From Arthrobacter sp. PM3 (lineage in GTDB: Bacteria > Actinomycetota > Actinomycetes > Actinomycetales > Micrococcaceae), in NCBI RefSeq assembly GCF_003352915.1, contig NZ_CP022314.1, positions 124,001 to 188,000 on the forward strand: 64,000 bases of DNA. The letters run 5' to 3'. Both the position numbers and the translations under genes were made by a program. Position 1 is the first letter of the stretch, and every line of letters begins with the position of its first letter. The notes beneath the pieces are model-generated. The model was not told the origin of the DNA, did no database searches, and saw nothing but the letters and a program-made list of their open reading frames with translations. This document shows positions 1 to 64,000 of this stretch, piece after piece.

Positions 1-2011
1 TGCGGTAGTTGGTTTCCGTGCCGTCGTCGTTGAGCATGATGACCAGCTCAGCGGAGACCTCGGTGACCACACCGGCCTTCTTCGCGATGACAACGTCACC
101 GGCGTCGACGGCGGCGGCGCGCTCCATGCCGGTACCGACGAACGGTGCCTCGGAACGGACCAGCGGCACGGCCTGGCGCTGCATGTTGGCACCCATGAGT
201 GCACGGTTGGCATCGTCATGCTCGAGGAACGGGATCAGGGCGGTTGCCACGGACACCATCTGGCGCGGGGAAACGTCCATGAACTCGACGTCGGCGGCGG
301 GAACCAGCACGGGCTCGCCTCCACCACCGCGGGCACGGACCAGGACGGTCTCCTCGGCGAAACGCTTGTTCTCGTCGAGCGGGGCGTTGGCCTGGGCGAT
401 CAGGACCTCGGCCTCGTCGTCGGCGGTGAGGTACTTGACCTCATCGGAGACGACGCCGTCGGACACCGTGCGGTACGGGGTCTCGATGAAACCGAACGGG
501 TTGATGCGGCCGTAGGAAGCCAGCGAACCGATCAGACCAATGTTCGGGCCTTCAGGAGTTTCGATGGGGCACATACGTCCGTAGTGGGACGGGTGCACGT
601 CACGGACTTCCATGCCGGCACGGTCACGGGACAGACCGCCGGGGCCAAGCGCGGACAGGCGGCGCTTGTGGGTCAGGCCCGAGAGCGGGTTGTTCTGGTC
701 CATGAACTGGGACAGCTGGGAGGTTCCGAAGAACTCCTTGATCGCTGCCACGACGGGACGGATGTTGATCAGGGTCTGCGGCGTGATGGCCTCGACGTCC
801 TGGGTCGTCATGCGTTCGCGGACGACGCGCTCCATGCGGGACAGGCCGGTGCGGACCTGGTTCTCGATGAGCTCGCCGACGGCGCGGATGCGGCGGTTGC
901 CGAAGTGGTCGATGTCATCGATCTCGACGCGGAGCTCGTGCTCCTGGCCGTCGCGCTTGCCCATGAGGGTCTTCTCGCCGGCGTGCAGGGCGACGAGGAA
1001 CTTGATCATGGCCACGATGTCTTCAACGTGCAGGACCGAGGCTTCCTTGTCGCCAAGGGAGCGGTCGATGCCAAGCTTGCGGTTGATCTTGTAACGGCCG
1101 ACCTTGGCCAGATCGTAGCGCTTGGAGTTGAAGTACAGGTTGTCCAGCAGGGACTGGGCAGCCTCGACGGTGGGCGGCTCGCCCGGGCGCAGCTTCCGGT
1201 AGATGTCCAGCAACGCGTCTTCGCGGGTCTCGGTGGCGTCCTTCTCCAGCGTCGCGCGCATGGAGTCGTACTGGCCGAATTCCTCGAGGATCTGGCCTTC
1301 GGTCCAGCCGAGGGCCTTCAGCAGCACGGTGACGGACTGCTTGCGCTTGCGGTCAAGGCGGACGCCCACCTGGTCGCGCTTGTCGATTTCGAGTTCGAAC
1401 CAGGCGCCGCGGGAGGGGATGATCTTCGCGGTGAAGATGTCCTTGTCGCTGGTCTTGTCGGCGGTGCGCTCGAAGTAGGCGCCCGGCGAGCGGACCAGCT
1501 GGGAAACAACGACACGCTCGGTGCCGTTGACGACGAAGGTGCCCTTCTCGGTCATCAGCGGGAAGTCACCCATGAACACGGTCTGCTGCTTGATTTCGCC
1601 CGTGTTGTTGTTCATGAATTCGGCCTTGACATACAGCGGAGCCGAGTACGTTGCGTCCCGGTCCTTGCATTCGGCCATGGTGTACTTGGGGTCAGCGAAC
1701 TCCGGCTCGGAGAAGCTCAGGGACATGGTGCCCTGGAAGTCCTCGATCGGGGAGATCTCTTCGAAGATGTCGGACAGACCCGAGGTGGTGGCGACGCTCA
1801 GGTCGCCTTCTTCGACGGCCTTCGCCACGCGCGCCTGCCAGCGTTCGTTTCCGACCAGCCAGTCAAAGCTGTCCGTTTGCAGGGCGAGCAGATTCGGAAC
1901 ATCAAGGGGTTCGTGAATCTTGGCGAATGAGAGCCGGCGGGTTGCACCGTCGGTGCTGTCGGCATTGATAGCGGTAGCGTTGTTTACATTAGAGGTGCTC
2001 GAGGCGACCAA
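1..2011 (-). CDS. rpoB: RNA polymerase beta subunit (5' part, cut by window edge)
   Basis: This is the N-terminal ~670 codons of the RNA polymerase beta subunit; the 3' end lies outside the window. The TTG start at 2011 is chosen because GGAAGG sits just upstream and the product then begins [14 protein letters not shown], followed by the conserved [16 protein letters not shown]. The rifampicin-binding cluster is visible at about 640-735 ([20 protein letters not shown] followed by RLSALGPGG), with the usual D, H and S residues, so no classical resistance substitution is seen there. Normally rpoB follows rplJL directly. Here it is separated from rplL by three unrelated genes and has its own leader and candidate promoter. 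Identification is certain; only the TTG start is inferred. Confidence 0.98.
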
Positions 2012-2231
2012 GAGGGATCCTTCCACAGACCTTCAGGCGTTGTCAGATCTCCCCCGTTATGCACCCTGCGGAATGACTCCGCAGTGCTACCAGTCCGGTT
2101 CCGCTATATGACCCGGGACCTGCACTGTCCGTGCTGGTGCGCGTTATTGACGGCACAGTGACGGAACAGCTGCCAGGCTAAGCCCACCGCTATATGAAGG
2201 CTGAAGGTAAACAGGGAAGACGCAAATATCT
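2012..2231 (-). promoter_or_regulatory. long rpoB 5' leader with hairpin and direct repeats
   Basis: About 210 nt lie between the candidate rpoB promoter and the TTG start. The leader contains a perfect 6-bp hairpin CTGCGG / CCGCAG with a 7-nt loop at 2066-2084. It also has an exact 11-bp direct repeat, CCGCTATATGA on the plus strand, at 2101-2111 and 2187-2197. I see no open reading frame of note. Whether the leader is regulatory is inference. Confidence 0.4.
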
Positions 2232-2260
2232 ACGATACGGCAAAGCAACCTACTTGTCTA
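2232..2260 (-). promoter_or_regulatory. candidate rpoB promoter
   Basis: On the minus strand TAGACA (5/6 to the -35 consensus) is followed after exactly 17 nt by TATCGT (4/6 to the -10 consensus). It points toward rpoB and would allow expression independent of rplJL, which fits the physical separation of the two. The remaining stretch 2261-2452, up to the divergent thiolase, is very GC-rich and shows no further feature I can support. Confidence 0.5.
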
Positions 2261-2452
2261 CCCCACTTCCGGCGGGATTGCAAGCACGAAATTCTGCCGG
2301 CACTTCCCCGGCACCCCGCCGCCGCCCCGCCGGCGCCCGGCCCGGGCGCCGGCTCCGGCCCCGATTCCGGCCCCGGTTCCCGGCCTGAATGGCTAGGTGA
2401 CGGGGCTCACGATAACGTAGACATAAGTCAAAGCAGATCGGAAGAGAAGACC

Positions 2453-3652
2453 ATGAGCAACCCTGCAGGCAACAACGACGTTGTCATCCTCGCCGCCGCC
2501 CGTACGCCCCAGGGACGCCTGAACGGGCAGCTGGCCAGCTTCACCGCCGTCGAGCTTGGCACCCATGCCATCCGCGCGGCCCTTGCCGCGAGCGGCGTCC
2601 GGTCCGACCAGGTGGACAGCGTGATCATGGGCCAGGTGCTGCAGGCCGGGGCCGGTCAGAACCCGGCGCGCCAGAGTGCCATCGGCGCCGGCATCGGCTG
2701 GAATGTTCCCACCGTGACCATCAACAAGGTCTGCCTCTCGGGCCTTACCGCAGTGATTGACGCCGCCCGGATGATCCGCAGCGGGGACGCCACCGTGGTG
2801 GTGGCCGGCGGGCAGGAGTCCATGACCCGCGCCCCGCACGTGCTGCCCGGTTCCCGGCAGGGCTGGACGTACGGCACTGTCCAGGCCCTCGACGCCGCCG
2901 CGCACGACGGCCTGACCGACGCGTTCGACGGGCAGTCCATGGGCCTGTCGACAGAGAGCAAAAACCTCACCCTCGGCATCGACCGGACCTCCCAGGACGA
3001 AGTCGCCGCCCAGTCGCACCAGCGCGCCGCCCGGGCCGCCAAGGACGGCGTGTTCGACGGCGAGATCGCCGCCATGAGCGTCAAGCAGCGCAAGGGCGAC
3101 CCCATCGCGGTCACCGCCGACGAGGGCGTCCGGCCGGACACCACGGTCGAATCGCTGTCGGGCCTGCGCGCGGCGTTCGTCACGGACGGGACCATCACGG
3201 CCGGCAACTCCTCTCCCCTGTCCGACGGTGCGGCCGCCCTGGTGCTGAGCAGCCGGCAGTTCGCCGAGGACAACGGCCTGGACTACCTCGCGGTGGTCGG
3301 CAAGCCCGGCCAGGTCGCCGGGCCGGACAACTCGCTGCACTCCCAGCCCTCCAACGCGATCAAGAGCGCCCTGGACAAGGCCGGCTGGTCCGTCGCCGAT
3401 CTCGATTTCATCGAAATCAACGAGGCCTTCGGCTCGGTCGCGGTGCAGTCCCTGAAGGATCTCGACTACCCGCTGGAGCAGTGCAACATCCACGGCGGGG
3501 CCATCGCCCTGGGCCACCCGATCGGGGCTTCCGGCGCCCGGCTGGCCCTGCACGCGGCGCACGAGCTCAAGCGCCGGGGCACCGGCAAGGCGGCGGTGTC
3601 CCTGTGCGGCGGCGGCGGCCAGGGCGAGGCGCTGCTGCTGTACCGCGACTGA
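2453..3652 (+). CDS. acetyl-CoA C-acyltransferase (thiolase)
   Basis: A 399-residue thiolase, the usual family length. The catalytic elements are all present: the acyl-accepting cysteine C94 in NKVCLSG, EINEAFG before the C-terminal half, H355 in GHPIGASG, and C385 in CGGGGQG. It condenses or cleaves acetyl-CoA / acyl-CoA units in the cytoplasm; the sequence alone does not separate biosynthetic from degradative use. GGAAGAGAAG precedes the ATG. The YbaK-type gene starts ~38 nt downstream on the same strand, so the two may be co-transcribed. It lies unexpectedly between rplL and rpoB on the opposite strand. Confidence 0.93.
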   Translation: MSNPAGNNDVVILAAARTPQGRLNGQLASFTAVELGTHAIRAALAASGVRSDQVDSVIMGQVLQAGAGQNPARQSAIGAGIGWNVPTVTINKVCLSGLTAVIDAARMIRSGDATVVVAGGQESMTRAPHVLPGSRQGWTYGTVQALDAAAHDGLTDAFDGQSMGLSTESKNLTLGIDRTSQDEVAAQSHQRAARAAKDGVFDGEIAAMSVKQRKGDPIAVTADEGVRPDTTVESLSGLRAAFVTDGTITAGNSSPLSDGAAALVLSSRQFAEDNGLDYLAVVGKPGQVAGPDNSLHSQPSNAIKSALDKAGWSVADLDFIEINEAFGSVAVQSLKDLDYPLEQCNIHGGAIALGHPIGASGARLALHAAHELKRRGTGKAAVSLCGGGGQGEALLLYRD

Positions 3653-3690
3653 TCCGGCAGCCGGCCGGTCCGGACGTTCCACGGAGGGAT

Positions 3691-4188
3691 ATGGCAGCAA
3701 TGGCAGAGCAGACAACAACCGGCGGGGGCCGCGAGCGTTTCCTGGCCGACGCCGCGGCCCGGGGCCTCGACGTCGAGATCGTGGAGCGGCTCGCCGCCCG
3801 CAGCCTCGAGGAGGCCGCCGCGATCCTTGGGATCCGGCCCGCGGACATCGTGAAATCGCTCGTGGTCAAGCACAAGGACGGCAGCTTCCTGTTCGCCCTG
3901 ATCCCGGGCGACCGGCAGATCTCCTGGCCCAAGCTCCGGGCGCTGCTGGGGGTCAACAAGCTCTCGCTCCCCGCGGCGGAGACCGCCTTCGAAGCTACCG
4001 GGTACGAGCGCGGGACCATCACCCCGCTGGGCAGTACCCGCCCGTGGCCGGTCTACGCCGATCTGACCATCAGCGGCCGCCGGATCTCCATGGGCGCCGG
4101 CGAACACGGCTACAGCGCGTTCGTGGATGCCGACGCCCTGACGTCGGCCCTGGGCGCCATCGTCGCGGACATCACCGACCCGGCCTAG
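3691..4188 (+). CDS. YbaK/EbsC-type aminoacyl-tRNA deacylase
   Basis: A 165-residue YbaK/ProX-domain protein. This family hydrolyses mischarged aminoacyl-tRNA (typically Cys-tRNAPro). Conserved stretches visible are ADIVKSLVVK near residue 50, a lysine-rich core, the glycine-rich PLGSTRPWPVYAD and GRRISMGAGEHGY near the C-terminus, covering the whole domain. GGAGGG at 3683-3688 is very close to the ATG at 3691. An in-frame ATG at 3700 has a longer, more usual spacing, so the protein may be 162 residues. It follows the thiolase and ends just before a very long hairpin. Confidence 0.85.
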   Translation: MAAMAEQTTTGGGRERFLADAAARGLDVEIVERLAARSLEEAAAILGIRPADIVKSLVVKHKDGSFLFALIPGDRQISWPKLRALLGVNKLSLPAAETAFEATGYERGTITPLGSTRPWPVYADLTISGRRISMGAGEHGYSAFVDADALTSALGAIVADITDPA

Positions 4189-4222
4189 CCCGGGGGCGAG
4201 GTAGCCCGGCCGGGTTAAAAAC

Positions 4223-4285
4223 CAACGCGGGGTCAGATCCGGCCCATTCCGGTGCTCCGGATGGGCCGGATCTGACCCCGCGTTG
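4223..4285. terminator. very long hairpin between convergent genes (bidirectional terminator)
   Basis: Two perfectly complementary 25-nt arms (4223-4247 and 4261-4285) enclose an inner CCGG-TGCT-CCGG stem-loop, with only one bulged base. The pair lies between the end of the YbaK-type gene (plus) and the end of the nucleotidase gene (minus). An A-run (4217-4221) on one side and a T-rich stretch on the other fit a two-way intrinsic terminator. The stem is much longer than termination requires. Confidence 0.7.
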
Positions 4286-4303
4286 CTGTTTAGAGGGCGG
4301 GGC

Positions 4304-6157
4304 TCAGGCCGTGACGGTCAGCGGCGCCCCGTTGACGGTGAGGCGCCAGTTGGCCTGGCTGAAGACGGCGACGTCCAAGGTGCCGCGGTCCACGACGTAG
4401 TCGATGATGCGCTGCCGGATCTCCTGCTGGCTGTTGGAGAGGACGGGTGCGTCCTTCACGGCCGGGAAGTTGCCGCCGCCGCTCTGCCGGTAGTTGTTGA
4501 TGGCCAGGGCGAATTCCTGCCCCGGCTGCAGCGGCTGGCCGGCGTAGCTGAGGTTGGTGATCCGGTCCCCCGCCGGCCGGGCGAGGTCGATCTCGTAGTT
4601 CAGCGGGGCGTCCAGACCGTAGACGACGTCGTAGTTGTAGTCCGGCGTGCCGTTCGGCGCCACGGCGGTCACGGCGTTGGTGACGTCCTGGGCCCTGGCC
4701 GTGGCGGTTGTCACCGTCTTGAAGTACTGCGCGGACCACTCCAGGTAGGCCCTGACCTGGGCGCCGGTGACCTTGACCGAGAGCAGGGTGTTGTCGAAGA
4801 TGTACAGGCCCGCGACGTCGCGGATGGTCAGCGGGCCGGCCTTGACGTCCACGGCGCGGGAGAACGCCGCCGCGATGGACAGCACGGGCAGCCCGGCGGC
4901 GGGGCCGTTGGCGAGCTCGGCCTTGATGGTGCTGGCCTGGACGTAGTTGATCGCGTCGATCGCGGCGGAGTCTTCCCAGCAGGCCGCGGCGGTGCTGAGC
5001 GGGGCCGTGGAGGTTCCGATGACCTTGTTGACGTACTGGACGGTGGCCTCGTGCCCGGCCTGCACGGCACGGACGACGGCGGGATCGGCGTCGACGGTCT
5101 TGGCGTCCAAAAGGAGCGAACGCGCCGAGGTGACGGTCCAGTGCCCGTTTTCCTTGGCCAGCCCCAGGTCCATGACGGAGACCCGCATGCCCCATTTGAG
5201 CGGCTCGGTCAGGAGGACCTGTTTGCCGGTGGCCTTGTTGGTCACGAAGCGCTCGGGGATCTCCAGGTGGGCGTGCCCGACCAGGATGGCGTCGATGCCG
5301 GGGACTTCCTCGGCCAGCTGGGTGGAGGCGTTCTCCGGGAACGGCAGGGCGTCGCCGTAGGAGGAGCCCGGCGTTGCCCCGGAGTGGCTCGTGACGATCA
5401 CGACGTCCGCACCGGCCGCCTTCACCTGCGGGATGACGGTTTTGGCCTCTTCGACGATCCCGTTGAAGGTGAGCTTGCCCTGGACGTTGTCGCGGTCCCA
5501 GAGGGCGCAGCCCGGCGTCACGAACCCGACAAGACCCACGGTGAGCCATCCGTTGTCCGTCTTGACCTTCTTGAGCACGTACGGGGTGAAGGCCCGGGCG
5601 CCGGAGACGGCGTCGTGGACGTTGGCGCCCAGAAGCGGGAAGTCCAACTGCCTTTCCCAGGTGCGCAGGAGCGGGATGCCGTAGTTGAACTCATGGTTGC
5701 CGAGCCCCACGGCGTCGTAGCCGATCGTGTTCATGGCCAGCGCCATGGGGTGTTTCACCGCGGCCGAGATCGGGTTGATCTTCGCGAAGTAGTAGGCCAG
5801 GGGTGTGCCTTGGATGGTGTCGCCAGCGTCGATGGTCAGGGTGTTCGCCGCTCCGCGTTCGGCCCGCACGGCGTTAATGAGGGTGGCGGCCTGGGCAATC
5901 CCGATCTTGTTTCCGGCGGTGTCGGCGTAGGCAACGTTTTTGAAATAGTCCCAGTTGAAGACGTTGTTGTGCAGATCGGTGGTGCCGAGCACGGTCAGCG
6001 TGAACTGTTTCCTGGCGCCGGACGGTCCCTGTCCTGATGGCTCGCCGCCGGCCTGCGCGGCCGGGGCTCCGGCCAGCGCGGCGGCGGCGGCGCCACCGCC
6101 CACGAGGGCTGCCGTGAGCATGGCACGGCGGGAGAGGGAATTGCGTGGATCCGTCAT
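4304..6157 (-). CDS. cpdB: secreted 2',3'-cyclic-nucleotide 2'-phosphodiesterase / 3'-nucleotidase (CpdB type)
   Basis: A 617-residue exported metallophosphoesterase. The N-terminus has a twin-arginine-type signal (SRRAML, residues 9-14) followed by an alanine/glycine-rich hydrophobic stretch and a likely cleavage site near AQA (34-36). The metal ligands are in TTDLHNN (59-65) and GNHEFNYG (153-160). NWDYF after TDLH and VGFVTPGCALWD resemble CpdB more than plain UshA. A C-terminal 5'-nucleotidase domain ends with NYRQSGGGNFPA. The start at 6157 is taken because AGGAG precedes it and the Tat motif follows; the longer upstream open frame is spurious. It probably releases phosphate from extracellular nucleotides. 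A PHO-box-like repeat lies upstream. Confidence 0.88.
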   Translation of the reverse strand: MTDPRNSLSRRAMLTAALVGGGAAAAALAGAPAAQAGGEPSGQGPSGARKQFTLTVLGTTDLHNNVFNWDYFKNVAYADTAGNKIGIAQAATLINAVRAERGAANTLTIDAGDTIQGTPLAYYFAKINPISAAVKHPMALAMNTIGYDAVGLGNHEFNYGIPLLRTWERQLDFPLLGANVHDAVSGARAFTPYVLKKVKTDNGWLTVGLVGFVTPGCALWDRDNVQGKLTFNGIVEEAKTVIPQVKAAGADVVIVTSHSGATPGSSYGDALPFPENASTQLAEEVPGIDAILVGHAHLEIPERFVTNKATGKQVLLTEPLKWGMRVSVMDLGLAKENGHWTVTSARSLLLDAKTVDADPAVVRAVQAGHEATVQYVNKVIGTSTAPLSTAAACWEDSAAIDAINYVQASTIKAELANGPAAGLPVLSIAAAFSRAVDVKAGPLTIRDVAGLYIFDNTLLSVKVTGAQVRAYLEWSAQYFKTVTTATARAQDVTNAVTAVAPNGTPDYNYDVVYGLDAPLNYEIDLARPAGDRITNLSYAGQPLQPGQEFALAINNYRQSGGGNFPAVKDAPVLSNSQQEIRQRIIDYVVDRGTLDVAVFSQANWRLTVNGAPLTVTA

Positions 6158-6204
6158 TATGGGTGAGCTCCTGATCGCTTGGGGGCCGGTGGGCACAAAG
6201 CCAC

Positions 6205-6259
6205 AGTCTAGGGACGGCCCCGCAAGTGCGATAGGGGTATCAGTAAATCTTGGGTGAAT
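6205..6259 (-). promoter_or_regulatory. candidate PHO-box-like promoter for the nucleotidase
   Basis: On the minus strand ATTCACC (6259-6253) and ATTTACT (6248-6242) form a direct repeat with an 11-bp pitch. That spacing and core resemble the GTTCACC repeats bound by PhoP in actinomycetes. TAGACT at 6210-6205 is a possible -10 element further downstream. The match is imperfect, and phosphate control is inference from the repeat plus the gene's function. Confidence 0.35.
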
Positions 6260-6272
6260 CCTTGGGGATGGT

Positions 6273-6332
6273 CCACCGCGGGGTGCCGGACCCCCACCGC
6301 GGGCTCCCGGACCCGCACCGCAGCCCCGGGAA
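6273..6332. repeat. three degenerate 20-bp tandem repeats
   Basis: The segments starting at 6273, 6293 and 6313 share the pattern CCACCGCGGG(G/C)...CCGGACC with a 20-bp period and increasing divergence. They lie in the spacer between rplL and the nucleotidase gene, next to the rplL terminator, and have no coding sense. Confidence 0.55.
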
Positions 6333-6336
6333 TGCA

Positions 6337-6370
6337 GGAAACCCCGCCCACCGGAGTGGACGGGGTTTCC
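6337..6370 (-). terminator. rplJL terminator
   Basis: GGAAACCCCGCCCA (6337-6350) pairs with TGGACGGGGTTTCC (6357-6370) with one mismatch and a 6-nt loop, ~40 nt past the rplL stop codon. It probably ends the rplJL transcript before the nucleotidase gene. Confidence 0.65.
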
Positions 6371-6410
6371 CGTAAGCAGCACAGACCGCGGACGGTCCGG
6401 ACGGCGGAAG

Positions 6411-6788
6411 TTACTTGAGGGTAACGGTGGCGCCAGCTTCTTCGAGCTGAGCCTTGGCCTTCTCGGCAGCTTCCTTGTTGGCGCCTTCGAGGACGGCCTT
6501 CGGAGCGCTGTCAACCAGGTCCTTGGCTTCCTTGAGGCCCAGGGAGGTGATGGCGCGAACTTCCTTGATCACTGCGATCTTCTTGTCGCCAGCAGATTCG
6601 AGGATGACGTCGAAGTCGGTCTTCTCTTCGGCTTCCTCAGCAGCAGCGCCACCGGCGGGGCCGGCAACGGCAACAGCAGCTGCGGTAACTTCGAAGGTCT
6701 CTTCGAAGAGCTTGACGAACTCGGAGAGCTCGATGATGGTCAGTTCCTTGAAAGCTTCAATGAGCTCTTCGTTGCTGAGCTTCGCCAT
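6411..6788 (-). CDS. rplL: 50S ribosomal protein L7/L12
   Basis: A 125-residue L7/L12. The N-terminal dimerisation region is [20 protein letters not shown], a hinge of Ala/Gly residues lies around 38-52, and the C-terminal factor-binding domain ends [16 protein letters not shown]. It forms the ribosomal stalk with L10 and recruits translation factors. AGGAAGGA precedes the ATG. It follows rplJ by ~80 nt and is followed by a terminator rather than by rpoB. Confidence 0.98.
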
Positions 6789-6868
6789 GGTGTGGCGTCC
6801 TTCCTAATAGGTGGTGCCCGGCAGGCCCGGGGGCCGCCGTCGCACCGGAGTCTTTATGGAGAAGAGGA

Positions 6869-7462
6869 TTAGTTCTCTTCGGGGGCTGCGGCTTCGGCCG
6901 GTGCTTCGGCCTCGGCTGCTGCATCTGCTGCGGGAGCTTCTTCAGCGGCGGGCGCTTCGGCTGCTGCCGGTGCACCGTTCTCTTCTTCAAGCTTGAGGCG
7001 CAGTGCGTCGATGATGCGTGCAGCAGCGGCAGCAGGAGCCTTGAGGACACCGGCAACCTTGGCGAGCTGCAGCTCACGGGACTCGAGTGCTGCCAGGGCA
7101 GCAACTTCGCTGGCGTTCAGTGCCTTGCCCTCGAAGTAACCGGTCTTGATGACCAGCTGCTTGTTGGCCTTGGCAAAATCCGTCAGGCTCTTGGCAGCGG
7201 CAACTGCGTCACCCTTGATGAACGCGATTGCAGTGGGGCCGGCGAGCTGACCGTCGAATGCTTCGACACCAGCTTCCTTGGCTGCAATGGCGGTCAGGGT
7301 GTTCTTGACGACCGAGAACTTGGTTTCCTGGCCGAGAGAAACACGCAGCTGCTTGAGCTGTGCAACGGTGAGCCCGCGGTATTCGGTCAGGACAGCGGCG
7401 GTCGATTCCTTGAAATCGTTAGTGATCTCAGCTACTGCTGAAACCTTGCTAGGCGTTGCCAT
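6869..7462 (-). CDS. rplJ: 50S ribosomal protein L10
   Basis: A 197-residue L10, starting at the ATG at 7462 (MATPSKVSAVAEIT). The N-terminal globular domain (TAAVLTEYRGLTVAQLKQLR, KNTLTAIAAKE) binds 23S rRNA. The C-terminal part is an Ala/Pro/Glu-rich tail longer than in proteobacteria, as is common in actinobacteria. It anchors the L7/L12 stalk. An L10-leader RNA and an attenuator-like hairpin lie upstream, so autogenous control by L10 (as the L10-L12 complex) is expected. It is first in a short rplJ-rplL unit. Confidence 0.97.
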   Translation of the reverse strand: MATPSKVSAVAEITNDFKESTAAVLTEYRGLTVAQLKQLRVSLGQETKFSVVKNTLTAIAAKEAGVEAFDGQLAGPTAIAFIKGDAVAAAKSLTDFAKANKQLVIKTGYFEGKALNASEVAALAALESRELQLAKVAGVLKAPAAAAARIIDALRLKLEEENGAPAAAEAPAAEEAPAADAAAEAEAPAEAAAPEEN

Positions 7463-7520
7463 AACCCTCCTTCCGGGGATAGTGCCGGTATGTCCGGGTC
7501 CCCGCTCACGAGAGCTAAAA

Positions 7521-7549
7521 CTAAAACGCCCCGCGCAGATGCACGGGGC
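7521..7549 (-). terminator. attenuator-like hairpin in the rplJ leader
   Basis: On the minus strand GCCCCGTGCATCTGCGCGGGGC (imperfect GCCCCG/CGGGGC stem) is followed at once by GTTTTAGTTTT. This is the form of an intrinsic terminator, yet it lies inside the rplJ leader ~60 nt before the start codon. It follows the L10-leader motif, as expected of an attenuator. Confidence 0.6.
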
Positions 7550-7716
7550 TTGTCTCAACGCAGTCCATGACCGCGGAGCTTTGCTTCGTTCACCTGCGCC
7601 GGCCGCCCTATGTTCAGGGTCCTTCGTCCGGAAAGCCACTGTGTTCTCCCGGCGCGACTGCAGAAGTGAGCCTTGCTTGGGAGAGTGGATTTCCAACAAC
7701 CGACGGTCTTTGGTCC
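7550..7716 (-). promoter_or_regulatory. L10 leader RNA (ribosomal protein autoregulation)
   Basis: The minus strand from 7716 begins CCAAAGACCGTCGGTTG, carrying the AAAGACCG-GGU signature of bacterial L10 leader RNAs. A conserved-looking 3' arm, GGCGCAGGTGAACGAAGC, follows near 7600-7585. In the known leaders L10 (with L12) binds such a structure and represses rplJL. The family match is from recognition of the motif, position and order, not from a covariance search. Confidence 0.65.
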
Positions 7717-7784
7717 TCCCAGCTTACGGGACACGGTGCGCAGGCTCCAAATCGGACCCGGGGTGGCGGCAGGGCCAGGCCCGG

Positions 7785-8894
7785 TCAGCCGTCGCTGACG
7801 CTCGGACCGAGGTTGGGCAGTTCCTTTTGCCAGAGCCCCGTCACGCCCGCTGTCGTGAAGCCCAGCTGCTGGTTGACCTTCAGCAGGTAGCGGTTCTCGG
7901 GGGCGTTCCAGGTGTAGAGGACCCGGGCGTCCGGGAACTGTTCGCTCAGCCGCTCCATGTTGGCCACTTTGATCAGGAGGCCGAGTTTGTTGCCGCGGTG
8001 TTCCTGCAGCACCACGGTGTCGTCCTGGAAGACGACGTCGGGGCGCAGCGCCAGGACGCTGATGGTGGTCAGGCCCACCAGCGTTCCGCTGGCGATGTGC
8101 TCGACGGCGGTGACCACCGTCCGGCGGCCCTGCGCAATGGTCACGTCTTCGGCTTCCCGGAGGATGCCGCCGTCGAACACCATGTCTTCGGCGTCCGGCA
8201 CGTCGTCCTCGCCGGCCCGGTTTTCCAGGGCGGCGACGGCCTCGAGCCACTGGTCCGGGCAGCGGTCCGTCCAGTGGTGCAGGCGGTACCGGCCGCCGTT
8301 GGCTTCCTCCGCCTCGGCCTCGAGTTCGGCGACCAGCATACTGTCCAGCGGCAGGGAGCAGGAACTGAACTGTTCGATGTGCTGGAGCGTGTAGCCGGTG
8401 TGGCGGGCGAACTCCACGTCCCGGCTGCCGAGCGGAACGAAGCCGACGCCGCTGCCGGGCACCAGTTGCTCGGCCTCCGGATCCGTCAGCGTCGAGCCCG
8501 GATGGTTCGTGTCGATCAGGATGGTGTGGCGGCCCTCGTCCCGGGCGAAGTGCTCGGCGGCTTCGAGCAGCTGCCGGCCCACCCCCTGGCCCCGGAATTC
8601 CGGCAGGATGTCAAGGGTGAATTCGGCGAGGTCGAGGTTGTCCACGAGCGGCAGGGCGATGTCCGCCGTCCCGACAATGACGCCGTCGACCTTGGCCACG
8701 AGGATCACCTGGCGTTCGTAGGGGTCCGCCATCTCGAGCAGCTTCTCCTGCGGGGCGTAGGCGAGGTCATCGGTGCCCCAGGTCTGCATCCGGACGCGCC
8801 GGCCCACTTCGATGGCGGCGAGAAAGTCAGCGGCATCGGGCGCGTCGAGGGAATCGGGGATCCACAGCTGTTCAATCCGTACTTCGTTTGCCAT
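7785..8894 (-). CDS. double-GNAT-domain N-acetyltransferase (paralogue 1)
   Basis: A ~369-residue protein with two GNAT-like halves. The N-terminal half has a clear acetyl-CoA-binding signature, LPEFRGQGVGRQLLEAAE (near 115-132). The second half has LQEHRGNKLGLLIKVANME (near 315-335). The substrate is unknown. The gene at 12790-13905 is a paralogue with the same architecture and shared blocks (LDAPDAADFL / LDAADAGTFL; RHTGYTLQHIEQFSS / RRAGYRLEQVERFSS). The ATG at 8894 (MANEVRIEQ) is preferred, although 8906 is possible. Between rplJ and the mobile element, it and its twin bracket the accessory region. Confidence 0.8.
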   Translation of the reverse strand: MANEVRIEQLWIPDSLDAPDAADFLAAIEVGRRVRMQTWGTDDLAYAPQEKLLEMADPYERQVILVAKVDGVIVGTADIALPLVDNLDLAEFTLDILPEFRGQGVGRQLLEAAEHFARDEGRHTILIDTNHPGSTLTDPEAEQLVPGSGVGFVPLGSRDVEFARHTGYTLQHIEQFSSCSLPLDSMLVAELEAEAEEANGGRYRLHHWTDRCPDQWLEAVAALENRAGEDDVPDAEDMVFDGGILREAEDVTIAQGRRTVVTAVEHIASGTLVGLTTISVLALRPDVVFQDDTVVLQEHRGNKLGLLIKVANMERLSEQFPDARVLYTWNAPENRYLLKVNQQLGFTTAGVTGLWQKELPNLGPSVSDG

Positions 8895-8986
8895 AGAGGG
8901 CACCATCCCAGCCGTTCTGCCACCCGCCGTCGGTACAACCCGGCTCAAACCGGGCTATCACCCGCCAGCATATGCTGGTTTGCGCC

Positions 8987-9037
8987 GCTGTTCCATTGGT
9001 GACGCTGTGCCATTTGTGCTGCTGTGCCATTTGTGCT
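8987..9037. repeat. three tandem 17-bp repeats beside the mobile element
   Basis: GCTGTGCCATTTGTGCT occurs twice head-to-tail (9004-9020, 9021-9037), preceded by a diverged copy GCTGTTCCATTGGTGAC (8987-9003). They lie ~45 bp outside the left inverted repeat, next to the tniB stump. Arrays of short direct repeats are typical transposase-binding sites at the ends of TniA/TniB (Tn402/Tn7-like) elements, which is the likely origin. A 14-bp palindrome, CCAGCATATGCTGG, is at 8965-8978. Confidence 0.6.
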
Positions 9038-9079
9038 GCGGGGTGCGCGCCGGCTCAGGCTGTGGAGCTTGGCACTTTT

Positions 9080-9109
9080 TGGCGGTGTATTGTTGGCGCT
9101 CTTTGTCGC
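9080..9109 (+). repeat. left inverted repeat of the element
   Basis: Reads inward TGGCGGTGTATTGTTGGCGC followed by TCTTTGTCGC. It matches the right end (12738-12767, read inward on the minus strand) at 25 of 30 positions. The last base coincides with the stop codon of the tniB remnant. Confidence 0.65.
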
Positions 9110-9558
9110 TAGTTGCCGATGACCAGGGTGCTGGCGGCTGCTTCGATGACATCGTCGGTGATGGTTTCGAGTTGATTGACCTTCAGCACCCGGGTGATCT
9201 GGGGGAAGAGCCGCTCGAGCAGCCGGAAGTTACCGCGGGTGATCCGCTCGATCGCGGCGATTGCCTGGGCGTCCGTGAAGTCGTCGGGGTCGAGCGACCG
9301 GCCGATTCTTTTCCAGTGCCGATCGAGGACGAACAGGAGTTCGTCGCGGCCGAGGGGGCGGTAACGATGGGAGAATCCGAGGCGGCTGTAGAGCTGCGGG
9401 TAGTGGCGGAATCGTTGGTCGATGCCGGGCATGCCGATGAGGATGATCCCCAGCTGGGTCCGGTCGTGGTTGTCTCGGAGGAGTTCCAGGGCTGTTGGGG
9501 TGAGGCGTTCGGCTTCGTCGATCCGTTTCGTGGGCGGAGGTTCGGTAGAGCTCGAATA
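9109..9558 (-). pseudogene. tniB: TniB-like transposition ATPase, 3' remnant
   Basis: The open frame encodes the C-terminal ~149 residues of an AAA+ ATPase of the TniB / MuB-like transposition family (COG2842 type). It begins around the Walker B region (KRIDEAERLTPTALELLRDN). It continues through the sensor region LGIILIGMPGIDQRF and the typical C-terminus FRLLERLFPQITRVLKVNQ ... ASTLVIGN. The N-terminus with the Walker A loop is missing; an in-frame TGA lies at 9561-9559 and PIN-gene sequence abuts. It would normally work with a TniA transposase, which is absent. Confidence 0.7.
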
Positions 9559-10014
9559 TCACGGCGTCGGCGACGCTGTTCTTCCCACTGTGGAACGGCG
9601 CGGCCTTTCTCAACCCACGCTCCACAACACGGTTCGTCTCGACCTCCGATTGCTCGATGATCTGGCCGGCCGCGAGGAGCTCACGGATTTCCCGGAAGTT
9701 CCGGGTGGTCATCGCTCCGACGAGCGGGAGATGCCGGCCGAGGTTTTCGAGGACCTCCACGGCGTGACCATCATCGTCACTGCCATAGGTCATGAGATCC
9801 TGGCGGATCTGCCTAAACCGGGCCGAAATACTGGACGTCATCGCCGCCTGAACGCGGGCGTCGTTGCGATCGAATTCCTCAATGACTACGGGTGGGACCA
9901 GCAGCTTTGCTTTTCGTGGTGGATGAGTATTCGCAGAGCGACGATCCAGCGCTGCCCGTCGCGACGTTGCGCAAGGTCGAGGCATGTAGAGGTGTCTATG
10001 AGGAGGTGCAGCAC
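9540..10014 (-). pseudogene. PIN-domain (DUF4935-like) gene, frameshifted and truncated
   Basis: From a GTG at 10014 one frame reads VLHLLIDTSTCLDLAQRRDG...ILIHHEK, a PIN-domain N-terminus with the first acidic residue (D in IDTS). Near 9908-9918, at an A-run, the homology passes to another frame: AKLLVPPVVIEEFDRNDARV, then KNSVADAVIFELY with the later acidic residue. One missing base explains the shift. The 3' end is lost at ~9540, where tniB sequence begins. Related proteins are RNase-like PIN nucleases, often toxins. The copy looks inactive. Confidence 0.6.
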
Positions 10015-10018
10015 GAGG

Positions 10019-10165
10019 TCAGCCTACGGGAGCGTTCTCGTACGTCCCTGCGGGCCGCTCCTCAGCCCACAAGCGTGACCAATTCGTAAGCGCGCGTTGA
10101 GGATCTCCGAACGGGTCATCGGATGTTCCGGCATTGATCCGATCCGTGAGGTTGGTATTGCGTCG
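10019..10165 (-). other. open stretch ending just before the PIN gene (possible partner gene fragment)
   Basis: On the minus strand a stop-free frame reads NTNLTDRINAGTSDDPFGDP, then QRALTNWSRLWAEERPAG and TYENAPVG. Its TGA (10021-10019) lies 4 nt before the GTG of the PIN gene. The composition looks protein-like and the spacing resembles a two-gene operon, but no ATG or GTG start is visible, so it may be a remnant. I do not recognise the family. Confidence 0.25.
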
Positions 10166-10166
10166 A

Positions 10167-10376
10167 TCAGGGTGAGACAGATTCGTTTTGCCCTGAATCC
10201 GCCAGGGTGATGCCGGCGACAGACCAGTTCTCGCGGGGCAGCTCGTGCAAGATCACCCGGATGGTGTCGGGGCGGATTTCCATGACCTCGGCGTAGGTGG
10301 CCGTGAGCGCGGCCAGCAACTGACGTTTCTTCTCGGTGGAGGACGGGGATGCATTGTGAACCTGGATGAGCGGCAT
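10167..10376 (-). CDS. 4-oxalocrotonate tautomerase family protein
   Basis: A 69-residue tautomerase-superfamily protein, typical in length. After Met removal the N-terminal residue would be the catalytic proline (MPLIQVHNASPSS). The conserved helix STEKKRQLLAALTATYAEV and the strand PDTIRVILHELPRENW follow. An upstream in-frame GTG (10382) has better spacing from GGAGG (10397-10393) but would bury the proline, so the ATG at 10376 is chosen on functional grounds. Family members isomerise ketonised dienoic acids or related substrates; the substrate here is unknown. It is cargo of the mobile element. Confidence 0.8.
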   Translation of the reverse strand: MPLIQVHNASPSSTEKKRQLLAALTATYAEVMEIRPDTIRVILHELPRENWSVAGITLADSGQNESVSP

Positions 10377-10457
10377 CCACACATAATGGCATCCTCCGCG
10401 GAACCTCGGCTGGAATCCTTTCGATCACTATTGCGTGATGTTCCGTTAGCGGATCCT

Positions 10458-10556
10458 CTATCGACCGTCCCGCCGTCGGTGCCGCCATGGGAGAAACAGA
10501 CCACATCCGACGATGATGACTGTGCTTGTGACGATCCCAGGCCAAAATCCCCACAT
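10458..10556 (-). CDS. possible 32-residue membrane peptide
   Basis: A short frame starting at the ATG at 10556 encodes MWGFWPGIVTSTVIIGCGLF followed by LPWRHRRRDGR. That is one hydrophobic segment with a strongly basic C-terminus, the pattern of a small single-span membrane protein. There is no strong ribosome-binding site. It lies downstream of merR on the same strand. The rest of 10383-10706 contains nothing else I can support. Confidence 0.25.
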   Translation of the reverse strand: MWGFWPGIVTSTVIIVGCGLFLPWRHRRRDGR

Positions 10557-10706
10557 CTTTTGAATGAAGAAGAAGACCGAGGGACCGTCGTTATTGCGGC
10601 CGCGGCCGTCGGCAGACTGCGCAGCCCCTCTTTCATGCCCCTAAGGCCAGCGCATGGTCAGGGATGTCGCTCAGCGACCCCGCGAATCAATGGATCGTCC
10701 CGGAAG

Positions 10707-11084
10707 TCACGCTGTCGCGAGCAGGTCTGAGTGGTTTGTCCGCTGCAGGAAGTCGATGACGGCATCACGGCTTTTCTCCAAGCAAACAATCCTGTTCTCC
10801 ACGACGCGTAGTTCCCGGGCAAGCTCTTCCGCGAGAGTGCGGTTGCATTCGTCGGGTTGCTCCTGCGCCGCCGGGGCCTCGATGTCGAGGACGATCTTGA
10901 TCATCCGCGTTGACAGGCCGGCTTCTACAAGGGCGCGAACATGCCGGGCATGCTCAATCTGCTCGTCGGAGTAGTCGCGGTAACCGTTCGTCGAACGCGA
11001 CGCCTGAATGAGTCCCTGCTGCTCGTAGTGACGGAGCATCCGTGTCGGTGCACCCACTTTCTTGGCAACCTCCCCGATCTTCAT
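10707..11084 (-). CDS. MerR-family transcriptional regulator
   Basis: A 125-residue MerR protein. The N-terminal winged HTH is classical (MKIGEVAKKVGAPTRMLRHY, then EQQGLI and NGYRDYSDEQ). A long dimerisation helix follows (residues ~75-110) and a short C-terminus. Only two cysteines exist (C80, C101). There is no SoxR-type iron-sulfur cluster motif and no obvious metal-binding loop, so the inducer is unknown. The ATG at 11084 is supported by AAGGGAG seven bases upstream. It is divergent from the flavin-reductase genes, and a MerR-type promoter lies between them. Confidence 0.9.
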   Translation of the reverse strand: MKIGEVAKKVGAPTRMLRHYEQQGLIQASRSTNGYRDYSDEQIEHARHVRALVEAGLSTRMIKIVLDIEAPAAQEQPDECNRTLAEELARELRVVENRIVCLEKSRDAVIDFLQRTNHSDLLATA

Positions 11085-11114
11085 CGCCAATCTCCCTTCT
11101 CTTCCGTCTCCGAT

Positions 11115-11146
11115 TTGACCTTGACACTGATGTCAAAGTTTACGCT
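11115..11146 (+). promoter_or_regulatory. MerR-type promoter and operator
   Basis: TTGACC (11115-11120) and TACGCT (11141-11146) are separated by 20 nt. The spacer holds the perfect dyad TTGACA-CTGA-TGTCAA (11121-11136). An overlong 19-20-nt spacer with a palindrome inside is the hallmark of promoters activated by MerR-family proteins through DNA distortion. It is oriented toward the flavin-reductase genes and lies ~30 nt upstream of merR itself. Confidence 0.75.
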
Positions 11147-11153
11147 GACAAGC

Positions 11154-11315
11154 GTGCCCGTCGACGAGGCGGTTCCGCAACAGCCTCAGTTCCCAACCAA
11201 CCGGGCGGGTGCTCTTGCAAGAAGCCTGGAAGTTCTGAACCACGTTCGCATGACCGATTCGCAACGGCCACGGAAAGCAACTACCACGTCGAGAGAGAAA
11301 AATTTCCTGAAATGA
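11154..11315 (+). CDS. possible 53-residue leaderless ORF coupled to the flavin reductase
   Basis: A GTG at 11154 lies 8 nt past the -10 element, about where transcription should start, so translation could be leaderless. The frame encodes VPVDEAVPQQPQFPTNRAGA... and ends in TGA at 11313-11315, overlapping the ATG of the next gene (ATGA). There is no recognisable domain; the peptide is polar and basic. It could equally be an untranslated leader. Confidence 0.3.
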   Translation: MPVDEAVPQQPQFPTNRAGALARSLEVLNHVRMTDSQRPRKATTTSREKNFLK

Positions 11316-11896
11316 GCACCATGAAAGACCTGACCGCCCGGGAGTTCGGCTACGGACACCCCACACCACTCTTCATGATCGGCACCTACGACGAAGTCGG
11401 CAGGGTGAACTTCATGAATTCCCACTGGGGCGCACTGAACCACGGCGGCTATATCAACCTCAATATCAATACGAACAAGAAGACCCATCGCAACATTGAG
11501 GCAATGAGGGCCTTCACAGTGACGCTTGCCACGGAAGAACTGATGCCATATGCCGACTTTTTCGGCACCTACTCGGGTTACCAGGTGCCCGACAAGTTCG
11601 CCAAGACAGGCTTGACAGTCCAGAAGGCCAAGCATGTCAACGCGCCAATCATTGACGGCAGTACGTTGGTCATCGAGTGCGAGTTGGTGGAGGTTCTGTA
11701 CGAAGAGCACATTCACACGGTGATTGGGCGTGTTGCCAACGTTTCCGTTGATGAATCGATGCTCGATGCGACTGGTCGAGTCGATGCAGGCAGGTTGGGC
11801 ATGATCTTCTTCGATTCGTTCAGTCGAGGATATTTCACGCTAGGCAACAGGGTAGGCGACGCGTGGAGCGAAGGCCGCGTCCTCTCGCCGCGATAA
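11312..11896 (+). CDS. flavin-reductase-like (FMN-binding split-barrel) protein A
   Basis: A ~194-residue protein of the flavin reductase / FMN-binding split-barrel family. It shows PTPLFMIGTYDEVGRVNFMN near the N-terminus, the NTNKKTHRNIEAMRAFTV flavin-phosphate-loop region and a closing EGRVLSPR. Such proteins reduce free flavin with NAD(P)H or use bound FMN; the substrate is unknown. The start is ATG 11312, with ATG 11321 as an alternative; neither has a strong SD. It has lower GC than the surroundings. Transcribed from the MerR-type promoter and followed after 11 nt by a second member of the same broad family. Confidence 0.75.
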   Translation: MSTMKDLTAREFGYGHPTPLFMIGTYDEVGRVNFMNSHWGALNHGGYINLNINTNKKTHRNIEAMRAFTVTLATEELMPYADFFGTYSGYQVPDKFAKTGLTVQKAKHVNAPIIDGSTLVIECELVEVLYEEHIHTVIGRVANVSVDESMLDATGRVDAGRLGMIFFDSFSRGYFTLGNRVGDAWSEGRVLSPR

Positions 11897-11907
11897 GGAA
11901 GTTTGAA

Positions 11908-12480
11908 ATGACGATTCGACCTGTTGAATTGAGTAAGGCCTACCGCCTTGTCCAGCTCGGCGCGACGACCATGCTTTCCGCCAAGCATCACGATGATGCA
12001 GACGTCATGGCGGCGGCATGGGTTGGCCTGGGCGGGCCAAACAAGGTGATTGCCTATCTCGGCACGCAATCCTACACCCGAAGGCTGGTGGAGAAGAGCG
12101 GATACTTCGTGGTGCACATTCCTGCCGCCCAGCAGATGGAAACCGTGCTGTACGTAGGCGGGCACAGCAAATCCACCATGCCCGACAAGCTGGACAATCT
12201 GCCACTCTTCTACCAAGACGGCTGCGATATCCCGATGGTGGCCGGTAGTGCCGGCTACCTGCTGTGCAAGGTGATCCCCAATCCACAGCAGGAACAGGAA
12301 TTTGATTCCTTCATGGGAGAAATCGTGTCGGCCTGGGCAGACAGTCGAGTCTTCGACGGCAGGCACTGGCTCCTCGATGAGGCGCCAGAGGAACTTCGCA
12401 CCGTGCACTATGTCGCCGGCGGCCAGTTCTACGCGATGGGCCAGGGCACGAAATTCAACCACGGCCCTGGACAGGACTGA
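11908..12480 (+). CDS. flavin-reductase-like (FMN-binding split-barrel) protein B
   Basis: A 190-residue protein related in fold but not a close copy of its upstream neighbour. VQLGATTMLSAKHHDDADVM near the N-terminus and YTRRLVEKSGYFVVHIPA in the middle match the flavin reductase pattern. AAGGAAG six bases before the ATG is a good ribosome-binding site, and 11 nt separate it from protein A, so the two form an operon under MerR control. They may act as a pair on a reactive substrate (quinone or aldehyde stress is a common theme in such loci); that is inference. Confidence 0.75.
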   Translation: MTIRPVELSKAYRLVQLGATTMLSAKHHDDADVMAAAWVGLGGPNKVIAYLGTQSYTRRLVEKSGYFVVHIPAAQQMETVLYVGGHSKSTMPDKLDNLPLFYQDGCDIPMVAGSAGYLLCKVIPNPQQEQEFDSFMGEIVSAWADSRVFDGRHWLLDEAPEELRTVHYVAGGQFYAMGQGTKFNHGPGQD

Positions 12481-12737
12481 CAGATTTCGTGGCCCGTACG
12501 GGCGCTGCCCTCGTTTGACGGCGCATTGACCATCCACCCTTGCCGCGGCCCGGGCAGCCCCGACGACCCCGCAATTCGTGTATCCCGCAGCACAACGCGA
12601 CACCGTCTCTCAAACACAGTCGAGGTCCTTCGGCGGGACGAGTCGAGGAAGAAATCCTCCGATCCCGCCAAGGGCCCTCGACCCCACCTCAACCACCAGC
12701 CCTGTCCCACAACTCATCCCTCACCGGGCCGAACGAT

Positions 12738-12767
12738 GCGCCAAACAGCGCCGAAAAAACACCGCCA
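12738..12767 (-). repeat. right inverted repeat of the element
   Basis: Reads inward on the minus strand TGGCGGTGTTTTTTCGGCGC followed by TGTTTGGCGC, 25/30 identical to the left end. It ends 22 bp from the stop codon of the adjacent GNAT gene. The rest of the gene-free stretch 12481-12789 shows no other feature I can support. Confidence 0.65.
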
Positions 12768-12789
12768 TTTATCGCCGCGAGTCACAGGC

Positions 12790-13905
12790 TCAGGCCTCGC
12801 TGACGTCGGGGTCCCCGACGGCGGTGCGCTGCCACTCGCCGTCGTAGCCGGCCGGCTGGAATCCCAGCGCGACGTTGATGGCCAGCATGTGCCCGTTTTC
12901 CGCGGCGTTGTAGGTGTTGACGCGCTGCACGGCCGGGTACAGCTCGAGAAGGCGGCGGAGATTGGCGATCTTGACCAGCATGCCCAGCCGGTGGCCCCGA
13001 TGGGCGGCGGCCACCAGGGTGTCGTCCTGGTCGGCCAGCCACGGTTTGCTGCGGGCCAGTTCCAGCACGGTGTAGGCCGCAAGTTGACCGCTCTCCCGGT
13101 GCCGGGCGGCCACCACCAGGGCGTCGTTGCCGGCCCGCCGCCAGGTGTCTTCGACATGCCGGACGCGTGCGGCGTCCCAGACCTCTTCCTCGATGCTGAG
13201 GCCGCCGGCGGGCGCGTCCGTGCTCATCCGGGACATGAGACGGGCGAGCTGTCCGACGTGTTCGTCCGGGCACCGGTCTTCCCAGAACAGCAGCTCGTAC
13301 CCGCCGGCCTTGGCCAGGGCCTCCTGCTCAAGCCCGTCCAGCACCTCGGCGGCGGCGCGGACGTCCAGGCTGCTGAACCGTTCGACCTGTTCCAGCCGGT
13401 AGCCGGCGCGCCGCGCGAACTGCACGCCGCGCTCGTTCTCCGGGACCGCGCCGGTGCCGGTGAGCGGCCTGAGCATGCCGGGGCCGTCGGCGTCGTAATC
13501 CGCGGGGTGTTCGGTGAAGGTCTGCAGGATGGTGCGGCCGTCCTCGAGGGCCAGGGCTTCGGTGTGCCGCAGGAGGCTCCGGCCGATTCCGCGGCCGGCG
13601 AAGGCCGGCAGCACCTGGACATGGCCGAGGGCGCTGCGGAGGTTTTCCTGCAGGTCGTACCGGATCCAGGCCCGCGCCACCATGCGGCCGTCGACGCGCA
13701 CATAGAACAGCCGGGTCCGCTGGTATGCAGTGTCCCGCCAGTACCTGAGCCGGGCCTCCGCCGGGGTCGCCCGGTCCAGGTTGCCCCACGTCTGCAGCAC
13801 CAGGGCATCGCAGAGTTCGCCGAATTCCAGGAAAGTTCCGGCGTCGGCGGCATCGAGCGTTTCGGGGAGGTGCAGGGGTTCTATGCGGTACGTCGGCGTA
13901 GTCAC
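12790..13905 (-). CDS. double-GNAT-domain N-acetyltransferase (paralogue 2)
   Basis: A 371-residue protein with two GNAT halves, paralogous to 7785-8894. VLPAFAGRGIGRSLLRHTEA is the acetyl-CoA loop of the first domain and AAHRGHRLGMLVKIANLRR that of the second. The shared WEDRCPDEHV / WTDRCPDQWL block lies between them. The start is GTG at 13905 (MTTPTYRIEPLHL). The substrate is unknown. The two paralogues probably arose by tandem duplication and were later separated by the mobile element. It lies directly upstream of the terminator of the rplK-rplA unit. Confidence 0.8.
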   Translation of the reverse strand: MTTPTYRIEPLHLPETLDAADAGTFLEFGELCDALVLQTWGNLDRATPAEARLRYWRDTAYQRTRLFYVRVDGRMVARAWIRYDLQENLRSALGHVQVLPAFAGRGIGRSLLRHTEALALEDGRTILQTFTEHPADYDADGPGMLRPLTGTGAVPENERGVQFARRAGYRLEQVERFSSLDVRAAAEVLDGLEQEALAKAGGYELLFWEDRCPDEHVGQLARLMSRMSTDAPAGGLSIEEEVWDAARVRHVEDTWRRAGNDALVVAARHRESGQLAAYTVLELARSKPWLADQDDTLVAAAHRGHRLGMLVKIANLRRLLELYPAVQRVNTYNAAENGHMLAINVALGFQPAGYDGEWQRTAVGDPDVSEA

Positions 13906-13979
13906 CGGGACAGCCTAACCGGCGGCCCCTGCGCAGCCAAGGATGCCGCCGGGGGCAGGGACCGCTCCCTAAGATGAGG

Positions 13980-14011
13980 AAAGACCGCCCCGCAATTGCG
14001 GGACGGTCTTT
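13980..14011 (-). terminator. terminator of the rplK-rplA unit
   Basis: AAAGACCG-C-CCCGCA pairs with TGCGGG-A-CGGTCTTT around an AT loop, with one mismatch, giving a stem of about 14 bp. It begins ~30 nt past the rplA stop codon. A- and T-rich edges allow it to work in either direction. Confidence 0.75.
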
Positions 14012-14040
14012 CAGTGTTTGTTTCGCGAGCCGGGCGAGGC

Positions 14041-14748
14041 TTAGGCCTCGGTCAGGACCTTGGTGACGTTGGGGTCAACCGAGATGCCCGGGCCGAAGGT
14101 GGTGGCCACGGTGGCCTTCTGGATGTAGCGGCCCTTGGCAGCGGACGGCTTGAGGCGCAGGACCTCTTCCAGTGCTGCCGCGTAGTTCTCGGCCAGCTTG
14201 ACAGCGTCGAAGGACACCTTGCCGATGATGAAGTGCAGGTTCGAGTGCTTGTCGACGCGGAAGTCGATCTTTCCGCCCTTGATGTCGTTGACAGCCTTGG
14301 CGGTGTCAGCGGTCACGGTGCCGGTCTTCGGGTTCGGCATCAGGTTGCGGGGACCCAGGACCTTACCGAGGCGGCCAACCTTGCCCATGAGGTCAGGGGT
14401 GGCGACGGCGGCGTCGAAGTCGGTCCAGCCGCCAGCAATCTTTTCGATCAGGTCATCGGAACCAACGAAGTCGGCGCCGGCTGCGATGGCAGCTTCGGCC
14501 TTGTCGCCCGTTGCGAAAACGAGGACGCGGGCGACCTTACCGGTGCCGTGGGGCAGGTTGACCGTGCCGCGGACCATCTGGTCGGCCTTGCGGGGGTCAA
14601 CGCCCAGGCGGAATGCAACCTCAACGGTGGCGTCGAACTTGGACGGGTTGGTGTCCTTGGCCAGCGTCACTGCCTCGAACGGCGCGTAGAACTTCTCCGC
14701 GTCGATCTTGGCGGCGGCTGCCTCATATGCTTTGCTGCGCTTTGCCAT
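14041..14748 (-). CDS. rplA: 50S ribosomal protein L1
   Basis: A 235-residue L1 of standard length. The signature [16 protein letters not shown] is near residues 125-140 and the N-terminus is [17 protein letters not shown]1 binds 23S rRNA at the exit-tRNA stalk and in many bacteria represses its own operon. AAGGAG precedes the ATG at a fairly long spacing. It follows rplK by ~150 nt, an unusually wide gap for this pair. Confidence 0.98.
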
Positions 14749-14900
14749 GCTGCTTATTTCTCCTTGTGCAGTTGTGGTCTGCGGACCGCGCTGGGCCCTG
14801 CCACAGTCGGCGCTCCGGCCGGTTGGACCGTTCCGGAATTCCGATTTTTCTATGTATTAGGTGGTGCCGGTTTCCCGGCGGGAAGGCTGGTCGCCTTCGA

Positions 14901-15332
14901 TTAGCCTTCGACCGTGATGCCCATGGAGCGGGCGGTGCCGGCGATGATCTTCGCTGCGCCTTCGAGGCTGGTGGCGTTGAGGTCTTCCATCTTGGTGGAG
15001 GCGATCTCGTTGACCTGTGCCTGAGTCAGCTTGGCAACCTTGACGGTGTGCGGGGTCGGGGAACCCTTGGCAACGCCTGCAGCCTTCTTGATCAGCTCCG
15101 CAGCCGGCGGGGTCTTGGTGATGAACGTGAACGAACGGTCCTCGTAGACCGTGATTTCGACCGGAATAACGTTGCCGCGCTGGGCTTCCGTCGCAGCGTT
15201 GTACGCCTTGCAGAATTCCATGATGTTGACACCGTGCTGGCCAAGCGCAGGACCGATCGGCGGGGCCGGGTTAGCGGCACCTGCCTGGATCTGCAGCTTG
15301 ATGAGGCCGGTGACCTTCTTCTTGGGAGCCAA
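14901..15332 (-). CDS. rplK: 50S ribosomal protein L11
   Basis: A 143-residue L11. TTG at 15332 is chosen as start because AGAAGGA lies just upstream and the product then begins at [17 protein letters not shown], giving the exact family length. [20 protein letters not shown] is the conserved N-terminal block. L11 shapes the GTPase-associated centre and is needed for RelA-type responses. It lies between nusG and rplA, the normal order. Confidence 0.98.
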
Positions 15333-15461
15333 TGTAGGTCCTTCTCTCAAATACGTCCTGGGGCACAGGAGCGTGCCTCAGGTTGGTGGCCGCCATGGCA
15401 AGGCGGCCGGCCGCCCCGTGGCTGCTAAGCAGGCAGTCCGGAGCGAATTCTGTGGGATCAG

Positions 15462-16295
15462 CTAGATCTTGCTGACCTGGTTGAACGCCAGGGTGACCGG
15501 CGTTTCGCGCTCGAAGATGGACACCAGCACCACGAGGGTCTGGGAATCGATCTTGATCTCGGAGATCGTGGCGGGAAGGGTCTCGAACGGGCCTTCCTTG
15601 ACGATGACGGACTCGCCGACCTCGAAGTCGACGTCCACCTGGGCGGCCGCGTGCTTGACGGGCTTGCCCTTCTCGGCCTGCTCTTCCTCGAAGACCGGGG
15701 CCAGCATGGAGAAGACCTCATCGAGGCGCAGCGGGACCGGGTTGTGGGCGTTGCCCACGAAGCCGGTGACACCGGGGGTGTGGCGGACGGCGCCCCAGGA
15801 AGCGTCGGTGAGGTCCATGCGGACCAGGACGTAGCCGGGGATGCGGACGCGGTTGATCACCTTGCGCTGAGCGTTCTTGATCTCAACGACTTCCTCCATC
15901 GGAACCTGGATTTCGAAGATGTAGTCTTCCATGTCCAGGGTCTGGATGCGGGTCTCAAGGTTGGCCTTGACGCGGTTCTCGTATCCTGCGTACGAGTGGA
16001 TGACGTACCAGTCACCCTCCTGGCGGCGCAGCTTGGCCTTGAACTCCTCGGCAGGGTCGACGTCGGCCTTGGCGGCTGCCGCGGCCAGCGCGTCGGTTTC
16101 AGCTTCGGCGCTTTCTTCAGCGTCGACGTCGTCGGCAACTGCTGCCTCGTCGTCGCCCTCAGCGGCTACGGCCTCGTCAGTGACGTCGGATTCGGGTGCA
16201 GCAGACAAAGCCTCGGACTCTTCCGTGGTTTCCACCGCGGCGTCCTGGCTCTTATCCAGCCCAGTCTCAGTTACCTCGAGCTCCTGCTCAGACAC
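15462..16295 (-). CDS. nusG: transcription termination/antitermination factor NusG
   Basis: A 277-residue NusG. A ~100-residue acidic Ala/Glu/Asp-rich N-terminal extension, usual in actinobacteria, precedes the NGN domain ([20 protein letters not shown]). The KOW domain is [23 protein letters not shown] start at 16295 with GCAGGAG six bases upstream is preferred over an ATG at 16325 that lacks a ribosome-binding site. It couples RNA polymerase to termination factors and to the ribosome. It follows secE by ~110 nt in the usual secE-nusG-rplK-rplA order. Confidence 0.96.
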
Positions 16296-16408
16296 TTGGT
16301 CTCCTGCTTCCTCATTGCCTAACATGCCTATTTAAATGACTCAATTCCGCACACCCCGCGGAACCTCCGGTTTCCCGGGGCCTCCACGCAGTCTGCGGAC
16401 CGGTCGCC

Positions 16409-16693
16409 TTAGCGGTCCGTGGGGCCGCTGCCGCCGAAGACCCAGCTGACCGCGGTCCCAAAGGCCAGGTCCAGCAGCGTGACGATGATCATCATGATGG
16501 TCACGAACACCAGCACCACGAGCGTGTAGTTGATCAGTTCTTTACGGGTCGGTGCGACGACCTTCTTCAGTTCGCCAATAACCTGGCGGATGAAGATCGC
16601 GATGCGAGCAAAGAAGCCGGGCTTAGCGGCGTTCTTAGCGGGGCGGCCTTTGGAGCTGCTGGCAGCTGTTTCGGTCACCTGGTCCTCACTCAT
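16409..16693 (-). CDS. secE: preprotein translocase subunit SecE
   Basis: A ~94-residue SecE. It has the conserved amphipathic region RQVIGELKKVVAPTRKELIN followed by one transmembrane segment (YTLVVLVFVTIMMIIVTLLD) and a short tail. It clamps SecY in the membrane translocon. The ATG at 16693 is used; an in-frame GTG five codons later is an alternative. It lies between tRNA-Trp and nusG, the common bacterial arrangement. Confidence 0.95.
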   Translation of the reverse strand: MSEDQVTETAASSSKGRPAKNAAKPGFFARIAIFIRQVIGELKKVVAPTRKELINYTLVVLVFVTIMMIIVTLLDLAFGTAVSWVFGGSGPTDR

Positions 16694-16772
16694 CCTCGCA
16701 ATGATCGGATACCCGGCTCTGAACTGAACCATGGTTGCTGCGCTTGCTCCGGATGATCCGGAACAGCATGCG

Positions 16773-16845
16773 CAGGGCAGACAGGACTCGAACCTGCAAC
16801 CTGCGGTTTTGGAGACCGCTGCGCTACCAATTGCGCCACTACCCT
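16773..16845 (-). tRNA. tRNA-Trp (CCA)
   Basis: The minus strand folds as a complete cloverleaf. AGGGTAG pairs with CTGCCCT in the acceptor stem, with D arm GCGC/GCGC, anticodon stem GCGGT/ACCGC with loop CTCCAAA (anticodon CCA), and T arm GCAGG-TTCGAGT-CCTGT. The 3' CCA is not encoded. It is directly upstream of secE and may share its transcript. Confidence 0.95.
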
Positions 16846-16930
16846 TCGGGGCGAAAACCGCTCCGGCCGATGCTTTCCACAGGCTTCCCTGAGGCGCAGA
16901 CCATCATCGTGTTTTCAACACCGGAGAACC

Positions 16931-16960
16931 AGTCTACGCAAGATCTGCGTCTACGTCGAA
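16931..16960 (-). promoter_or_regulatory. candidate promoter of the tRNA-Trp / secE cluster
   Basis: On the minus strand TTCGAC (16960-16955) and TAGACT (16936-16931) are 18 nt apart, each about 4/6 to consensus, ~85 nt upstream of the tRNA. Between the tRNA and the divergent aminotransferase (16846-17120) I see no other feature. Confidence 0.4.
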
Positions 16961-17120
16961 CCGGCCCTCTTCCGGCCCCTGCAGGCCCGGAAAAGCCAAC
17001 TGAAAGCAGTCAGTCACATTTCCGTTCCGGCGCCGCGGGGGATCCGGTGAACAGCATAGAGTAGATTTCGTCGAATCCCACATCCAGCCTTCCAGCTGCA
17101 AGCGAAGAACGGACCCGCCC

Positions 17121-18338
17121 ATGTCTGCCGCCCGCATTTCCCAGCGCATTTCCGCCATAGCCGAATCCGCCACACTGGCCGTCGATGCCAAGGCGAAGGC
17201 GCTGAAGGCGGCCGGCCGGCCGGTGATCGGCTTCGGCGCCGGAGAACCCGACTTCCCGACCCCCGGCTACATCGTGCAGGCCGCCATCGAGGCCGCCAGC
17301 CAGCCGAAGTACCACCGCTACTCCCCCGCCGGCGGGCTGCCGGAGCTCAAGCAGGCCATCGCGGAGAAGACGTTCCGGGATTCCGGCTACAAGGCCGAAG
17401 CGTCGCAGGTACTGGTCACCAACGGCGGCAAGCAGGCCGTGTACAACACCTTCGCCACGCTGCTGGATCCGGGCGACGAGGTGATCGTCCCCACCCCGTT
17501 CTGGACCACGTACCCGGAGGCCATCCGGCTCGCCGGCGGCGTGCCGGTGGAAGTCTTCGCGGGCCCGGAGCAGGAGTACCTGGTCACCGTGGACCAGCTG
17601 GAGGCTGCCCTCACCGACCGCACCAAGATCCTGCTCTTCGTGTCCCCCTCGAACCCCACCGGCGCCGTGTACTTGCCGGAGCAGGTCAAGGCGATCGGCC
17701 AGTGGGCGGCGTCCAAGGGCCTGTGGGTGGTCACCGACGAAATCTACGAGCACCTGACCTACGACGGCGTGCCGTTCACGTCGATCGCCACCGCGGTTCC
17801 GGAACTCGGCGACAAGGTGGTCATCCTCAACGGTGTCGCCAAGACGTACGCCATGACCGGCTGGCGCGTGGGCTGGATGATCGGCCCCGCGGACGTCATC
17901 AAGGCGGCCACCAACCTGCAGTCCCACGCCACGTCGAACGTCTCCAACATCCCCCAGATCGCCGCCTTGGCCGCCGTATCCGGGCCACTGACTGCCGTCG
18001 ATGAGATGAAGGTGGCTTTTGACCGCCGCCGCAAGGCGATTGTCGCCGGCCTGAACGCCATTGACGGCGTCGAATGCCCGACGCCGAAGGGCGCGTTCTA
18101 CGTGTACGCGGACGTCCGTGCGCTGCTGGGCCGGGAATTCCCGTCCGCGAACGGTCCGGTACGGCCCGCGACGTCGGCCGAGCTCGCCGCGCTGATTCTC
18201 GATGAGGTTGAGGTCGCCGTGGTTCCGGGCGAGGCCTTCGGGCCGTCCGGCTATCTGCGCCTGTCCTACGCCCTGGGCGACGAGGACCTGGCGACCGGCG
18301 TCGGCCGCCTGCAGGACTTCCTCGGCAAGGCCCAATAG
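17121..18338 (+). CDS. PLP-dependent aspartate-type aminotransferase (class I/II)
   Basis: A 405-residue fold-type I aminotransferase. Landmarks are [12 protein letters not shown] (37-48, substrate arm), NGGKQAVYN (101-109), SPSNPTG (175-181), DEIYEHL (206-212), the PLP-binding K241 in [15 protein letters not shown], and RLSYALG near the C-terminus with the substrate-carboxylate arginine. This pattern fits aspartate aminotransferase of the AspC/Ib type, linking oxaloacetate and aspartate. Aromatic or other substrates cannot be excluded. It is a single gene, divergent from the tRNA/secE cluster and followed by a hairpin and repeats. Confidence 0.9.
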
Positions 18339-18404
18339 CACCCTCCCTCACTTTTCGCTCAAAAAAGCACGATGCTCCCTCACTTATGGGGGATTCAAAC
18401 CGGA

Positions 18405-18430
18405 CCCTCCCGCACCACGGTGCGGGAGGG
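18405..18430 (+). terminator. hairpin downstream of the aminotransferase
   Basis: CCCTCCCGCACC (18405-18416) pairs perfectly with GGTGCGGGAGGG (18419-18430). It is ~65 nt past the aminotransferase stop. Its 3' arm begins the first 32-bp tandem repeat, so several downstream units could pair with the same 5' arm. Confidence 0.5.
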
Positions 18431-18559
18431 CCGGGCGTTAAAGCGCAGGACCTGCGGGAGGGCCGGGCGTTAAAGCGCAGGATCTGAGGGAGGGTCGGGT
18501 CCTGAAGCGCAGGACCTGCGGGAGGGTCGGGTCCTGCAGCGCAGGACCTGCGGGAGGGT
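18421..18559. repeat. four 32-bp tandem repeats plus a partial copy
   Basis: Units start at 18421, 18453, 18485 and 18517, each beginning TGCGGGAGGG (TGAGGGAGGG in unit 3) and ending AGCGCAGGA(C/T)C, with a partial fifth at 18549. Units 1-2 share CCGGGCGTTAA and units 3-4 share TCGGGTCCTG, so they fall into two sub-types. The array ends three bases before the stop codon of the response regulator. Confidence 0.85.
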
Positions 18560-18561
18560 TG

Positions 18562-19233
18562 TTAGAGGAGGCGGCGCTCGGCGGCCCAGCGGGTCAGTTC
18601 GTGGCGGCTGGACAGCTGAAGTTTCCGCAGGACGGCCGAGACGTGGGTTTCGACCGTCTTGATCGAGATGAACAGCTCCTTGGCCACTTCCTTGTAGCTG
18701 TACCCGCGCGCGATCAGGCGCATCACTTCGAGCTCCCGGGCCGAGAGCTTGTCGAGCTCGTCGTCGGCGATGTCCGCGGGGGCAGTCCCGAACGCGTCCA
18801 GGACGAAACCCGCCAGCCTGGGCGAGAAGACGGCGTCGCCGCCCGCTACCCGGCGGACGGCCCCGCTGATCTCGGCCCCGGAAATCGTCTTGGTGACGTA
18901 GCCGCGTGCGCCGGCCCGAATGACGGACACCACGTCCTCGGCCGCATCCGAGACACTCAGCGCCAGGAACCGCGTGGTGGCCAGCAGCGGCGCCGACCCG
19001 GCCAGCACCTCCCGGCCACCGCCGCCCCGCCCGCCGGGCAGGTGGACGTCCAAGAGGACGACGTCGGGGCGCTGGGCTGCGATGACGGCGACCGCCTCCT
19101 CCACGGTCCCGGCCTCGCCCGCGACGGCGATGTCCGGGTCCAGGTCGGCCTTCAGTCCGGAGCGGAAAATGGCGTGGTCGTCCACGATCACGACCCGGAT
19201 CGGGGCACGGTTTTCCGGTGCTGAACTGCTCAC
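18562..19233 (-). CDS. NarL/LuxR-family response regulator
   Basis: A 223-residue two-component regulator. The receiver domain has VVIVDDHAIFRSGL and the phospho-acceptor D62 in VVLLDVHLPGG, with the switch residues around LALSVSD and the conserved lysine in YVTKTI. The LuxR-type HTH covers LSARELEVMRLIARGYSYKE and ISIKTVETHVSAVLRKL. The GTG start overlaps the stop of the kinase gene (GTGA), so the pair is translationally coupled. It probably regulates the divergent PspC operon or cell-envelope genes, by analogy with LiaR/VraR-type systems (inference). Confidence 0.93.
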   Translation of the reverse strand: MSSSAPENRAPIRVVIVDDHAIFRSGLKADLDPDIAVAGEAGTVEEAVAVIAAQRPDVVLLDVHLPGGRGGGGREVLAGSAPLLATTRFLALSVSDAAEDVVSVIRAGARGYVTKTISGAEISGAVRRVAGGDAVFSPRLAGFVLDAFGTAPADIADDELDKLSARELEVMRLIARGYSYKEVAKELFISIKTVETHVSAVLRKLQLSSRHELTRWAAERRLL

Positions 19234-20615
19234 AGTTTGGCCTCTCCGTTGCTGTTGTTGGCGGCAGACGCCGCAGTTCCGGCAGAAGTAGTTCCGGCTG
19301 ATGCGCCGTCGGTGACCGGCAGCCGAAGCCGCACCTCGGTGCCGTCCGGGCTGCTGATGATGGCGGCGGTGCCTCCGTGCCGGTGCATCCGCCCGATGAT
19401 CGACTCCCGCACACCGAGCCGGTCCGGCGGAACGGAGTCCGGGTCGAAGCCCGGGCCGCGGTCCTTGACGAAGACTTCCGCGGCGCCGTCCGTGACTTCG
19501 AGGTAGACGGACACGGCACCGCCGCCGTGGCGGGCGGCGTTCAGCATGGCCTCGCGGGCGGCCTGGACCAGGGCCTCATGGCGTTGGGTCATGACACAGT
19601 CGCCCACGCTGACCACTTCAACCGCCTCCCCCAAAGCATCTTCGACCTCGGCGGCGGCGGCTTTGACGCCTTCGGACAGGCTGCCGGGTTCCTTGTCCGC
19701 GTCACGGTACAGCCAGCCGCGCAGCTCCCGTTCCTGCGCGCGGGCGAGCCGGATGACGTCGTGTTCGTTACCGGCGCGGCGCTGGATCAGGGCGAGAGTC
19801 TGCAGCACGGAGTCGTGGAGGTGGGCGGCGATCTCGGCGCGCTCGGTGGCCCGGACCCGGCCGGCGCGCTCGGTTTCCAGGTCCCGCCAGAATTTCAGCC
19901 CCCAGGGCAGCAGCACCAGGGCCACGCCGCCGAGCACCGCGACGGAGGCAAGGAGCGCCAGCCAGGTCTGCTCCCAGGACCCCGAGCCGGAGACCATCAC
20001 CAGCACTCCGGCCACCACGAGGGCCAGGCCGGCCGCGAGGCGGGCCCAGCCGCCTGCCTGGTCCGCCTTGGTTTTGTCCACGAGTCCGGCGCGGCGGGTC
20101 TCGTCCAGCTGCATCCAGGCGATCGCGGCACCGCCCAGGATCGCCGCCACCGGGATGAGCGTGCCCAGCGGCACGTCGACCCCCAGGAGCCGGGCGATCA
20201 GGATCCCGGCGGCCAGCAGCAAGCCCGCGCCCAGCAGGATCTCCTTGCCGAAGGCCATGCCGGGCATCCTGGCCCGCCAGGACCCCTGCGGTGCCGTCCG
20301 GGCAGTCTCCGCGGTCCCATCCGGCACCGGGGACCCGGAGGTGCCCGGGACGCCGGCGGCGCGGGGGTCGCTGACGGCCGGAGCAATGGGCGACGCCGGG
20401 CGGCGGGTATTGCGCCGATCGCTCTCATCCGCGGTGGGGACCATGATCCAGAGCCACGCGTAGAAGGCAACCCCGGCGCCGCCCGCGAGCGCGGCGACCA
20501 CCATGCCGATCCGGACCATGCGCACCGGCCAGCCCAGGTGGTTGGCGAGGCCTGCGCAGACGCCGGCGATCACGCGGTCGCTGCTGCGGACCAGCGGAGG
20601 GCGCGGGGTTGTCAT
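19230..20615 (-). CDS. sensor histidine kinase with N-terminal PspC domain
   Basis: A 461-residue membrane sensor. Residues ~10-62 are a PspC domain (RVIAGVCAGLANHLGWPVRM plus a transmembrane helix). Four or so further hydrophobic segments follow (128-245). The HisKA_3 phospho-acceptor is H267 in AAHLHDSVLQTL, and the ATPase domain has NAARHGG (N box), KDRGPGFD and GTEVRLRLP. A PspC domain fused to a NarL-type kinase is a known actinobacterial design, thought to sense envelope stress. It is divergent from a second PspC gene 125 bp away and coupled to its response regulator. Confidence 0.9.
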   Translation of the reverse strand: MTTPRPPLVRSSDRVIAGVCAGLANHLGWPVRMVRIGMVVAALAGGAGVAFYAWLWIMVPTADESDRRNTRRPASPIAPAVSDPRAAGVPGTSGSPVPDGTAETARTAPQGSWRARMPGMAFGKEILLGAGLLLAAGILIARLLGVDVPLGTLIPVAAILGGAAIAWMQLDETRRAGLVDKTKADQAGGWARLAAGLALVVAGVLVMVSGSGSWEQTWLALLASVAVLGGVALVLLPWGLKFWRDLETERAGRVRATERAEIAAHLHDSVLQTLALIQRRAGNEHDVIRLARAQERELRGWLYRDADKEPGSLSEGVKAAAAEVEDALGEAVEVVSVGDCVMTQRHEALVQAAREAMLNAARHGGGAVSVYLEVTDGAAEVFVKDRGPGFDPDSVPPDRLGVRESIIGRMHRHGGTAAIISSPDGTEVRLRLPVTDGASAGTTSAGTAASAANNSNGEAKL

Positions 20616-20739
20616 GAATCAATCCAAGCACGGATCGGGGTTTCCCGGGCTGGTTTGGCGGCCGAACCGGGGGCCGCTCAGGGACAGTTCAGGGTGTTCC
20701 CCAGTAGAGCCCGGCAGCGTGAACGGGAAGGATCGAAGT

Positions 20740-22365
20740 ATGAACCCGCACACTCCGCACCCCGATGAAGGCCGGTCCTCCGCTGACCGGCACGCGACGG
20801 ATCAATCAGCCCCGGATTCCGCCGAAAGCGGTCTTCCCGACGCAGGCCCAACCGACGCAGGCCAGGCCGACGCCGGTTCGCCCTACCCGGGCCCGTCCGC
20901 CGCCGGGCCGGGCGGCGGACGGCAGCAGGAGCCGCCCCGGCTCTACGCCACCGGCGACCCGGAGGGCCCCTATGCCCCGCCGCCGTACTACGGCGGAACT
21001 CCGACCCCGGACGGACCGCCGCAGGGCGGACCCATGCCGGGACCGCAGGGGCAGAACTTCTTCGACTGGATCCGCAGCCAGGGCATCTCCCGCGGACGCG
21101 ACCGGTGGATCGGCGGCGTCGCCAGCGGCATCGCGCACCGGCTCGGCATCGACCCCCTGATCATTCGGGGTGTCCTGATCGTCCTGACGGTGTTCGCCGG
21201 CCTGGGTGTGCTCGCCTACGGCCTGGCCTGGGCACTGCTGCCCGAACCCGACGGCCGCATCCACGTCCAGGAGGCTGCCGCCGGCCGGTGGACTGCCGGC
21301 ATGACCGGCGCCCTCATCACCACCGTCATCGGCTTCCCCAGCCTCGGCGCCGGCGTCTGGGGCTGGGACCGGTACGGCTTCGGTGCCTTCGTCTGGACCG
21401 TGTTCTGGGTGGGCGGTGCCATCTACGTCGTCTACTACCTGACCCAGCGCAACAAGTCCCGGAACGGAGCCGCTCCCATGTCATCGCGCTACGAGTCCAG
21501 CAGCCCTGCCGGCGCCGCAGCGTTTGCCGGCACTGCCGGCGCCGGGCAGCCGGCCGCCGCCACGGACTTCCCGCACGACGGCGGCCCCGCCTACCCCGGA
21601 CCCGTCAACGATTCCGTCGCCTCCCCCGCCGGGCCTGACTGGGGGCTGAGCGCACCGGCTGCCACCCCGCCGGGTTCCATGCCCCCCGGCGGCTACTTCC
21701 CGGAGCCGGGGCCCGTTCCGCCGCGGCCGGCCCCGCGCAACCTGGGCCCGGGCGCGCCGGCCGTCGCCATTACGGTCGGCGCCGCGCTCCTGGTAGGTGG
21801 CGGCATCAAGGCCCTCGACGCCGCCCACGTGATCAATCTCGGCGACGCCGGCAACGCGCTGGTCTGGGCCGTCGCCGCCGGCATCCTGGGCCTCGGGATC
21901 CTGATAGCGGGCTTGCGCGGACGGACCTCGGGGATCCTGAGCTTCTTCGCCGTCGTGGCCCTGCTGATCGGCGGAATCTTCAGCGTGATACCGCACGGCG
22001 ACCGGTTCCGGTTCCAGAACGCCGACTGGGCGCCTGCCAGCATCGAACAGGCCCGCGGCGGCTTTGAGATCACGGGCGGGACCGGAACGGCTGACCTCAG
22101 CAAGGTGGCCCTGGACCCGCCGCTGCGCACCGACGTCGTCATTCCGATCGACGCGACGGCCAGCAACCTGACCGTCGTCATTCCCGCCACCGTCCCCGTG
22201 CAGATCCAGGCGGACATGACCATGGGGAACCTGCACGAAGGCACCCGGGACCACGGCGGGGTGACCAACCTGAACAGCGACTACAACACGTCCCAGCCGG
22301 GCGCCCGGATGGTGGTCCGGATTTCCGGCACCGTCAGCAACGTGACCATCAAGGAAGGCAACTGA
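20740..22365 (+). CDS. PspC-domain membrane protein with LiaF-like C-terminal domain
   Basis: A 541-residue protein. It has a Pro/Gly/Asp-rich cytoplasmic N-terminus (1-105), a PspC domain with transmembrane helix (DRWIGGVASGIAHRLGIDPL, near 120-170), two to three more membrane segments, and a Pro-rich linker. Two further helices follow, then a C-terminal beta-rich domain (EITGGTGTADLSKVAL ... VTIKEGN) like the DUF2154/LiaF C-terminal domain. GGAAGGA precedes the ATG. LiaF-like proteins usually inhibit the cognate kinase, so it is the likely partner of the divergent kinase/regulator pair (inference). Confidence 0.82.
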   Translation: MNPHTPHPDEGRSSADRHATDQSAPDSAESGLPDAGPTDAGQADAGSPYPGPSAAGPGGGRQQEPPRLYATGDPEGPYAPPPYYGGTPTPDGPPQGGPMPGPQGQNFFDWIRSQGISRGRDRWIGGVASGIAHRLGIDPLIIRGVLIVLTVFAGLGVLAYGLAWALLPEPDGRIHVQEAAAGRWTAGMTGALITTVIGFPSLGAGVWGWDRYGFGAFVWTVFWVGGAIYVVYYLTQRNKSRNGAAPMSSRYESSSPAGAAAFAGTAGAGQPAAATDFPHDGGPAYPGPVNDSVASPAGPDWGLSAPAATPPGSMPPGGYFPEPGPVPPRPAPRNLGPGAPAVAITVGAALLVGGGIKALDAAHVINLGDAGNALVWAVAAGILGLGILIAGLRGRTSGILSFFAVVALLIGGIFSVIPHGDRFRFQNADWAPASIEQARGGFEITGGTGTADLSKVALDPPLRTDVVIPIDATASNLTVVIPATVPVQIQADMTMGNLHEGTRDHGGVTNLNSDYNTSQPGARMVVRISGTVSNVTIKEGN

Positions 22366-22366
22366 C

Positions 22367-22630
22367 ATGAGCAGCTATGACGACACCCGTCCGGGCGACG
22401 GGCAGGACCCGGAACCGGCCGGCTCCCCGGCCCGGGTGGGCACCGTGGTCTGGGGGCTGATCGTGCTGGCCCTGGCCGCACTGATCATCATTTCCCGGCT
22501 CGGCATCGTGGCCCTGAACGGCACCTATGTCCTGATCGGGCTCATGATCGGCGCGGGCGCCGCCCTCATCATCGGCGGCCTCCTCTCGGCCCGCAGGCGT
22601 GACAATAAATCAACTTCAGGGAAGTCTTGA
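22367..22630 (+). CDS. small two-span membrane protein of the PspC operon
   Basis: An 87-residue protein with two hydrophobic segments (VVWGLIVLALAALIIISRLG and YVLIGLMIGAGAALIIGGLL), a polar N-terminus and a basic C-terminus. The ATG is one base after the stop of the preceding PspC/LiaF-like gene, so translation is coupled. No catalytic motif is seen; it is probably a structural or signalling accessory. Confidence 0.8.
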   Translation: MSSYDDTRPGDGQDPEPAGSPARVGTVVWGLIVLALAALIIISRLGIVALNGTYVLIGLMIGAGAALIIGGLLSARRRDNKSTSGKS

Positions 22631-22633
22631 ACC

Positions 22634-22888
22634 ATGGATAAATTCTTCAACTCCGTCCGGGGCCTCGGCCTGAAACGCGGTCCGCAGCGCTGGGTCGGCG
22701 GCGTGTGCGGCGGGATTGCCGCCAAACTGAATGTCGACGTGGCGTGGGTCCGCATCGCCTACCTGCTCCTGAGCCTGCTCCCCGGCCCGGCCTTCGTGTT
22801 CTACATTGCCGCGTGGCTGCTCCTGCCGGACCAGCGCAACGCCATCATCCTGGAATCGTTCCTCGCGAAGCGTTCCCCGCGGCCCTGA
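22634..22888 (+). CDS. small PspC-domain protein
   Basis: An 84-residue protein that is almost entirely one PspC domain: RGPQRWVGGVCGGIAAKLNV, then a hydrophobic helix (AYLLLSLLPGPAFVFYIAAW) and a short basic tail. It is the third PspC protein within 4 kb and the last gene of the operon. The PspC family interacts with envelope-stress machinery at the membrane. Confidence 0.88.
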   Translation: MDKFFNSVRGLGLKRGPQRWVGGVCGGIAAKLNVDVAWVRIAYLLLSLLPGPAFVFYIAAWLLLPDQRNAIILESFLAKRSPRP

Positions 22889-22934
22889 CCCGGCCGCCGG
22901 CGCGTCACGCAACACCGCGCACGCCAGCACGTAC

Positions 22935-22963
22935 GGTGCCCCTGCCATCACGGCGGGGGCACC
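22935..22963 (+). terminator. terminator after the PspC operon
   Basis: GGTGCCCCTGCC pairs with GGCGGGGGCACC around a 5-nt loop, ~45 nt past the operon's last stop codon and ~110 nt before phosphofructokinase. Confidence 0.6.
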
Positions 22964-23070
22964 GGTGCGTGTAACCGTTTGTGTCCTACCCCACACGCGC
23001 CACTAGACTCTAGGTGAGCTCAGCGTGGCGCTCTGCCTGTACCCCTTCAAACCAGGATTTGAGCCAAGAC

Positions 23071-24096
23071 ATGAAAATTGGAATCCTCACCAGCGGCGGA
23101 GACTGCCCCGGACTGAACGCCGTCATCCGTGGCGCCGTCCTCAAGGGCATCGCCGTCCACGGCCAGCAGTTCGTAGGATTCCGGGATGGCTGGCGCGGCG
23201 TGGTGGAGGGCGACATCGTCGAGATTCCCCGCACCATGGTCCGGGGCATCGCGAAGCAGGGCGGCACCATCCTTGGCACCTCCCGCACCAACCCGTTCGA
23301 AAACGGCGGCGGCCCCGAGGTCATCAAGGACCACATGGACCGCCTGGGCATCGACGCGATCATCGCCATCGGCGGCGAGGGCACCCTGGCCGCCGCCAAG
23401 CGCCTCACCGACGCCGGCCTCAAGATCGTGGGCGTGCCCAAGACGGTCGACAACGACCTCGACGCCACGGACTACACCTTCGGTTTCGACACCGCCGTGG
23501 AAATCGCCACCGAGGCGATCGACCGGCTGCGCACCACCGGCGAATCGCACCACCGCTGCATGATCGCCGAGGTCATGGGCCGGCACGTGGGCTGGATTGC
23601 CCTGCACGCCGGAATGGCCTCCGGCGCGCACGCCATCCTGATCCCGGAGCAGAAGGCGTCGATGGAACAGATCGCCGAGTGGGTTGTCTCCGCCCGCGAC
23701 CGCGGCCGCGCCCCGCTGGTGGTCGTCGCCGAAGGATTCGTCCCCGAGGGCCAGGAGTCTCCGCACTCCGAGCGCGGACTGGACACGTTCGGCCGCCCGC
23801 GCCTGGGCGGCATCGCCGAGATGCTCGCGCCCGAGCTCGAGGCACGCACCGGCATCGAGACCCGCGCCACCGTTCTGGGCCACATCCAGCGCGGCGGCGT
23901 CCCGACCGCCTTCGACCGGGTCCTGGCCACCCGGCTGGGCATGGCCGCCATCGACTCGGTGGTCGAGAAGCGCTGGGGGACGATGGTGTCGCTGCACGGC
24001 ACGGACATTGTGCACGTCGGTTTCGACGCCGCGCTCGGAAACCTCAAGTCCGTCCCGCAGGACCGCTACGACGAGGCTGCCGTCCTCTTCGGCTGA
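23071..24096 (+). CDS. pfkA: 6-phosphofructokinase
   Basis: A 341-residue phosphofructokinase. GGDCPGLNAVIRG is the nucleotide/substrate loop at the N-terminus. IGGEGTLAAAKRL has glycine at the position that is aspartate in pyrophosphate-dependent enzymes, suggesting ATP as donor. VPKTVDNDLDATDYTFGF carries the catalytic aspartates. MGRHVGWIALHAG and GHIQRGGVPTAFDR are also conserved. It phosphorylates fructose 6-phosphate in glycolysis. The ATG at 23071 gives MKIGILTSGGD; the ribosome-binding site is weak. Confidence 0.94.
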   Translation: MKIGILTSGGDCPGLNAVIRGAVLKGIAVHGQQFVGFRDGWRGVVEGDIVEIPRTMVRGIAKQGGTILGTSRTNPFENGGGPEVIKDHMDRLGIDAIIAIGGEGTLAAAKRLTDAGLKIVGVPKTVDNDLDATDYTFGFDTAVEIATEAIDRLRTTGESHHRCMIAEVMGRHVGWIALHAGMASGAHAILIPEQKASMEQIAEWVVSARDRGRAPLVVVAEGFVPEGQESPHSERGLDTFGRPRLGGIAEMLAPELEARTGIETRATVLGHIQRGGVPTAFDRVLATRLGMAAIDSVVEKRWGTMVSLHGTDIVHVGFDAALGNLKSVPQDRYDEAAVLFG

Positions 24097-24176
24097 CCGG
24101 CGCCGTCGGCGCCGAACCCGCGCCTCAGCGGGCACGGCTGCGGCCGGAGCCCCGGCCGCGTGGGTAGGGTTGAGGC

Positions 24177-24887
24177 ATGACTCTTGAGCCCGGTTCCGCT
24201 GAAATCGTCCAGCTTGCGTGGGCGCGCCGTTTAGGGTTCGACGACGGCGCCTTCGCGGCCGCCGCCGGTGAGCGCCTGACGCGGGCGGACGAGTCCGCCC
24301 GGGCCGTGCAGTTCGTCCGGCTGTTCGGAAATTCGGCGCTGGTGGGGCCGCAGTGGGCGCTGGATGCCGCCGTCGGGTACACCGACGAGGAGCTCGCCCA
24401 GCACGTGACGCTGCTGACCATCACCCGCGGCCACGGCGGGCACGGGCTGGGCGCCGCCGCACTGTTCTTCGCCGACGACCTCCCGCTGCAGCAGCCGTCC
24501 GAGGAGCTGACCGTCTCGCACGGGAACCCCGAGGCGATCGAGCTGGAGAGCTTCTGCCCGCCTGACGATGTCAACGAGGTGGGCCTGGCGGACCTGGAAC
24601 ACCGCTTCACTGTCATGCACCTCGAGGACGGCCGCCGCACCCCCGTGGCCTGCGGCGCGTACACCGAGTGGGAGGGGCTCCTGGCCCATCTGGGTGTCCT
24701 GGTCGCACCGGAATGGCGGCGCCGCGGGCTGGGCAGACTGGCCGCCTCGATCGCCGCGCACGAGGCCCTCGCCGCCGGGCTGACCCTGCAGTGGCGTTCC
24801 GAGGTCAGCAACAAGGGCTCGCTGGCCCTGGCCCGGAGCCTTGGATTCTCCGCCGGCGGCATCCAGACCAGCGTGCTGCTGGGCTGA
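24177..24887 (+). CDS. GNAT-family N-acetyltransferase
   Basis: A 236-residue protein with one recognisable GNAT domain in the C-terminal half (HLGVLVAPEWRRRGLGRLAA is the acetyl-CoA loop; SNKGSLALARSLGFSAGGIQ follows). The N-terminal ~130 residues are less conserved. AGGG precedes the ATG. The substrate is unknown. It stands alone between pfkA and a convergent exporter gene. Confidence 0.8.
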   Translation: MTLEPGSAEIVQLAWARRLGFDDGAFAAAAGERLTRADESARAVQFVRLFGNSALVGPQWALDAAVGYTDEELAQHVTLLTITRGHGGHGLGAAALFFADDLPLQQPSEELTVSHGNPEAIELESFCPPDDVNEVGLADLEHRFTVMHLEDGRRTPVACGAYTEWEGLLAHLGVLVAPEWRRRGLGRLAASIAAHEALAAGLTLQWRSEVSNKGSLALARSLGFSAGGIQTSVLLG

Positions 24888-24914
24888 ACCGGACGCCGCC
24901 GGCGTTAGCGCAGC

Positions 24915-26450
24915 TTAGCGGCGCTCGACCGCCTGGTCGCTGTCCTGGTCTGCTGCTTCCGCCCCTGCGGCCGCGGGCGCCGGCTCGCCCCAGCCCTGGA
25001 CGGGCTTGGGCTTGGCGAAGAAGAGCACGACGGCTGCGCCAAGCAGGATGACGCCCGCCGGCAGGAGGATGGACTGGCCCATCGCCGTCGAAAATCCTTC
25101 ATGCAGCGGTTCCGGCAGGGCCCCGCCGAAGCCCATCGGGCTGACGGCGCCGCCTGCCCCGGCCCGGGCTGGGAGCTCGGCCGCCAGCCGTGCCTGGATG
25201 AGGACGGCGATGGCGGCGCTGCCGAGGACCGCGCCGATCTGGCGGGTGGTGTTGTACACGCCGGAGCCGGCCCCGGCCTGCCGCGGCGGCAGGTTCCGGG
25301 TGGCGGTGGAGCTCAAAGGCGCCCAGATTCCGGCGTTGGCGAAGCCCAGGACGGCGCTCGGGAGCAGGAACAGCCAGATGGGCGTGTCCGGGTGCATGAG
25401 CAGCGCGTTCCAGAATAGGGCCACCGACATCAGGACCAGGCCCGAGGCGGTGATGAATTTCGGGTTGACCCGGTCGATGATCCGGCCGACAACCGGCGCG
25501 AGGCCGCCCGAGATCAGGGCCATCGGCACCATCATGAGGGCCGACTCGGTGGGGGTCAGGCCGCGGACGATCTGGTAGTAGAAGATCAGCGGCAGGCCGA
25601 ACGCCGTGACGGTGAAGCCCACGGTGGTGATGGCGATGTTGGCCAGCGAGAAGTTCCGGTCCTTGAACAGGGACAGCGGCAGCAGCGGCTCGCCGGTGTT
25701 GAACCGCTGCCAGAGGACGAAGGCCGCGAGCACGGCAATGCCGCTGATGATCAGGCCCCAGACGGTGATGGGGCCAACGATGGTGCCCCAGTCGTAGGTC
25801 TCGCCTTCCTGGATGCCGAAGACCAGGAGGAACAGGCCCAGGGCGCTGAGCAGCACGCCGGGGATGTCGAACTTGTGCGGGTGGGTGCTGAGCGTGGGGA
25901 CGAAGCGCATGGCGAGGATGAAGCCGGCGATGCCGACCGGGACGTTGATGAAGAAGATCCATTCCCAGCCCAGCCCGTCCACCAGGACGCCGCCGAGGAT
26001 CGGGCCGACCAGGGTGGCGACGCCGGCCGTGGCGCCCCAGATGCCCATGGCCGCCCCGCGGCGGTCCGGGGCGAAGATCCGGGTGATGACGGCCATGGTC
26101 TGCGGCGTCATCATGGCCGCGCCGAGGCCCTGCACCACGCGGGCGGCGATCAGCATCTCGACATTCCCGGAAAGGCCGCACCACAGCGAGGCCAGGGTGA
26201 AGACCACGAGCCCTGACAGGTAGAGCTTCTTCGGTCCGAAGCGGTCCCCCAGACGGCCGGTGATGAGCAGCGGCACGGCGTAGGCGAGCAGGTAGGCGCT
26301 GGTGACCCAGATGACGGAGTTGATGTCAGTGTTGAGTCCCGCCATGATGCTCGGGTTGGCCACCGAGACGATGGTGGTGTCGATCAGGATCATGAAGAAG
26401 CCGATCACCAGGGACCAGAGTGCCGGCCATGGCCGGGCTACGTTTTCCAT
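24915..26450 (-). CDS. MFS drug:H+ antiporter (DHA2/EmrB-QacA type)
   Basis: A 511-residue protein with about 14 hydrophobic segments. Motif A is GRLGDRFGPKKLYLSGL, the DHA2-type motif C is GPILGGVLVDGLGWEWIFFI, and MLIDTTIVSVANPSI at the N-terminus carries the acidic residue typical of multidrug exporters. It is predicted to pump hydrophobic compounds out of the cell. AAGGAA precedes the ATG. It lies directly downstream of a PadR regulator, the classic arrangement for a repressed efflux pump. Confidence 0.9.
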   Translation of the reverse strand: MENVARPWPALWSLVIGFFMILIDTTIVSVANPSIMAGLNTDINSVIWVTSAYLLAYAVPLLITGRLGDRFGPKKLYLSGLVVFTLASLWCGLSGNVEMLIAARVVQGLGAAMMTPQTMAVITRIFAPDRRGAAMGIWGATAGVATLVGPILGGVLVDGLGWEWIFFINVPVGIAGFILAMRFVPTLSTHPHKFDIPGVLLSALGLFLLVFGIQEGETYDWGTIVGPITVWGLIISGIAVLAAFVLWQRFNTGEPLLPLSLFKDRNFSLANIAITTVGFTVTAFGLPLIFYYQIVRGLTPTESALMMVPMALISGGLAPVVGRIIDRVNPKFITASGLVLMSVALFWNALLMHPDTPIWLFLLPSAVLGFANAGIWAPLSSTATRNLPPRQAGAGSGVYNTTRQIGAVLGSAAIAVLIQARLAAELPARAGAGGAVSPMGFGGALPEPLHEGFSTAMGQSILLPAGVILLGAAVVLFFAKPKPVQGWGEPAPAAAGAEAADQDSDQAVERR

Positions 26451-26533
26451 GGGGTTCCTTTAGGTCTGGTGCGAATAAGGAGAAGACGGCGGCCGCTGCG
26501 GGGAGGGTGCGGCCGGGCCGCCGGGCACGGCGG

Positions 26534-27097
26534 TCACCAGGGCAGCGCGCCGGAGCGCAGCTGGTCCTGGAGGCCGCGGATCCAGGCGATCTCCGCCTGC
26601 AGCATGCCCTGCTGGTACTCAAGGTCAATCCAGTACTTGCGTTCCACGCCTTTCTTGCGGAGCAGTTCCTCGCCGGAGGCCAGGGAGTCGAGCTGCCCTT
26701 GGAGCGCCTGGAGCCGCCGGTCAAGAAGATCGAGGACGACGCCGGCCGGCAGGTTGTAAGCCTCCGAGACGGCCAGCGGAAAGGACGGGTATTCGTTGAC
26801 CGGGGCGGCGAGCATGTCCTGCAGCCGGTTCGTGAAGGCTTCGCGGCCGGCGGCCGAGATCGTGTACGTGGTGCGCTCCGGGCGGTTTCCTTCCCGGTCC
26901 GTTCCCGTGGCGGCGACCAGGCCCTGCTCCTCGAGCCGTGCGACAGCGTGATAGAGCGTCCCCGGCCGGACTTTGACCAGCCGGTCCTCGTGCCGGGCGA
27001 TCAGCAGCTGGTACATCTCGTAGGGATGCATCGGCTCTTCCACGAGCAGCGAGAGTGCGGCAAGGCCCAGCGGTGTCAGTGCGGTGGTCCGGGCCAT
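26534..27097 (-). CDS. PadR-family transcriptional regulator
   Basis: A 187-residue PadR protein. The winged HTH covers LGLAALSLLVEEPMHPYEMY, VRPGTLYHAVARLEEQGLV and RTTYTISAAGREAF. The long C-terminal helical part (95-187) serves dimerisation, as in subfamily 2 (AphA/YqjI-like). It is encoded upstream of the efflux pump on the same strand and is its likely ligand-responsive repressor. Confidence 0.9.
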   Translation of the reverse strand: MARTTALTPLGLAALSLLVEEPMHPYEMYQLLIARHEDRLVKVRPGTLYHAVARLEEQGLVAATGTDREGNRPERTTYTISAAGREAFTNRLQDMLAAPVNEYPSFPLAVSEAYNLPAGVVLDLLDRRLQALQGQLDSLASGEELLRKKGVERKYWIDLEYQQGMLQAEIAWIRGLQDQLRSGALPW

Positions 27098-27157
27098 GGC
27101 GCGCTCTCCCCTTCCGTCCCCGGTGTGTTGTCCGGTGTGTTTTCCGGTGCGGCTCCG

Positions 27158-27179
27158 GTTATTCCGTAACGATTATTCC
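27158..27179 (-). promoter_or_regulatory. candidate operator upstream of the PadR gene
   Basis: TTATTCC occurs twice with a 14-bp pitch (27159-27165, 27173-27179), and the first copy sits in the dyad GTTA-TTCCG-TAAC (27158-27170). It lies ~60 nt upstream of padR in an AT-rich patch where the promoter is expected. Binding by the PadR protein is inference. Confidence 0.35.
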
Positions 27180-27258
27180 ACGCGGAGTATTTGAAGGCAA
27201 TTTTGCCCGTTCCGCCGGGGCCCGGTCCAGGAACCGGGCCCGGGCGGACCCGGCCCCA

Positions 27259-27666
27259 TCAGTCGAGCAGGTCGAGGATGTCCGTCCGGGCAAACATCTG
27301 CGCGGCGGCCCGCGCCGAGGGGGTGCCGGCGTCGGGGTCGGCCCCGGCGGCCAGCAGTTCCCGGGCCACATCCGTGTAGCCCTTGAAGACGGCCCCGGCG
27401 AGCGGCGTCTGCCCGCGGTCGTTGGGCACGTTGGCATCGCCGCCGTGGTCCAGGATCAGCCGGACTGTGCCGGCGTGGCCGTGGTAGGCCGCCAGCATGA
27501 GCAGCGAGTCGCCGGCGGCATTGGTCAGGGTTGCCGGGACTCCGGCTGCCAGGTAGCTGCCCAGCACCGCGGAGTTGCCCTCGCGGGCGGCGTCGAAGAG
27601 CGCGTGCGCCAGCGCCAGAGTCTCGTCGTCGGGCGCGGAATTATTCGCGGGCGACTCGCTGTTCAT
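27259..27666 (-). CDS. ankyrin-repeat protein
   Basis: A 135-residue protein made of about three ankyrin repeats: LFDAAREGNSAVLGSYLAAG, then AAGDSLLMLAAYHGHAGTVR, then GQTPLAGAVFKGYTDVAREL, plus a partial last repeat. It is probably a protein-interaction module in the cytoplasm. The ATG overlaps the stop of the ygfZ gene (ATGA), so they are translationally coupled. Confidence 0.88.
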   Translation of the reverse strand: MNSESPANNSAPDDETLALAHALFDAAREGNSAVLGSYLAAGVPATLTNAAGDSLLMLAAYHGHAGTVRLILDHGGDANVPNDRGQTPLAGAVFKGYTDVARELLAAGADPDAGTPSARAAAQMFARTDILDLLD

Positions 27667-28745
27667 CGGGTACCCCGCAGGAAGCCGGTCTGGCGTCCCA
27701 CCACCTGGCCGGCGTCGGGGGCAACAATGAGTTCCTGCGCCGCGGCGTAGGACTCGTCCCCGTCCACGACGCTCAGGGTGTCGTCCGGGGCGACGGAGCG
27801 CTTGATGACGGCCAGGGCCACCGGGCCCATCTCATAGTGCTGCGCCACCGAGGTCACGGTGCCCACCTTGCGGTCACCGGCACGGACCTCGCTGCCGGCG
27901 GCGGGCAGGGTGTGCTGGGAGCCGTCGAGCTGGAGGAACACGAGCCGCCGCGGCGGGTGGCCCAGATTGTGGACGCGGGCGATCGTTTCCTGGCCCTTGT
28001 AGCAGCCCTTGGCCAGGTGCACGGCGGTGCGCAGGAGGTCGAGTTCGTGCGGGATGGTCCTGTCGTCGGTTTCCGCGCCCCACCGCGGGCGCCAGGCGGC
28101 GATCCGCAGCGCCTCGGCGGCCATGGTGCCGGCCAGCGCCCTGTCCCCTACGGTGTCGGCCAGCGCGGCGGCGGGAACGAGGTATTCGAACCACGGCCGT
28201 TCCAGGCCGGGGTGGGCGTCCTCGCCCACCACCGCGTAGGAGTACCCGCCCGCGGCGACGTGCGGCCACGGGTCTTCCCAGGCCAGGAGGCCGGACCACT
28301 CCGCGATGCGGCGCGTGGACCCGACCACGGCCCAGTCCGCCGAGACGTCGGCGACCTCGACCCGGAGCATGAACTTCATCTTCGTGAGCCACTCGGCCAA
28401 CGGGGCAGCTTCGGCCGCCTCGACGATCAGCCAGGTGGTCCCGCCGTCGTCCACCACGCGGGCGTCGAATTCGATCCTGCCCTGCACGCTGAGCAGCAGC
28501 AGTTCGGTGGACTGTCCCGGGGCCAGGCCGGTGAGCTGCTGGGAAGAGAGGGTGTTGAGCCAGCTGAGGCGGTCCGGACCGCTGACCGTGACCACACCGC
28601 GGTTGGAGAGATCGACGACGGCGGTCCCGGCGGCCAGTGCCCGCTGCTCCCGCAGCGGCTCGCCGTAGTGGGCGGCGACGCCGGCGTCGGCACCGCCGGC
28701 CTCGACCGCGGCCGGGCGCGACAACAGGGGGCTCTTCATAGTCAT
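27663..28745 (-). CDS. ygfZ: YgfZ/GcvT-type folate-binding protein (Fe-S cluster repair)
   Basis: A ~360-residue protein. It shows the GcvT-like fold and the family signature KGCYKGQETIAR, whose cysteine is characteristic of YgfZ rather than true GcvT. WLNTLSSQQLTGLAPGQSTE near the N-terminus is also conserved. YgfZ uses folate to assist assembly or repair of some iron-sulfur proteins. The ATG at 28745 is chosen (a second is at 28739); a longer upstream frame has no support. It is co-translated with an ankyrin protein downstream. Confidence 0.88.
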   Translation of the reverse strand: MTMKSPLLSRPAAVEAGGADAGVAAHYGEPLREQRALAAGTAVVDLSNRGVVTVSGPDRLSWLNTLSSQQLTGLAPGQSTELLLLSVQGRIEFDARVVDDGGTTWLIVEAAEAAPLAEWLTKMKFMLRVEVADVSADWAVVGSTRRIAEWSGLLAWEDPWPHVAAGGYSYAVVGEDAHPGLERPWFEYLVPAAALADTVGDRALAGTMAAEALRIAAWRPRWGAETDDRTIPHELDLLRTAVHLAKGCYKGQETIARVHNLGHPPRRLVFLQLDGSQHTLPAAGSEVRAGDRKVGTVTSVAQHYEMGPVALAVIKRSVAPDDTLSVVDGDESYAAAQELIVAPDAGQVVGRQTGFLRGTR

Positions 28746-28809
28746 ATTGAAAGGAACGTCCTTAGCTCTGTGCGTATTCCGGTCATGCGGCATTCAGCGG
28801 GCGGCCCGC

Positions 28810-29547
28810 TCAGCGGTATTCCGGATTTTCGAAGTCGAAGCGGGTGCCTGCTTTCCAGGCATCGGGGAGGTTGCCGTAGGCGGGAATGCCGCCGGCGTCT
28901 TTGAGCATCCGGGCCAGGTGCAGCATGTTCCAGGTCATGAAGGTGGTGTTGCGGTTGGTGAAGTCGCTCTCCGGGCCCCCTGAACCTGCGTCAAGGTAGC
29001 TCGGCCCCGGCCCGACGGGTCCGATCCAGCCGGCGTCGGCCTGCGGCGGGATCGTGAAGCCGATGTGCTGCAGGCTATACAGGACGTTCATGGCGCAGTG
29101 CTTGATGCCGTCCTCGTTCCCGGTGATCAGGCAGCCGCCCACCTTCGGGTAGTACGCCCACTGGCCTTTGGCGTTCAGCTGCCCCGAGTGGGCGTAGAGG
29201 CGCTCGATCAGTTTCTTGGTCTGCGAGGAGTTGTCCCCTAGCCAGATGGGTCCGGCGACGACCACGATGTCCGCCGCCAGGACGGCCGGGTAGAGTTCCG
29301 GCCATTCGTCGGTGGCCCAGCCGTGCTCGCGCATGTCCGGGTAGACACCGCTGGCGATGTCGTGGTCCACCGTGCGGATGACGCGGGTGGTCACGCCCTG
29401 TTTCTCCATGATCCGGCGGCTGACCTCGATCAGGCCCTGGGTGTTGGACACGTCCGGGGACTTCTTAAGGGTGCCGTTGAAGTACACGGCCTTGAGGTCG
29501 GCGTAGCTGGTCTTCCCGGCGCCGGTGCCGGTGACTGCGTCATTCAC
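28810..29547 (-). CDS. flavodoxin-fold NAD(P)H-dependent oxidoreductase
   Basis: A 245-residue flavodoxin-like protein. LKAVYFNGTLKKSPDVSNTQ is the FMN phosphate loop, DIVVVAGPIWLGDNSSQTKK the second flavin loop and GNEDGIKHCAMNVLYSLQHI the third. It is like the FMN-dependent reductase family (NADPH-dependent FMN reductase / WrbA-like). The redox partner is unknown. It stands alone, ~60 nt upstream of the ygfZ gene on the same strand. Confidence 0.8.
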   Translation of the reverse strand: MNDAVTGTGAGKTSYADLKAVYFNGTLKKSPDVSNTQGLIEVSRRIMEKQGVTTRVIRTVDHDIASGVYPDMREHGWATDEWPELYPAVLAADIVVVAGPIWLGDNSSQTKKLIERLYAHSGQLNAKGQWAYYPKVGGCLITGNEDGIKHCAMNVLYSLQHIGFTIPPQADAGWIGPVGPGPSYLDAGSGGPESDFTNRNTTFMTWNMLHLARMLKDAGGIPAYGNLPDAWKAGTRFDFENPEYR

Positions 29548-29601
29548 GGTGTTTTCTCCCTGGTCAGTGCGGACGACGGAAAAATCAGTGAGACCGTGTA
29601 T

Positions 29602-30216
29602 TCAGCTTACTTTGGCGAGGATGGCCGATGCGTGTGCTTCCAGGCCGCCGCCGGACTCGGAACTCTTGCCCGTGGCCACGTCCCAGCGCCACAGCAGGTT
29701 CCCGTCCACCAGGCCGAAGATCCGGGTGGCGGCCGTGTACTCCTTGGAGTGGCTGCCGCGCATCACCATGTCGGTGCTGAGCTGGATCTGGGGGCCCTTG
29801 ATCTGGCCATAGTAGAGCTCGGAGATGCCGCCGGGGTGGGCGATGGACACCGAGATGTCGAAGCCGCCGTCGCTGTTGCGCAGGGCCTCGACCTCATCGG
29901 CGCTCTTGAGCACGGGCACGATGTCCGCCGGGGTCAGGCCGGGGCCGCCGTCTTCCTCGCGCTGCTTGCGCTCCAGCGCCCAGAAGCCGGTCTCGACAGT
30001 GAGGGGACGCAGCTTGGTGCCCTCGTCATCGGTCAGCCAGCTCTCGGCACGGTACTGCAGGTACGGCAGGCCGTTGTGCGTGAAGGAGACGTGCTGCAGG
30101 AAGTGCTCTGAGTCCTCGTCGCCGGCGCCCAGCCGGCCGCGGCCCTCCCACTCACCAATGAGCCAGGACAGCGGAACGATTTCGGGGGTCAGATCTGTGG
30201 GAATTTCAATCGGCAC
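29602..30216 (-). CDS. nitrobindin-like heme-binding beta-barrel protein
   Basis: A 204-residue protein of the DUF1794 / nitrobindin family (FABP-like barrel). The signature LIGEWEGRGRLG gives the GxWxGxG motif, and a C-terminal histidine in GLEAHASAILAKV is the expected axial heme ligand. Bacterial and human relatives bind ferric heme and react with nitric oxide or peroxynitrite. It lies between a flavodoxin-like reductase and a small membrane protein; whether they cooperate is not shown. Confidence 0.85.
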   Translation of the reverse strand: MPIEIPTDLTPEIVPLSWLIGEWEGRGRLGAGDEDSEHFLQHVSFTHNGLPYLQYRAESWLTDDEGTKLRPLTVETGFWALERKQREEDGGPGLTPADIVPVLKSADEVEALRNSDGGFDISVSIAHPGGISELYYGQIKGPQIQLSTDMVMRGSHSKEYTAATRIFGLVDGNLLWRWDVATGKSSESGGGLEAHASAILAKVS

Positions 30217-30258
30217 AGCAACTACCTCGGGAAATTACGGGGTCTGAAAAAGACCGGG

Positions 30259-30372
30259 TTACTTCTGGCCCTTGAAGAGGCGGTAGACGACAAAGCCGGC
30301 AAACCAGGCCATGGACAGGCCGGCCACGGCGAGCAGGACAAGGAAGAAGATTTCATATGCAAGTACGGACAT
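30259..30372 (-). CDS. 37-residue single-span membrane protein
   Basis: The frame encodes MSVLAYEIFFLVLLAVAGLS, then MAWFAGFVVYRLFKGQK: one hydrophobic helix with a basic C-terminus. AGGAT seven bases before the ATG is a credible ribosome-binding site, and the codon use fits the neighbours. It lies between two same-strand genes with small gaps. The function is unknown. Confidence 0.6.
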   Translation of the reverse strand: MSVLAYEIFFLVLLAVAGLSMAWFAGFVVYRLFKGQK

Positions 30373-30388
30373 GATGCCATCCTAACGC

Positions 30389-31123
30389 TTAGTAGATGAG
30401 TAGTTTGTCTATGAAGTAGGCCAGCGAACCGACCGCCGAGACCGGCCCCAGCCCCATGCCGACGGCGGCCAGCAGACCCAGGCCTTCACCGCCGAGGACG
30501 ACGAGGCGCCGGAAACTCACCAGCACCGCCCCCACCACGATGCCGGCGAGGGCGGCGGGCAGCACGGCGATATCGGAGAACACCAGTCCTGCGAGCGGTC
30601 CCGCGAGCCCGGCACCGACGATGCCCAGGGGAGCCACGATCCGGTCAGGCCAGCGGATCAATCCGGCCATCAGGGCGATGGCTGCGCTGATGGCCGCCAC
30701 GAGGAGCATCTCGCGGACCCCGTTGAACCGCGAACTCGCGATCCAGCCCGCGCCCAGGCAGGAGAGCAGGACACCGGCGCACGAGCCCAGCGTGGATTCA
30801 AGGCGCTGCGCCTGCCCGGTGCCGCGGATCAGCTGCATGACAAAGATGGCCATGACACCGACCGCCATGAACGACGGCGTCCAGTCCAGGAAGCCCGGCG
30901 CCGGAAGATAGCTTGCGGCCACAGCCGACCCCACGCCGGGCAGTCCGATCAGGACCGCCAGGGTCTTCCTGGCGGGGATGCCGAGAAAATGGGGCCAGCC
31001 GATGCCGACGCCGGCGGCGGTGAGGACCGCGACGGCCAGGAGGATCTGCGGCGAGGAGTAGGCACCGGCAACCGTGGCCGCGAGGCACACCAGGCCGATG
31101 ACCCCGACGCTCCACGACTTCAC
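30389..31123 (-). CDS. multi-spanning membrane protein of unknown function
   Basis: A 244-residue, very hydrophobic protein with about 7-8 predicted membrane segments. Charged patches are few (IPARKTL, RGTGQAQRLEST, FRRLVVLGG). I do not recognise a family. The start is a GTG at 31123 with a weak ribosome-binding site. The following small membrane protein is 16 nt away, so the two may form a unit. Confidence 0.65.
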   Translation of the reverse strand: MKSWSVGVIGLVCLAATVAGAYSSPQILLAVAVLTAAGVGIGWPHFLGIPARKTLAVLIGLPGVGSAVAASYLPAPGFLDWTPSFMAVGVMAIFVMQLIRGTGQAQRLESTLGSCAGVLLSCLGAGWIASSRFNGVREMLLVAAISAAIALMAGLIRWPDRIVAPLGIVGAGLAGPLAGLVFSDIAVLPAALAGIVVGAVLVSFRRLVVLGGEGLGLLAAVGMGLGPVSAVGSLAYFIDKLLIY

Positions 31124-31307
31124 TGTGCACTCGCCATCGGCAGACCTGTCGTGGTCTTACCTTCGCTCACTGCGGACCCCAATTCGACTCGGCTCAATTT
31201 CAACGGGCCGCAGCCCTGACGGTTCAATCCTGCCCTATGTGAACGGTATGTGTCGCAAAAGGACCGGCCGGAAGTGACGGGACCATGGCCGGAAAGGGGC
31301 CTTTAGG

Positions 31308-31313
31308 TATACT
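31308..31313 (+). promoter_or_regulatory. candidate -10 element of the GlnR-like gene
   Basis: TATACT (5/6 to consensus) lies ~54 nt upstream of the ATG in the divergent spacer 31124-31366. No good -35 is seen at 17 nt, as in many actinobacterial promoters. Nothing else stands out in this spacer. Confidence 0.35.
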
Positions 31314-31366
31314 CGAGATCAGCACCACAGACGCCCAACGATGCGCGGACACCCCTTGGAGGAACA

Positions 31367-32065
31367 ATGTCGCACATCCTGCTATTGACGAACAGCACCG
31401 GAACATCCGTGGACGTCCTGCCTGCGCTGGAACTGCTAAACCACCGGGTACACATCCTCCCGGCCGAGCCCACCGCCTTGCTTGAGACGGATCCCTGCGA
31501 CATCGTCCTGCTGGATGCCCGCAAGGACCTGGTCGGCGCACGTTCCCTCACCCAATTGCTCAAGGCCACCGGCCTCAGCGCTCCCCTGATGCTCATCCTC
31601 ACCGAAGGCGGCATGGCCGCTGTGTCCTCGGCATGGGCCGTGGACGACATCCTCCTCGAATCCGCGGGACCGGCCGAAGTCGAGGCCCGGATCCGGCTCG
31701 GCGTCGCCCGCGCCGTCCCCGAGCAGGAGGATGCCCCGAGCGAAATCCGGGCGGCCGGCGTCGTGATCGACGAGGCCAGCTACACCGCCCGGGTCAACGG
31801 CGCCGCCCTCAACCTGACCTTCAAGGAATTTGAACTGCTGAAGTACCTGGCCCAGCACCCCGGCCGGGTCTTCACCCGCCAGCAGCTGCTGACCGAAGTC
31901 TGGGGCTACGACTACTACGGCGGCACCCGGACCGTGGACGTCCACGTCCGGCGGCTCCGCGCCAAGCTCGGCGCCGACCACGAGAACCTGATCAGCACCG
32001 TCCGCAATGTCGGCTACCGCCTGACCCTGGTCCGGCAGCCCGAGGACGAACTCACCGAAGCCTGA
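31367..32065 (+). CDS. glnR: GlnR-like OmpR-family winged-helix regulator
   Basis: A 232-residue OmpR/PhoB-type protein. The receiver-like domain has D50 in [11 protein letters not shown] and the unusual block [19 protein letters not shown], then [15 protein letters not shown], which closely resembles actinobacterial GlnR. The C-terminal winged helix is complete ([48 protein letters not shown]). GlnR is an orphan regulator of nitrogen assimilation. GGAGG lies close before the ATG. The mycothiol synthase gene follows. The GlnR assignment rests on these motifs; an MtrA-like role is less likely. Confidence 0.75.
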
Positions 32066-32109
32066 GCGGACCGCCACCGGCACCCGGCAGCCCTGCCCCA
32101 ATCAGCACT

Positions 32110-32175
32110 GAAGGCCCCGTCCCGAGGATCGAATCCGGATCAATTCCGGAACATCTTCTCGAGGGCGGGGCCTTC
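32110..32175 (+). terminator. long hairpin after the GlnR-like gene
   Basis: GAAGGCCCCG (32110-32119) pairs with CGGGGCCTTC (32166-32175). The intervening 46 nt contain a second small stem (ATCCGGAT / ATTCCGGA). It is ~45 nt after the stop codon and separates the regulator from mshD. Confidence 0.55.
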
Positions 32176-32249
32176 GGCGTTAGCAGTGGAGGACATACGG
32201 GTCGAACGTATCGAGGCCACCCCAGTGGTGGATCCCCCTCGTACCCGGC

Positions 32250-32278
32250 TCAACACCGGATGAGATAACGACTATACG
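32250..32278 (+). promoter_or_regulatory. candidate mshD promoter
   Basis: TCAACA (32250-32255) and TATACG (32273-32278) are exactly 17 nt apart, ~45 nt upstream of the mshD ATG. Together with the preceding terminator this suggests that mshD is transcribed on its own. Confidence 0.4.
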
Positions 32279-32324
32279 GTGCCGCCCGGTCCTGGACAAA
32301 ATCGGCCGCTGATAGCCTTGCTCC

Positions 32325-33296
32325 ATGAGCCCTGCGCACCCCGAAAACTGGCCTGTCCTGACCGTCAAAGGAACCGTGGACGGCGGGCTGCTGCGGGACG
32401 TCGCGGCCCTGATCGCCGCGGTCGAAGAGTCCGACGGCAATCCGCCGCTGTCCGAGCAGACCCTCGTCACGCTGCGCGCCGCCGACGCGGGCGAGCATTC
32501 GGTCCTGGCCCTGGCCCTGTACGCGCCCGACGAGGAATCTGATCCCGCGACGGGGCAGGACCTGGCCGGCGTCGCCGTCGTCGTCGAAGAACGCGACGGA
32601 ACCGGGGTCCTGGAAGTGGCCGTCCACCCCAGTTACCGCAACCAGGGCGTGGGCGACCGCCTGGTGGGCGAACTGCAGCGTGTCCGCGGGTTCGCGGGCC
32701 TGAACGCGTGGTCGCACGGCAACCACGAGGCCGCCGCGGACCTGGCGGCCCGCTACGGCTACGGCCCGGTCCGCGAACTGTGGAAAATGCGGCTCATGAC
32801 GGCGGCGGCCGCGCTGCCGGAGGCCGGGCTCCCGGAGGGCGTGCATCTCCGGGCCTTCGTGCCCGGCCGGGATGAGGACGCGTGGCTGGCCGCCAACAAA
32901 GCCGCCTTTGCCCACCACCCTGAACAGGGCAACATGACCCGCGCGGACCTGGACGCCCGGATGGCGGAACCGTGGTTTGATCCCGCAGGATTCCTGCTGG
33001 CTGTGGACTCCGAGGACCGGCTGCTCGGGTTCCATTGGACCAAGGTGCACCCCCGGCACGGCGAGCACCCGGCCATCGGCGAGGTCTATGTGGTGGGGGT
33101 GACGCCGGAGGCCCAGGGTTCCGGACTCGGCAAGGCCCTCACGGTCGCCGGCATCAGGCATCTGCAGGGCCTTGGGCTCCGCGCCGTCATGCTCTACGTC
33201 GACGCCGACAACGCCCCCGCCGTCGCGCTCTACCGGCGGCTGGGCTTCACCCGCTGGGATGTCGACGTCATGTACGCACCGCTGCCGCAGCAGTAA
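32325..33296 (+). CDS. mshD: mycothiol synthase (MshD)
   Basis: A 323-residue protein with two GNAT domains, the MshD architecture. The N-terminal half has VHPSYRNQGVGDRLVGELQ. The C-terminal catalytic half has KAAFAHHPEQG, LLGFHWTKVHPR, GEVYVVGVTPEAQGSGLGKA and LYVDADNAPAVALYRRLGFT, all typical of MshD. It acetylates Cys-GlcN-Ins in the last step of mycothiol synthesis, the main actinobacterial thiol. It follows the GlnR-like gene, a neighbourhood seen in other actinobacteria. Confidence 0.92.
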   Translation: MSPAHPENWPVLTVKGTVDGGLLRDVAALIAAVEESDGNPPLSEQTLVTLRAADAGEHSVLALALYAPDEESDPATGQDLAGVAVVVEERDGTGVLEVAVHPSYRNQGVGDRLVGELQRVRGFAGLNAWSHGNHEAAADLAARYGYGPVRELWKMRLMTAAAALPEAGLPEGVHLRAFVPGRDEDAWLAANKAAFAHHPEQGNMTRADLDARMAEPWFDPAGFLLAVDSEDRLLGFHWTKVHPRHGEHPAIGEVYVVGVTPEAQGSGLGKALTVAGIRHLQGLGLRAVMLYVDADNAPAVALYRRLGFTRWDVDVMYAPLPQQ

Positions 33297-33469
33297 TGCG
33301 GCCGTAATCCGGGTCCTTTCCCGGGCTGCGAACCACCCCCAATCCCGCCCGCGGAACAGGTGTTAGTCAAGTCGGCGGACAACCGGTCTGTCCGGGCCGA
33401 AATCTGGGCCACGGGGCCGCGATTGCTTGTAAGGTTGAAGCTACATTGCGCCAGGATTGAGGAGACACC

Positions 33470-35734
33470 ATGCCACGGGACACTGCCCGGACATCCACGT
33501 CTGAACCCGCTACGCCGGAGAAGGGGGCGCGTCCGGTACGTGCCCGCTTTGGCTCCTCCGAAGTGCCGGCCTCACGGGCCACGCAGGACCGGATCGACAT
33601 TCCGGAGTTCGCCCCGAACCTGGAGCCCGAAGGCGAAATCAGCCCCGACCGGTTCCTGGACCGCGAGCTGAGCTGGCTGGCGTTCAACGCCCGGGTCCTG
33701 GAACTGGCCGAGGACCCGAACCTGTACCTGCTGGAGCGGGTCAGCTTCCTGTCCATCTTCGCCTCCAACCTGGACGAATTCTTCATGGTCCGGGTGGCCG
33801 GGCTGAAGCGCCGGATCGCCACGGGACTCGCCGTCCCCTCCCCCGCCGGGCTGAGCCCGATGCAGGTCCTGGAGCAGATCGGCGAGGCCGCGCACCGGCT
33901 GCAGCAGCGGCACGCCCAGGTCTACGCCGACCAGATCCGCCCGGCACTGGCCTACGAGCACATCCACCTCATGCACTGGGACGAGCTCGATTCCCAGGCC
34001 AAGGACCAGCTCAGCGCCATGTTCGCGGAGAAGGTCTTCCCGATCCTGACCCCGCTGGCCGTGGATCCGGCCCACCCGTTCCCCTACATTTCCGGGCTGT
34101 CCCTGAACCTGGCCGTGGTGGTCCGCAACCCGGTCAGCGACAAGGAGCTCTTCGCCCGGGTCAAGGTCCCGGACCAGCTGCCCCGCCTGATCTCGATCGA
34201 CGGCGCCCGCGCCGGCTCCGTCCCCGGCCGTGTGGCACGCTTCATCGCCCTCGAAGAAGTCATCGCCGTCCACCTGGACCAGCTGTTCGCCGGCATGGAG
34301 GTCCTGGAGCACCACATCTTCCGCGTGACCCGCAACGAGGACGTCGAGGTTGAAGAGGACGACGCCGAAAACCTCCTCCAGGCACTGGAGAAGGAGCTGC
34401 TGCGGCGCCGGTTCGGCCCGCCCGTCCGGCTCGAGGTCACCAACGACATCAACCCGAACATCCGGGCCCTGCTCATCCGCGAGCTCGGCGTCGAGGAATC
34501 CGAGGTGTACTCCGTCCCGGCCCCGCTGGACCTGCGGGGGCTCTCGGTGATTGCCGGGATCGACCGGGCGGACCTGCACTACCCCAAGCACGTCCCGCAC
34601 ACGTCGCGGCACCTCAACGAGTCGGAGACCTCCAAGGCGGCCAATGTCTTTGCCGCGATGCGGCGCCGGGACATCCTCCTGCACCACCCGTACGACTCCT
34701 TCTCCACGTCCGTCCAGGCGTTCCTGGAACAGGCGGCCGCGGACCCGAAGGTCCAGGCCATCAAGCAGACCCTGTACCGCACGTCCGGGGACTCCCCGAT
34801 CGTCGACGCCCTGATCGACGCCGCCGAGGCCGGCAAGCAGGTCCTGGCCCTCGTGGAGATCAAGGCCCGCTTCGACGAGCAGGCCAACATCTCGTGGGCG
34901 AGGAAACTGGAGCAGGCCGGCGTGCATGTGGTGTACGGCATCGTGGGCCTGAAGACGCACTGCAAGCTATCCCTGGTGGTCCGCCAGGAAGTGGACGGCC
35001 TGCGCCGCTACTGCCACATCGGCACGGGCAACTACCACCCGCGCACCGCCCGCTACTACGAGGACCTGGGCCTGCTGACGGCCAACGACCAGGTGGGCGA
35101 GGACCTGTCGAAGCTGTTCAACCAGCTCTCCGGCTACGCGCCGAAGTCCACGTTCAAACGCCTCCTGGTCGCGCCGCGCTCGGTCCGGTCCGGCCTGATT
35201 GACCGGATCGAAACCGAGATCCGGAACGCCAAGGCTGGCATCGCCGCCCGCGTCCAGATCAAGGTCAATTCGATGGTGGACGAGGCCATCATCGACTCGC
35301 TCTACCGGGCCTCGCAGGCCGGGGTGCAGGTGGACGTGATTGTCCGCGGCATCTGCTCCCTGCGGCCCGGCGTCCCCGGCCTGAGTGAAAACATCACCGT
35401 CCGCTCCGTGCTGGGCCGCTTCCTGGAGCACTCGCGCGTCTTCGCCTTCGCCAATGCCGGCGACCCGGTGGTGTACATCGGATCGGCCGACATGATGCAC
35501 CGCAACCTGGACCGCCGGGTGGAGGCCCTCGTGCAGCTCGCCGGCGGCGAGGACATCAGCTACGTCCTTGACCTGCTCAGGCGCTACATGGATCCGGAGA
35601 CCGCCAGCTGGCATTTGGACAGGCAGGGCGACTGGACCCGCCACCACCTCGCCGAAGACGGCCGGAACCTCGAAGACGTCCAGTCCTGGCTGCTCGCTTC
35701 CCGCTCGCGCCAGCGTTCCACCAGCCTGCGGTAG
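33470..35734 (+). CDS. ppk: polyphosphate kinase 1
   Basis: A 754-residue PPK1 of usual length. It shows the N-terminal signature [37 protein letters not shown], and the phospho-acceptor H497 in [30 protein letters not shown] and the second HKD-like motif [16 protein letters not shown] also follow. It makes long-chain polyphosphate from ATP at or near the membrane. A Nudix/histidine-phosphatase fusion gene follows after 17 nt, an order also known in mycobacteria (ppk1-mutT1). Confidence 0.96.
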
Positions 35735-35751
35735 AGGCCAAGGCTTTGAGT

Positions 35752-36729
35752 GTGAGCAGCGATGAACTGATCGCGGACCAGACCGACCACCCGGGCGAAG
35801 CCGTTGCCGTCACGGCGGCCGGTGCCATCCCGTGGCGGCTCAATTCGACCAACCGGGACCAGTTGGAAGTCCTGCTGATTCACCGCCCGCGCTACGACGA
35901 CTGGTCCTGGCCGAAGGGAAAAATCGATCCCGGCGAAACCATCCCGGAGTGCGCGGTCCGGGAGGTCGAGGAGGAGATTGGGCTGATCGCGCCGCTCGGG
36001 ATCCCGCTTCCGCCCATCCATTACCACGTGCCCGCCGGGCTCAAGGTGGTGCACTACTGGGCCGTCGAGGTCAACGGCGCCGCCCTGCTGCCGGACGGCA
36101 AGGAAGTGGACAGCATCATGTGGTGCCCGCCCGAGAAGGCGGCCCGCCTGCTGAGCAACCCGGGCGACGTCGAACCGCTCGAACACCTCGTCAGCGCGCA
36201 CGCCCGCGGCGGACTGAAGACCTGGCCGCTGGTGATCGTGCGCCATGCCAAGGCCAAGCCGCGCTCCTCCTGGACCAAGGCCGAAGGCGACCGCCCGCTG
36301 GCCGCGACCGGCGTCCGCCAGGCGCAGGCGGTGGGGCGGCTCCTGACGGCGTGGAAGCCCGCCCGGATCGTCACCAGCCCGTGGCTGCGGTGCGTGGCCA
36401 CCATCGCCCCGTACGCCAAGGCGGCCGACGTCAAAGTCAAGCTCAACGAGGCCCTCACCGAGCACCGGCACGGCCGCAGCCCGCACAAGACGGCCGCCGC
36501 CGTCGAAGCATTGTTCGACAAACAGCGACCCGCGGCCCTCTGCACGCACCGCCCGGCGCTGCCGACCGTCCTGAAGCAGCTCGAAAAGCACATGAACTCC
36601 CGGCTCCGCGACGAACTGCCGTCCACGGACCCCTACCTGGCACCGGGCGAGCTGATCGTGTGTCACGTGGCGCACAGCAGCAAAAGCAAGGTGGTCGCCG
36701 TCGAGCGGTTCCGGCCGTTCGACGACTGA
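35752..36729 (+). CDS. MutT1-like Nudix hydrolase fused to a histidine phosphatase
   Basis: A ~325-residue two-domain protein. The Nudix box is complete (GKIDPGETIPECAVREVEEE). The C-terminal domain has the histidine-phosphatase signature LVIVRHAKAKPRSSW and TSPWLRCVATIAPYAK, resembling SixA. This is the architecture of mycobacterial MutT1, which sanitises oxidised or diadenosine-type nucleotides. GTG at 35752 is taken as start, with AAGG eight bases upstream; a TTG at 35746 is the alternative. It is probably co-transcribed with ppk. Confidence 0.88.
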   Translation: MSSDELIADQTDHPGEAVAVTAAGAIPWRLNSTNRDQLEVLLIHRPRYDDWSWPKGKIDPGETIPECAVREVEEEIGLIAPLGIPLPPIHYHVPAGLKVVHYWAVEVNGAALLPDGKEVDSIMWCPPEKAARLLSNPGDVEPLEHLVSAHARGGLKTWPLVIVRHAKAKPRSSWTKAEGDRPLAATGVRQAQAVGRLLTAWKPARIVTSPWLRCVATIAPYAKAADVKVKLNEALTEHRHGRSPHKTAAAVEALFDKQRPAALCTHRPALPTVLKQLEKHMNSRLRDELPSTDPYLAPGELIVCHVAHSSKSKVVAVERFRPFDD

Positions 36730-36826
36730 GGCCCTCCGCCGCCGGGCCGGTCCGTGAGGCGACGTCCGCTGCAAGAAGGGGGCGGCGCTTTCAATGCCCG
36801 GTGGCAGTTCTCAGTAGACTGGAACA

Positions 36827-37630
36827 GTGAGCATTCCAACGCCCTATGAAGACCTGCTGCGTGACGTCCTCGAGCACGGCACGCACAAATCGGACCGCAC
36901 CGGAACCGGAACCCTCAGTGTCTTTGGCCGCCAGTTGCGCTTTGACCTGGGCACGAGCTTTCCGCTGATCACCACCAAACGGGTGCACTTCAAGTCCGTG
37001 GCCGTGGAGCTGCTCTGGTTTCTGCGCGGCGACAGCAACGTCAAGTGGATGCAGGACCAGGGTGTGACCATCTGGGACGAATGGGCCGACGCCGACGGCG
37101 AACTCGGTCCCGTTTACGGGGTCCAGTGGCGCTCCTGGCCCACGCCCGACGGCGGCCATATTGACCAGATCGCCGAACTCGTCCGGAACCTGAAGTCCAA
37201 CCCGGATTCCCGCCGGCACATCGTCTCGGCCTGGAACGTCGCCGAGCTCAAGGACATGGCCCTGCCCCCGTGCCACGCGTTCTTCCAGTTCTACGTGGCC
37301 GACGGCAAGCTCTCCTGCCAGCTGTACCAGCGGTCGGCGGACACGTTCCTCGGCGTGCCGTTCAACATCGCCTCCTACGCCCTGCTGACCTGCATGCTGG
37401 CCCAGCAGACCGGCCTGGAACCGGGCGAATTCGTCTGGACCGGCGGGGATGTCCACATCTATGACAACCACATGGACCAGGTCCTCAAGCAGCTCGCCCG
37501 CGACCCCTACGACTACCCCCAACTTAAGATCACCCGCAAGCCGGCTTCCATCTTCGACTACGCCCTCGAGGACTTCGAAGTGGTCGGCTACCAGCACCAC
37601 CCGACGATTAAGGCCCCGATAGCCGTATGA
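36827..37630 (+). CDS. thyA: thymidylate synthase
   Basis: A 267-residue ThyA of standard length. The nucleophile is C149 in [46 protein letters not shown] and [11 protein letters not shown] are the substrate- and folate-binding blocks. It converts dUMP to dTMP with methylene-tetrahydrofolate, producing dihydrofolate for the next gene. The GTG start is at 36827. The stop overlaps the ATG of folA (ATGA), so the pair is coupled. Confidence 0.97.
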
Positions 37631-38220
37631 GCAACGACGCCACCCCGGGCACGCAGCCCGGCGATTTCACCGAACAAGCCCGCGCCTCCACGACGGGCCT
37701 GGGCCTGGTCTGGGCACAGACCAGCACCGGAGTGATCGGCCAGGCCGGCACCATGCCGTGGCACCTGCCCGAGGACCTCAAGCACTTCAGCACCCTCACC
37801 TCCGGCCACCCGGTCATCATGGGCCGTAAGACGTGGGAGTCCTTCCCGGACCAGTACCGGCCGCTGCCGGGCCGGACAAACATCGTCATCACCCGCCAGG
37901 AAGGCTGGGCCGACACCCCGGGCGCCGAGGGTGCCCTCGCCGTCAAGTCCCTCGACGACGCCCTGCTGGAATCCCAGTTCGCCCCCGGCCACGAGACCGT
38001 CTGGATCATTGGCGGCGGCGAGATCTTTGCGCAGGCCATGGACATTGCCGACGTCGCGGTCGTGACCACCATCGACACGACGGCGGAAGGGGACACCTTC
38101 GCCCCGGAACTCGGCTACGAGTGGACCGCCGCCGCGGCCCTTCCCGCCAGCGGCTGGCTGACCTCCGCCAACGGCACCCGCTACCGCATGACGCAGTGGC
38201 GCCGGACGGAGGCCAAGTAA
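37627..38220 (+). CDS. folA: dihydrofolate reductase
   Basis: A 197-residue DHFR. It has [20 protein letters not shown], then [11 protein letters not shown] (the W/D active-site region), [14 protein letters not shown] and [15 protein letters not shown] ~35-residue N-terminal extension precedes the core. It regenerates tetrahydrofolate after thymidylate synthase; the two overlap by 4 bp. The stop TAA overlaps the ATG of the next small gene (TAATG). Confidence 0.95.
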
Positions 38221-38438
38221 TGCTGAAGAAGCCCGAGACTCTCTTTGTCCTGGGGTACATGCTCCTGCCGCTCCTGGCGCTGCTCTCGGCCGTCGTGGGA
38301 CTGACCATGATCCTGGGCGGCAACAAGATCGTCGGCGCGATTGTGCTGGTGGTCGTGACCCAGGTCTTCACGTTCGGCGCGGTCTTTGCGCTGCGCCGGC
38401 GCAAAGCGGCGCTCCTGGAAGAGCCGCGCACCGACTGA
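38220..38438 (+). CDS. small two-span membrane protein after folA
   Basis: A 72-residue protein with two hydrophobic segments (LFVLGYMLLPLLALLSAVVG and IVGAIVLVVVTQVFTFGAVF) and a basic C-terminal tail. The ATG overlaps the folA stop, so translation depends on folA. The function is unknown. Confidence 0.75.
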   Translation: MLKKPETLFVLGYMLLPLLALLSAVVGLTMILGGNKIVGAIVLVVVTQVFTFGAVFALRRRKAALLEEPRTD

Positions 38439-38502
38439 CGCCGGCCGCTGCCCGTGACGTAACCGACTGCGCCCTGGCGCCTGTGAAGTCTAAACTGGGC
38501 CA

Positions 38503-39645
38503 ATGACTACAGCAGCTACCCCGTCCGTCGGCCTGGTCGGCTGGCGCGGCATGGTCGGTTCCGTCCTGATGCAGCGCATGCAGGACGAGGGCGACTTCGC
38601 CAACATCAACCCGGTCTTCTTCTCCACCTCGAACGCCGGCGGCGCTGCCCCGGCCATTGCCGGTGCGGCCGCGGGCGCGGCCGGCAAGCTTGAGGACGCG
38701 TTCGACGTCGAAACGCTGGCGAAGCTGCCGATCATTGTCACCGCCCAGGGCGGCGACTACACCAAGCAGGTCCACGGCGAGCTCCGCAGCCGGGGCTGGG
38801 ACGGCCTCTGGATCGACGCTGCGTCCACCCTGCGCATGAATGACGACTCCATCATCGTGCTTGACCCCATCAACCGCGACGTCATCGACGCCGGCCTGTC
38901 CGGCGGGGTGAAGGACTACATCGGCGGCAACTGCACCGTGTCCTGCATGCTCATGGGCCTCGGCGGACTGTTCAAGAACGGTCTCGTCGAGTGGGGCACC
39001 TCCATGACCTACCAGGCCGCGTCCGGCGGCGGGGCGCGCCACATGCGCGAACTGCTGAACCAGTTCGGCACCCTCAACGCCGAGGTCAGCACCGAACTGA
39101 ACGACCCGGCGTCGGCCATCCTGGACATTGACCGGAAGGTCCTGGCGCACCAGCGCACCGGCGTTGACGCCACCCAGTTCGGCGTCCCGCTGGCCGGCTC
39201 GCTGATCCCGTGGATCGACGCCGACCTCGGCAACGGCCAGTCCAAGGAAGAGTGGAAGGCCGGGGTGGAGACCAACAAGATCCTTGGCACCTCCGCCGGG
39301 AACCGCGTCATCATGGACGGCCTGTGCGTCCGGATCGGCGCCATGCGCTCGCACTCCCAGGCCCTGACCCTGAAGCTGCGCGAGGACCTCTCCGTCGCCG
39401 AGATCGAGAAGCTCCTGGACGCAGACAACGAGTGGGCCCACGTGGTGCCGAACACCAAGGAAGCCTCGATGGCCGACCTCACCCCGGTGGCCGCGTCCGG
39501 CACCCTGAACATCCCGGTGGGCCGGATCCGCAAGCTCGAAATGGGCCCGGAGTACATCAGCGCGTTCACGGTCGGCGACCAGTTGCTGTGGGGCGCCGCC
39601 GAGCCGCTGCGCCGCATGCTGCGCATCGCCACCGGAACGCTCTAA
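38503..39645 (+). CDS. asd: aspartate-semialdehyde dehydrogenase
   Basis: A 380-residue [25 protein letters not shown] is the NADP-binding loop, C144 in [10 protein letters not shown] the catalytic cysteine, and [21 protein letters not shown] sequence (here [19 protein letters not shown]) follows. The NCTVS form and the [13 protein letters not shown] block are of the kind best known from gammaproteobacteria, not the NCSTI-type enzyme found in many actinobacteria. It reduces aspartyl phosphate in lysine, methionine and threonine synthesis. It is convergent with an AlkZ-like gene only 7 bp away. Confidence 0.95.
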
Positions 39646-39652
39646 GGGATCC

Positions 39653-40759
39653 TCAGGAACCCAGGTATCTGCGGTACTTCGCGGCCTGCAGCCCAAAGGA
39701 CTTTTGGGCTGCAGGCCGCAGCCCGTTAACGGCATCGAAGGGTTCGGGCACGACGCCGGCACGCCGGCCGCCCGCGGGCGCCGCCCAGGTGCCGATCACC
39801 GCACCGCCGGCCACGATGGTCTTCCGGAACACGCCGTTGCCGCCCGGTACGATCTTTTCCGCGTGCTCCGGGGGCAGCACCAGGGACCGGTCCGCGTAGC
39901 CGAGCAGGAACTCATCGAACCCCGGCAGCGCCAGCACGGTGCGTTGCCCGGGGACGCCGTGGTCCAGCAGCGCCGCCGTCTCGGGCGCGAGCCAGTAACT
40001 GGTCCCGCCGAACTTCAGTTCCGTGAGCCGGTCCGACACCCGGGCCAGGGCCGCCCTGGTTTCGGTCAGCGGGATGCCGGACCACCACGAGAAATCACGT
40101 TCCGTGGCCGGTCCGTGGCTGCGGAAATAGCGCAGCAGCCATTCGGCGGTGCCTTCCTCCCGGTCCAGGCTCCGCGACCCGGTAATCCAGTCGTCAAACG
40201 CCGCGAACAGCTGCTGTTGGCCCGCCACCGGGCCCGGGACCAGCCACCGGCCCTGGCACAGCCTCCACAGCAGGTGGATACCGCGCTGGGACCGGGTGCC
40301 CTGGCCTGCGGCTTCGAACGCGGCGAAGAGAGCCTCCCGGCTGGCTGCCCCGCCCCCGGCGACGAGCCCGAGGGCGATCTCCGCGCACAGTTCCACGTCG
40401 GCCGCCATGATGCCGAGCTGCCGGTGGCGGCCGGCCGCCGACTGCACCATCCGTCCGGACGTGATGCCCAGCACCCAGCCGAGGTCTTCGGGTGCCAGCA
40501 CATGCAAGGTCCCGCGCATCGGCCAGGAGCGGACAATTTCCCCGCGGTCCAGGGCCCCGCGGATATCCTGTGCGCCGGACCCCGGCACCCGCTGGCCGAG
40601 GGCCCAGAGAACGGACGGCAGGTCCTGGGCCTGCATGGCCGTCATCCCACGGACAGCGTCCGGGACGCTGGAGAACCCCGGACCCAGCAGGCCCTGCGCG
40701 GCCAGCCGCAGCCTGCCGATGATCCCGGGGCTGAGCCGGCTGCGCGTCGCTGCTGTCAT
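39653..40759 (-). CDS. winged-helix (AlkZ/YcaQ-like, HTH_42) DNA-binding protein
   Basis: A 368-residue protein of the HTH_42 / YcaQ superfamily. GMTAMQAQDLPSVLWALGQR contains a QxQ-like element at the place of the AlkZ catalytic motif. RSWPMRGTLHVLAPEDLGWV is the strongly conserved signature. Family members include DNA glycosylases that unhook crosslinks (AlkZ) and related proteins of unknown role. The C-terminal ~25 codons contain a long perfect hairpin. It is convergent with asd. Confidence 0.78.
   Translation of the reverse strand: MTAATRSRLSPGIIGRLRLAAQGLLGPGFSSVPDAVRGMTAMQAQDLPSVLWALGQRVPGSGAQDIRGALDRGEIVRSWPMRGTLHVLAPEDLGWVLGITSGRMVQSAAGRHRQLGIMAADVELCAEIALGLVAGGGAASREALFAAFEAAGQGTRSQRGIHLLWRLCQGRWLVPGPVAGQQQLFAAFDDWITGSRSLDREEGTAEWLLRYFRSHGPATERDFSWWSGIPLTETRAALARVSDRLTELKFGGTSYWLAPETAALLDHGVPGQRTVLALPGFDEFLLGYADRSLVLPPEHAEKIVPGGNGVFRKTIVAGGAVIGTWAAPAGGRRAGVVPEPFDAVNGLRPAAQKSFGLQAAKYRRYLGS
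39681..39719. terminator. 17-bp perfect hairpin inside the 3' end of the AlkZ-like gene
   Basis: GCGGCCTGCAGCCCAAA (39681-39697) and TTTGGGCTGCAGGCCGC (39703-39719) form a perfect stem with a 5-nt loop, 36 bp after the asd stop codon. It can terminate asd transcription while being translated on the other strand as part of the AlkZ-like protein. Confidence 0.65.
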
Positions 40760-40869
40760 GGACCCATAGTAGGGCGGCCCTTGGCGGGAGGGCTGCGGCA
40801 GGGCACCTGCCCGGCTTGTTGGCCGGTTGCTCCCAGCCGCCGTACAGCAGGCCTCTCTAACCTTGATGC

Positions 40870-41373
40870 ATGACTATCAGTGACGTGTGGCCGCAGCTGC
40901 GGCCCCTGTGCCGGAAGCTGGCCCTGCTGGGCTGGGCCTCCAGCGCCGCCGGCATGGCTGCCGGGCTCGCCGTCGCGATTGCCAGCGGCACCCGGCTCTC
41001 ACCCGTGATGAGTGCCCTGCAGCTGGTGGCCGGGCTGTCCATGGCCGTTTCGGTGGCCACCTTTGTCACGGCAGCGGCGGTGCAGCCGCGGGCCCGGGTC
41101 CGGGAGGGCGCGAAAGCCGGACGCGTCGGCCCCCGGGGCCGGGAACTCCAACTCGACTATGCCGGCGATTTTCCGGCAACCGTCCATGCCTTCCTGCTCG
41201 GCTCGCTGGCGCTGCTCGCCGGCGCCGTGGCGTTTGCGTGCGCCGGCCTGGTGCTGCAGAGCGGGCCCAGCGTCCAGTCCGTGGCGTTCTGCCAGGTCTT
41301 CCTGCTCGGGGCCGCGGCCTCCGGGTTCACCTTCATGCTCTTCAGCAAGGTGGCACCGCGCCGGGAATCCTAG
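40870..41373 (+). CDS. four-span membrane protein of unknown function
   Basis: A 167-residue protein with about four hydrophobic segments in two pairs (20-65 and 103-160), separated by a basic/glycine-rich stretch (RARVREGAKAGRVGPRGREL). I do not recognise a family. It lies between the AlkZ-like gene (divergent) and murB (convergent). Confidence 0.65.
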   Translation: MTISDVWPQLRPLCRKLALLGWASSAAGMAAGLAVAIASGTRLSPVMSALQLVAGLSMAVSVATFVTAAAVQPRARVREGAKAGRVGPRGRELQLDYAGDFPATVHAFLLGSLALLAGAVAFACAGLVLQSGPSVQSVAFCQVFLLGAAASGFTFMLFSKVAPRRES

Positions 41374-41417
41374 GGGCCGGGCCTTCCGTTAGGCACGGAC
41401 TTCCAAAGGCAGCGACC

Positions 41418-42485
41418 CTAGAGCGCGACGCCGATCAGCAGCGGCTCCGGGTGCAGGTCAATCCCGAACCGCTCGGCCACCCCGCGGCGGACCTCGCGCG
41501 CCACAGCCAGCAGGTCCGCCGCGCTCGCCCCGCCGCGGTTGGTGATGGCGAGCGTGTGCTTGGTGGACAGCGAGGCCCGGCCGCCGGAGACGCTGGCCGG
41601 GTCCAGTCCGAAGCCCTTGGCGAAGCCGGCCTGGTCGATCAGCCACGCCGCCGAGAGCTTGGTCAGGCCGTCGGCGCCGCCGGGGTACCGGGGGGCCTGC
41701 TCCGGCAGCTGCGCCGCGACGCCGTCGGGCACGATCGGGTTCGTGAAAAAGGATCCGGTGGAGTAGGTGTCACGGTCGTTGGCGTCCCAGACCATGCCCT
41801 TGGATGCCCGGAGCCGCAGGACTTCGCGGCGGACGTCGTTGGAGTACGCCCGCTGGCCCTGCTCGACGCCGAGTGCCCGGGCGAGTTCGGCGTAGCGGAC
41901 GGGCGCGCTCATCCGGCCCAGCGGCAGCTGGAATTCAACAGTGAGCACCACGTAGCGGGGCGAGCCGTTGACGGTGGTCTGTTTCAGGATGGAGTCGCGG
42001 TAGCCGAAGCCGAGTTCGGAGTTCGTGAAGGTCTTCACCGCGTTGCGTTCCCGGTCCCACGTCCGCACCGCGGCGATCGTCTGGGCGACATCGGCGCCGT
42101 AGGCACCCACGTTCTGCACAGGGGTGGCGCCCGTGGCGCCCGGAATCCCAGAGAGCGCCTCGACGCCGGACCAGGCGTGTTTGACCGCGTGGTCAACGAA
42201 TGCGTCCCAGTTGTGCCCGGCCTGCACCACCACCGACACGCCGCCGCACGAGTCCTCGGCGTTGACGGTGAACCCCGTCGAGGCGATCTTCAGCACCGTG
42301 CCGGGGAACCCGGCGTCGGACACCAGCAGGTTGGATCCGCCGCCGATGATCAGCAGCGGCTGGCCGGCGGCGTCCGCGGCCCGCACGGCGTCGATTATTT
42401 CGGCCTCGCTGCGGGCCTCGACGAAGCTGCCTGCGGGGCCGCCGACAGCGGAGGTGGTCAGGTCGGAGAGCAGAATCTGGGTCAC
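41418..42485 (-). CDS. murB: UDP-N-acetylenolpyruvoylglucosamine reductase
   Basis: A 355-residue MurB. FAD-binding GGGSNLLVSDAGFPG and GIPGATGATPVQNVGAYG are present. STGSFFTNP holds the proton-donating serine, and WLIDQAGFAKG is near the C-terminus. It completes UDP-MurNAc synthesis for peptidoglycan. The start is a GTG at 42485 with a poor ribosome-binding site. An MFS gene and two MaoC-type dehydratases lie upstream on the same strand. Confidence 0.95.
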   Translation of the reverse strand: MTQILLSDLTTSAVGGPAGSFVEARSEAEIIDAVRAADAAGQPLLIIGGGSNLLVSDAGFPGTVLKIASTGFTVNAEDSCGGVSVVVQAGHNWDAFVDHAVKHAWSGVEALSGIPGATGATPVQNVGAYGADVAQTIAAVRTWDRERNAVKTFTNSELGFGYRDSILKQTTVNGSPRYVVLTVEFQLPLGRMSAPVRYAELARALGVEQGQRAYSNDVRREVLRLRASKGMVWDANDRDTYSTGSFFTNPIVPDGVAAQLPEQAPRYPGGADGLTKLSAAWLIDQAGFAKGFGLDPASVSGGRASLSTKHTLAITNRGGASAADLLAVAREVRRGVAERFGIDLHPEPLLIGVAL

Positions 42486-42494
42486 CTGACCAGC

Positions 42495-43874
42495 CTAGCC
42501 GGGATCCCCCGCCGGCCTAAGCCGGGGCTGGGCGGCCGGCACGGGCAGCTTCCGCGCCACCGGGGACAGCAGGAAGCTGACGGCCAGCATCACCATGACG
42601 GCCAGCAGCGAGTGCAGGATGCCGACGTGCTCGGCCAGCAGGCCCAGCAGCGGCGGCCCGCAGAGGAACGCGCCGTAGCCGATCGTGGAGACAACCGAGA
42701 CCCGGGCGGCGGCCTTGCGGGGGTCGTCGGCGGCCGCGGACATGCCCACCGGGAAGCCCAGCGAGGCACCTAGGCCCCAGAACGCCAGGGCCACGTAGGC
42801 CAGCCACGGCACGGGTGCAAAGACGAACAGGCCAAGGCCGCCGACCGCCAGCGCGGCGCACCAGCGCATCACCGGGACGCGGCCGAACCGGTCCAGGACG
42901 ATTGTCCCGGCGAAGCGGCCCACCGTCATGAAGGTCACGAACAGGCCGTACCCGGCGGCTCCGGCGGCGTCAGACTGGCCGTGGCCGTCCGCGAGCGCCA
43001 GCGCCACCCAGTCCCCCGCGGCGCCCTCGGCCAGGGCGAGGCCCAGGACCAGGACGCCCAGCAGGAGCGTCCGCCGGTCCCGCCAGGCCTGGGCGATCTG
43101 ACGTTTACTGTCCAGCGGCTGCTCCGGGACCGCGTCCGTCTGCCGGACGATCGGGATGGGCCCGGTGGAGGGATCCTCGAACGTGTCCGTCCCGGAGGCC
43201 GAGAAGGGGCGGTCCGCCTGCACCGGGGTGATGTCGGCGCGGAACCACGCCGCGGCGGTGGTCACCGATCCGGCCACCAGCACCCCGGCCGCGGCGAGGT
43301 GCCAGAACACGGGGACGCCGGCGCCGGCGGCCCAGGCACCCAGCCCGGCGCCGGCCACTGTGCCCAGGCTGAAGGAGCCGTGCAGCCGCGGCATGATGTG
43401 CCGCCGGACGGCGCGCTCCACCGCGGCGCCTTCGACGTTGGAAGCGGTGTTCCAACTGGCGGTGCCCAGCCCGATGATCGCCAGGCCCGCCGCGACCGCC
43501 ACCGGGTTGGCGAGCACGGTGGTGCCGAAGCCGGCCAGCATGAGCCCGAACCCGACCATCGTGCTGCCGATCCGGATGGTCCGCCGGGAGCCGAGCCGCA
43601 GCACCACCAGACCCGAGGCCGACACGGACAGGAAGGACCCGGCCGTCAGGCACAGCAGGAGCAGCCCGATGGTGCCGGGGGTCAGGTCCAGGCCGTCGCG
43701 GATGGCCGGCAGCCGGGACACCCAGGTGGAAAACGCGATGCCGCTGGCCGCGTAGGCCACCACGACGGCGTTGCGCCAGTGGGTGATCTCGGCAGCGGGG
43801 ACGAACACGTCCTTGGAGTCTTTGGCCTTTTTGGTCGCCTTGGTCTCTTTAGTCTCTTTAGTCTCTTTGGTCAC
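42495..43874 (-). CDS. MFS transporter (FucP/YbjJ-like)
   Basis: A 459-residue protein with about 12 membrane segments. ITHWRNAVVVAYAASGIAFS begins the first, and RLGSRRTIRIGSTM is the loop-2/3 motif. FGRVPVMRWCAALAV is its half-repeat. It resembles the YbjJ/fucose-permease branch of MFS; the substrate is unknown. The start is taken as the GTG at 43874, directly before a run of Thr-Lys-Glu repeats. The ribosome-binding site is weak, so the start is uncertain. It lies between the MaoC gene and murB. Confidence 0.82.
   Translation of the reverse strand: MTKETKETKETKATKKAKDSKDVFVPAAEITHWRNAVVVAYAASGIAFSTWVSRLPAIRDGLDLTPGTIGLLLLCLTAGSFLSVSASGLVVLRLGSRRTIRIGSTMVGFGLMLAGFGTTVLANPVAVAAGLAIIGLGTASWNTASNVEGAAVERAVRRHIMPRLHGSFSLGTVAGAGLGAWAAGAGVPVFWHLAAAGVLVAGSVTTAAAWFRADITPVQADRPFSASGTDTFEDPSTGPIPIVRQTDAVPEQPLDSKRQIAQAWRDRRTLLLGVLVLGLALAEGAAGDWVALALADGHGQSDAAGAAGYGLFVTFMTVGRFAGTIVLDRFGRVPVMRWCAALAVGGLGLFVFAPVPWLAYVALAFWGLGASLGFPVGMSAAADDPRKAAARVSVVSTIGYGAFLCGPPLLGLLAEHVGILHSLLAVMVMLAVSFLLSPVARKLPVPAAQPRLRPAGDPG
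43840..43874 (-). repeat. 9-bp coding repeats (Thr-Lys-Glu) at the N-terminus of the MFS protein
   Basis: The minus strand repeats ACTAAAGAG / ACCAAAGAG units, giving VTKETKETKETKATKKAKDS. The codons are unusually AT-rich for this genome. Such a run is prone to slippage and could vary in number between strains. Confidence 0.8.
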
Positions 43875-43888
43875 GGCAGGGCCACGGG

Positions 43889-44341
43889 CTACGCCGCCCG
43901 GACGACGGCCTGGGCCTTGACCAGGACCTTCTGGCCAGCCGAGACGACCGTGAGGTCGACACGGGCGGTGCCGGCCTCGGCGTCGAGCGCTCCGATGGCG
44001 CCGCTGACCTCGATCACGGCACCGGCCTCCGGGGTCCCGGTGGTGTCGGCCACGGGCACCGGCTTGGTGAAGCGGGTCTGGAAGTCGACGACGGCGGCGG
44101 GGTCGCCGGCCCAGTCGGTCACGAGCTGGACGGCGGCACCCATGGTGAACATGCCGTGGGCAATCACGCCCGGCAGGCCCACCCCGGTGGCGAAGGACTC
44201 GTTCCAGTGGATCGGGTTGAAGTCGCCGGACGCGCCGGCGTACTTGACGAGGTCGGTCCGGGTGACGGCGATGGTGCGGCTGCCGATGTCCTGGCCGACC
44301 GTGAGATCCGCGAACTTGGGAGCAAAAGATGCTGTGCTCAT
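43889..44341 (-). CDS. MaoC-family dehydratase (HadB-like)
   Basis: A 150-residue hot-dog-fold protein with the (R)-hydratase signature GDFNPIHWNE...GVIAHGMFTMG, which carries the catalytic Asp and His. Together with the next gene upstream (a second, N-terminal-type MaoC protein, start 44814, 2-bp gap) it looks like a HadA/HadB-type heterodimer that dehydrates 3-hydroxyacyl thioesters. The same two-gene set near murB occurs in other actinobacteria. Confidence 0.88.
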   Translation of the reverse strand: MSTASFAPKFADLTVGQDIGSRTIAVTRTDLVKYAGASGDFNPIHWNESFATGVGLPGVIAHGMFTMGAAVQLVTDWAGDPAAVVDFQTRFTKPVPVADTTGTPEAGAVIEVSGAIGALDAEAGTARVDLTVVSAGQKVLVKAQAVVRAA

Positions 44342-44343
44342 GG

Positions 44344-44814
44344 CTACTGTTCCTCTCCGCGGACCAGGATGGACGAGATGGTGGTGGCGACCGGCTGGCG
44401 GTCCCCGGCGGATTCGCCGGCGGCGACCGCAAAGATCTCCGAGCGGGTGGTGATCATGGCCCCGCCGCCCATGGCCCGGACGCCGTCAACGTGCAGTTCG
44501 GCGACCAGCCGGTCCCCGGCCACGATCGGGCGGTGATGGGTAAAGCGCTGGTCCGCGTGGACCACGCGGGAGAAGTCAATGCCGGAATCCGGGTCCTCGA
44601 TCAGCTGCGCGTCGGCCCGCTGGGCCACGATGATCGCGAAGGTCGGCGGGGCCACCAGGTCTTGGTGCCCCAGGGCCGCGGCGGCGTCGACGTCGAAGTG
44701 GGCGGGGTGGGTGGCCTTGACCGCCCGCGCGAACTCGCGGATTTTCTCGCGGCCGACGTCATACACCTCTGCGGCAGGGTAGCTGCGGCCCTGCAGATCC
44801 GGATTGATAGTCAT
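44344..44814 (-). CDS. MaoC-like N-terminal-type dehydratase (HadA / UPF0336-like)
   Basis: A 156-residue hot-dog protein. SYPAAEVYDVGREKIREFAR, then the APPTFAIIV block and the QRFTHHRPIVAGDRLVAE block, are typical of FAS1-like / HadA dehydratases. The catalytic histidine motif of HadB is lacking, as expected for the structural partner. The ATG at 44814 (MTINPDLQGRSY) is preferred over an upstream frame without support. It is in a unit with the HadB-like gene. Confidence 0.85.
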   Translation of the reverse strand: MTINPDLQGRSYPAAEVYDVGREKIREFARAVKATHPAHFDVDAAAALGHQDLVAPPTFAIIVAQRADAQLIEDPDSGIDFSRVVHADQRFTHHRPIVAGDRLVAELHVDGVRAMGGGAMITTRSEIFAVAAGESAGDRQPVATTISSILVRGEEQ

Positions 44815-44911
44815 GGTTCCAAGCCTATCGCCACGCCTACAGCCGAACGGCTTCGTGACAGGGCCGTCCGGCCCGGGCCGCAGTGATCCGGCTCTCTTGA
44901 CCGCCACGGTA

Positions 44912-44925
44912 TGATGAAAACATCA
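44912..44925 (+). promoter_or_regulatory. candidate ArsR operator
   Basis: TGATG-AAAA-CATCA is a perfect 5-4-5 dyad ~65 nt upstream of the ArsR-type gene, followed by the repeat ATCAATCC. TATGAT (44910-44915) overlaps it and could be a -10 element, so binding would block transcription. Confidence 0.4.
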
Positions 44926-44989
44926 ATCCATCAATCCGCGTGAGGAAGCGTCAACCTGCCATGACCCTGTTCCGGATTCCGGGCCGCCC

Positions 44990-45412
44990 GTGATCTCCGC
45001 GGCGCAGACCCCCCTGTACGAAATCAAGGCCAACCTGTTCAAGGCCCTCGCCCACCCGGCCCGCATCCGGGTCCTTGAGCTCCTGGCCGCGGCACCGGAC
45101 ACGGCGGCCCCGGTCAGTTACCTGCTCGCCGAGACGGGGCTGGAGGCCTCGCACCTGTCCCAGCATCTGGCGACGCTGCGCCGGCACGGGGTGGTGACGT
45201 CGGTCCGGACGGCGAATGCCGTGACGTACCGGCTGGCGCATCCCAAGATCGCGGAGCTGCTGGCGATCGCCCGGGTCTTCCTGCTGGACAGCCTGGCCGG
45301 TTCCAGCGAGCAGTTCCGGATCGCGCAGGAGCTGCCCGCCGGGCATCTCGGCGTCGCCGGCGGCGACAGCGCGGGCGGCGTTGCCGGCCGCACGGACGGT
45401 GCGGCGCGATGA
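44990..45412 (+). CDS. ArsR-family transcriptional regulator
   Basis: A 140-residue ArsR/SmtB protein. The winged HTH reads LFKALAHPARIRVLELLAAA, then ETGLEASHLSQHLATLRRHG and TYRLAHPKIAELL. It lacks the ELCVCD-type metal-binding cysteines of classic ArsR. The GTG start is at 44990. The stop overlaps the ATG of the SulP transporter (ATGA), so it probably represses its own operon in response to an anion or metabolic signal (inference). Confidence 0.88.
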   Translation: MISAAQTPLYEIKANLFKALAHPARIRVLELLAAAPDTAAPVSYLLAETGLEASHLSQHLATLRRHGVVTSVRTANAVTYRLAHPKIAELLAIARVFLLDSLAGSSEQFRIAQELPAGHLGVAGGDSAGGVAGRTDGAAR

Positions 45413-47106
45413 GCGCGGCCCCGGCAACAAGCCAGGCCCGGGCGTCGGAGACCGCGCGGACACGGTTCGCCCGGTTCATCCCGTCCCGCCGTGACTACGC
45501 GCTCCTGCGGTCCGCCTGGAAGACCGACCTGCTCGCCGGCATCACGGTCGGCATTGTGGCGCTTCCCCTGGCCCTCGCGTTCGGGGTAAGTTCCGGGGTC
45601 GGGGCGGAAGCCGGACTCATCACCGCTGTGGTGGCCGGACTGGTCGCCGCCGTCATGGGCGGATCCCCGGTCCAGGTCTCCGGCCCCACCGGCGCCATGG
45701 TGGTGGTGCTGGCCCCGGTGGTCGCCGCCCACGGCGTGGGCAGCATCGCCTTGGTCTCGGTGCTGGCCGGGCTGCTGGTCATCGTCCTGGGCGTCAGCGG
45801 GCTGGGACGGGCCGTGGCCTTCATCCCCTGGCCGGTGGTGGAAGGATTCACCCTGGGCATCGCCGCCATCATCTTCCTTCAGCAGGTTCCCCTGGCCACG
45901 GGCACCGCGGGGACGCCTGGCCACAACAGCCTGGTGGCCGCCGTCGAGAGCGTGTCACAGGCCAGCGTGCCGGAGGTGTGGCAGACGCTCGGGGTGGTCG
46001 CAGGTGTCGCGGCGGTGATGTACCTGCTGCCCCGGCTCAGCAAGTCCCTGCCCGCCAGCCTGATTGCGGTGCTGCTGGCTACGGTGGCCTCGGAGGTCCT
46101 GGCGCTGGACATCCCCCGGATCGGCGCGCTCCCGCACTCCCTGCCCGCGCCGTCCATGCCGTCCTTTGATCCGGCTGCCCTCGGCGGGCTGCTGATGCCG
46201 GCGGTCTCGATCGCGACGCTGGCCGCCATCGAATCCCTGCTTTCGGCCCGGGTGGCCGCCGGCATGGCGGGCCCGGACGGCCGACCGTCCGGCGCGTACA
46301 GCCCGGACCGGGAGCTCACGGGCCAGGGGCTGGCCTCGATCGCGGCCGGCTTGTTCGGCGGCATGCCCGCCACGGGCGCGATCGCCCGGACCGCCGTGAA
46401 CGTCCGTTCCGGTGCGAAGACCCGGTTGTCCGCGGTGGTGCACGCCCTGGTGCTGCTGGCCATCATCTACCTGGCAGCCGGGCTGGTCGGCCGGATCCCC
46501 CTCGCGGCGCTGGCCGGCATCCTCATGGTCACGGCCACCCGCATGGTCTCGCGGCGCACGGTGACGGCGGTCCTCCGGTCCACCCGGGCCGACGCCGCGG
46601 TGTTCGTGATCACGGCCCTTATCACGGTCGCGTTCGACCTCATTGTGGCCATCCAGATCGGGCTTGCCGCGGCGGCCGTGTTCACGCTGCGGACGTTCGC
46701 GTCCCTGAGCGGGGTCCGGCGCGAGCAGGTTCCGGGTCCGGCGGTTCCCGGCGACGGGCACATCGCGATTTTCCGGCTGGACGGGGCCATGTTCTTCGGC
46801 GCCGCCGAGCGGATCCTGCAGGAGATCAGCCAGGTCAAGGACGTCCAGGTGGCCATCATCCGCCTGTCCCAGCTGCGGATGCTGGACGCCACCGGCGCCC
46901 ACGCGCTGGTGGAGGTGATCTCGGCGCTGGAGCTGCGCGGCGTCACGGTCCTGCTGAAGGGGGTGCAGCCGCAGCATCTGGAGCTGGTGACCAATGTGGG
47001 CGTCATCCGCTCGCTGCGCCACCACAAGCACCTCTTCACGTCGCTCCCGGACGCCGTGGAGCACGCCCGCAGCCACGTGCTGCGGAACGCGGCCGCTACC
47101 GCTTGA
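45409..47106 (+). CDS. SulP-family anion transporter with STAS domain
   Basis: A 565-residue protein with 10-12 membrane segments and a C-terminal STAS domain. DLLAGITVGIVALPLALAFG is the SulP N-terminal signature. SGPTGAMVVVLAPVV and GMPATGAIARTAVNVRSGAK are conserved core blocks. The STAS domain spans ~455-555 (HIAIFRLDGAMFFGAAERIL ... LRMLDATGAHAL). It could carry sulfate, bicarbonate or a dicarboxylate. It is co-translated with an ArsR regulator. The 3' end overlaps a convergent small gene by 11 bp. Confidence 0.92.
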   Translation: MSAAPATSQARASETARTRFARFIPSRRDYALLRSAWKTDLLAGITVGIVALPLALAFGVSSGVGAEAGLITAVVAGLVAAVMGGSPVQVSGPTGAMVVVLAPVVAAHGVGSIALVSVLAGLLVIVLGVSGLGRAVAFIPWPVVEGFTLGIAAIIFLQQVPLATGTAGTPGHNSLVAAVESVSQASVPEVWQTLGVVAGVAAVMYLLPRLSKSLPASLIAVLLATVASEVLALDIPRIGALPHSLPAPSMPSFDPAALGGLLMPAVSIATLAAIESLLSARVAAGMAGPDGRPSGAYSPDRELTGQGLASIAAGLFGGMPATGAIARTAVNVRSGAKTRLSAVVHALVLLAIIYLAAGLVGRIPLAALAGILMVTATRMVSRRTVTAVLRSTRADAAVFVITALITVAFDLIVAIQIGLAAAAVFTLRTFASLSGVRREQVPGPAVPGDGHIAIFRLDGAMFFGAAERILQEISQVKDVQVAIIRLSQLRMLDATGAHALVEVISALELRGVTVLLKGVQPQHLELVTNVGVIRSLRHHKHLFTSLPDAVEHARSHVLRNAAATA

Positions 47107-47320
47107 GGTTCTTCCGGATCGTCTGGCCCCGGACCACGAGCCCGGCGATGTGCAGGATCAGGCCCAGCCCGATCACCGGCAGTGCGGCGATGACCAGGGC
47201 CTGGTTGCCGGTGCTGTTGCCCGCAATGGTGAGGATGATCCCCAGGGCGATCAGGCCCATGGCACTGAAGACCAGCACCTTGTAGGCAGTTGGCGCGGTG
47301 GCCCAGAATTCATTCAGCAC
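47096..47320 (-). CDS. small two-span membrane protein (DUF3188-like)
   Basis: A 74-residue protein with two hydrophobic segments (VLVFSAMGLIALGIILTIAG and LVIAALPVIGLGLILHIAGL) and a basic tail (RGQTIRKNLKR). It resembles the small DUF3188 family by memory of its pattern; the function is unknown. It overlaps the end of the SulP gene by 11 bp on the other strand. Confidence 0.7.
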   Translation of the reverse strand: MLNEFWATAPTAYKVLVFSAMGLIALGIILTIAGNSTGNQALVIAALPVIGLGLILHIAGLVVRGQTIRKNLKR

Positions 47321-47349
47321 CGTGCCAGTCTACCGGGGCGCCGGCACCC

Positions 47350-47405
47350 TACCCGGCGACGCGACAAATACCCGGCGACGCGCAAAATACCCGGCGACGC
47401 CGGAA
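47350..47405. repeat. three 18-19-bp tandem repeats
   Basis: TACCCGGCGACGCGACAAA (47350), TACCCGGCGACGCGCAAAA (47369) and TACCCGGCGACGCCGGAA (47388) are tandem copies in the spacer between two minus-strand genes. The second copy also forms one arm of a hairpin. Confidence 0.75.
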
Positions 47406-47436
47406 TACGGGAGCGTCCGGTATTTTGCGCGTCGCG
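47374..47436 (-). terminator. hairpin after the DUF2797-like gene
   Basis: The unit-2 sequence GCGACGCGCAAAATACC (47376 on) pairs with GGTATTTTGCGCGTCGC (47419-47435), a stem of about 17 bp with a long loop. It is 15 nt past the stop codon of the DUF2797-like gene. It probably ends that transcript. Confidence 0.55.
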
Positions 47437-47450
47437 GGGCAAGGTCAGCA

Positions 47451-48440
47451 TCAGAACAGGGACTCCTGCACGGCCGGGACGGCGGAGCCGAACTCTCCCG
47501 GCACGATCGTCCTCGCCTTTAGCAGGCCCAGGTTGACGACGAATTCCAGGTCGGTTCCGGCCAGCCCGGCGACGGCGACGCTGCCGCTCAGGGAGGCGAT
47601 CACAAAGCCGTGCTCCCCCGCACCAAGCTCGTGCGGGTACGGGTGCCGGGCCCTCCGCGCGCTGCCGCCGCCGGCCAGGCAGGCGCCCGCCGAGAGGCCG
47701 GGCCGCAGCCAGGGCTCGTCCACGATCGTGAAGCCCGCGGCCGGGATCCGGGAGAGCAGGTCGCGGGCGTCCCCGGCCAGCCGCCGGTTGTGGGCGTCGA
47801 GCCCGTCGGCGGGCAGCGGCGCGGCCAGCGCTGCGGCCTTGGCAGCGGAGCGGACCTGCTGCGGCAGGCCGGCGTCGCGGGTGATCATGTCCTCCAGGAT
47901 CCGCACCACGCGTCCGTCGTCGGCGCGGGCCACGTAGCGGGCGACGACGGCGCCCTGTTCGGCGAGCCGGTTCCACCTGCGCAGCTGGGACGCGGTTCCG
48001 ACTTTGGTGGCACCCCCGGCGAAGGTGGCGATGTAGAGCCAGTGCGGCTGCATGAGGTAGGCGCGCAGGCCGGGCGGGACCCGGCCGCCGCGGTGGAAAT
48101 CGTGGATGAGCCGGGAGTCGTCCAGCACGAAGCACCGTTCGCACTGGTTCCCGCGCCCCGTGCGGGCCCGGGCCGGGCACGGCACGTGGTCCCGGTCCGC
48201 CGGGCCGTGGACTTTGTGGTGGCCCAGGCAGGACTTGCCCCCGGCGGCGACCCGGAAACCCAGCCGCGTGCCGGCGTCGAGCGTCAGGTCGGTGAAGGCG
48301 GCCGTCCCGTCCGTGGCGCCCGGACGGGCCGGATCCAGGTGCTGCACGCGCAGGACGGCGCGCCCGCCGTCGGACTCCCCGGGAGCGGGCGCCGGGCCAT
48401 CCCAAAAGACCCCGTGGACCAGGTAGCGGGTACTGGTCAC
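47451..48440 (-). CDS. DUF2797-family protein
   Basis: A 329-residue protein. A cysteine/histidine-rich centre (KSCLGHHKVHG, CPARARTGRGNQCERCFVLD) could bind zinc, followed by PHWLYIATFAGGATKVGTAS, then QLRRWNRLAEQGA, which recalls a GIY-YIG-like fold and is the conserved core of DUF2797. The function is unknown. GTG at 48440 has AGGAG upstream. It stands alone between terminator-like hairpins. Confidence 0.75.
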   Translation of the reverse strand: MTSTRYLVHGVFWDGPAPAPGESDGGRAVLRVQHLDPARPGATDGTAAFTDLTLDAGTRLGFRVAAGGKSCLGHHKVHGPADRDHVPCPARARTGRGNQCERCFVLDDSRLIHDFHRGGRVPPGLRAYLMQPHWLYIATFAGGATKVGTASQLRRWNRLAEQGAVVARYVARADDGRVVRILEDMITRDAGLPQQVRSAAKAAALAAPLPADGLDAHNRRLAGDARDLLSRIPAAGFTIVDEPWLRPGLSAGACLAGGGSARRARHPYPHELGAGEHGFVIASLSGSVAVAGLAGTDLEFVVNLGLLKARTIVPGEFGSAVPAVQESLF

Positions 48441-48467
48441 GGGGTCTCCTGTCAGTGGCGGGGACGG

Positions 48468-49331
48468 CTACAGGGCCGGCTGCACCCCAAAGGCTACCGC
48501 GAGCTTCATGATCTTCTCGGCGCGGCCCAGGCGTGGCAGGTCGGAACCGTCCCGGATCACGCGGCCGTTGGCTTCGAAGTCGGCCATGAAGTCGGTGGCC
48601 CAGGCGACGTCCGACGGCGTGGGGCTAATGACCTCGTTGATGACGGGGGTCTGGTCGATCGCGAGGCAGAGCTTGCCGGTCATGCCCATCATGACGGTGA
48701 TGCCGGTTTGTTCGCGCAGGATCGGGTGGTTGGTGCCGACCGTGGGGCCGTCGATGGGGCCCGGCAGGTTCCCGACGCGGCTGGCGACGACGAGCTTGGC
48801 CCGCGGGTAGGCCATGGCTTCCGGGGTCGCGGCCATGCCGGTGTCGCGGCGGAAGTCGCCGGAGCCGAACGCCAGCCGGAACGCGCCCTGGGCCTTGGCG
48901 ATGTTGTTGGCTTCCTCAATGCCGACGGCGGATTCGACCAGCGGGATGACCGGGGTCTTGCCGTCCATGCGGTGGAAGCTTTCGGTGACCTGGTCGGCCG
49001 ATTCGGTCTTGGCGAGCATGACGCCGAGCAGGCCGGGGGTGCCGCGGAGTCCGGCGAGGTCGGCGGCCCAGAAGGGGCTGGTGGCGTCGTTGATCCGGAC
49101 CCAGGCCTCGCCGCCGGCGGTCAGCCAGTTCACGACGTTCTCGCGGGCGGCGTCCTTCTGCGAGGGGTCCACCGCGTCTTCGATATCGAGGATGATCGCA
49201 TCGGCCCGGGAGATGGCGGACTGGTCAAAAAGTTCGGGCTTCATCGCGTTGACCAGCAGCCAGGAGCGGGCGATTTCGGCCGGGATGTTGCGCTGGGGCC
49301 GAAGTGATTCGGCGGTGGTGGTAGAGGTCAT
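48468..49331 (-). CDS. HpcH/HpaI aldolase / CitE-like lyase
   Basis: A 287-residue TIM-barrel protein of the CitE family. ADAIILDIEDAVDPSQKDAA carries the metal-binding acidic residues. EAWVRINDATSPFWAADLAG, TPVIPLVESAVGIEEANNIA and LAFGSGDFRRDTGM are further conserved blocks. No CitD or CitF partners are nearby, so it is a stand-alone lyase of the malyl-CoA / citramalyl-CoA type rather than citrate lyase (inference). Confidence 0.82.
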   Translation of the reverse strand: MTSTTTAESLRPQRNIPAEIARSWLLVNAMKPELFDQSAISRADAIILDIEDAVDPSQKDAARENVVNWLTAGGEAWVRINDATSPFWAADLAGLRGTPGLLGVMLAKTESADQVTESFHRMDGKTPVIPLVESAVGIEEANNIAKAQGAFRLAFGSGDFRRDTGMAATPEAMAYPRAKLVVASRVGNLPGPIDGPTVGTNHPILREQTGITVMMGMTGKLCLAIDQTPVINEVISPTPSDVAWATDFMADFEANGRVIRDGSDLPRLGRAEKIMKLAVAFGVQPAL

Positions 49332-49426
49332 GCATCTACGCTAGCCGCACAGGGGTGCCCGGGGCCAAGTATTCCGCCGGTCCGGGCCGACCAATAAGAC
49401 CAAAATCACGTCCCCGCCCAACCGGG

Positions 49427-49472
49427 TCGCAGCAGGGGCCGTTCTGAGGGCGCAGAACGGCCCCTGCTGCGA
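49427..49472 (-). terminator. 20-bp perfect hairpin after the aldo-keto reductase gene
   Basis: TCGCAGCAGGGGCCGTTCTG (49427-49446) and its exact complement (49453-49472) flank a 6-nt loop, ~22 nt past the stop codon of the reductase. It has the same style as the hairpin at 4223-4285: very long, perfect and without a strong U-run. Confidence 0.65.
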
Positions 49473-49494
49473 GCTACTTCCCGAAGAGTGCCGC

Positions 49495-50499
49495 TTAGGG
49501 GATGTTGCTGCCCCGCGCCGCCACCCACAGCCCGTACCACTCGGCCCGGGTCATGGCGGCGGCGACCTCGGCCGCGGCCGCGCAGGCGCGGATCCGGTCC
49601 GGGTTGGCGGTACCGATCACGGGCGCAATCCCGGCCGGGTGCTTCATGAGCCAGCCCAGCACCACCGCCTCCCCCGTGGTCCCCTTGGCCGCGGCGAGGT
49701 CGGCCACGAGGGCGGCCGTGGCCTGCTCGGCCGGTGTCGGCGCGGCGGCCGGGGCCCCGGTGTACAGGCCGCGGGCCAGCGAGCCGTAGGCCTGCAGCCG
49801 GATGCCATGCCGGACGCAGTGCTCCACTGTGCCGTGCGGGAAGCTGTAATCCGTGCCCTCCGCGTGGTTGACCAGGACCGTGCTCTCCAGCCAGGCGCGC
49901 TTGAGCAGGCTCATTTCCAGCTGGTTGGCCACGACGGGCACCTCCAGCCGGTCCTGCAGCATCTCAATCTGCGGGCCCGACATGTTGGACACGCCGACCG
50001 CGCGGACCTTGCCTTCGGCCATGAGCTGCCCGACGGCGGACGCCACGTCCGCCGGATCCATCAAGGGATCCGGGCGGTGCAGCATGAGGACATCCACGTA
50101 GCCGGTCTTCAGCCGTTCCAGGCTGCCGTTGACCCGTTCCAGGATCCCGTCCCGGCTCAGGTCGTAAAACGCATCCAGGCCCTGCTCGCCCAGCCGGATG
50201 CCGCATTTGGTCTGCAGCCGGATCTTCTCCCGCAGCCCGGGCGTGCCGGCCAGGAACTCGCCGAACACGGCTTCGGCCTTGCCTCTGGTGTAGATGTCCG
50301 CGTGGTCAAAGAGCGTGATGCCCGCCTCCAGCGCCGCTCCGACGGCGGCGGCCGCCTCGTCCACGTGCGCGGACGAGTACGGCTCGGCAGACCAGCTGCC
50401 GCCCAGCCCCATGCAGCCATAAACGAGCTCCTGGCCAAGGCTTGGCGCGTTCACTTCGCGGGACGGGGCGACGGCCGGAGCCTTCGTCGCGGTGTTCAC
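49495..50499 (-). CDS. aldo/keto reductase
   Basis: A 334-residue TIM-barrel reductase. LFDHADIYTRGKAEAVFGEF (catalytic D and Y), LQTKCGIRLG (K) and DVLMLHRPDPLMDP (H) give the AKR tetrad. APVIGTANPDRIR is the NADPH-binding end. It resembles the YdhF branch. The GTG start overlaps the stop of the upstream alpha-glucosidase gene (GTGA), so it belongs to the sugar operon and may reduce a sugar-derived carbonyl (inference). Confidence 0.9.
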   Translation of the reverse strand: MNTATKAPAVAPSREVNAPSLGQELVYGCMGLGGSWSAEPYSSAHVDEAAAAVGAALEAGITLFDHADIYTRGKAEAVFGEFLAGTPGLREKIRLQTKCGIRLGEQGLDAFYDLSRDGILERVNGSLERLKTGYVDVLMLHRPDPLMDPADVASAVGQLMAEGKVRAVGVSNMSGPQIEMLQDRLEVPVVANQLEMSLLKRAWLESTVLVNHAEGTDYSFPHGTVEHCVRHGIRLQAYGSLARGLYTGAPAAAPTPAEQATAALVADLAAAKGTTGEAVVLGWLMKHPAGIAPVIGTANPDRIRACAAAAEVAAAMTRAEWYGLWVAARGSNIP

Positions 50500-52202
50500 C
50501 GCAGCCAGGCGGTGGTGTTGGCCGGGAGCAGGCCGCCGTCCAGCGGGGCGCTGCTGACCAGCACGTCGCCGAGGGGCAGCTCAACGGGGGCGTCACCGAA
50601 GTTGGTCACGGACTGCCAGCCGCCGGGGCGGCTGAAGTGCAGGACGTCGGCGCTGGCGGTCTCATGCCACTGGAGTTCCTCCGAGGTCTGCAGCTCGCGG
50701 CGGAGCTTCAGGGCCTTCCGGTACAACTCCAGGGTGGAGCCCTCCACGCCGTCTTCGGCGGCCACTGCGTAGCGGGAGAACCAGGACGGCTGCGGCAGGT
50801 GCGCGCCGCCGTCGCCGAAGCCGAACGACGTACCCTCCGGGGCCCACGGCAGCGGCACACGGCAGCCGTCACGGCCGATCTCCACGCCCTTGTTCCGGAA
50901 GAACGTGGGGTCCTGGCGCTCGGCGTCGGGGATCTCCGTGACTTCCTGCAGGCCCAGTTCCTCGCCCTGGTACAGATAGGCCGAGCCCGGCAGGGCCAGC
51001 ATCAGGAGGGTGGCGGCACGGGCCCGGCGCAGGCCGAGTTCGACGTCGAGCTCTTCGGCGGGGGCGCCGGCCAGCAGCCAGTCCTTGCCGTCCTGGCCCT
51101 TCGCGTGCTTGCCGCCGCCCTTGGGCAGGCCGTAGCGGGTGGCGTGCCGGACGACGTCGTGGTTGGAGAAGACCCAGGTGGAGGAGGCGCCGGACTCGGT
51201 CGCCTCGGCGAGGTTGCGGGTGATGATTTCGCGGAACTCCGCGGCGTCGAAGTCGGCCTGCAGGAGGTCGAAGTTGAAGGCCTGGCCCAGGCCCTGCGGG
51301 CTGGCGTAGCGGGCGCGGCGCGTGGCGTGCACCCAGGCCTCGGCGACCGCGGTGCGCGGCGGGTTGTACTCGTTGAAGACTTCACGCCACTCGGCGTAGA
51401 CCTCGTGGACTTCGTCCCGGTCCCAGAACGGGTGCGAGCCGTCCGTGAACCCGTCCGTGCCCGTGTTGGCGGCGCTCAGCTCCACCTTGGAGATGAGCGG
51501 TTCGGTGAGGTCCTTGGTCAGGGCGTGGGCGACGTCGACGCGGAAGCCGTCCACCCCGCGGTCGGACCAGAAGCGGAGCGTCTTGAGGAAGTCGTCGCGG
51601 ATTTCCCGGTTGGCCCAGTTCAGGTCCGGCTGTTCCTTGGCGAAGATGTGCATGTACCACTGGCCGGGAGTGCCGTCGGGCTCGGTGATGCGCTCCCACG
51701 CCGGGCCGCCGAACACGGACTCCCAGTCCGACGGCGGGATCTCGCCGTTCTCGCCCTGCCCGTCCCGGAAGATGTAGCGATCGCGGGCGGCGGAGCCGCG
51801 CGGGGAGGCGAGGGCCTCCTGGAACCAGACGTGCCGGTTGGAGGAGTGGTTGGGGACGATGTCCGCGATGAGCTTGATGCCGGCGGCATGCAGGGCGGCG
51901 GACATTTCGTCGAAGTCGGCCAGGGTGCCCAGCTTGGGGTCGACGTCGCGGTAGTCGTCGACGTCGTAGCCGCCGTCAGCCAGCGCCGAGGGGTAGAACG
52001 GGGAGAGCCAGACGGCGTCGATCCCGAGCTTTTTCAGGTACGGGACCTTGGCGGTGATGCCCTTGATGTCGCCCAGGCCGTCCCCGTTGGAGTCGGAGAA
52101 GCTGCGCGGATAGATCTGGTACACCGAGGCCTGGCGCCACCAGTTGGGGTCGGCGGCGAGGTCGGAACCGGACAGGGTTGCCAGCGTGGCGGTGTTGGAC
52201 AA
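50496..52202 (-). CDS. GH13 alpha-glucosidase
   Basis: A 568-residue GH13 enzyme. YQIYPRSFSDSNGDGLGDIK is the N-terminal signature. The catalytic residues are D223 (nucleophile, GFRVDVAHAL), E288 (acid/base, AVAEAWVHA) and D349 (VFSNHDVV). The family cleaves alpha-1,4 or alpha-1,6 glucosides such as maltose, isomaltose or trehalose derivatives in the cytoplasm. There is no signal peptide. It is divergent from a ROK repressor, with a candidate operator between them, and coupled to an aldo-keto reductase. Confidence 0.93.
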   Translation of the reverse strand: MSNTATLATLSGSDLAADPNWWRQASVYQIYPRSFSDSNGDGLGDIKGITAKVPYLKKLGIDAVWLSPFYPSALADGGYDVDDYRDVDPKLGTLADFDEMSAALHAAGIKLIADIVPNHSSNRHVWFQEALASPRGSAARDRYIFRDGQGENGEIPPSDWESVFGGPAWERITEPDGTPGQWYMHIFAKEQPDLNWANREIRDDFLKTLRFWSDRGVDGFRVDVAHALTKDLTEPLISKVELSAANTGTDGFTDGSHPFWDRDEVHEVYAEWREVFNEYNPPRTAVAEAWVHATRRARYASPQGLGQAFNFDLLQADFDAAEFREIITRNLAEATESGASSTWVFSNHDVVRHATRYGLPKGGGKHAKGQDGKDWLLAGAPAEELDVELGLRRARAATLLMLALPGSAYLYQGEELGLQEVTEIPDAERQDPTFFRNKGVEIGRDGCRVPLPWAPEGTSFGFGDGGAHLPQPSWFSRYAVAAEDGVEGSTLELYRKALKLRRELQTSEELQWHETASADVLHFSRPGGWQSVTNFGDAPVELPLGDVLVSSAPLDGGLLPANTTAWLR

Positions 52203-52240
52203 GGGATGATCCTTCGGGGCTGGGAGACGGCTTCTGGTAT

Positions 52241-52257
52241 TTTAGATACAAGCTAAA
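52241..52257. promoter_or_regulatory. candidate ROK operator between glucosidase and regulator
   Basis: TTTAG-ATACAAG-CTAAA is an inverted repeat in an AT-rich patch that is striking in this GC-rich region, ~40 nt upstream of the glucosidase start. It resembles the TTTAG/CTAAA-type sites bound by ROK/NagC/XylR repressors and could control both divergent genes. Confidence 0.6.
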
Positions 52258-52308
52258 TATATTGCCTGAACAATTATGGGTCCGCAGGACAGAAGAGGTC
52301 AAGAAGTG

Positions 52309-53487
52309 ATGCCGCACGCAGCCGCCGCCACACCGCAACTGCTGCGCCGCGTCAATGCCCAGGCCGTGCTGCGCCACATCCGGAACGCCGGCACGGCGAC
52401 CGGGACCGACCTGATGGCCCTCACCGGGCTGACCCGGGCCTCGGTGATCGCCGTCTGCGAAGACCTGATCACCAGGGGCTGGATCGTCGAGCTCGATCAG
52501 CCCGCGGACCCGGCGAATCCGCGCAAGGGCCGGCCCGCCCGGCGGTTTTCCTTCAACCGCGAGGCCGGCTTCGTCCTGGGCCTCGACATCGGCGCAGCCA
52601 CCACCACCGCAGCCGTGGCGGACCTCCATGGAAACGTCGTCGGCCGGTCCAGCGAGAGCTTCCGCGCCGAGGACATCCCCGCGCAGGAACGGATCGGCAT
52701 CGTCGATCTCGCCTGCCGACAGGCGTTGGCGGCCGCGGGGACCGCTCCGGACAGGGTCCTGGCCGTCGGCGCCGGGATCGCCGCACCGGTGGACCGGGAC
52801 GGGAACGTCCTGGTGACGCAGCGGTTCTGGAGCCTGTTCGACGTCGGGCTCCGCTCCGCGCTGAAGGACCTCCACGGCTGGACGGTGCTGCTGGAGAACG
52901 ACGCCAACCTCGCCGCCCTCGGTGAACGCTGGCGCGGATCGGGCGCGGGCGTGGATGACCTCGTGGTGCTCCTCGCGGGCGAGCGACTGGGTGCCGGGGT
53001 CATGGAGTCGGGCCGGTTGCTCCACGGCCGCGGCGGCGCGGCCGGCGAGATGGGCTACCTGGACATGGTGGAGGGCGTCGGGTCGAGTCACGGCATCGCG
53101 GCCCTGGCGCGGCAGTGGTCCGCGGAGGCCGGCGGGCCGTCCGCCGGCGGCGCGGCAAGCGCACGGCGGGTGTTTGAGGACGCGGCGGCGTCGGATCCGG
53201 CGGCGCTGGCCATCCTGGCCAGGATTGCGGAGCGCATGGCGCGTGTCATCGCCTCGATCGCAAGCCTGATCAACCCCGAGCAGGTGGTGATCGGCGGCGC
53301 CGTCGCGGAGTCCGCCGGGGCCCTGCTGCCGGCGATCACGGACCTGCTCCCCCGTTTCACCGCCACGCCGCCCCGCGTGACCGTCTCGCCGCTGGGCGAC
53401 GCGATCGTCACGGTCGGCGCGGTCCGGCACGCGCTGGACTACGTCGAGGCGAATGCGCTGGAACTGGTGCTGCCCGCGCCCGCCTGA
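52309..53487 (+). CDS. ROK-family transcriptional regulator
   Basis: A ~392-residue ROK regulator. The N-terminal winged HTH (LLRRVNAQAVLRHIRNAGTA, then ALTGLTRASVIAVCEDLITR) precedes an actin-like sugar-kinase fold (VLGLDIGAATTTAAVADLHG; LLENDANLAALGERW; GRGGAAGEMGYLDM). The zinc-binding CxCGxxGC motif of classic ROK proteins is not present at its usual place (GSSHGIAAL), so zinc binding is doubtful. The ATG at 52309 follows GAAGAGG; an upstream ATG at 52276 is less likely. It is expected to repress the divergent glucosidase operon until a sugar binds. Confidence 0.9.
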   Translation: MPHAAAATPQLLRRVNAQAVLRHIRNAGTATGTDLMALTGLTRASVIAVCEDLITRGWIVELDQPADPANPRKGRPARRFSFNREAGFVLGLDIGAATTTAAVADLHGNVVGRSSESFRAEDIPAQERIGIVDLACRQALAAAGTAPDRVLAVGAGIAAPVDRDGNVLVTQRFWSLFDVGLRSALKDLHGWTVLLENDANLAALGERWRGSGAGVDDLVVLLAGERLGAGVMESGRLLHGRGGAAGEMGYLDMVEGVGSSHGIAALARQWSAEAGGPSAGGAASARRVFEDAAASDPAALAILARIAERMARVIASIASLINPEQVVIGGAVAESAGALLPAITDLLPRFTATPPRVTVSPLGDAIVTVGAVRHALDYVEANALELVLPAPA

Positions 53488-53522
53488 CGGGCTGCCCGCG
53501 GGCCAGGCGAGCCGGGAGCGGG

Positions 53523-54182
53523 TCAGCCCAGCGGGTCCAGGGCGGCGGCGAGGGGCAGGGTGCCGTCCCGGAACTCGATGGTGCGCCGGATCGTACCCGG
53601 CAGGCCGAGGACCGCGGCCGCCACCAGGGCGACGTTGGCCCGGGCGGTCCCGGTGCCGTCCGATGTGTCGGCGGGGTCGACGTCGATCATCCCGTTGCCG
53701 GGCCCGTCCGTCAGCGTGCCGGGGCCCAGGACCGTCCAGTCCAGGCGAGTCCCCCGGAGGTAGGCATCCGCGGCCGCCTTGGCCTCGGCGTAGGCGAAGA
53801 AGCCGTTGTCCGCCGGGACGCCGTGGTCCGGGCCTGCACCGAAATAGGAGACCATGACGTATCGGCCGACGCCGACCTCCGCTGCGGCGTCCATGGAGCG
53901 AATAGCGGCGTCCCGGTCAACGGCGTAGGTCCGTTCCGGGTTGCCGCCGCCGGCCCCGGCGGACCACACGACGGCGTCGTGGTTTCGCAGCGCTGCGGCG
54001 ATCTCCGCCGTCGTCGCGTGCTCCACATCCAGGAGCGCCGGCGTGGCGCCGGTCGCGGCGACGTCGGCCATTTGGTCCGGGTTGCGGATGAAGGACGTGA
54101 CCTCCTGCCCGTCCGCTGCGAGGATTCTGGACAGTTCCAAAGCCACTTTGCCGTGGCCGCCGATGATTGCAATTCGCGTCAT
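53523..54182 (-). CDS. NAD(P)-binding SDR-type protein (NmrA/SDR_a5-like)
   Basis: A 219-residue Rossmann protein. RIAIIGGHGKVALELSRILA holds the nucleotide-binding glycines. DAVVWSAGAGGGNPERTYAV and YVMVSYFGAGPDHGV are typical of atypical SDRs of the SDR_a5 group. The usual YxxxK is replaced by YAEAKAAADAYL. The ATG at 54182 overlaps the stop of the upstream yidC-type gene (ATGA), so they are coupled. The substrate is unknown. Confidence 0.85.
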   Translation of the reverse strand: MTRIAIIGGHGKVALELSRILAADGQEVTSFIRNPDQMADVAATGATPALLDVEHATTAEIAAALRNHDAVVWSAGAGGGNPERTYAVDRDAAIRSMDAAAEVGVGRYVMVSYFGAGPDHGVPADNGFFAYAEAKAAADAYLRGTRLDWTVLGPGTLTDGPGNGMIDVDPADTSDGTGTARANVALVAAAVLGLPGTIRRTIEFRDGTLPLAAALDPLG

Positions 54183-54979
54183 GGTGCCATTCTGTCCCAC
54201 CGGACGAAGAACTGCTGCCCCATGGTCCACAGGTTGGTGGTGGTCCAGTAGATCAGGACCCCGATCGGGAAAAGGATGCCGCCCACGCCGAAGACCACCG
54301 GGAGGCTGTACAGAAGCACCTTCTGCTGGGAGACGATCGGGCTCGCCACGGCATTTTCGGCCGCGTTCCTGGCCATGATCCGCCGCTGCGTGATGAGCTG
54401 CGCAGCCGTCATGGCGAGGATCATCGCGATGGAAAGTACCCATAGGGCGACCTGGCTGGTGCCGCCGCCGTGGAGCAGCGACGCGGACAGCGGGACCCCG
54501 AAGATTGCGGCCTCGTCGAACTGCCTGACCTGCCCGGCACTCATGGCACCGACTCCTTCGCCCTGGCCGGCGGCAGTGCCGATGCCGGCGAGGACCTGGA
54601 ACAGCGCAAGGAAGAACGGCAGCTGGATCAGCATGGGCAGGCAGGCCGAGAACGGGTTGGTGCCGTGCTTCCTGTACAGGGCCATCTGCTCCCGCGCCAT
54701 CGCTTGGCGGGACAGCTGGTCGGTCTTGCCCTGGTACTTCTCCTGCAGCTCCTTCAGCTCCGGCTGCAGGAGCCGCATTTGGCGTTGGGCCTTCACCTGC
54801 TTGAGGAACACCGGGATGAGGGCCGTCCGGATGACCAGCACCAGTCCAATAATGGCCAGGGTCCAGGTCCAGCCGCTGGCCGCCGGCAGGCCGATGGCGC
54901 TGAGCCCGTCATGGAAGCCCACCATGATGGCGGAGACCAGCCATTTGAACGGGGCCATGATTGTCGCCAAGACGTCCAC
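54179..54979 (-). CDS. YidC/Oxa1-family membrane insertase (second, short type)
   Basis: A ~266-residue protein with five hydrophobic segments and the Oxa1 core: VFLKQVKAQRQMRLLQPELK then ELQEKYQGKTDQ, FSACLPMLIQLPFFLALFQV, and FPIGVLIYWTTTNLWTMGQQ. It lacks the large periplasmic domain, as Gram-positive forms do. The GTG at 54979 with a G-run upstream is chosen; the start is uncertain. It is not beside rpmH/rnpA, where the housekeeping yidC sits, so this is probably an additional paralogue. It is coupled to an SDR gene. Confidence 0.88.
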   Translation of the reverse strand: MDVLATIMAPFKWLVSAIMVGFHDGLSAIGLPAASGWTWTLAIIGLVLVIRTALIPVFLKQVKAQRQMRLLQPELKELQEKYQGKTDQLSRQAMAREQMALYRKHGTNPFSACLPMLIQLPFFLALFQVLAGIGTAAGQGEGVGAMSAGQVRQFDEAAIFGVPLSASLLHGGGTSQVALWVLSIAMILAMTAAQLITQRRIMARNAAENAVASPIVSQQKVLLYSLPVVFGVGGILFPIGVLIYWTTTNLWTMGQQFFVRWDRMAP

Positions 54980-55200
54980 CGACCCCCCCCTTTCGCCGCG
55001 TGCTGCAAAGCTACGGTGATTCGGGGAACTTGTCACGAGTCCGGACGACGCCGTCCGCCGTCCGGGGCGACTTTGGCCATGATTTCGGCGCCTAAGCCCG
55101 AAATCCGCGGCGTGTCCGTGTCAAAGTGCCCCCGGATCGCGTCGACTGAGCCGGAGTCCTTTCGGCCAGGGCGATCCTGTTCCTCCAAGGGCAACAGAAA

Positions 55201-55231
55201 GACCCCCGGAATCTCAAGGATTCCGGGGGTC
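55201..55231 (-). terminator. terminator after tRNA-Met
   Basis: GACCCCCGGAATC (55201-55213) and GATTCCGGGGGTC (55219-55231) form a perfect 13-bp stem with a 5-nt loop, 5 nt beyond the tRNA 3' end. It is followed on the minus strand by TTTCTGTT. Confidence 0.85.
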
Positions 55232-55236
55232 GTATC

Positions 55237-55313
55237 TGGTAGCGGTGGGGAGGCTCGATCTCCCGACCTCACGATTATGAGTCGTGCGCTCTAACCAACT
55301 GAGCTACACCGCC
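55237..55313 (-). tRNA. tRNA-Met (CAT), CCA encoded
   Basis: The cloverleaf on the minus strand has acceptor GGCGGTG/CACCGCT (G-U at the first pair), D arm GCTC/GAGC, anticodon stem CACGA/TCGTG with loop CTCATAA, and T arm GGGAG/CTCCC. The 3' CCA is encoded (55239-55237). The paired first position and lack of initiator features favour elongator tRNA-Met; a lysidine-modified tRNA-Ile2 is less likely. Confidence 0.92.
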
Positions 55314-55375
55314 ATAAATGAGGAAAACCTGCGCTAAGCCGGTCAAAAACCGCCTTGACACAGGCCCTCATTCAG

Positions 55376-55447
55376 AGCCCCCCACCGGAATCGATCCGGT
55401 GACCTCGTTCTTACCAAGAACGCGCTCTACCACTGAGCTAGGGGGGC
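55376..55447 (-). tRNA. tRNA-Thr (GGT)
   Basis: The minus strand gives acceptor GCCCCCC/GGGGGGC, D arm GCTC/GAGC, anticodon stem GTTCT/AGAAC with loop TGGTA-containing TTGGTAA (anticodon GGT), and T arm CACCGG/CCGGTG. The 3' CCA is not encoded. It lies ~60 nt upstream of tRNA-Met, so the two are probably one transcript (Thr-Met). The stretch 55448-55632 upstream contains no other feature I can support. Confidence 0.93.
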
Positions 55448-55632
55448 AACGAGTAAATACTCTACCGGAAGATTCGCCCACCAACAAATCGGCGCCCGGA
55501 CGACGGCGGCGCTGACGAAAAGTACGGAAATCCGGGCTCCCGCGGGGGTTCCAGGAGCAAAAACCGCCGCTCCGGATACCCCCTGCGGGGCGGGTGTGAC
55601 GAAGCGAACACGGGAGCGGAACGCTTAAAGAG

Positions 55633-55662
55633 GAACGGGCCGGCTCGGGAGCCGGCCCGTTC
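55633..55662 (-). terminator. deaD terminator
   Basis: GAACGGGCCGGCT and AGCCGGCCCGTTC form a perfect 13-bp stem around CGGG, ~18 nt after the helicase stop codon, followed on the minus strand by CTCCTCTTT. Confidence 0.8.
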
Positions 55663-55679
55663 TCAGACGGTGCTAATGG

Positions 55680-57725
55680 TTACCACTTGTTGCGGGGCTT
55701 GAAGCCGCCCTCGTGGCGCGGCTTGCGGGAGTCGCCGCCGAAGCCGCGCTCGGAACGCTCGCTGTACGAGCGGCCGCCGCGGTCCGCGGAGGACCGCTCG
55801 CCGTCGTTCTTGCGGAACTCGCGCTTGAAGCCTCCGTTGCCCTTGAAGTTGCCGCTGCCGCCGGAGTAACCGCCGCGGTCTCCGCGGTCCCCGCCACGGT
55901 TGCCCTGGTAGGTGCCGCGGTCACCGGAGGGCCGGCGGCCGTTGTCCAGCTCGAGGTGGATCAGCTCGCCGCCGATCCGGGTGCGGGACAGGGCGCGCAG
56001 CTGCTCGGGGCTCAGGTCCGCGGGGAGCTCTACGAGGGAGTGGTCCGAGCGGATGTCGATGCCGCCGATCTGCGACGAGGAGATGCCGCCCTCGTTGGCA
56101 ATGGCGCCCACGATCGAGCCGGGCATGACGCGCTGGCGGCGTCCGACGGCGATCCGGTAGGTGGCGTTGCCTTCGGTGAGCTGGCGGGTCGGGCCGCGGG
56201 AGCCGAAGCCGTCCTTGGAGCGCTCGCGCTTCTGGAAGTCCGGAGCGGCCGGCAGGTCCTTGACCAGCAGTGGCTGCCCGCCCTGGGCCATGACGGCCAG
56301 CGCCGCGGCGATCTCGGCGGCCGGCACCTTGTGCTCTTCCTCGTAGGAGGCGATGAGGTCGCGGAACATGGCGACGTCCTCGGACTCGAGGGTCTCCGTG
56401 ATGCGTTCAGCGAACTTGCCCAGGCGCAGCGAGTTGACGGTTTCGGCGGTCGGCAGGTGCATCTGTTCGACCGACTGGCGGGTGGCCTTCTCGATGGCGC
56501 GCAGCAGGTACTTCTCCCGCGGCGTCATGAACAGGATGGCGTCGCCGGTCCGGCCTGCACGTCCGGTGCGGCCGATGCGGTGCACGTAGGACTCGGTGTC
56601 GTGCGGGATGTCGTAGTTGACCACGTGGCTGATGCGCTCGACGTCGAGGCCGCGGGCGGCGACGTCGGTGGCCACCAGGATGTCAATGCGGCCTTCCTTC
56701 AGCGCGTCAACGGTCCGTTCACGCTGCTGCTGCGGGATATCGCCGTTGATGGCGGCCGCCTGGAAGCCGCGGGACTTCAGCTTGTCGGCGAGGTCCTCGG
56801 TGGCCATCTTGGTGCGCACGAAGGCGATGACGCCGTCGAACTCTTCGACCTCGAGGATGCGGGTCATGGCGTCGAGCTTGTGCGGGCCCATGACCTGCAA
56901 GTAGCGCTGCCGGATATTGGTGCCCGTGGAGGTCTTGGACTTCACGGAGATCTCGGCGGGGTCGTTCAGGTACTGCTTGGACATGCGGCGGATTTGGCCG
57001 GGCATCGTGGCCGAGAAGAGCGCCACCTGGCGGCTCTCCGGGGTCTGCTGGAAGATCTGCTCGACGTCATCGGCGAAGCCCATGCGCAGCATCTCGTCGG
57101 CCTCGTCCAGCACCAGGTACTGGAGTTCGGACAGGTCCAGGGAGCCCTTGGCGATGTGGTCAATCACGCGGCCGGGGGTACCGACGACCACCTGGGCGCC
57201 GCGGCGCAGGCCGGCCAGCTGCGGGCCGTAGGCGGAACCGCCGTAGACGGGCAGCACGGTGAAGTCATCGATGTGCTTGGCGTAGGAGGTGAACGCCTCG
57301 GCCACCTGGAGCGCGAGCTCACGGGTCGGCGCCAGGACCAGGGCCTGGGTCTTGCGGGACGGGCCGTTGAGGTCGTGGAGCTCGGCCAGGCGGGACAGCG
57401 CGGGCACTGCGAATGCTGCGGTCTTGCCCGTACCGGTCTGGGCCAGGCCGACGACGTCGCGGCCTTCGAGCAGCAGCGGGATGGTGGCCGCCTGGATCGG
57501 AGACGGTTTCTCGTAACCGACGTCCTGCAGGGCGGCGAGGACGCGGCCGTCGATGCCAAGGTCAACGAACTTGACGCCCTCGTCCTCGGCGTCGTCGTTC
57601 TTCGCCGGTGCGGCGGCAGGAGCCTCGGTGAATTCCGGGGCGGCGGGGGCAGAAGTCTCGACGTCGGCCTGGCTGGTCTCGGCGGCAGCCGCGGTGTCGA
57701 CGGAGTTGTTCTGGTTTTCGGGCAT
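55680..57725 (-). CDS. deaD: DEAD-box RNA helicase (DeaD/CsdA type)
   Basis: A 681-residue RNA helicase. After a ~50-residue acidic Ala/Glu-rich N-terminus come the Q motif region (GYEKPSPIQ), [41 protein letters not shown] and [12 protein letters not shown] DbpA-like RNA-binding domain ([20 protein letters not shown]) and a Gly/Arg-rich tail with RGG-like repeats complete it. It remodels RNA, typically ribosome assembly and cold-shock mRNAs. GAGGAAG precedes the ATG at 57725. A long leader with an attenuator-like hairpin lies upstream. Confidence 0.95.
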
Positions 57726-57944
57726 AGGGGATTTCTTCCTCATCCATAGGGGCCAAGCGGCACAACCCGAGGTGAGCGGAGCCGCAGTACGCGTGACACG
57801 AGATGCCGGGCGTACGTTGACCGGCGGGTCACATGGAAGTCCGGCGCTTTCGCAATCCCGTGGCAGGACCTCCCGCTGCATCTCTTGGCTGCTATCCCAG
57901 CAGTCTGTACAGCGTTTTCTTTTGCCGGCTCTCCCTATGAAAAT

Positions 57945-57966
57945 GCCCGCATCACAATTTGCGGGC
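57945..57966 (-). promoter_or_regulatory. attenuator-like hairpin in the deaD leader
   Basis: On the minus strand GCCCGCA-AATTGTGA-TGCGGGC is a perfect 7-bp stem followed at once by ATTTTC, ~220 nt upstream of the deaD start. The gene-free stretch 57726-58174 is otherwise leader sequence plus the region behind the MOSC gene; I find no convincing promoter or gene in it. Confidence 0.4.
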
Positions 57967-58174
57967 CCCAACACTTACCAGTCCTGCCTCAAGAATTGGG
58001 CAGGAATAAGGGATTTCCGGAGTGGGGGATAGTTCAATTGTAGGGCATGGACCGGCGCCGCGGTAACCGGAGGCCCGACGGCGGCCGGTGAGCTTGCGCA
58101 CACCGGCACCGGCAAGTACGCCCGGACCGTGCCCCCTGCAGGGCCGTGACCTACACGCTAAGACGGCGCCTGCC

Positions 58175-58828
58175 CTACACGCCAAGCCGGCGCTGCAGCT
58201 TCTCGAATTCCTGGTGGTACTCGGGCTGCAGGCGGATCTCGCCGTCGGCGTCGGCGTCGCGCAGGGCTTCCATGTCCTCTGCGGTGGGATCGGTGAACCA
58301 CTTGGCAATGGTGACGCCGTGGACGGGGACGAAAAGGCGGTGGATGTGGTTCCCGGCTTCGATGTTGCCGGTCCGGACCACGCGGAGGTAGGCGCCCACC
58401 CTGCCGGCCTCGGTGAACCGCTTGACCCAGTGCGGCTCGGCCATGCGGCGCTGGAACGTGGCACAGGGAACGCGCGGCGAGGTGACTTCCACCTCGACGT
58501 CCAGTCCGATCTTCCAGCGTTCGCCGATCACGGCGCCGGAGGCGTCGAGGCCCGCGATCCGCAGGTTTTCACCAAAGATGCCCGGCGGCAGCTCCCGCCC
58601 GAGCTCCCCGGCCCAGTAGTCGGCGTCGTTCTGTGAATACGCGTAGAGCGCCTGGTCCTCGCCGCCGTGGTGGATCCTGCTGGCCTGGATGTCACCGTGC
58701 AGGCCAAGCTTGTGGACCCGCACCGGACCGTCCACGGGGCGCTTATCGATCGCGGTGACGCCCACGCTGCCCGGGTCTTCTAGCAGCTGGTGAACCCGGC
58801 AGACGGCAAGCACAGATGCGGTTTCCAT
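58175..58828 (-). CDS. MOSC-domain protein (YiiM-like)
   Basis: A 217-residue MOSC protein with the YiiM-type C-terminal 3-alpha domain (IAKWFTDPTAEDMEALRDAD). The MOSC core shows GLHGDIQASRIHHGGEDQAL, GIFGENLRIAGLD and the conserved cysteine in SPRVPCATFQRRM. Family members carry sulfur or reduce N-hydroxylated compounds with molybdenum cofactor. The ATG at 58828 is preferred. Divergent from the acyl-CoA dehydrogenase gene. Confidence 0.9.
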   Translation of the reverse strand: METASVLAVCRVHQLLEDPGSVGVTAIDKRPVDGPVRVHKLGLHGDIQASRIHHGGEDQALYAYSQNDADYWAGELGRELPPGIFGENLRIAGLDASGAVIGERWKIGLDVEVEVTSPRVPCATFQRRMAEPHWVKRFTEAGRVGAYLRVVRTGNIEAGNHIHRLFVPVHGVTIAKWFTDPTAEDMEALRDADADGEIRLQPEYHQEFEKLQRRLGV

Positions 58829-58929
58829 GGCACCAGTGTAGGCCCGCCCGGGCACCGGATTCAGCGCGCGCACCGGCGCAGTTGCGGCCGCCGCGACCAC
58901 CACGGCCGGGGCCGCCGTAGGATGCTGGC

Positions 58930-60129
58930 ATGAGCAACGAGGCTGGCCTTTCCGATCTTTCCGATGTTTCCGACGTCCTGGCGATTGATTCGCTCCTGAG
59001 CGCCGCGGAGCTGGCCGTGCGGGAGCGCGTCCGCGACTTCACGAACCAGCGGATCCGTCCGGAGATCGCCGCCTGGTACGACGACGCCGTGTTCCCCCTG
59101 GACCTTGCCCCGGAACTGGGCGAACTCGGCGTGCTCGGCATGCACCTGGAGGGCTACGGCTGCCCCGGCCGGTCCGCCGTCGAATACGGCCTGGCCGCTA
59201 TGGAACTCGAGGCCGGCGATTCCGGTATCCGCACGTTTGTCTCCGTGCAGGGCTCCCTCGCCATGACGGCCATCCACAAATGGGGCTCCGAGGACCAGAA
59301 GCAGGAGTGGCTCCCCCGGATGGCCGCCGGGGAGCTGATCGGCGCGTTTGCCCTGACGGAGCCCACGGCCGGTTCCGACCCGGCGTCGATGAAGACCGTT
59401 GCCCGCCGCGACGGCACGGGCGAGGACGCCGGCTGGGTCCTGGACGGCGCCAAGCGCTGGATCGGGCTCGCGTCCGTGGCCGACGTGCTGGTGGTGTGGG
59501 CCATGACGGACGACGGCGTGCGCGGCTTCCTGGTCCCCCGCGGCACGCCGGGGGTTACCGCGACGCCGATCGGGCAGAAGCTCTCCATGCGCGCGTCGAT
59601 CCAGTGCGACATCGCGTTCGACGCCGTCCGGCTGGGCCCGGAGGCGCTGCTGCCGGCGGCGCGGGGGCTGCGCGGGCCGTTCTCCTGCCTCAACGAGGCC
59701 CGGTACGGCATCGCGTGGGGCGCGATGGGCGCCGCCCGGGATTCCTACGAGGCGGCCCTGGCCTATGCCGGGGAGCGGCTGCAGTTCGGCAAGCCGCTGG
59801 CCGGCTACCAGCTGACGCAGGAGAAACTCGTGAACATGCTCGTGGAAATCCAGAAAGGCACCCTGCTGGCCCTGCACCTGGGCCGGCTCAAGGACGCCGG
59901 GCGGCTGCGGCCGGAGCAGATCTCGCTCGCCAAGCTCAACAATGTGCGCGAGGCCCTCACCGTGGCCCGGGAGGCCCGCACGATCCTGGGCGGCAACGGC
60001 ATCACGCTGGACTACTCCCCGCTGCGGCACGCCGCCAACCTTGAATCCGTCCGCACCTACGAGGGCACCGACGAGGTCCACACCCTGGTCCTGGGCCAGC
60101 ACATCACGGGCTTGCCCGCGTTCCGGTAG
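58930..60129 (+). CDS. acyl-CoA dehydrogenase (glutaryl-CoA dehydrogenase-like)
   Basis: A 399-residue flavoenzyme. FALTEPTAGSDPASM and WIGLASVADVLVVWAM form the FAD-binding middle domain. ARYGIAWGAMGAARDSYEAA and the catalytic glutamate in TYEGTDEVH near the C-terminus fit the glutaryl-CoA / isovaleryl branch. It oxidises an acyl-CoA in fatty or amino acid breakdown. The 3' end overlaps the opposing SDR gene by 73 bp. Confidence 0.92.
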   Translation: MSNEAGLSDLSDVSDVLAIDSLLSAAELAVRERVRDFTNQRIRPEIAAWYDDAVFPLDLAPELGELGVLGMHLEGYGCPGRSAVEYGLAAMELEAGDSGIRTFVSVQGSLAMTAIHKWGSEDQKQEWLPRMAAGELIGAFALTEPTAGSDPASMKTVARRDGTGEDAGWVLDGAKRWIGLASVADVLVVWAMTDDGVRGFLVPRGTPGVTATPIGQKLSMRASIQCDIAFDAVRLGPEALLPAARGLRGPFSCLNEARYGIAWGAMGAARDSYEAALAYAGERLQFGKPLAGYQLTQEKLVNMLVEIQKGTLLALHLGRLKDAGRLRPEQISLAKLNNVREALTVAREARTILGGNGITLDYSPLRHAANLESVRTYEGTDEVHTLVLGQHITGLPAFR

Positions 60130-60908
60130 CCGCGAGGGCCCGGACGTCGGGCGGAGAAGCCGCCGTCGGCCTTGACCAGCTGCCCGGACATCCAGCGGCC
60201 CTCGGGCGAGAGCAGGAACGCCACCGTGCCGGCCACGTCCGCAGGGGTGCCCAGCCGGCCGCCGGGCTGCCGGGCGGCCAGTTCGCCGCGGAGCGCGTCA
60301 TCCATCCAGCCGGTGTCCACCGGCCCCGGGTTGAGGACGTTGGCGCTGATCCCCAGCGGTCCGAGCTCCCGGGCCGCCGCAATCACGATCCGGTCCAGCG
60401 CGCCCTTGGACGCCCCGTAGGGCAGGTTGAAGGCGGTGTGGTCGCTGGTCAGCGCCACGACCGCCCCGCCGTCGGGACCGGCCTGCCGGGCGAAGGCCGC
60501 AATCAGCTGCCAGCTGGCCCGGGTGTTGACTGCGAAGTGCCGGTCAAAGCTCGCCAGGGAGGTGTCCAGGATGCCGGAGTCCACGGATTCGGCGTGGCTG
60601 AGCACCAGTCCGTGCAGGGTGCCGGCTTCCTCCGCCGCCGCGGCCATCAGCCGCTCCGCGGCCTCGGGGTCTTCAAAGTCCGCCGGCAGGACCACGACGG
60701 CGGCGCCGGTCGCCTGCAGTTCGGCGGTGAGGCGTTCGACGTCGTCCGGCTGGACGCCCCACGGCATCCGGGCGTCGTAGTCCTGCCAGCAGCTCAGGAC
60801 GAGGTCCCAGCCGTCCGCGGCGAGCCGGCGGGCGATGCCGGCGCCGATTCCGGCGAGCCGGCCGACGCCGGTCACGAGGGCGGTCTTGCGGGGTGTCGGG
60901 GAACTCAT
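60057..60908 (-). CDS. short-chain dehydrogenase/reductase with unusual C-terminal tail
   Basis: A 283-residue SDR. TALVTGVGRLAGIGAGIARR is the cofactor loop, NTRASWQLIAAFARQ and YGASKGALDRIV hold the active-site Asn, Tyr and Lys. The family normally ends near GQLVKADGGFS. Here ~30 more residues (ARRPGPRGYRNAGK...) are encoded antisense to the end of the acyl-CoA dehydrogenase gene, apparently because the ancestral stop was lost. It may reduce an acyl or sugar carbonyl; the substrate is unknown. Confidence 0.88.
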   Translation of the reverse strand: MSSPTPRKTALVTGVGRLAGIGAGIARRLAADGWDLVLSCWQDYDARMPWGVQPDDVERLTAELQATGAAVVVLPADFEDPEAAERLMAAAAEEAGTLHGLVLSHAESVDSGILDTSLASFDRHFAVNTRASWQLIAAFARQAGPDGGAVVALTSDHTAFNLPYGASKGALDRIVIAAARELGPLGISANVLNPGPVDTGWMDDALRGELAARQPGGRLGTPADVAGTVAFLLSPEGRWMSGQLVKADGGFSARRPGPRGYRNAGKPVMCWPRTRVWTSSVPS

Positions 60909-60953
60909 GCCGAACAGCCTAGCCGCGTCGCCGGGAGCAACCGCTCATGAGCG

Positions 60954-62303
60954 TCAGGCGGGGGTCCGGACGCCCCGTTCGGCCGCAGGGACGGCGGCGA
61001 GGTCGAGATCCGGTGCCAGCGCGTCCCGGCGCAGCGCCACGAACCAGCACGCCAGGAGGGCGACGGCGCAGAACACCCCGGCGCTGGATGCCATGATCCA
61101 CAGGCCCGGCGTCTGGATGTCGAGGTTGGCCGCGCCGAGGGCCTTGCCGATGGTCTTGGGTGAGAACAGGAACACCAGGATCGAGAGGCCCAGCACCCCG
61201 CCCATGGTCCAGCGCATCGCGGCGTAGCGGCGCGGGGTTTCCCGCAGGGTCCAGGCGAAGGCCGGGAAGACCGCCGCGACCCACACCCAGTGGTGGGACC
61301 ACGAAACCGGGCTGATCAGCAGCATGGTCAGTGCCGTCGCCGAGACGGCGACGACCCGCGCGCCCTGGTCGCTGGCAGCCTTGATCACGCCCGCGCCCAG
61401 CGCCACCACGGCCAGGCTCAGGACCAGCCACGGCACGGTCACGGTCGCCTCCGGGACGCCGAAGTGCAGCAGCGCGCCCTTGAGGGACAGATTGTCCACG
61501 TAGCCCGCCCCGCCCACCCGGGAGGTGTCCTGCAGCATCTGGAACCAGAACTGCAGGGATTCGGCGGGGCGCAGCACCCAGCCCAGCAGCACGGTCGCGG
61601 TGAAGCCGGCGGCCATGTTAAGCAGACCCCGCCAGTCCTTGCGGACCAGGTAGTACAGCCCGAACACCAGCGGCGTCAGCTTGATGCCGGCGGCGACGCC
61701 GACCAGCAGGCCGCTGCCGGGAACGCCGCGGGTCCAGCGCGGATTGCGGGAGAGCAGGTCGGCGGCCATCAGCCCCATGAGGAGGACGTTGATCTGGCCG
61801 AACACCAGGGTTTCGCGCCACGGGCCGAGGTTGAGTACCGCCAGGACCAGCACCGCGGCGGCCCAGCAGTTGCCCGGCGACCGGAACGTGGCCCGCCAGT
61901 TGCTCTTGGCGTTCCAGTAACGGACGGTGCGGACGGCGGCCAGGATCGCCACGGCGGCGCCGGCGGCGTTGAACAGGGTCAGCGCGGCCGCCTGGGGCAG
62001 CCGGGCCAGGAAGCTGAAGACCACGGCGGCGAACGGCGGATAGGTGAACTTCAGCGCCGGCCCGCCGGCCCAGTCCACGTTGCCGGCGTACAGGTCCGAC
62101 GGCGCCGCGCCGGCGTCGTTGAGGATCTTCCCGCCGTACCAGTAGACGCTGAAATCCAAGCCCTCTTTGGCCCAGGCGCCGAGCGAGACCCAGATGAACC
62201 AGCCGGCCGCGGCGATCGCCAGGGCGGCGGAAAACCAGAGCAGCTTCGCGGGCAGGTTGCCGGTGGACGGCACGGGGCTCACCTTGGAATCGGGCACTGA
62301 CAT
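60954..62303 (-). CDS. GT87-type polyprenol-phosphate-mannose-dependent glycosyltransferase
   Basis: A 449-residue integral membrane protein with about 10 membrane segments. LDFSVYWYGGKILNDAGAAP with its acidic residue in the first loop is the GT-C/GT87 signature. FTYPPFAAVVFSFLARLPQA and ISPVSWSHHWVWVAAVF are further family blocks. Actinobacterial relatives add mannose or arabinose to phosphatidylinositol mannosides and lipoglycans outside the membrane. The ATG at 62303 has GGGGG six bases upstream and is preferred to one at 62315. Confidence 0.88.
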   Translation of the reverse strand: MSVPDSKVSPVPSTGNLPAKLLWFSAALAIAAAGWFIWVSLGAWAKEGLDFSVYWYGGKILNDAGAAPSDLYAGNVDWAGGPALKFTYPPFAAVVFSFLARLPQAAALTLFNAAGAAVAILAAVRTVRYWNAKSNWRATFRSPGNCWAAAVLVLAVLNLGPWRETLVFGQINVLLMGLMAADLLSRNPRWTRGVPGSGLLVGVAAGIKLTPLVFGLYYLVRKDWRGLLNMAAGFTATVLLGWVLRPAESLQFWFQMLQDTSRVGGAGYVDNLSLKGALLHFGVPEATVTVPWLVLSLAVVALGAGVIKAASDQGARVVAVSATALTMLLISPVSWSHHWVWVAAVFPAFAWTLRETPRRYAAMRWTMGGVLGLSILVFLFSPKTIGKALGAANLDIQTPGLWIMASSAGVFCAVALLACWFVALRRDALAPDLDLAAVPAAERGVRTPA

Positions 62304-62404
62304 GATTTCCCCCATCGGGCTGCTGGTATAGACGCTGGCCGAATGGTCGGTTCCGTCCGGGCGGCCGAAACGCGCCCTCGCTGTCGGCCCAGTCTACAGA
62401 ACAG

Positions 62405-63760
62405 CTACGCCGGCACCGGGGCCGCCTCAGCCGCCCGGGCGTCCTTGCAGATGGTGGCGCTGATGACGGCGGCGATTGTGCACATCGCGGCGGCGGCGAA
62501 CCAGGCGTACGTGTACTGGCCGGTGGCGTCGCGGATTGCGCCGGCGGCCAGGGCCGCCGCGGCCGCGCCGAGCTGGTGGGCCGCGAACACCCAGCCGAAC
62601 ACGACACTGCCGTCGGCGCCGAACACCTGGCGGCAGATCGCGGCGGTCGGCGGCACGGTGGCCACCCAGTCCAGACCGTAGATCACCACGAACACGATCA
62701 TGCTGGGGTGGACCGTGGAGCTGAGCAGCAGCGGCAGCACCAGCAGCCCGATCCCGCGGAACTGGTAGTACACGGCCAGCAGGATCCGGGGGTTGTACCG
62801 GTCCGTCAGCCACCCGGAGGCGATGGTTCCGACGATGTCGAAAAGGCCGACGACGGCGAGCAGACCCGCCGCGGTGGTCTCGGGCATGCCGTGGTCATGG
62901 GCGGAGGGGATGAAGTGGGTGCCGATCAGCCCGTTGGTGGTGGCACCGCAGATCGCGAACCCGGCCACGAGGGCCCAGAAGGTCCGGACCCTGCTGGCGC
63001 GCCTGAGGACCTGCAAAGCGCGGACCGCGGCGTTGCGGCGCGGTTCCGCAGCGGCCGGAGCCGGCGCCGTATCCGGAGCCGGCGGCGCCGCGCCGTCCTC
63101 GGTCTCCCCGGCCGCGGGTGCCTCGGCCCCGTACGGCAGCACCCCGACGTCGGCCGGTGAGTTCTTCAGGAATTTCAGCACGAGCGGCACCACGGCGAGC
63201 GCACCGGCGGCGATCAGCAGCGAGGCCTGCCGCCAGCCCGGGTCCTGGGCCAGGAGCGCGATGAAGGGCAGGAAAAGCAGCTGCCCGGCGGCGCTGCCGG
63301 CGGTGAGGATCCCGATCACCAGGCCGCGTCTCTTGACGAACCAGGTGTTGGCGATCGTGGCGGCGAAGACCAGGGCCATGGACCCGGTGCCGAGCCCGAT
63401 CAGCAGCCCCCACGTCAGCAGGATCTGCCAGGACTGGTTCACAAGGACCGTCAGCGCGCTGCCGGCACCGATCAGCACGAGGGCCACGGCCGTGACGGCG
63501 CGGATGCCGAAACGCTCCATCAGGGCCGCCGCGAACGGCGCCGTGAGCCCGAACAGAACCAGGTTGATGCTGACCGCGGCGGACAGCACGGTGGTGGACC
63601 AGCCGAACTCGTTCTGCAGCGGCACCATGAGCACACCCGGCGCCGCGCGGAACCCCGCGGCGCCGACGAGGGCCAGGAAGGCGACGGCGGCGACGGTCCA
63701 CGCCGGGTGGATCCGGCGGCGGACCGGAGAGGGGGCCAGAGTGGTTTCGGGGGCGCTCAT
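62405..63760 (-). CDS. MFS transporter (OFA/MCT-like)
   Basis: A 451-residue protein with 12 membrane segments and a long acidic/Ala-Pro-rich central loop (EAPAAGETEDGAAPPAPDTA). VPLQNEFGWSTTVLSAAVSI and LLIGLGTGSMALVFAATIAN resemble the oxalate/formate and monocarboxylate branches. The substrate is unknown. The ATG overlaps the stop of the preceding gene (ATGA), so the two are coupled. Confidence 0.85.
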   Translation of the reverse strand: MSAPETTLAPSPVRRRIHPAWTVAAVAFLALVGAAGFRAAPGVLMVPLQNEFGWSTTVLSAAVSINLVLFGLTAPFAAALMERFGIRAVTAVALVLIGAGSALTVLVNQSWQILLTWGLLIGLGTGSMALVFAATIANTWFVKRRGLVIGILTAGSAAGQLLFLPFIALLAQDPGWRQASLLIAAGALAVVPLVLKFLKNSPADVGVLPYGAEAPAAGETEDGAAPPAPDTAPAPAAAEPRRNAAVRALQVLRRASRVRTFWALVAGFAICGATTNGLIGTHFIPSAHDHGMPETTAAGLLAVVGLFDIVGTIASGWLTDRYNPRILLAVYYQFRGIGLLVLPLLLSSTVHPSMIVFVVIYGLDWVATVPPTAAICRQVFGADGSVVFGWVFAAHQLGAAAAALAAGAIRDATGQYTYAWFAAAAMCTIAAVISATICKDARAAEAAPVPA

Positions 63761-64000
63761 GCGGCGGTTCCGTTCTCGGGATGGGCCGGGTCGGGGCTGT
63801 GCCGGCCGGCCGAGGCCAGCGGGACGGGGTCCGGGGTGCGGGTGAGGCTGTGCCAGCTGGTGTTTCCGGCGCTCAGCCGTTCCCCGCAGGCCGTGCAGGT
63901 GTCCGCGGACGAGGTCCGCTGCCCGCAGCCGCTGTGGATCACGAACATGTGCGCCTGGGCGGACGGGGCCGGGAGGTGCTTCTCGGACCAGATCACCACC
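63757..64000 (-). CDS. C-terminus of an unrecognised zinc-ribbon-like protein (cut by window edge)
   Basis: The frame is open to the end of the window. The visible ~80 residues include HMFVIHSGCGQRTSSADTCT then ACGERLSAGNTSWHSL, with three closely spaced cysteines and histidines that could bind zinc. A Pro-rich tail follows. I do not recognise the family. It overlaps the MFS gene by 4 bp. Confidence 0.55.
   Translation of the reverse strand, partial: VVIWSEKHLPAPSAQAHMFVIHSGCGQRTSSADTCTACGERLSAGNTSWHSLTRTPDPVPLASAGRHSPDPAHPENGTAA

What the first reader, a model, noticed from the sequence alone, without database searches (positions are those of the whole stretch)
9080..12767. Element with 25/30-identical inverted ends carrying a MerR-flavin reductase cargo
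The 30-bp ends were found by direct comparison of the two edges. They exactly enclose genes of foreign character: tniB stump, PIN remnant, tautomerase, MerR and two flavin-reductase-family genes. The left end touches the tniB stop and the right end lies 22 bp from a core gene. The cargo set (tautomerase + MerR + two split-barrel flavoproteins) looks like a transferable detoxification or redox-response module that I cannot match to a named system.
Basis: partly seen in the sequence, partly recalled or inferred. Interest (0 to 1): 0.75.

Follow-up and report, generated by a model that had tools for sequence, protein, structure and literature searches.

The report
Crippled Tn552-like transposon with rare cargo
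This is the leftover of a known type of bacterial jumping gene that lost its own moving machinery but still holds, between intact ends, a rare pair of flavin enzymes beside a regulator gene, so it is mostly ordinary as a transposon and mildly interesting for its cargo.

Summary
The 25/30 inverted match is real but is the inner part of longer ends. The element runs 9061-12786 (3726 bp), starts TGTG, ends CACA, and is flanked by a perfect 9-bp direct repeat, GGCTCAGGC, whose right copy holds the stop codon of the flanking GNAT gene. All 29 relatives fetched at this site lack it.

Same-genus genomes carry complete elements with the same ends: resolvase, DDE transposase (TniA), AAA ATPase (TniB), varied cargo. 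That is the gene set published for Tn552. Of 21 elements with both ends (window included), 8 have an exact 9-bp repeat, 4 another exact length, 3 an imperfect one, 6 none.

In the window the resolvase, tniA and half of tniB are gone, and no tniA was detected in the genome. The interior is a mosaic: tniB stump, PIN remnant, tautomerase like those of relatives, MerR gene with its operator, and two intact, constrained flavin reductase-family genes. flav2 was found in 1 of 395 sampled family genomes (the window's own), though the protein database holds a 90% Paenarthrobacter relative. Delftia has both genes side by side.

Likely function: inducible FMN-dependent reduction of a xenobiotic (inferred). 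New member of a known kind.

The parts
9052..9060 (.). left copy of 9-bp direct repeat GGCTCAGGC (target-site duplication)
9061..9110 (+). TniB-side terminal inverted repeat, TGTGGAGCTTGGCAC..., with a 24-bp-spaced internal repeat
9109..9522 (-). tniB 3' remnant: homologous to residues 135-271 of a complete 271-aa TniB, 96% identical; first ATG of the open frame at 9432
9523..9985 (-). PIN-domain (PF16289) remnant, abutting the tniB stump; the open frame 9230-9985 runs on into tniB sequence in another frame; upper limit approximate
10167..10382 (-). 4-oxalocrotonate tautomerase (DmpI-like), up to 94% aa identity to copies in same-genus genomes
10707..11090 (-). MerR-family regulator gene (open frame 127 aa; ATG at 11084 gives 125 aa)
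11115..11146 (+). MerR-type operator/promoter TTGACC-N20-TACGCT with dyad TTGACA-N4-TGTCAA, pointing at flav1; conserved upstream of the 81%-identical merR of G071
   Evidence: dyad; -35/-10 boxes read by eye
11312..11896 (+). flav1, flavin reductase-family (PF01613), 194 aa, nearest solved structure by sequence flavoredoxin 2d5m
11908..12480 (+). flav2, flavin reductase-family (PF01613), 190 aa, nearest solved structure 3hmz (FMN-binding split barrel)
12737..12786 (-). cargo-side terminal inverted repeat (read inward: TGTGACTCGCGGCGATAAATGGCGGTG...), with a 24-bp-spaced internal repeat
12787..12795 (.). right copy of 9-bp direct repeat GGCTCAGGC; contains the stop codon (12790-12792) of the flanking GNAT gene

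Best explanation
The stretch 9061-12786 is an internally deleted, no longer self-mobile copy of a Tn552-like transposon of Micrococcaceae. Complete relatives encode a DDE transposase (TniA), an AAA ATPase (TniB) and a serine resolvase, have ends with 24-bp-spaced repeats, and most often show a 9-bp target duplication (shown: genes, ends, duplications; inferred from Tn552: strand transfer by TniA with TniB, cointegrate resolution). A copy inserted at the 3' end of a GNAT gene; the duplication kept the stop codon. Resolvase, tniA and the 5' half of tniB were lost (shown by comparison; order and route inferred). The surviving cargo is a mosaic whose working part is a MerR regulator gene and a divergent flav1-flav2 operon. 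Most likely (inferred): MerR binds the TTGACA-N4-TGTCAA dyad in an over-long promoter spacer and switches on two FMN-binding split-barrel proteins that reduce or help remove a xenobiotic or its electrophilic product.
For: Extended inverted ends 34/49 and perfect 9-bp flanking repeat. Exact 9-bp repeats in 6 of 14 paired elements (window included), against 0 of 182 mispaired comparisons above 7/9; further exact 9-bp repeats in a Citricoccus plasmid element and L129. A 24-bp-spaced repeat in both window ends and in 5 of 6 other ends tested (3 or fewer of 1000 shuffles reach it at that shift in 6 of these 7, 15 of 1000 in the seventh). Resolvase-TniA-TniB order in complete relatives. Second 550-bp two-ended relic in the same genome with a 7/9 repeat. 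No TniA detected in the host genome, with 3 of 3 positive controls found. Site without the element in 29 of 29 fetched relatives. A 4778-bp relative at two different sites in two species, 4773/4778 identical, so the family is recently mobile. Flav1 and flav2 intact and constrained: dN 0.10 and 0.18 with saturated synonymous sites against Delftia. Operator conserved with G071.
Against: The window copy itself has no transposase, so its family rests on its ends and a 137-residue tniB piece. Of 21 elements with both ends, 6 show no duplication and 3 only an imperfect one. Usual TSD length differs from the 6 bp published for Tn552. The Citricoccus TniB-side end shows no significant 24-bp repeat (166 of 1000 shuffles). 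No relative closer than 77% at the GNAT gene was found at gene length, so the exact pre-insertion sequence is not seen. The substrate and even the activity of the flavin proteins are untested; MerR control of the operon is inferred from layout and operator.
Confidence: 0.88

Rival explanations
1. The two ends belong to different insertions or are chance similarity, and the cargo came in by ordinary recombination between the GNAT paralogues.
For: The inner 25/30 match alone is reached by 3 of 3000 random edge pairs; the interior is a mosaic.
Against: Both ends are recognisable ends of the same transposon family in other genomes and are enclosed by a perfect 9-bp direct repeat, against at most 7/9 in 182 mispairings.
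Confidence: 0.04
2. A non-autonomous but still trans-mobilisable element that moves with TniA/TniB supplied by incoming plasmids.
For: Both ends keep the two 24-bp-spaced repeats; 41 plasmid records match TniA at 60% or more, the 25 listed all actinobacterial; 32 of 206 genus genomes hold a strong TniA match; a 550-bp two-ended copy sits elsewhere in the genome.
Against: No second copy with this cargo in the genome and no flav2 match at E up to 1e-15 in the other 205 genus genomes.
Confidence: 0.3
3. The flavin pair is a fragment of a catabolic pathway (amidohydrolase-linked, as in Delftia) rather than a stand-alone detoxification module.
For: In Delftia sp. PS-11 flav1-flav2 is followed by an amidohydrolase and an SMP-30 gene; a 68%-identical amidohydrolase (374 aligned residues) lies near a flav2 relative on a Klebsiella variicola plasmid.
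Against: No amidohydrolase in the element; flav2 also occurs on a Staphylococcus plasmid in another setting.
Confidence: 0.3

Closest known systems
Tn552 (Staphylococcus; genes p480, p271, bin)
   Same: Transposase plus ATPase plus resolvase with further cargo genes; insertion at res sites beside resolvase genes; truncated forms that lost the transposition genes are documented (PMC3276174, passages seen). Transposase 481 aa and ATPase 271 aa in L038.
   Different: Reported repeat is 6 bp (10-bp repeats at some plasmid sites) against most often 9 bp here; reported inverted repeats about 120 bp against about 49 bp of clear match here; cargo differs; window copy lost tniA and resolvase. Tn552 proteins were not compared directly.
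Tn5053/Tn402 family (tniA, tniB, tniQ, tniR; recalled)
   Same: TniA/TniB-type transposition proteins; preference for res sites (recalled).
   Different: tniQ not seen among the 7 of 12 L038 open frames (180 aa or more) scanned with Pfam; 5-bp duplication (recalled) not matched.
TnsB of type V-K CRISPR-associated transposons
   Same: Nearest solved relative of TniA by sequence, E 2e-42 (the V-K label is recalled).
   Different: No Cas or TniQ gene among the 7 L038 frames scanned; no CRISPR search was made.
Flavoredoxin / NADH:FMN oxidoreductase split-barrel proteins (PF01613; 2d5m, 3hmz)
   Same: Flav1 matches 2d5m at E 2.2e-27, flav2 matches 3hmz at E 3e-43 and TM-score 0.93.
   Different: Two different PF01613 genes in tandem facing a MerR gene on a transposon.

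Membership tests
Tn552-like transposons | DDE transposase (p480/TniA), ATPase (p271/TniB) and serine resolvase | tested here: inconclusive
   Met in complete relatives with the same ends; in the window only the tniB 3' part remains. So the window is filed as a derivative of such an element.
Tn552-like transposons | terminal inverted repeats containing repeated transposase sites | tested here: met
   34/49 inverted match; 24-bp-spaced repeat in 7 of 8 ends tested at 15 or fewer of 1000 shuffles, not in the Citricoccus TniB end, 166 of 1000. In one search shift 24 tied with other shifts in 2 of 8 ends. That these are transposase sites is inference.
Tn552-like transposons | short target-site duplication (6 bp reported for Tn552) | tested here: inconclusive
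   A duplication is present, but 9 bp in the window; among 21 elements exact lengths 9 (8), 10 (1), 8 (1), 7 (1), 6 (1), imperfect 3, none 6.
Tn552-like transposons | insertion near resolvase genes / res sites | tested here: inconclusive
   An outside resolvase match lies within 150 bp of an end in 6 of 21 elements (L044, L045, L055, L126; L130, L136; L126 read from the hit list); not in the window copy. res sites themselves not sought.
Tn5053/Tn402 family | tniQ gene | not tested
   No search for TniQ was made; one search scanned 7 open frames of one element.
MerR regulators | MerR HTH and operator in an over-long promoter spacer | tested here: met
   PF13411 E 2e-18; dyad TTGACA-N4-TGTCAA conserved with the G071 homologue but for one base of the spacer between its arms; 20-bp spacer read by eye; binding untested.
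Flavin reductase-like split-barrel proteins (PF01613) | PF01613 domain and FMN-binding split-barrel fold | tested here: met
   Both genes pass the Pfam cut-off; flav2 model pLDDT 89.1 and TM 0.93 to 3hmz. The flav1 model was not finished at the last poll. FMN binding untested.

The most novel reading that the evidence does not exclude
Flav1 and flav2 form a rare two-part flavoprotein reductase that spreads between phyla as a gene pair and is re-wired to a local regulator: a MerR with its own operator in this actinobacterial transposon, a LysR in Delftia.
Probability: 0.3. Interest if true: 0.5.

Novelty: new member of a known kind. Interest (0 to 1): 0.33.

Why it matters
It shows that transposons with the gene set of Tn552, which the passages I saw describe on staphylococcal plasmids, are a frequent, recently active cargo carrier in Arthrobacter-type bacteria (32 of 206 genus genomes hold a strong TniA match), with 9 bp as the commonest target duplication. 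It also flags a rare flavoprotein gene pair whose neighbouring regulators differ between lineages.

Tried and rejected
Rejected: 9080/12767 as borders (ends and repeat lie 19 bp further out). Doubted: the cargo as one transferable module. I compared longest-contig lengths by eye: flav1 and flav2 relatives share three (28782, 7346 and 1132), whereas the 120 listed of 133 MerR relatives share two short ones with flav1 (992 and 1033, under different source labels, probably chance) and none that I saw with flav2. This is a weak test, as only the longest contig is listed. Rejected: recent transfer from Delftia; DNA identity is only 72% and 68%.

Led nowhere: plasmid search for flav1 gave only matches below 60% identity, in 14 records. 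In 149 related genomes flav1 had only weak matches besides the window's own (30 of 149 with any at E up to 0.001, own included, best other 36% identity). Paper searches for Tn552 with Arthrobacter (0 papers), Tn552/tniA with target site duplication, tniA/tniB with Arthrobacter, Tn552 with p480/p271, Tn552 with direct and inverted repeats, Tn552 with actinobacterial genera, a 9-bp target site with tniA, and flavin reductase with MerR: in the listings I saw no title that describes this element or gene set. Passages were seen of PMC3276174 and PMC8705779. One search reached only 15 of 29 loci because the others were in the opposite orientation; one search repeats it on all 29. No direct comparison with Tn552 proteins was made.
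Full report
Observation. The best inverted match of the two edges is 25/30 at 9080 and 12767, exactly as written. By itself it is not decisive: 3 of 3000 random pairs of 110-bp edges in the window reach 25/30, none more. Extending outward, both edges begin TGTG read inward, match 34 of the first 49 bp, and are followed outside by the identical 9 bp GGCTCAGGC (9052-9060, 12787-12795). The element is therefore 9061-12786, 3726 bp. The right repeat contains the stop codon of the flanking GNAT gene (12790-12792), so that gene still ends in a stop.

Independent support for the borders. DNA search of 149 genomes (own included) found matches in 63; many consist only of an end, and right-end matches often stop at 12786/12787 although the query ran to 12800. 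The left border cannot be judged that way, because the query began at 9060; it rests on aligned ends of eight elements, unrelated flanks outside TGTG and the direct repeat.

Direct repeats. In one search I tested 14 elements with two ends, the window and a second 550-bp relic of the same genome included: 6 have an exact 9-bp repeat, one each an exact 8-, 7- or 6-bp repeat, three an imperfect one (7/9 for the relic in the same genome, 9/10 for L053, 6/8 for L041) and two none (L037, L052). Among 182 mispaired flanks the best 9-bp match was 7/9 (2 cases); no control was made for the shorter lengths. One search adds a Citricoccus plasmid element (exact 9 bp; an alternative start two bases away gives an exact 7) and L126 (none); L127 was dropped because its record ends at the element. 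One search took 16 further loci: 5 gave end pairs, with exact repeats of 9 bp (L129) and 10 bp (L128) and none in L130, L136 and L138; 11 gave no pair with my pattern. Mispaired control there: best 6/9 in 38. In all, 21 elements: 9 bp in 8, another exact length in 4, imperfect in 3, none in 6.

What the carrier is. Complete relatives have, in order, serine resolvase, TniA (rve and Mu-transpos_C), TniB (AAA_22) and the TniB-side end, with cargo between resolvase and the other end. Published Tn552 has p480, p271 and a resolvase, 6-bp repeats, about 120-bp inverted repeats, insertion at res sites, and derivatives that lost the transposition genes (PMC3276174, passages seen). An internal repeat at a 24-bp shift ranks first, tied in two, among shifts 12-31 in 8 of 8 ends; against 1000 shuffles it is reached at that shift in at most 15 for 7 of 8 ends, but in 166 for the Citricoccus TniB end. 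An outside resolvase match lies within 150 bp in 6 of 21 elements. TniA occurs strongly in 32 of 206 genus genomes but was not detected in the window's own genome, where the same search found it in 3 of 3 controls. So the window copy is a transposition-deficient derivative.

Site. The right-hand GNAT gene matched in 116 of 149 genomes; 29 loci besides the window's own were fetched. At the GNAT pair, 29 of 29 lack the element: 24 have 196 bp or less between the matched parts, 5 have 0.7-1.1 kb. In the four of these five that were tested, the interval holds a further GNAT copy. None of the 29 has tni genes or a match to one cargo-end pattern with up to 5 changes.

Interior. The tniB piece (residues 135-271 of a complete copy, 96% identical) stops at 9522 and abuts a PIN_12 remnant. 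The tautomerase is up to 94% identical to those of same-genus genomes. MerR with 86 bp upstream is 78% identical in DNA to G071; the conserved part includes the operator. Beyond it, similarity ends and the flavin genes begin. MerR relatives are common in actinobacteria. Flav1 has 45 relatives at E up to 0.001 among 5.8 billion proteins, flav2 98, both limited by the word filter. Flav2 was found at E up to 1e-15 in 1 of 206 genus and 1 of 395 sampled family genomes, each time only the window's own. Against strict rarity, the protein database holds flav2 relatives of 90% in a Paenarthrobacter (P0047, the same family by name) and 82% in Basfia (P0052), and flav1 relatives of 91-92% on unnamed contigs (P0001, P0005). 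One named genome, Delftia sp. PS-11, has the pair side by side (86% and 74%), with a divergent LysR gene and an amidohydrolase and SMP-30 gene behind. Synonymous sites are saturated while dN is 0.10 and 0.18: old separation, strong constraint.

Function. Flav2 models as an FMN-binding split barrel (pLDDT 89.1, TM 0.93 to 3hmz). Flav1 is nearest flavoredoxin 2d5m by sequence. The layout (divergent MerR, operator, 11 bp between flav1 and flav2) suggests one induced operon. The substrate is unknown; a 68%-identical amidohydrolase near flav2 in both Delftia and a Klebsiella variicola plasmid (the Kosakonia plasmid also lists an amidohydrolase, not compared) points to xenobiotic or heterocycle handling. 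This is inference.

Verdict. A real transposon derivative of a known kind with a rare, intact cargo pair; of modest interest.

Noticed in passing
L004 7613-8162 (G000:C1:1073612-1074161): A 550-bp two-ended relic of the same transposon family with a tniB 3' end lies elsewhere in the same genome, with a 7/9 flanking repeat.
   Followed up: partly
L038 2070, 5638, 10766: This element has a second cargo-type end inside, in the same orientation as its outer one, as if cargo had been added stepwise.
   Followed up: no
L040 5578-10355 and L041 5534-10311: The same 4778-bp element, 4773 identical bases, sits at different sites in two species, with two TniB-type ends and an exact 8-bp repeat in one of them.
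   Followed up: partly
L120 and L121: Klebsiella variicola and Kosakonia plasmids carry a 61-62% flav2 relative in a cluster with aldo/keto reductase, NAD(P)H-dependent oxidoreductase, LysR genes, MFS transporter and an amidohydrolase.
   Followed up: partly
L128 2141-6473: A 4333-bp element with a 95%-identical TniA and an exact 10-bp flanking repeat has too little room for a full tniB on the TniB side.
   Followed up: no
window 7785-8948 and 12790-13905: Two large GNAT-family paralogues flank the element; in L075, L076, L078 and L081 a third paralogue lies between them.
   Followed up: partly
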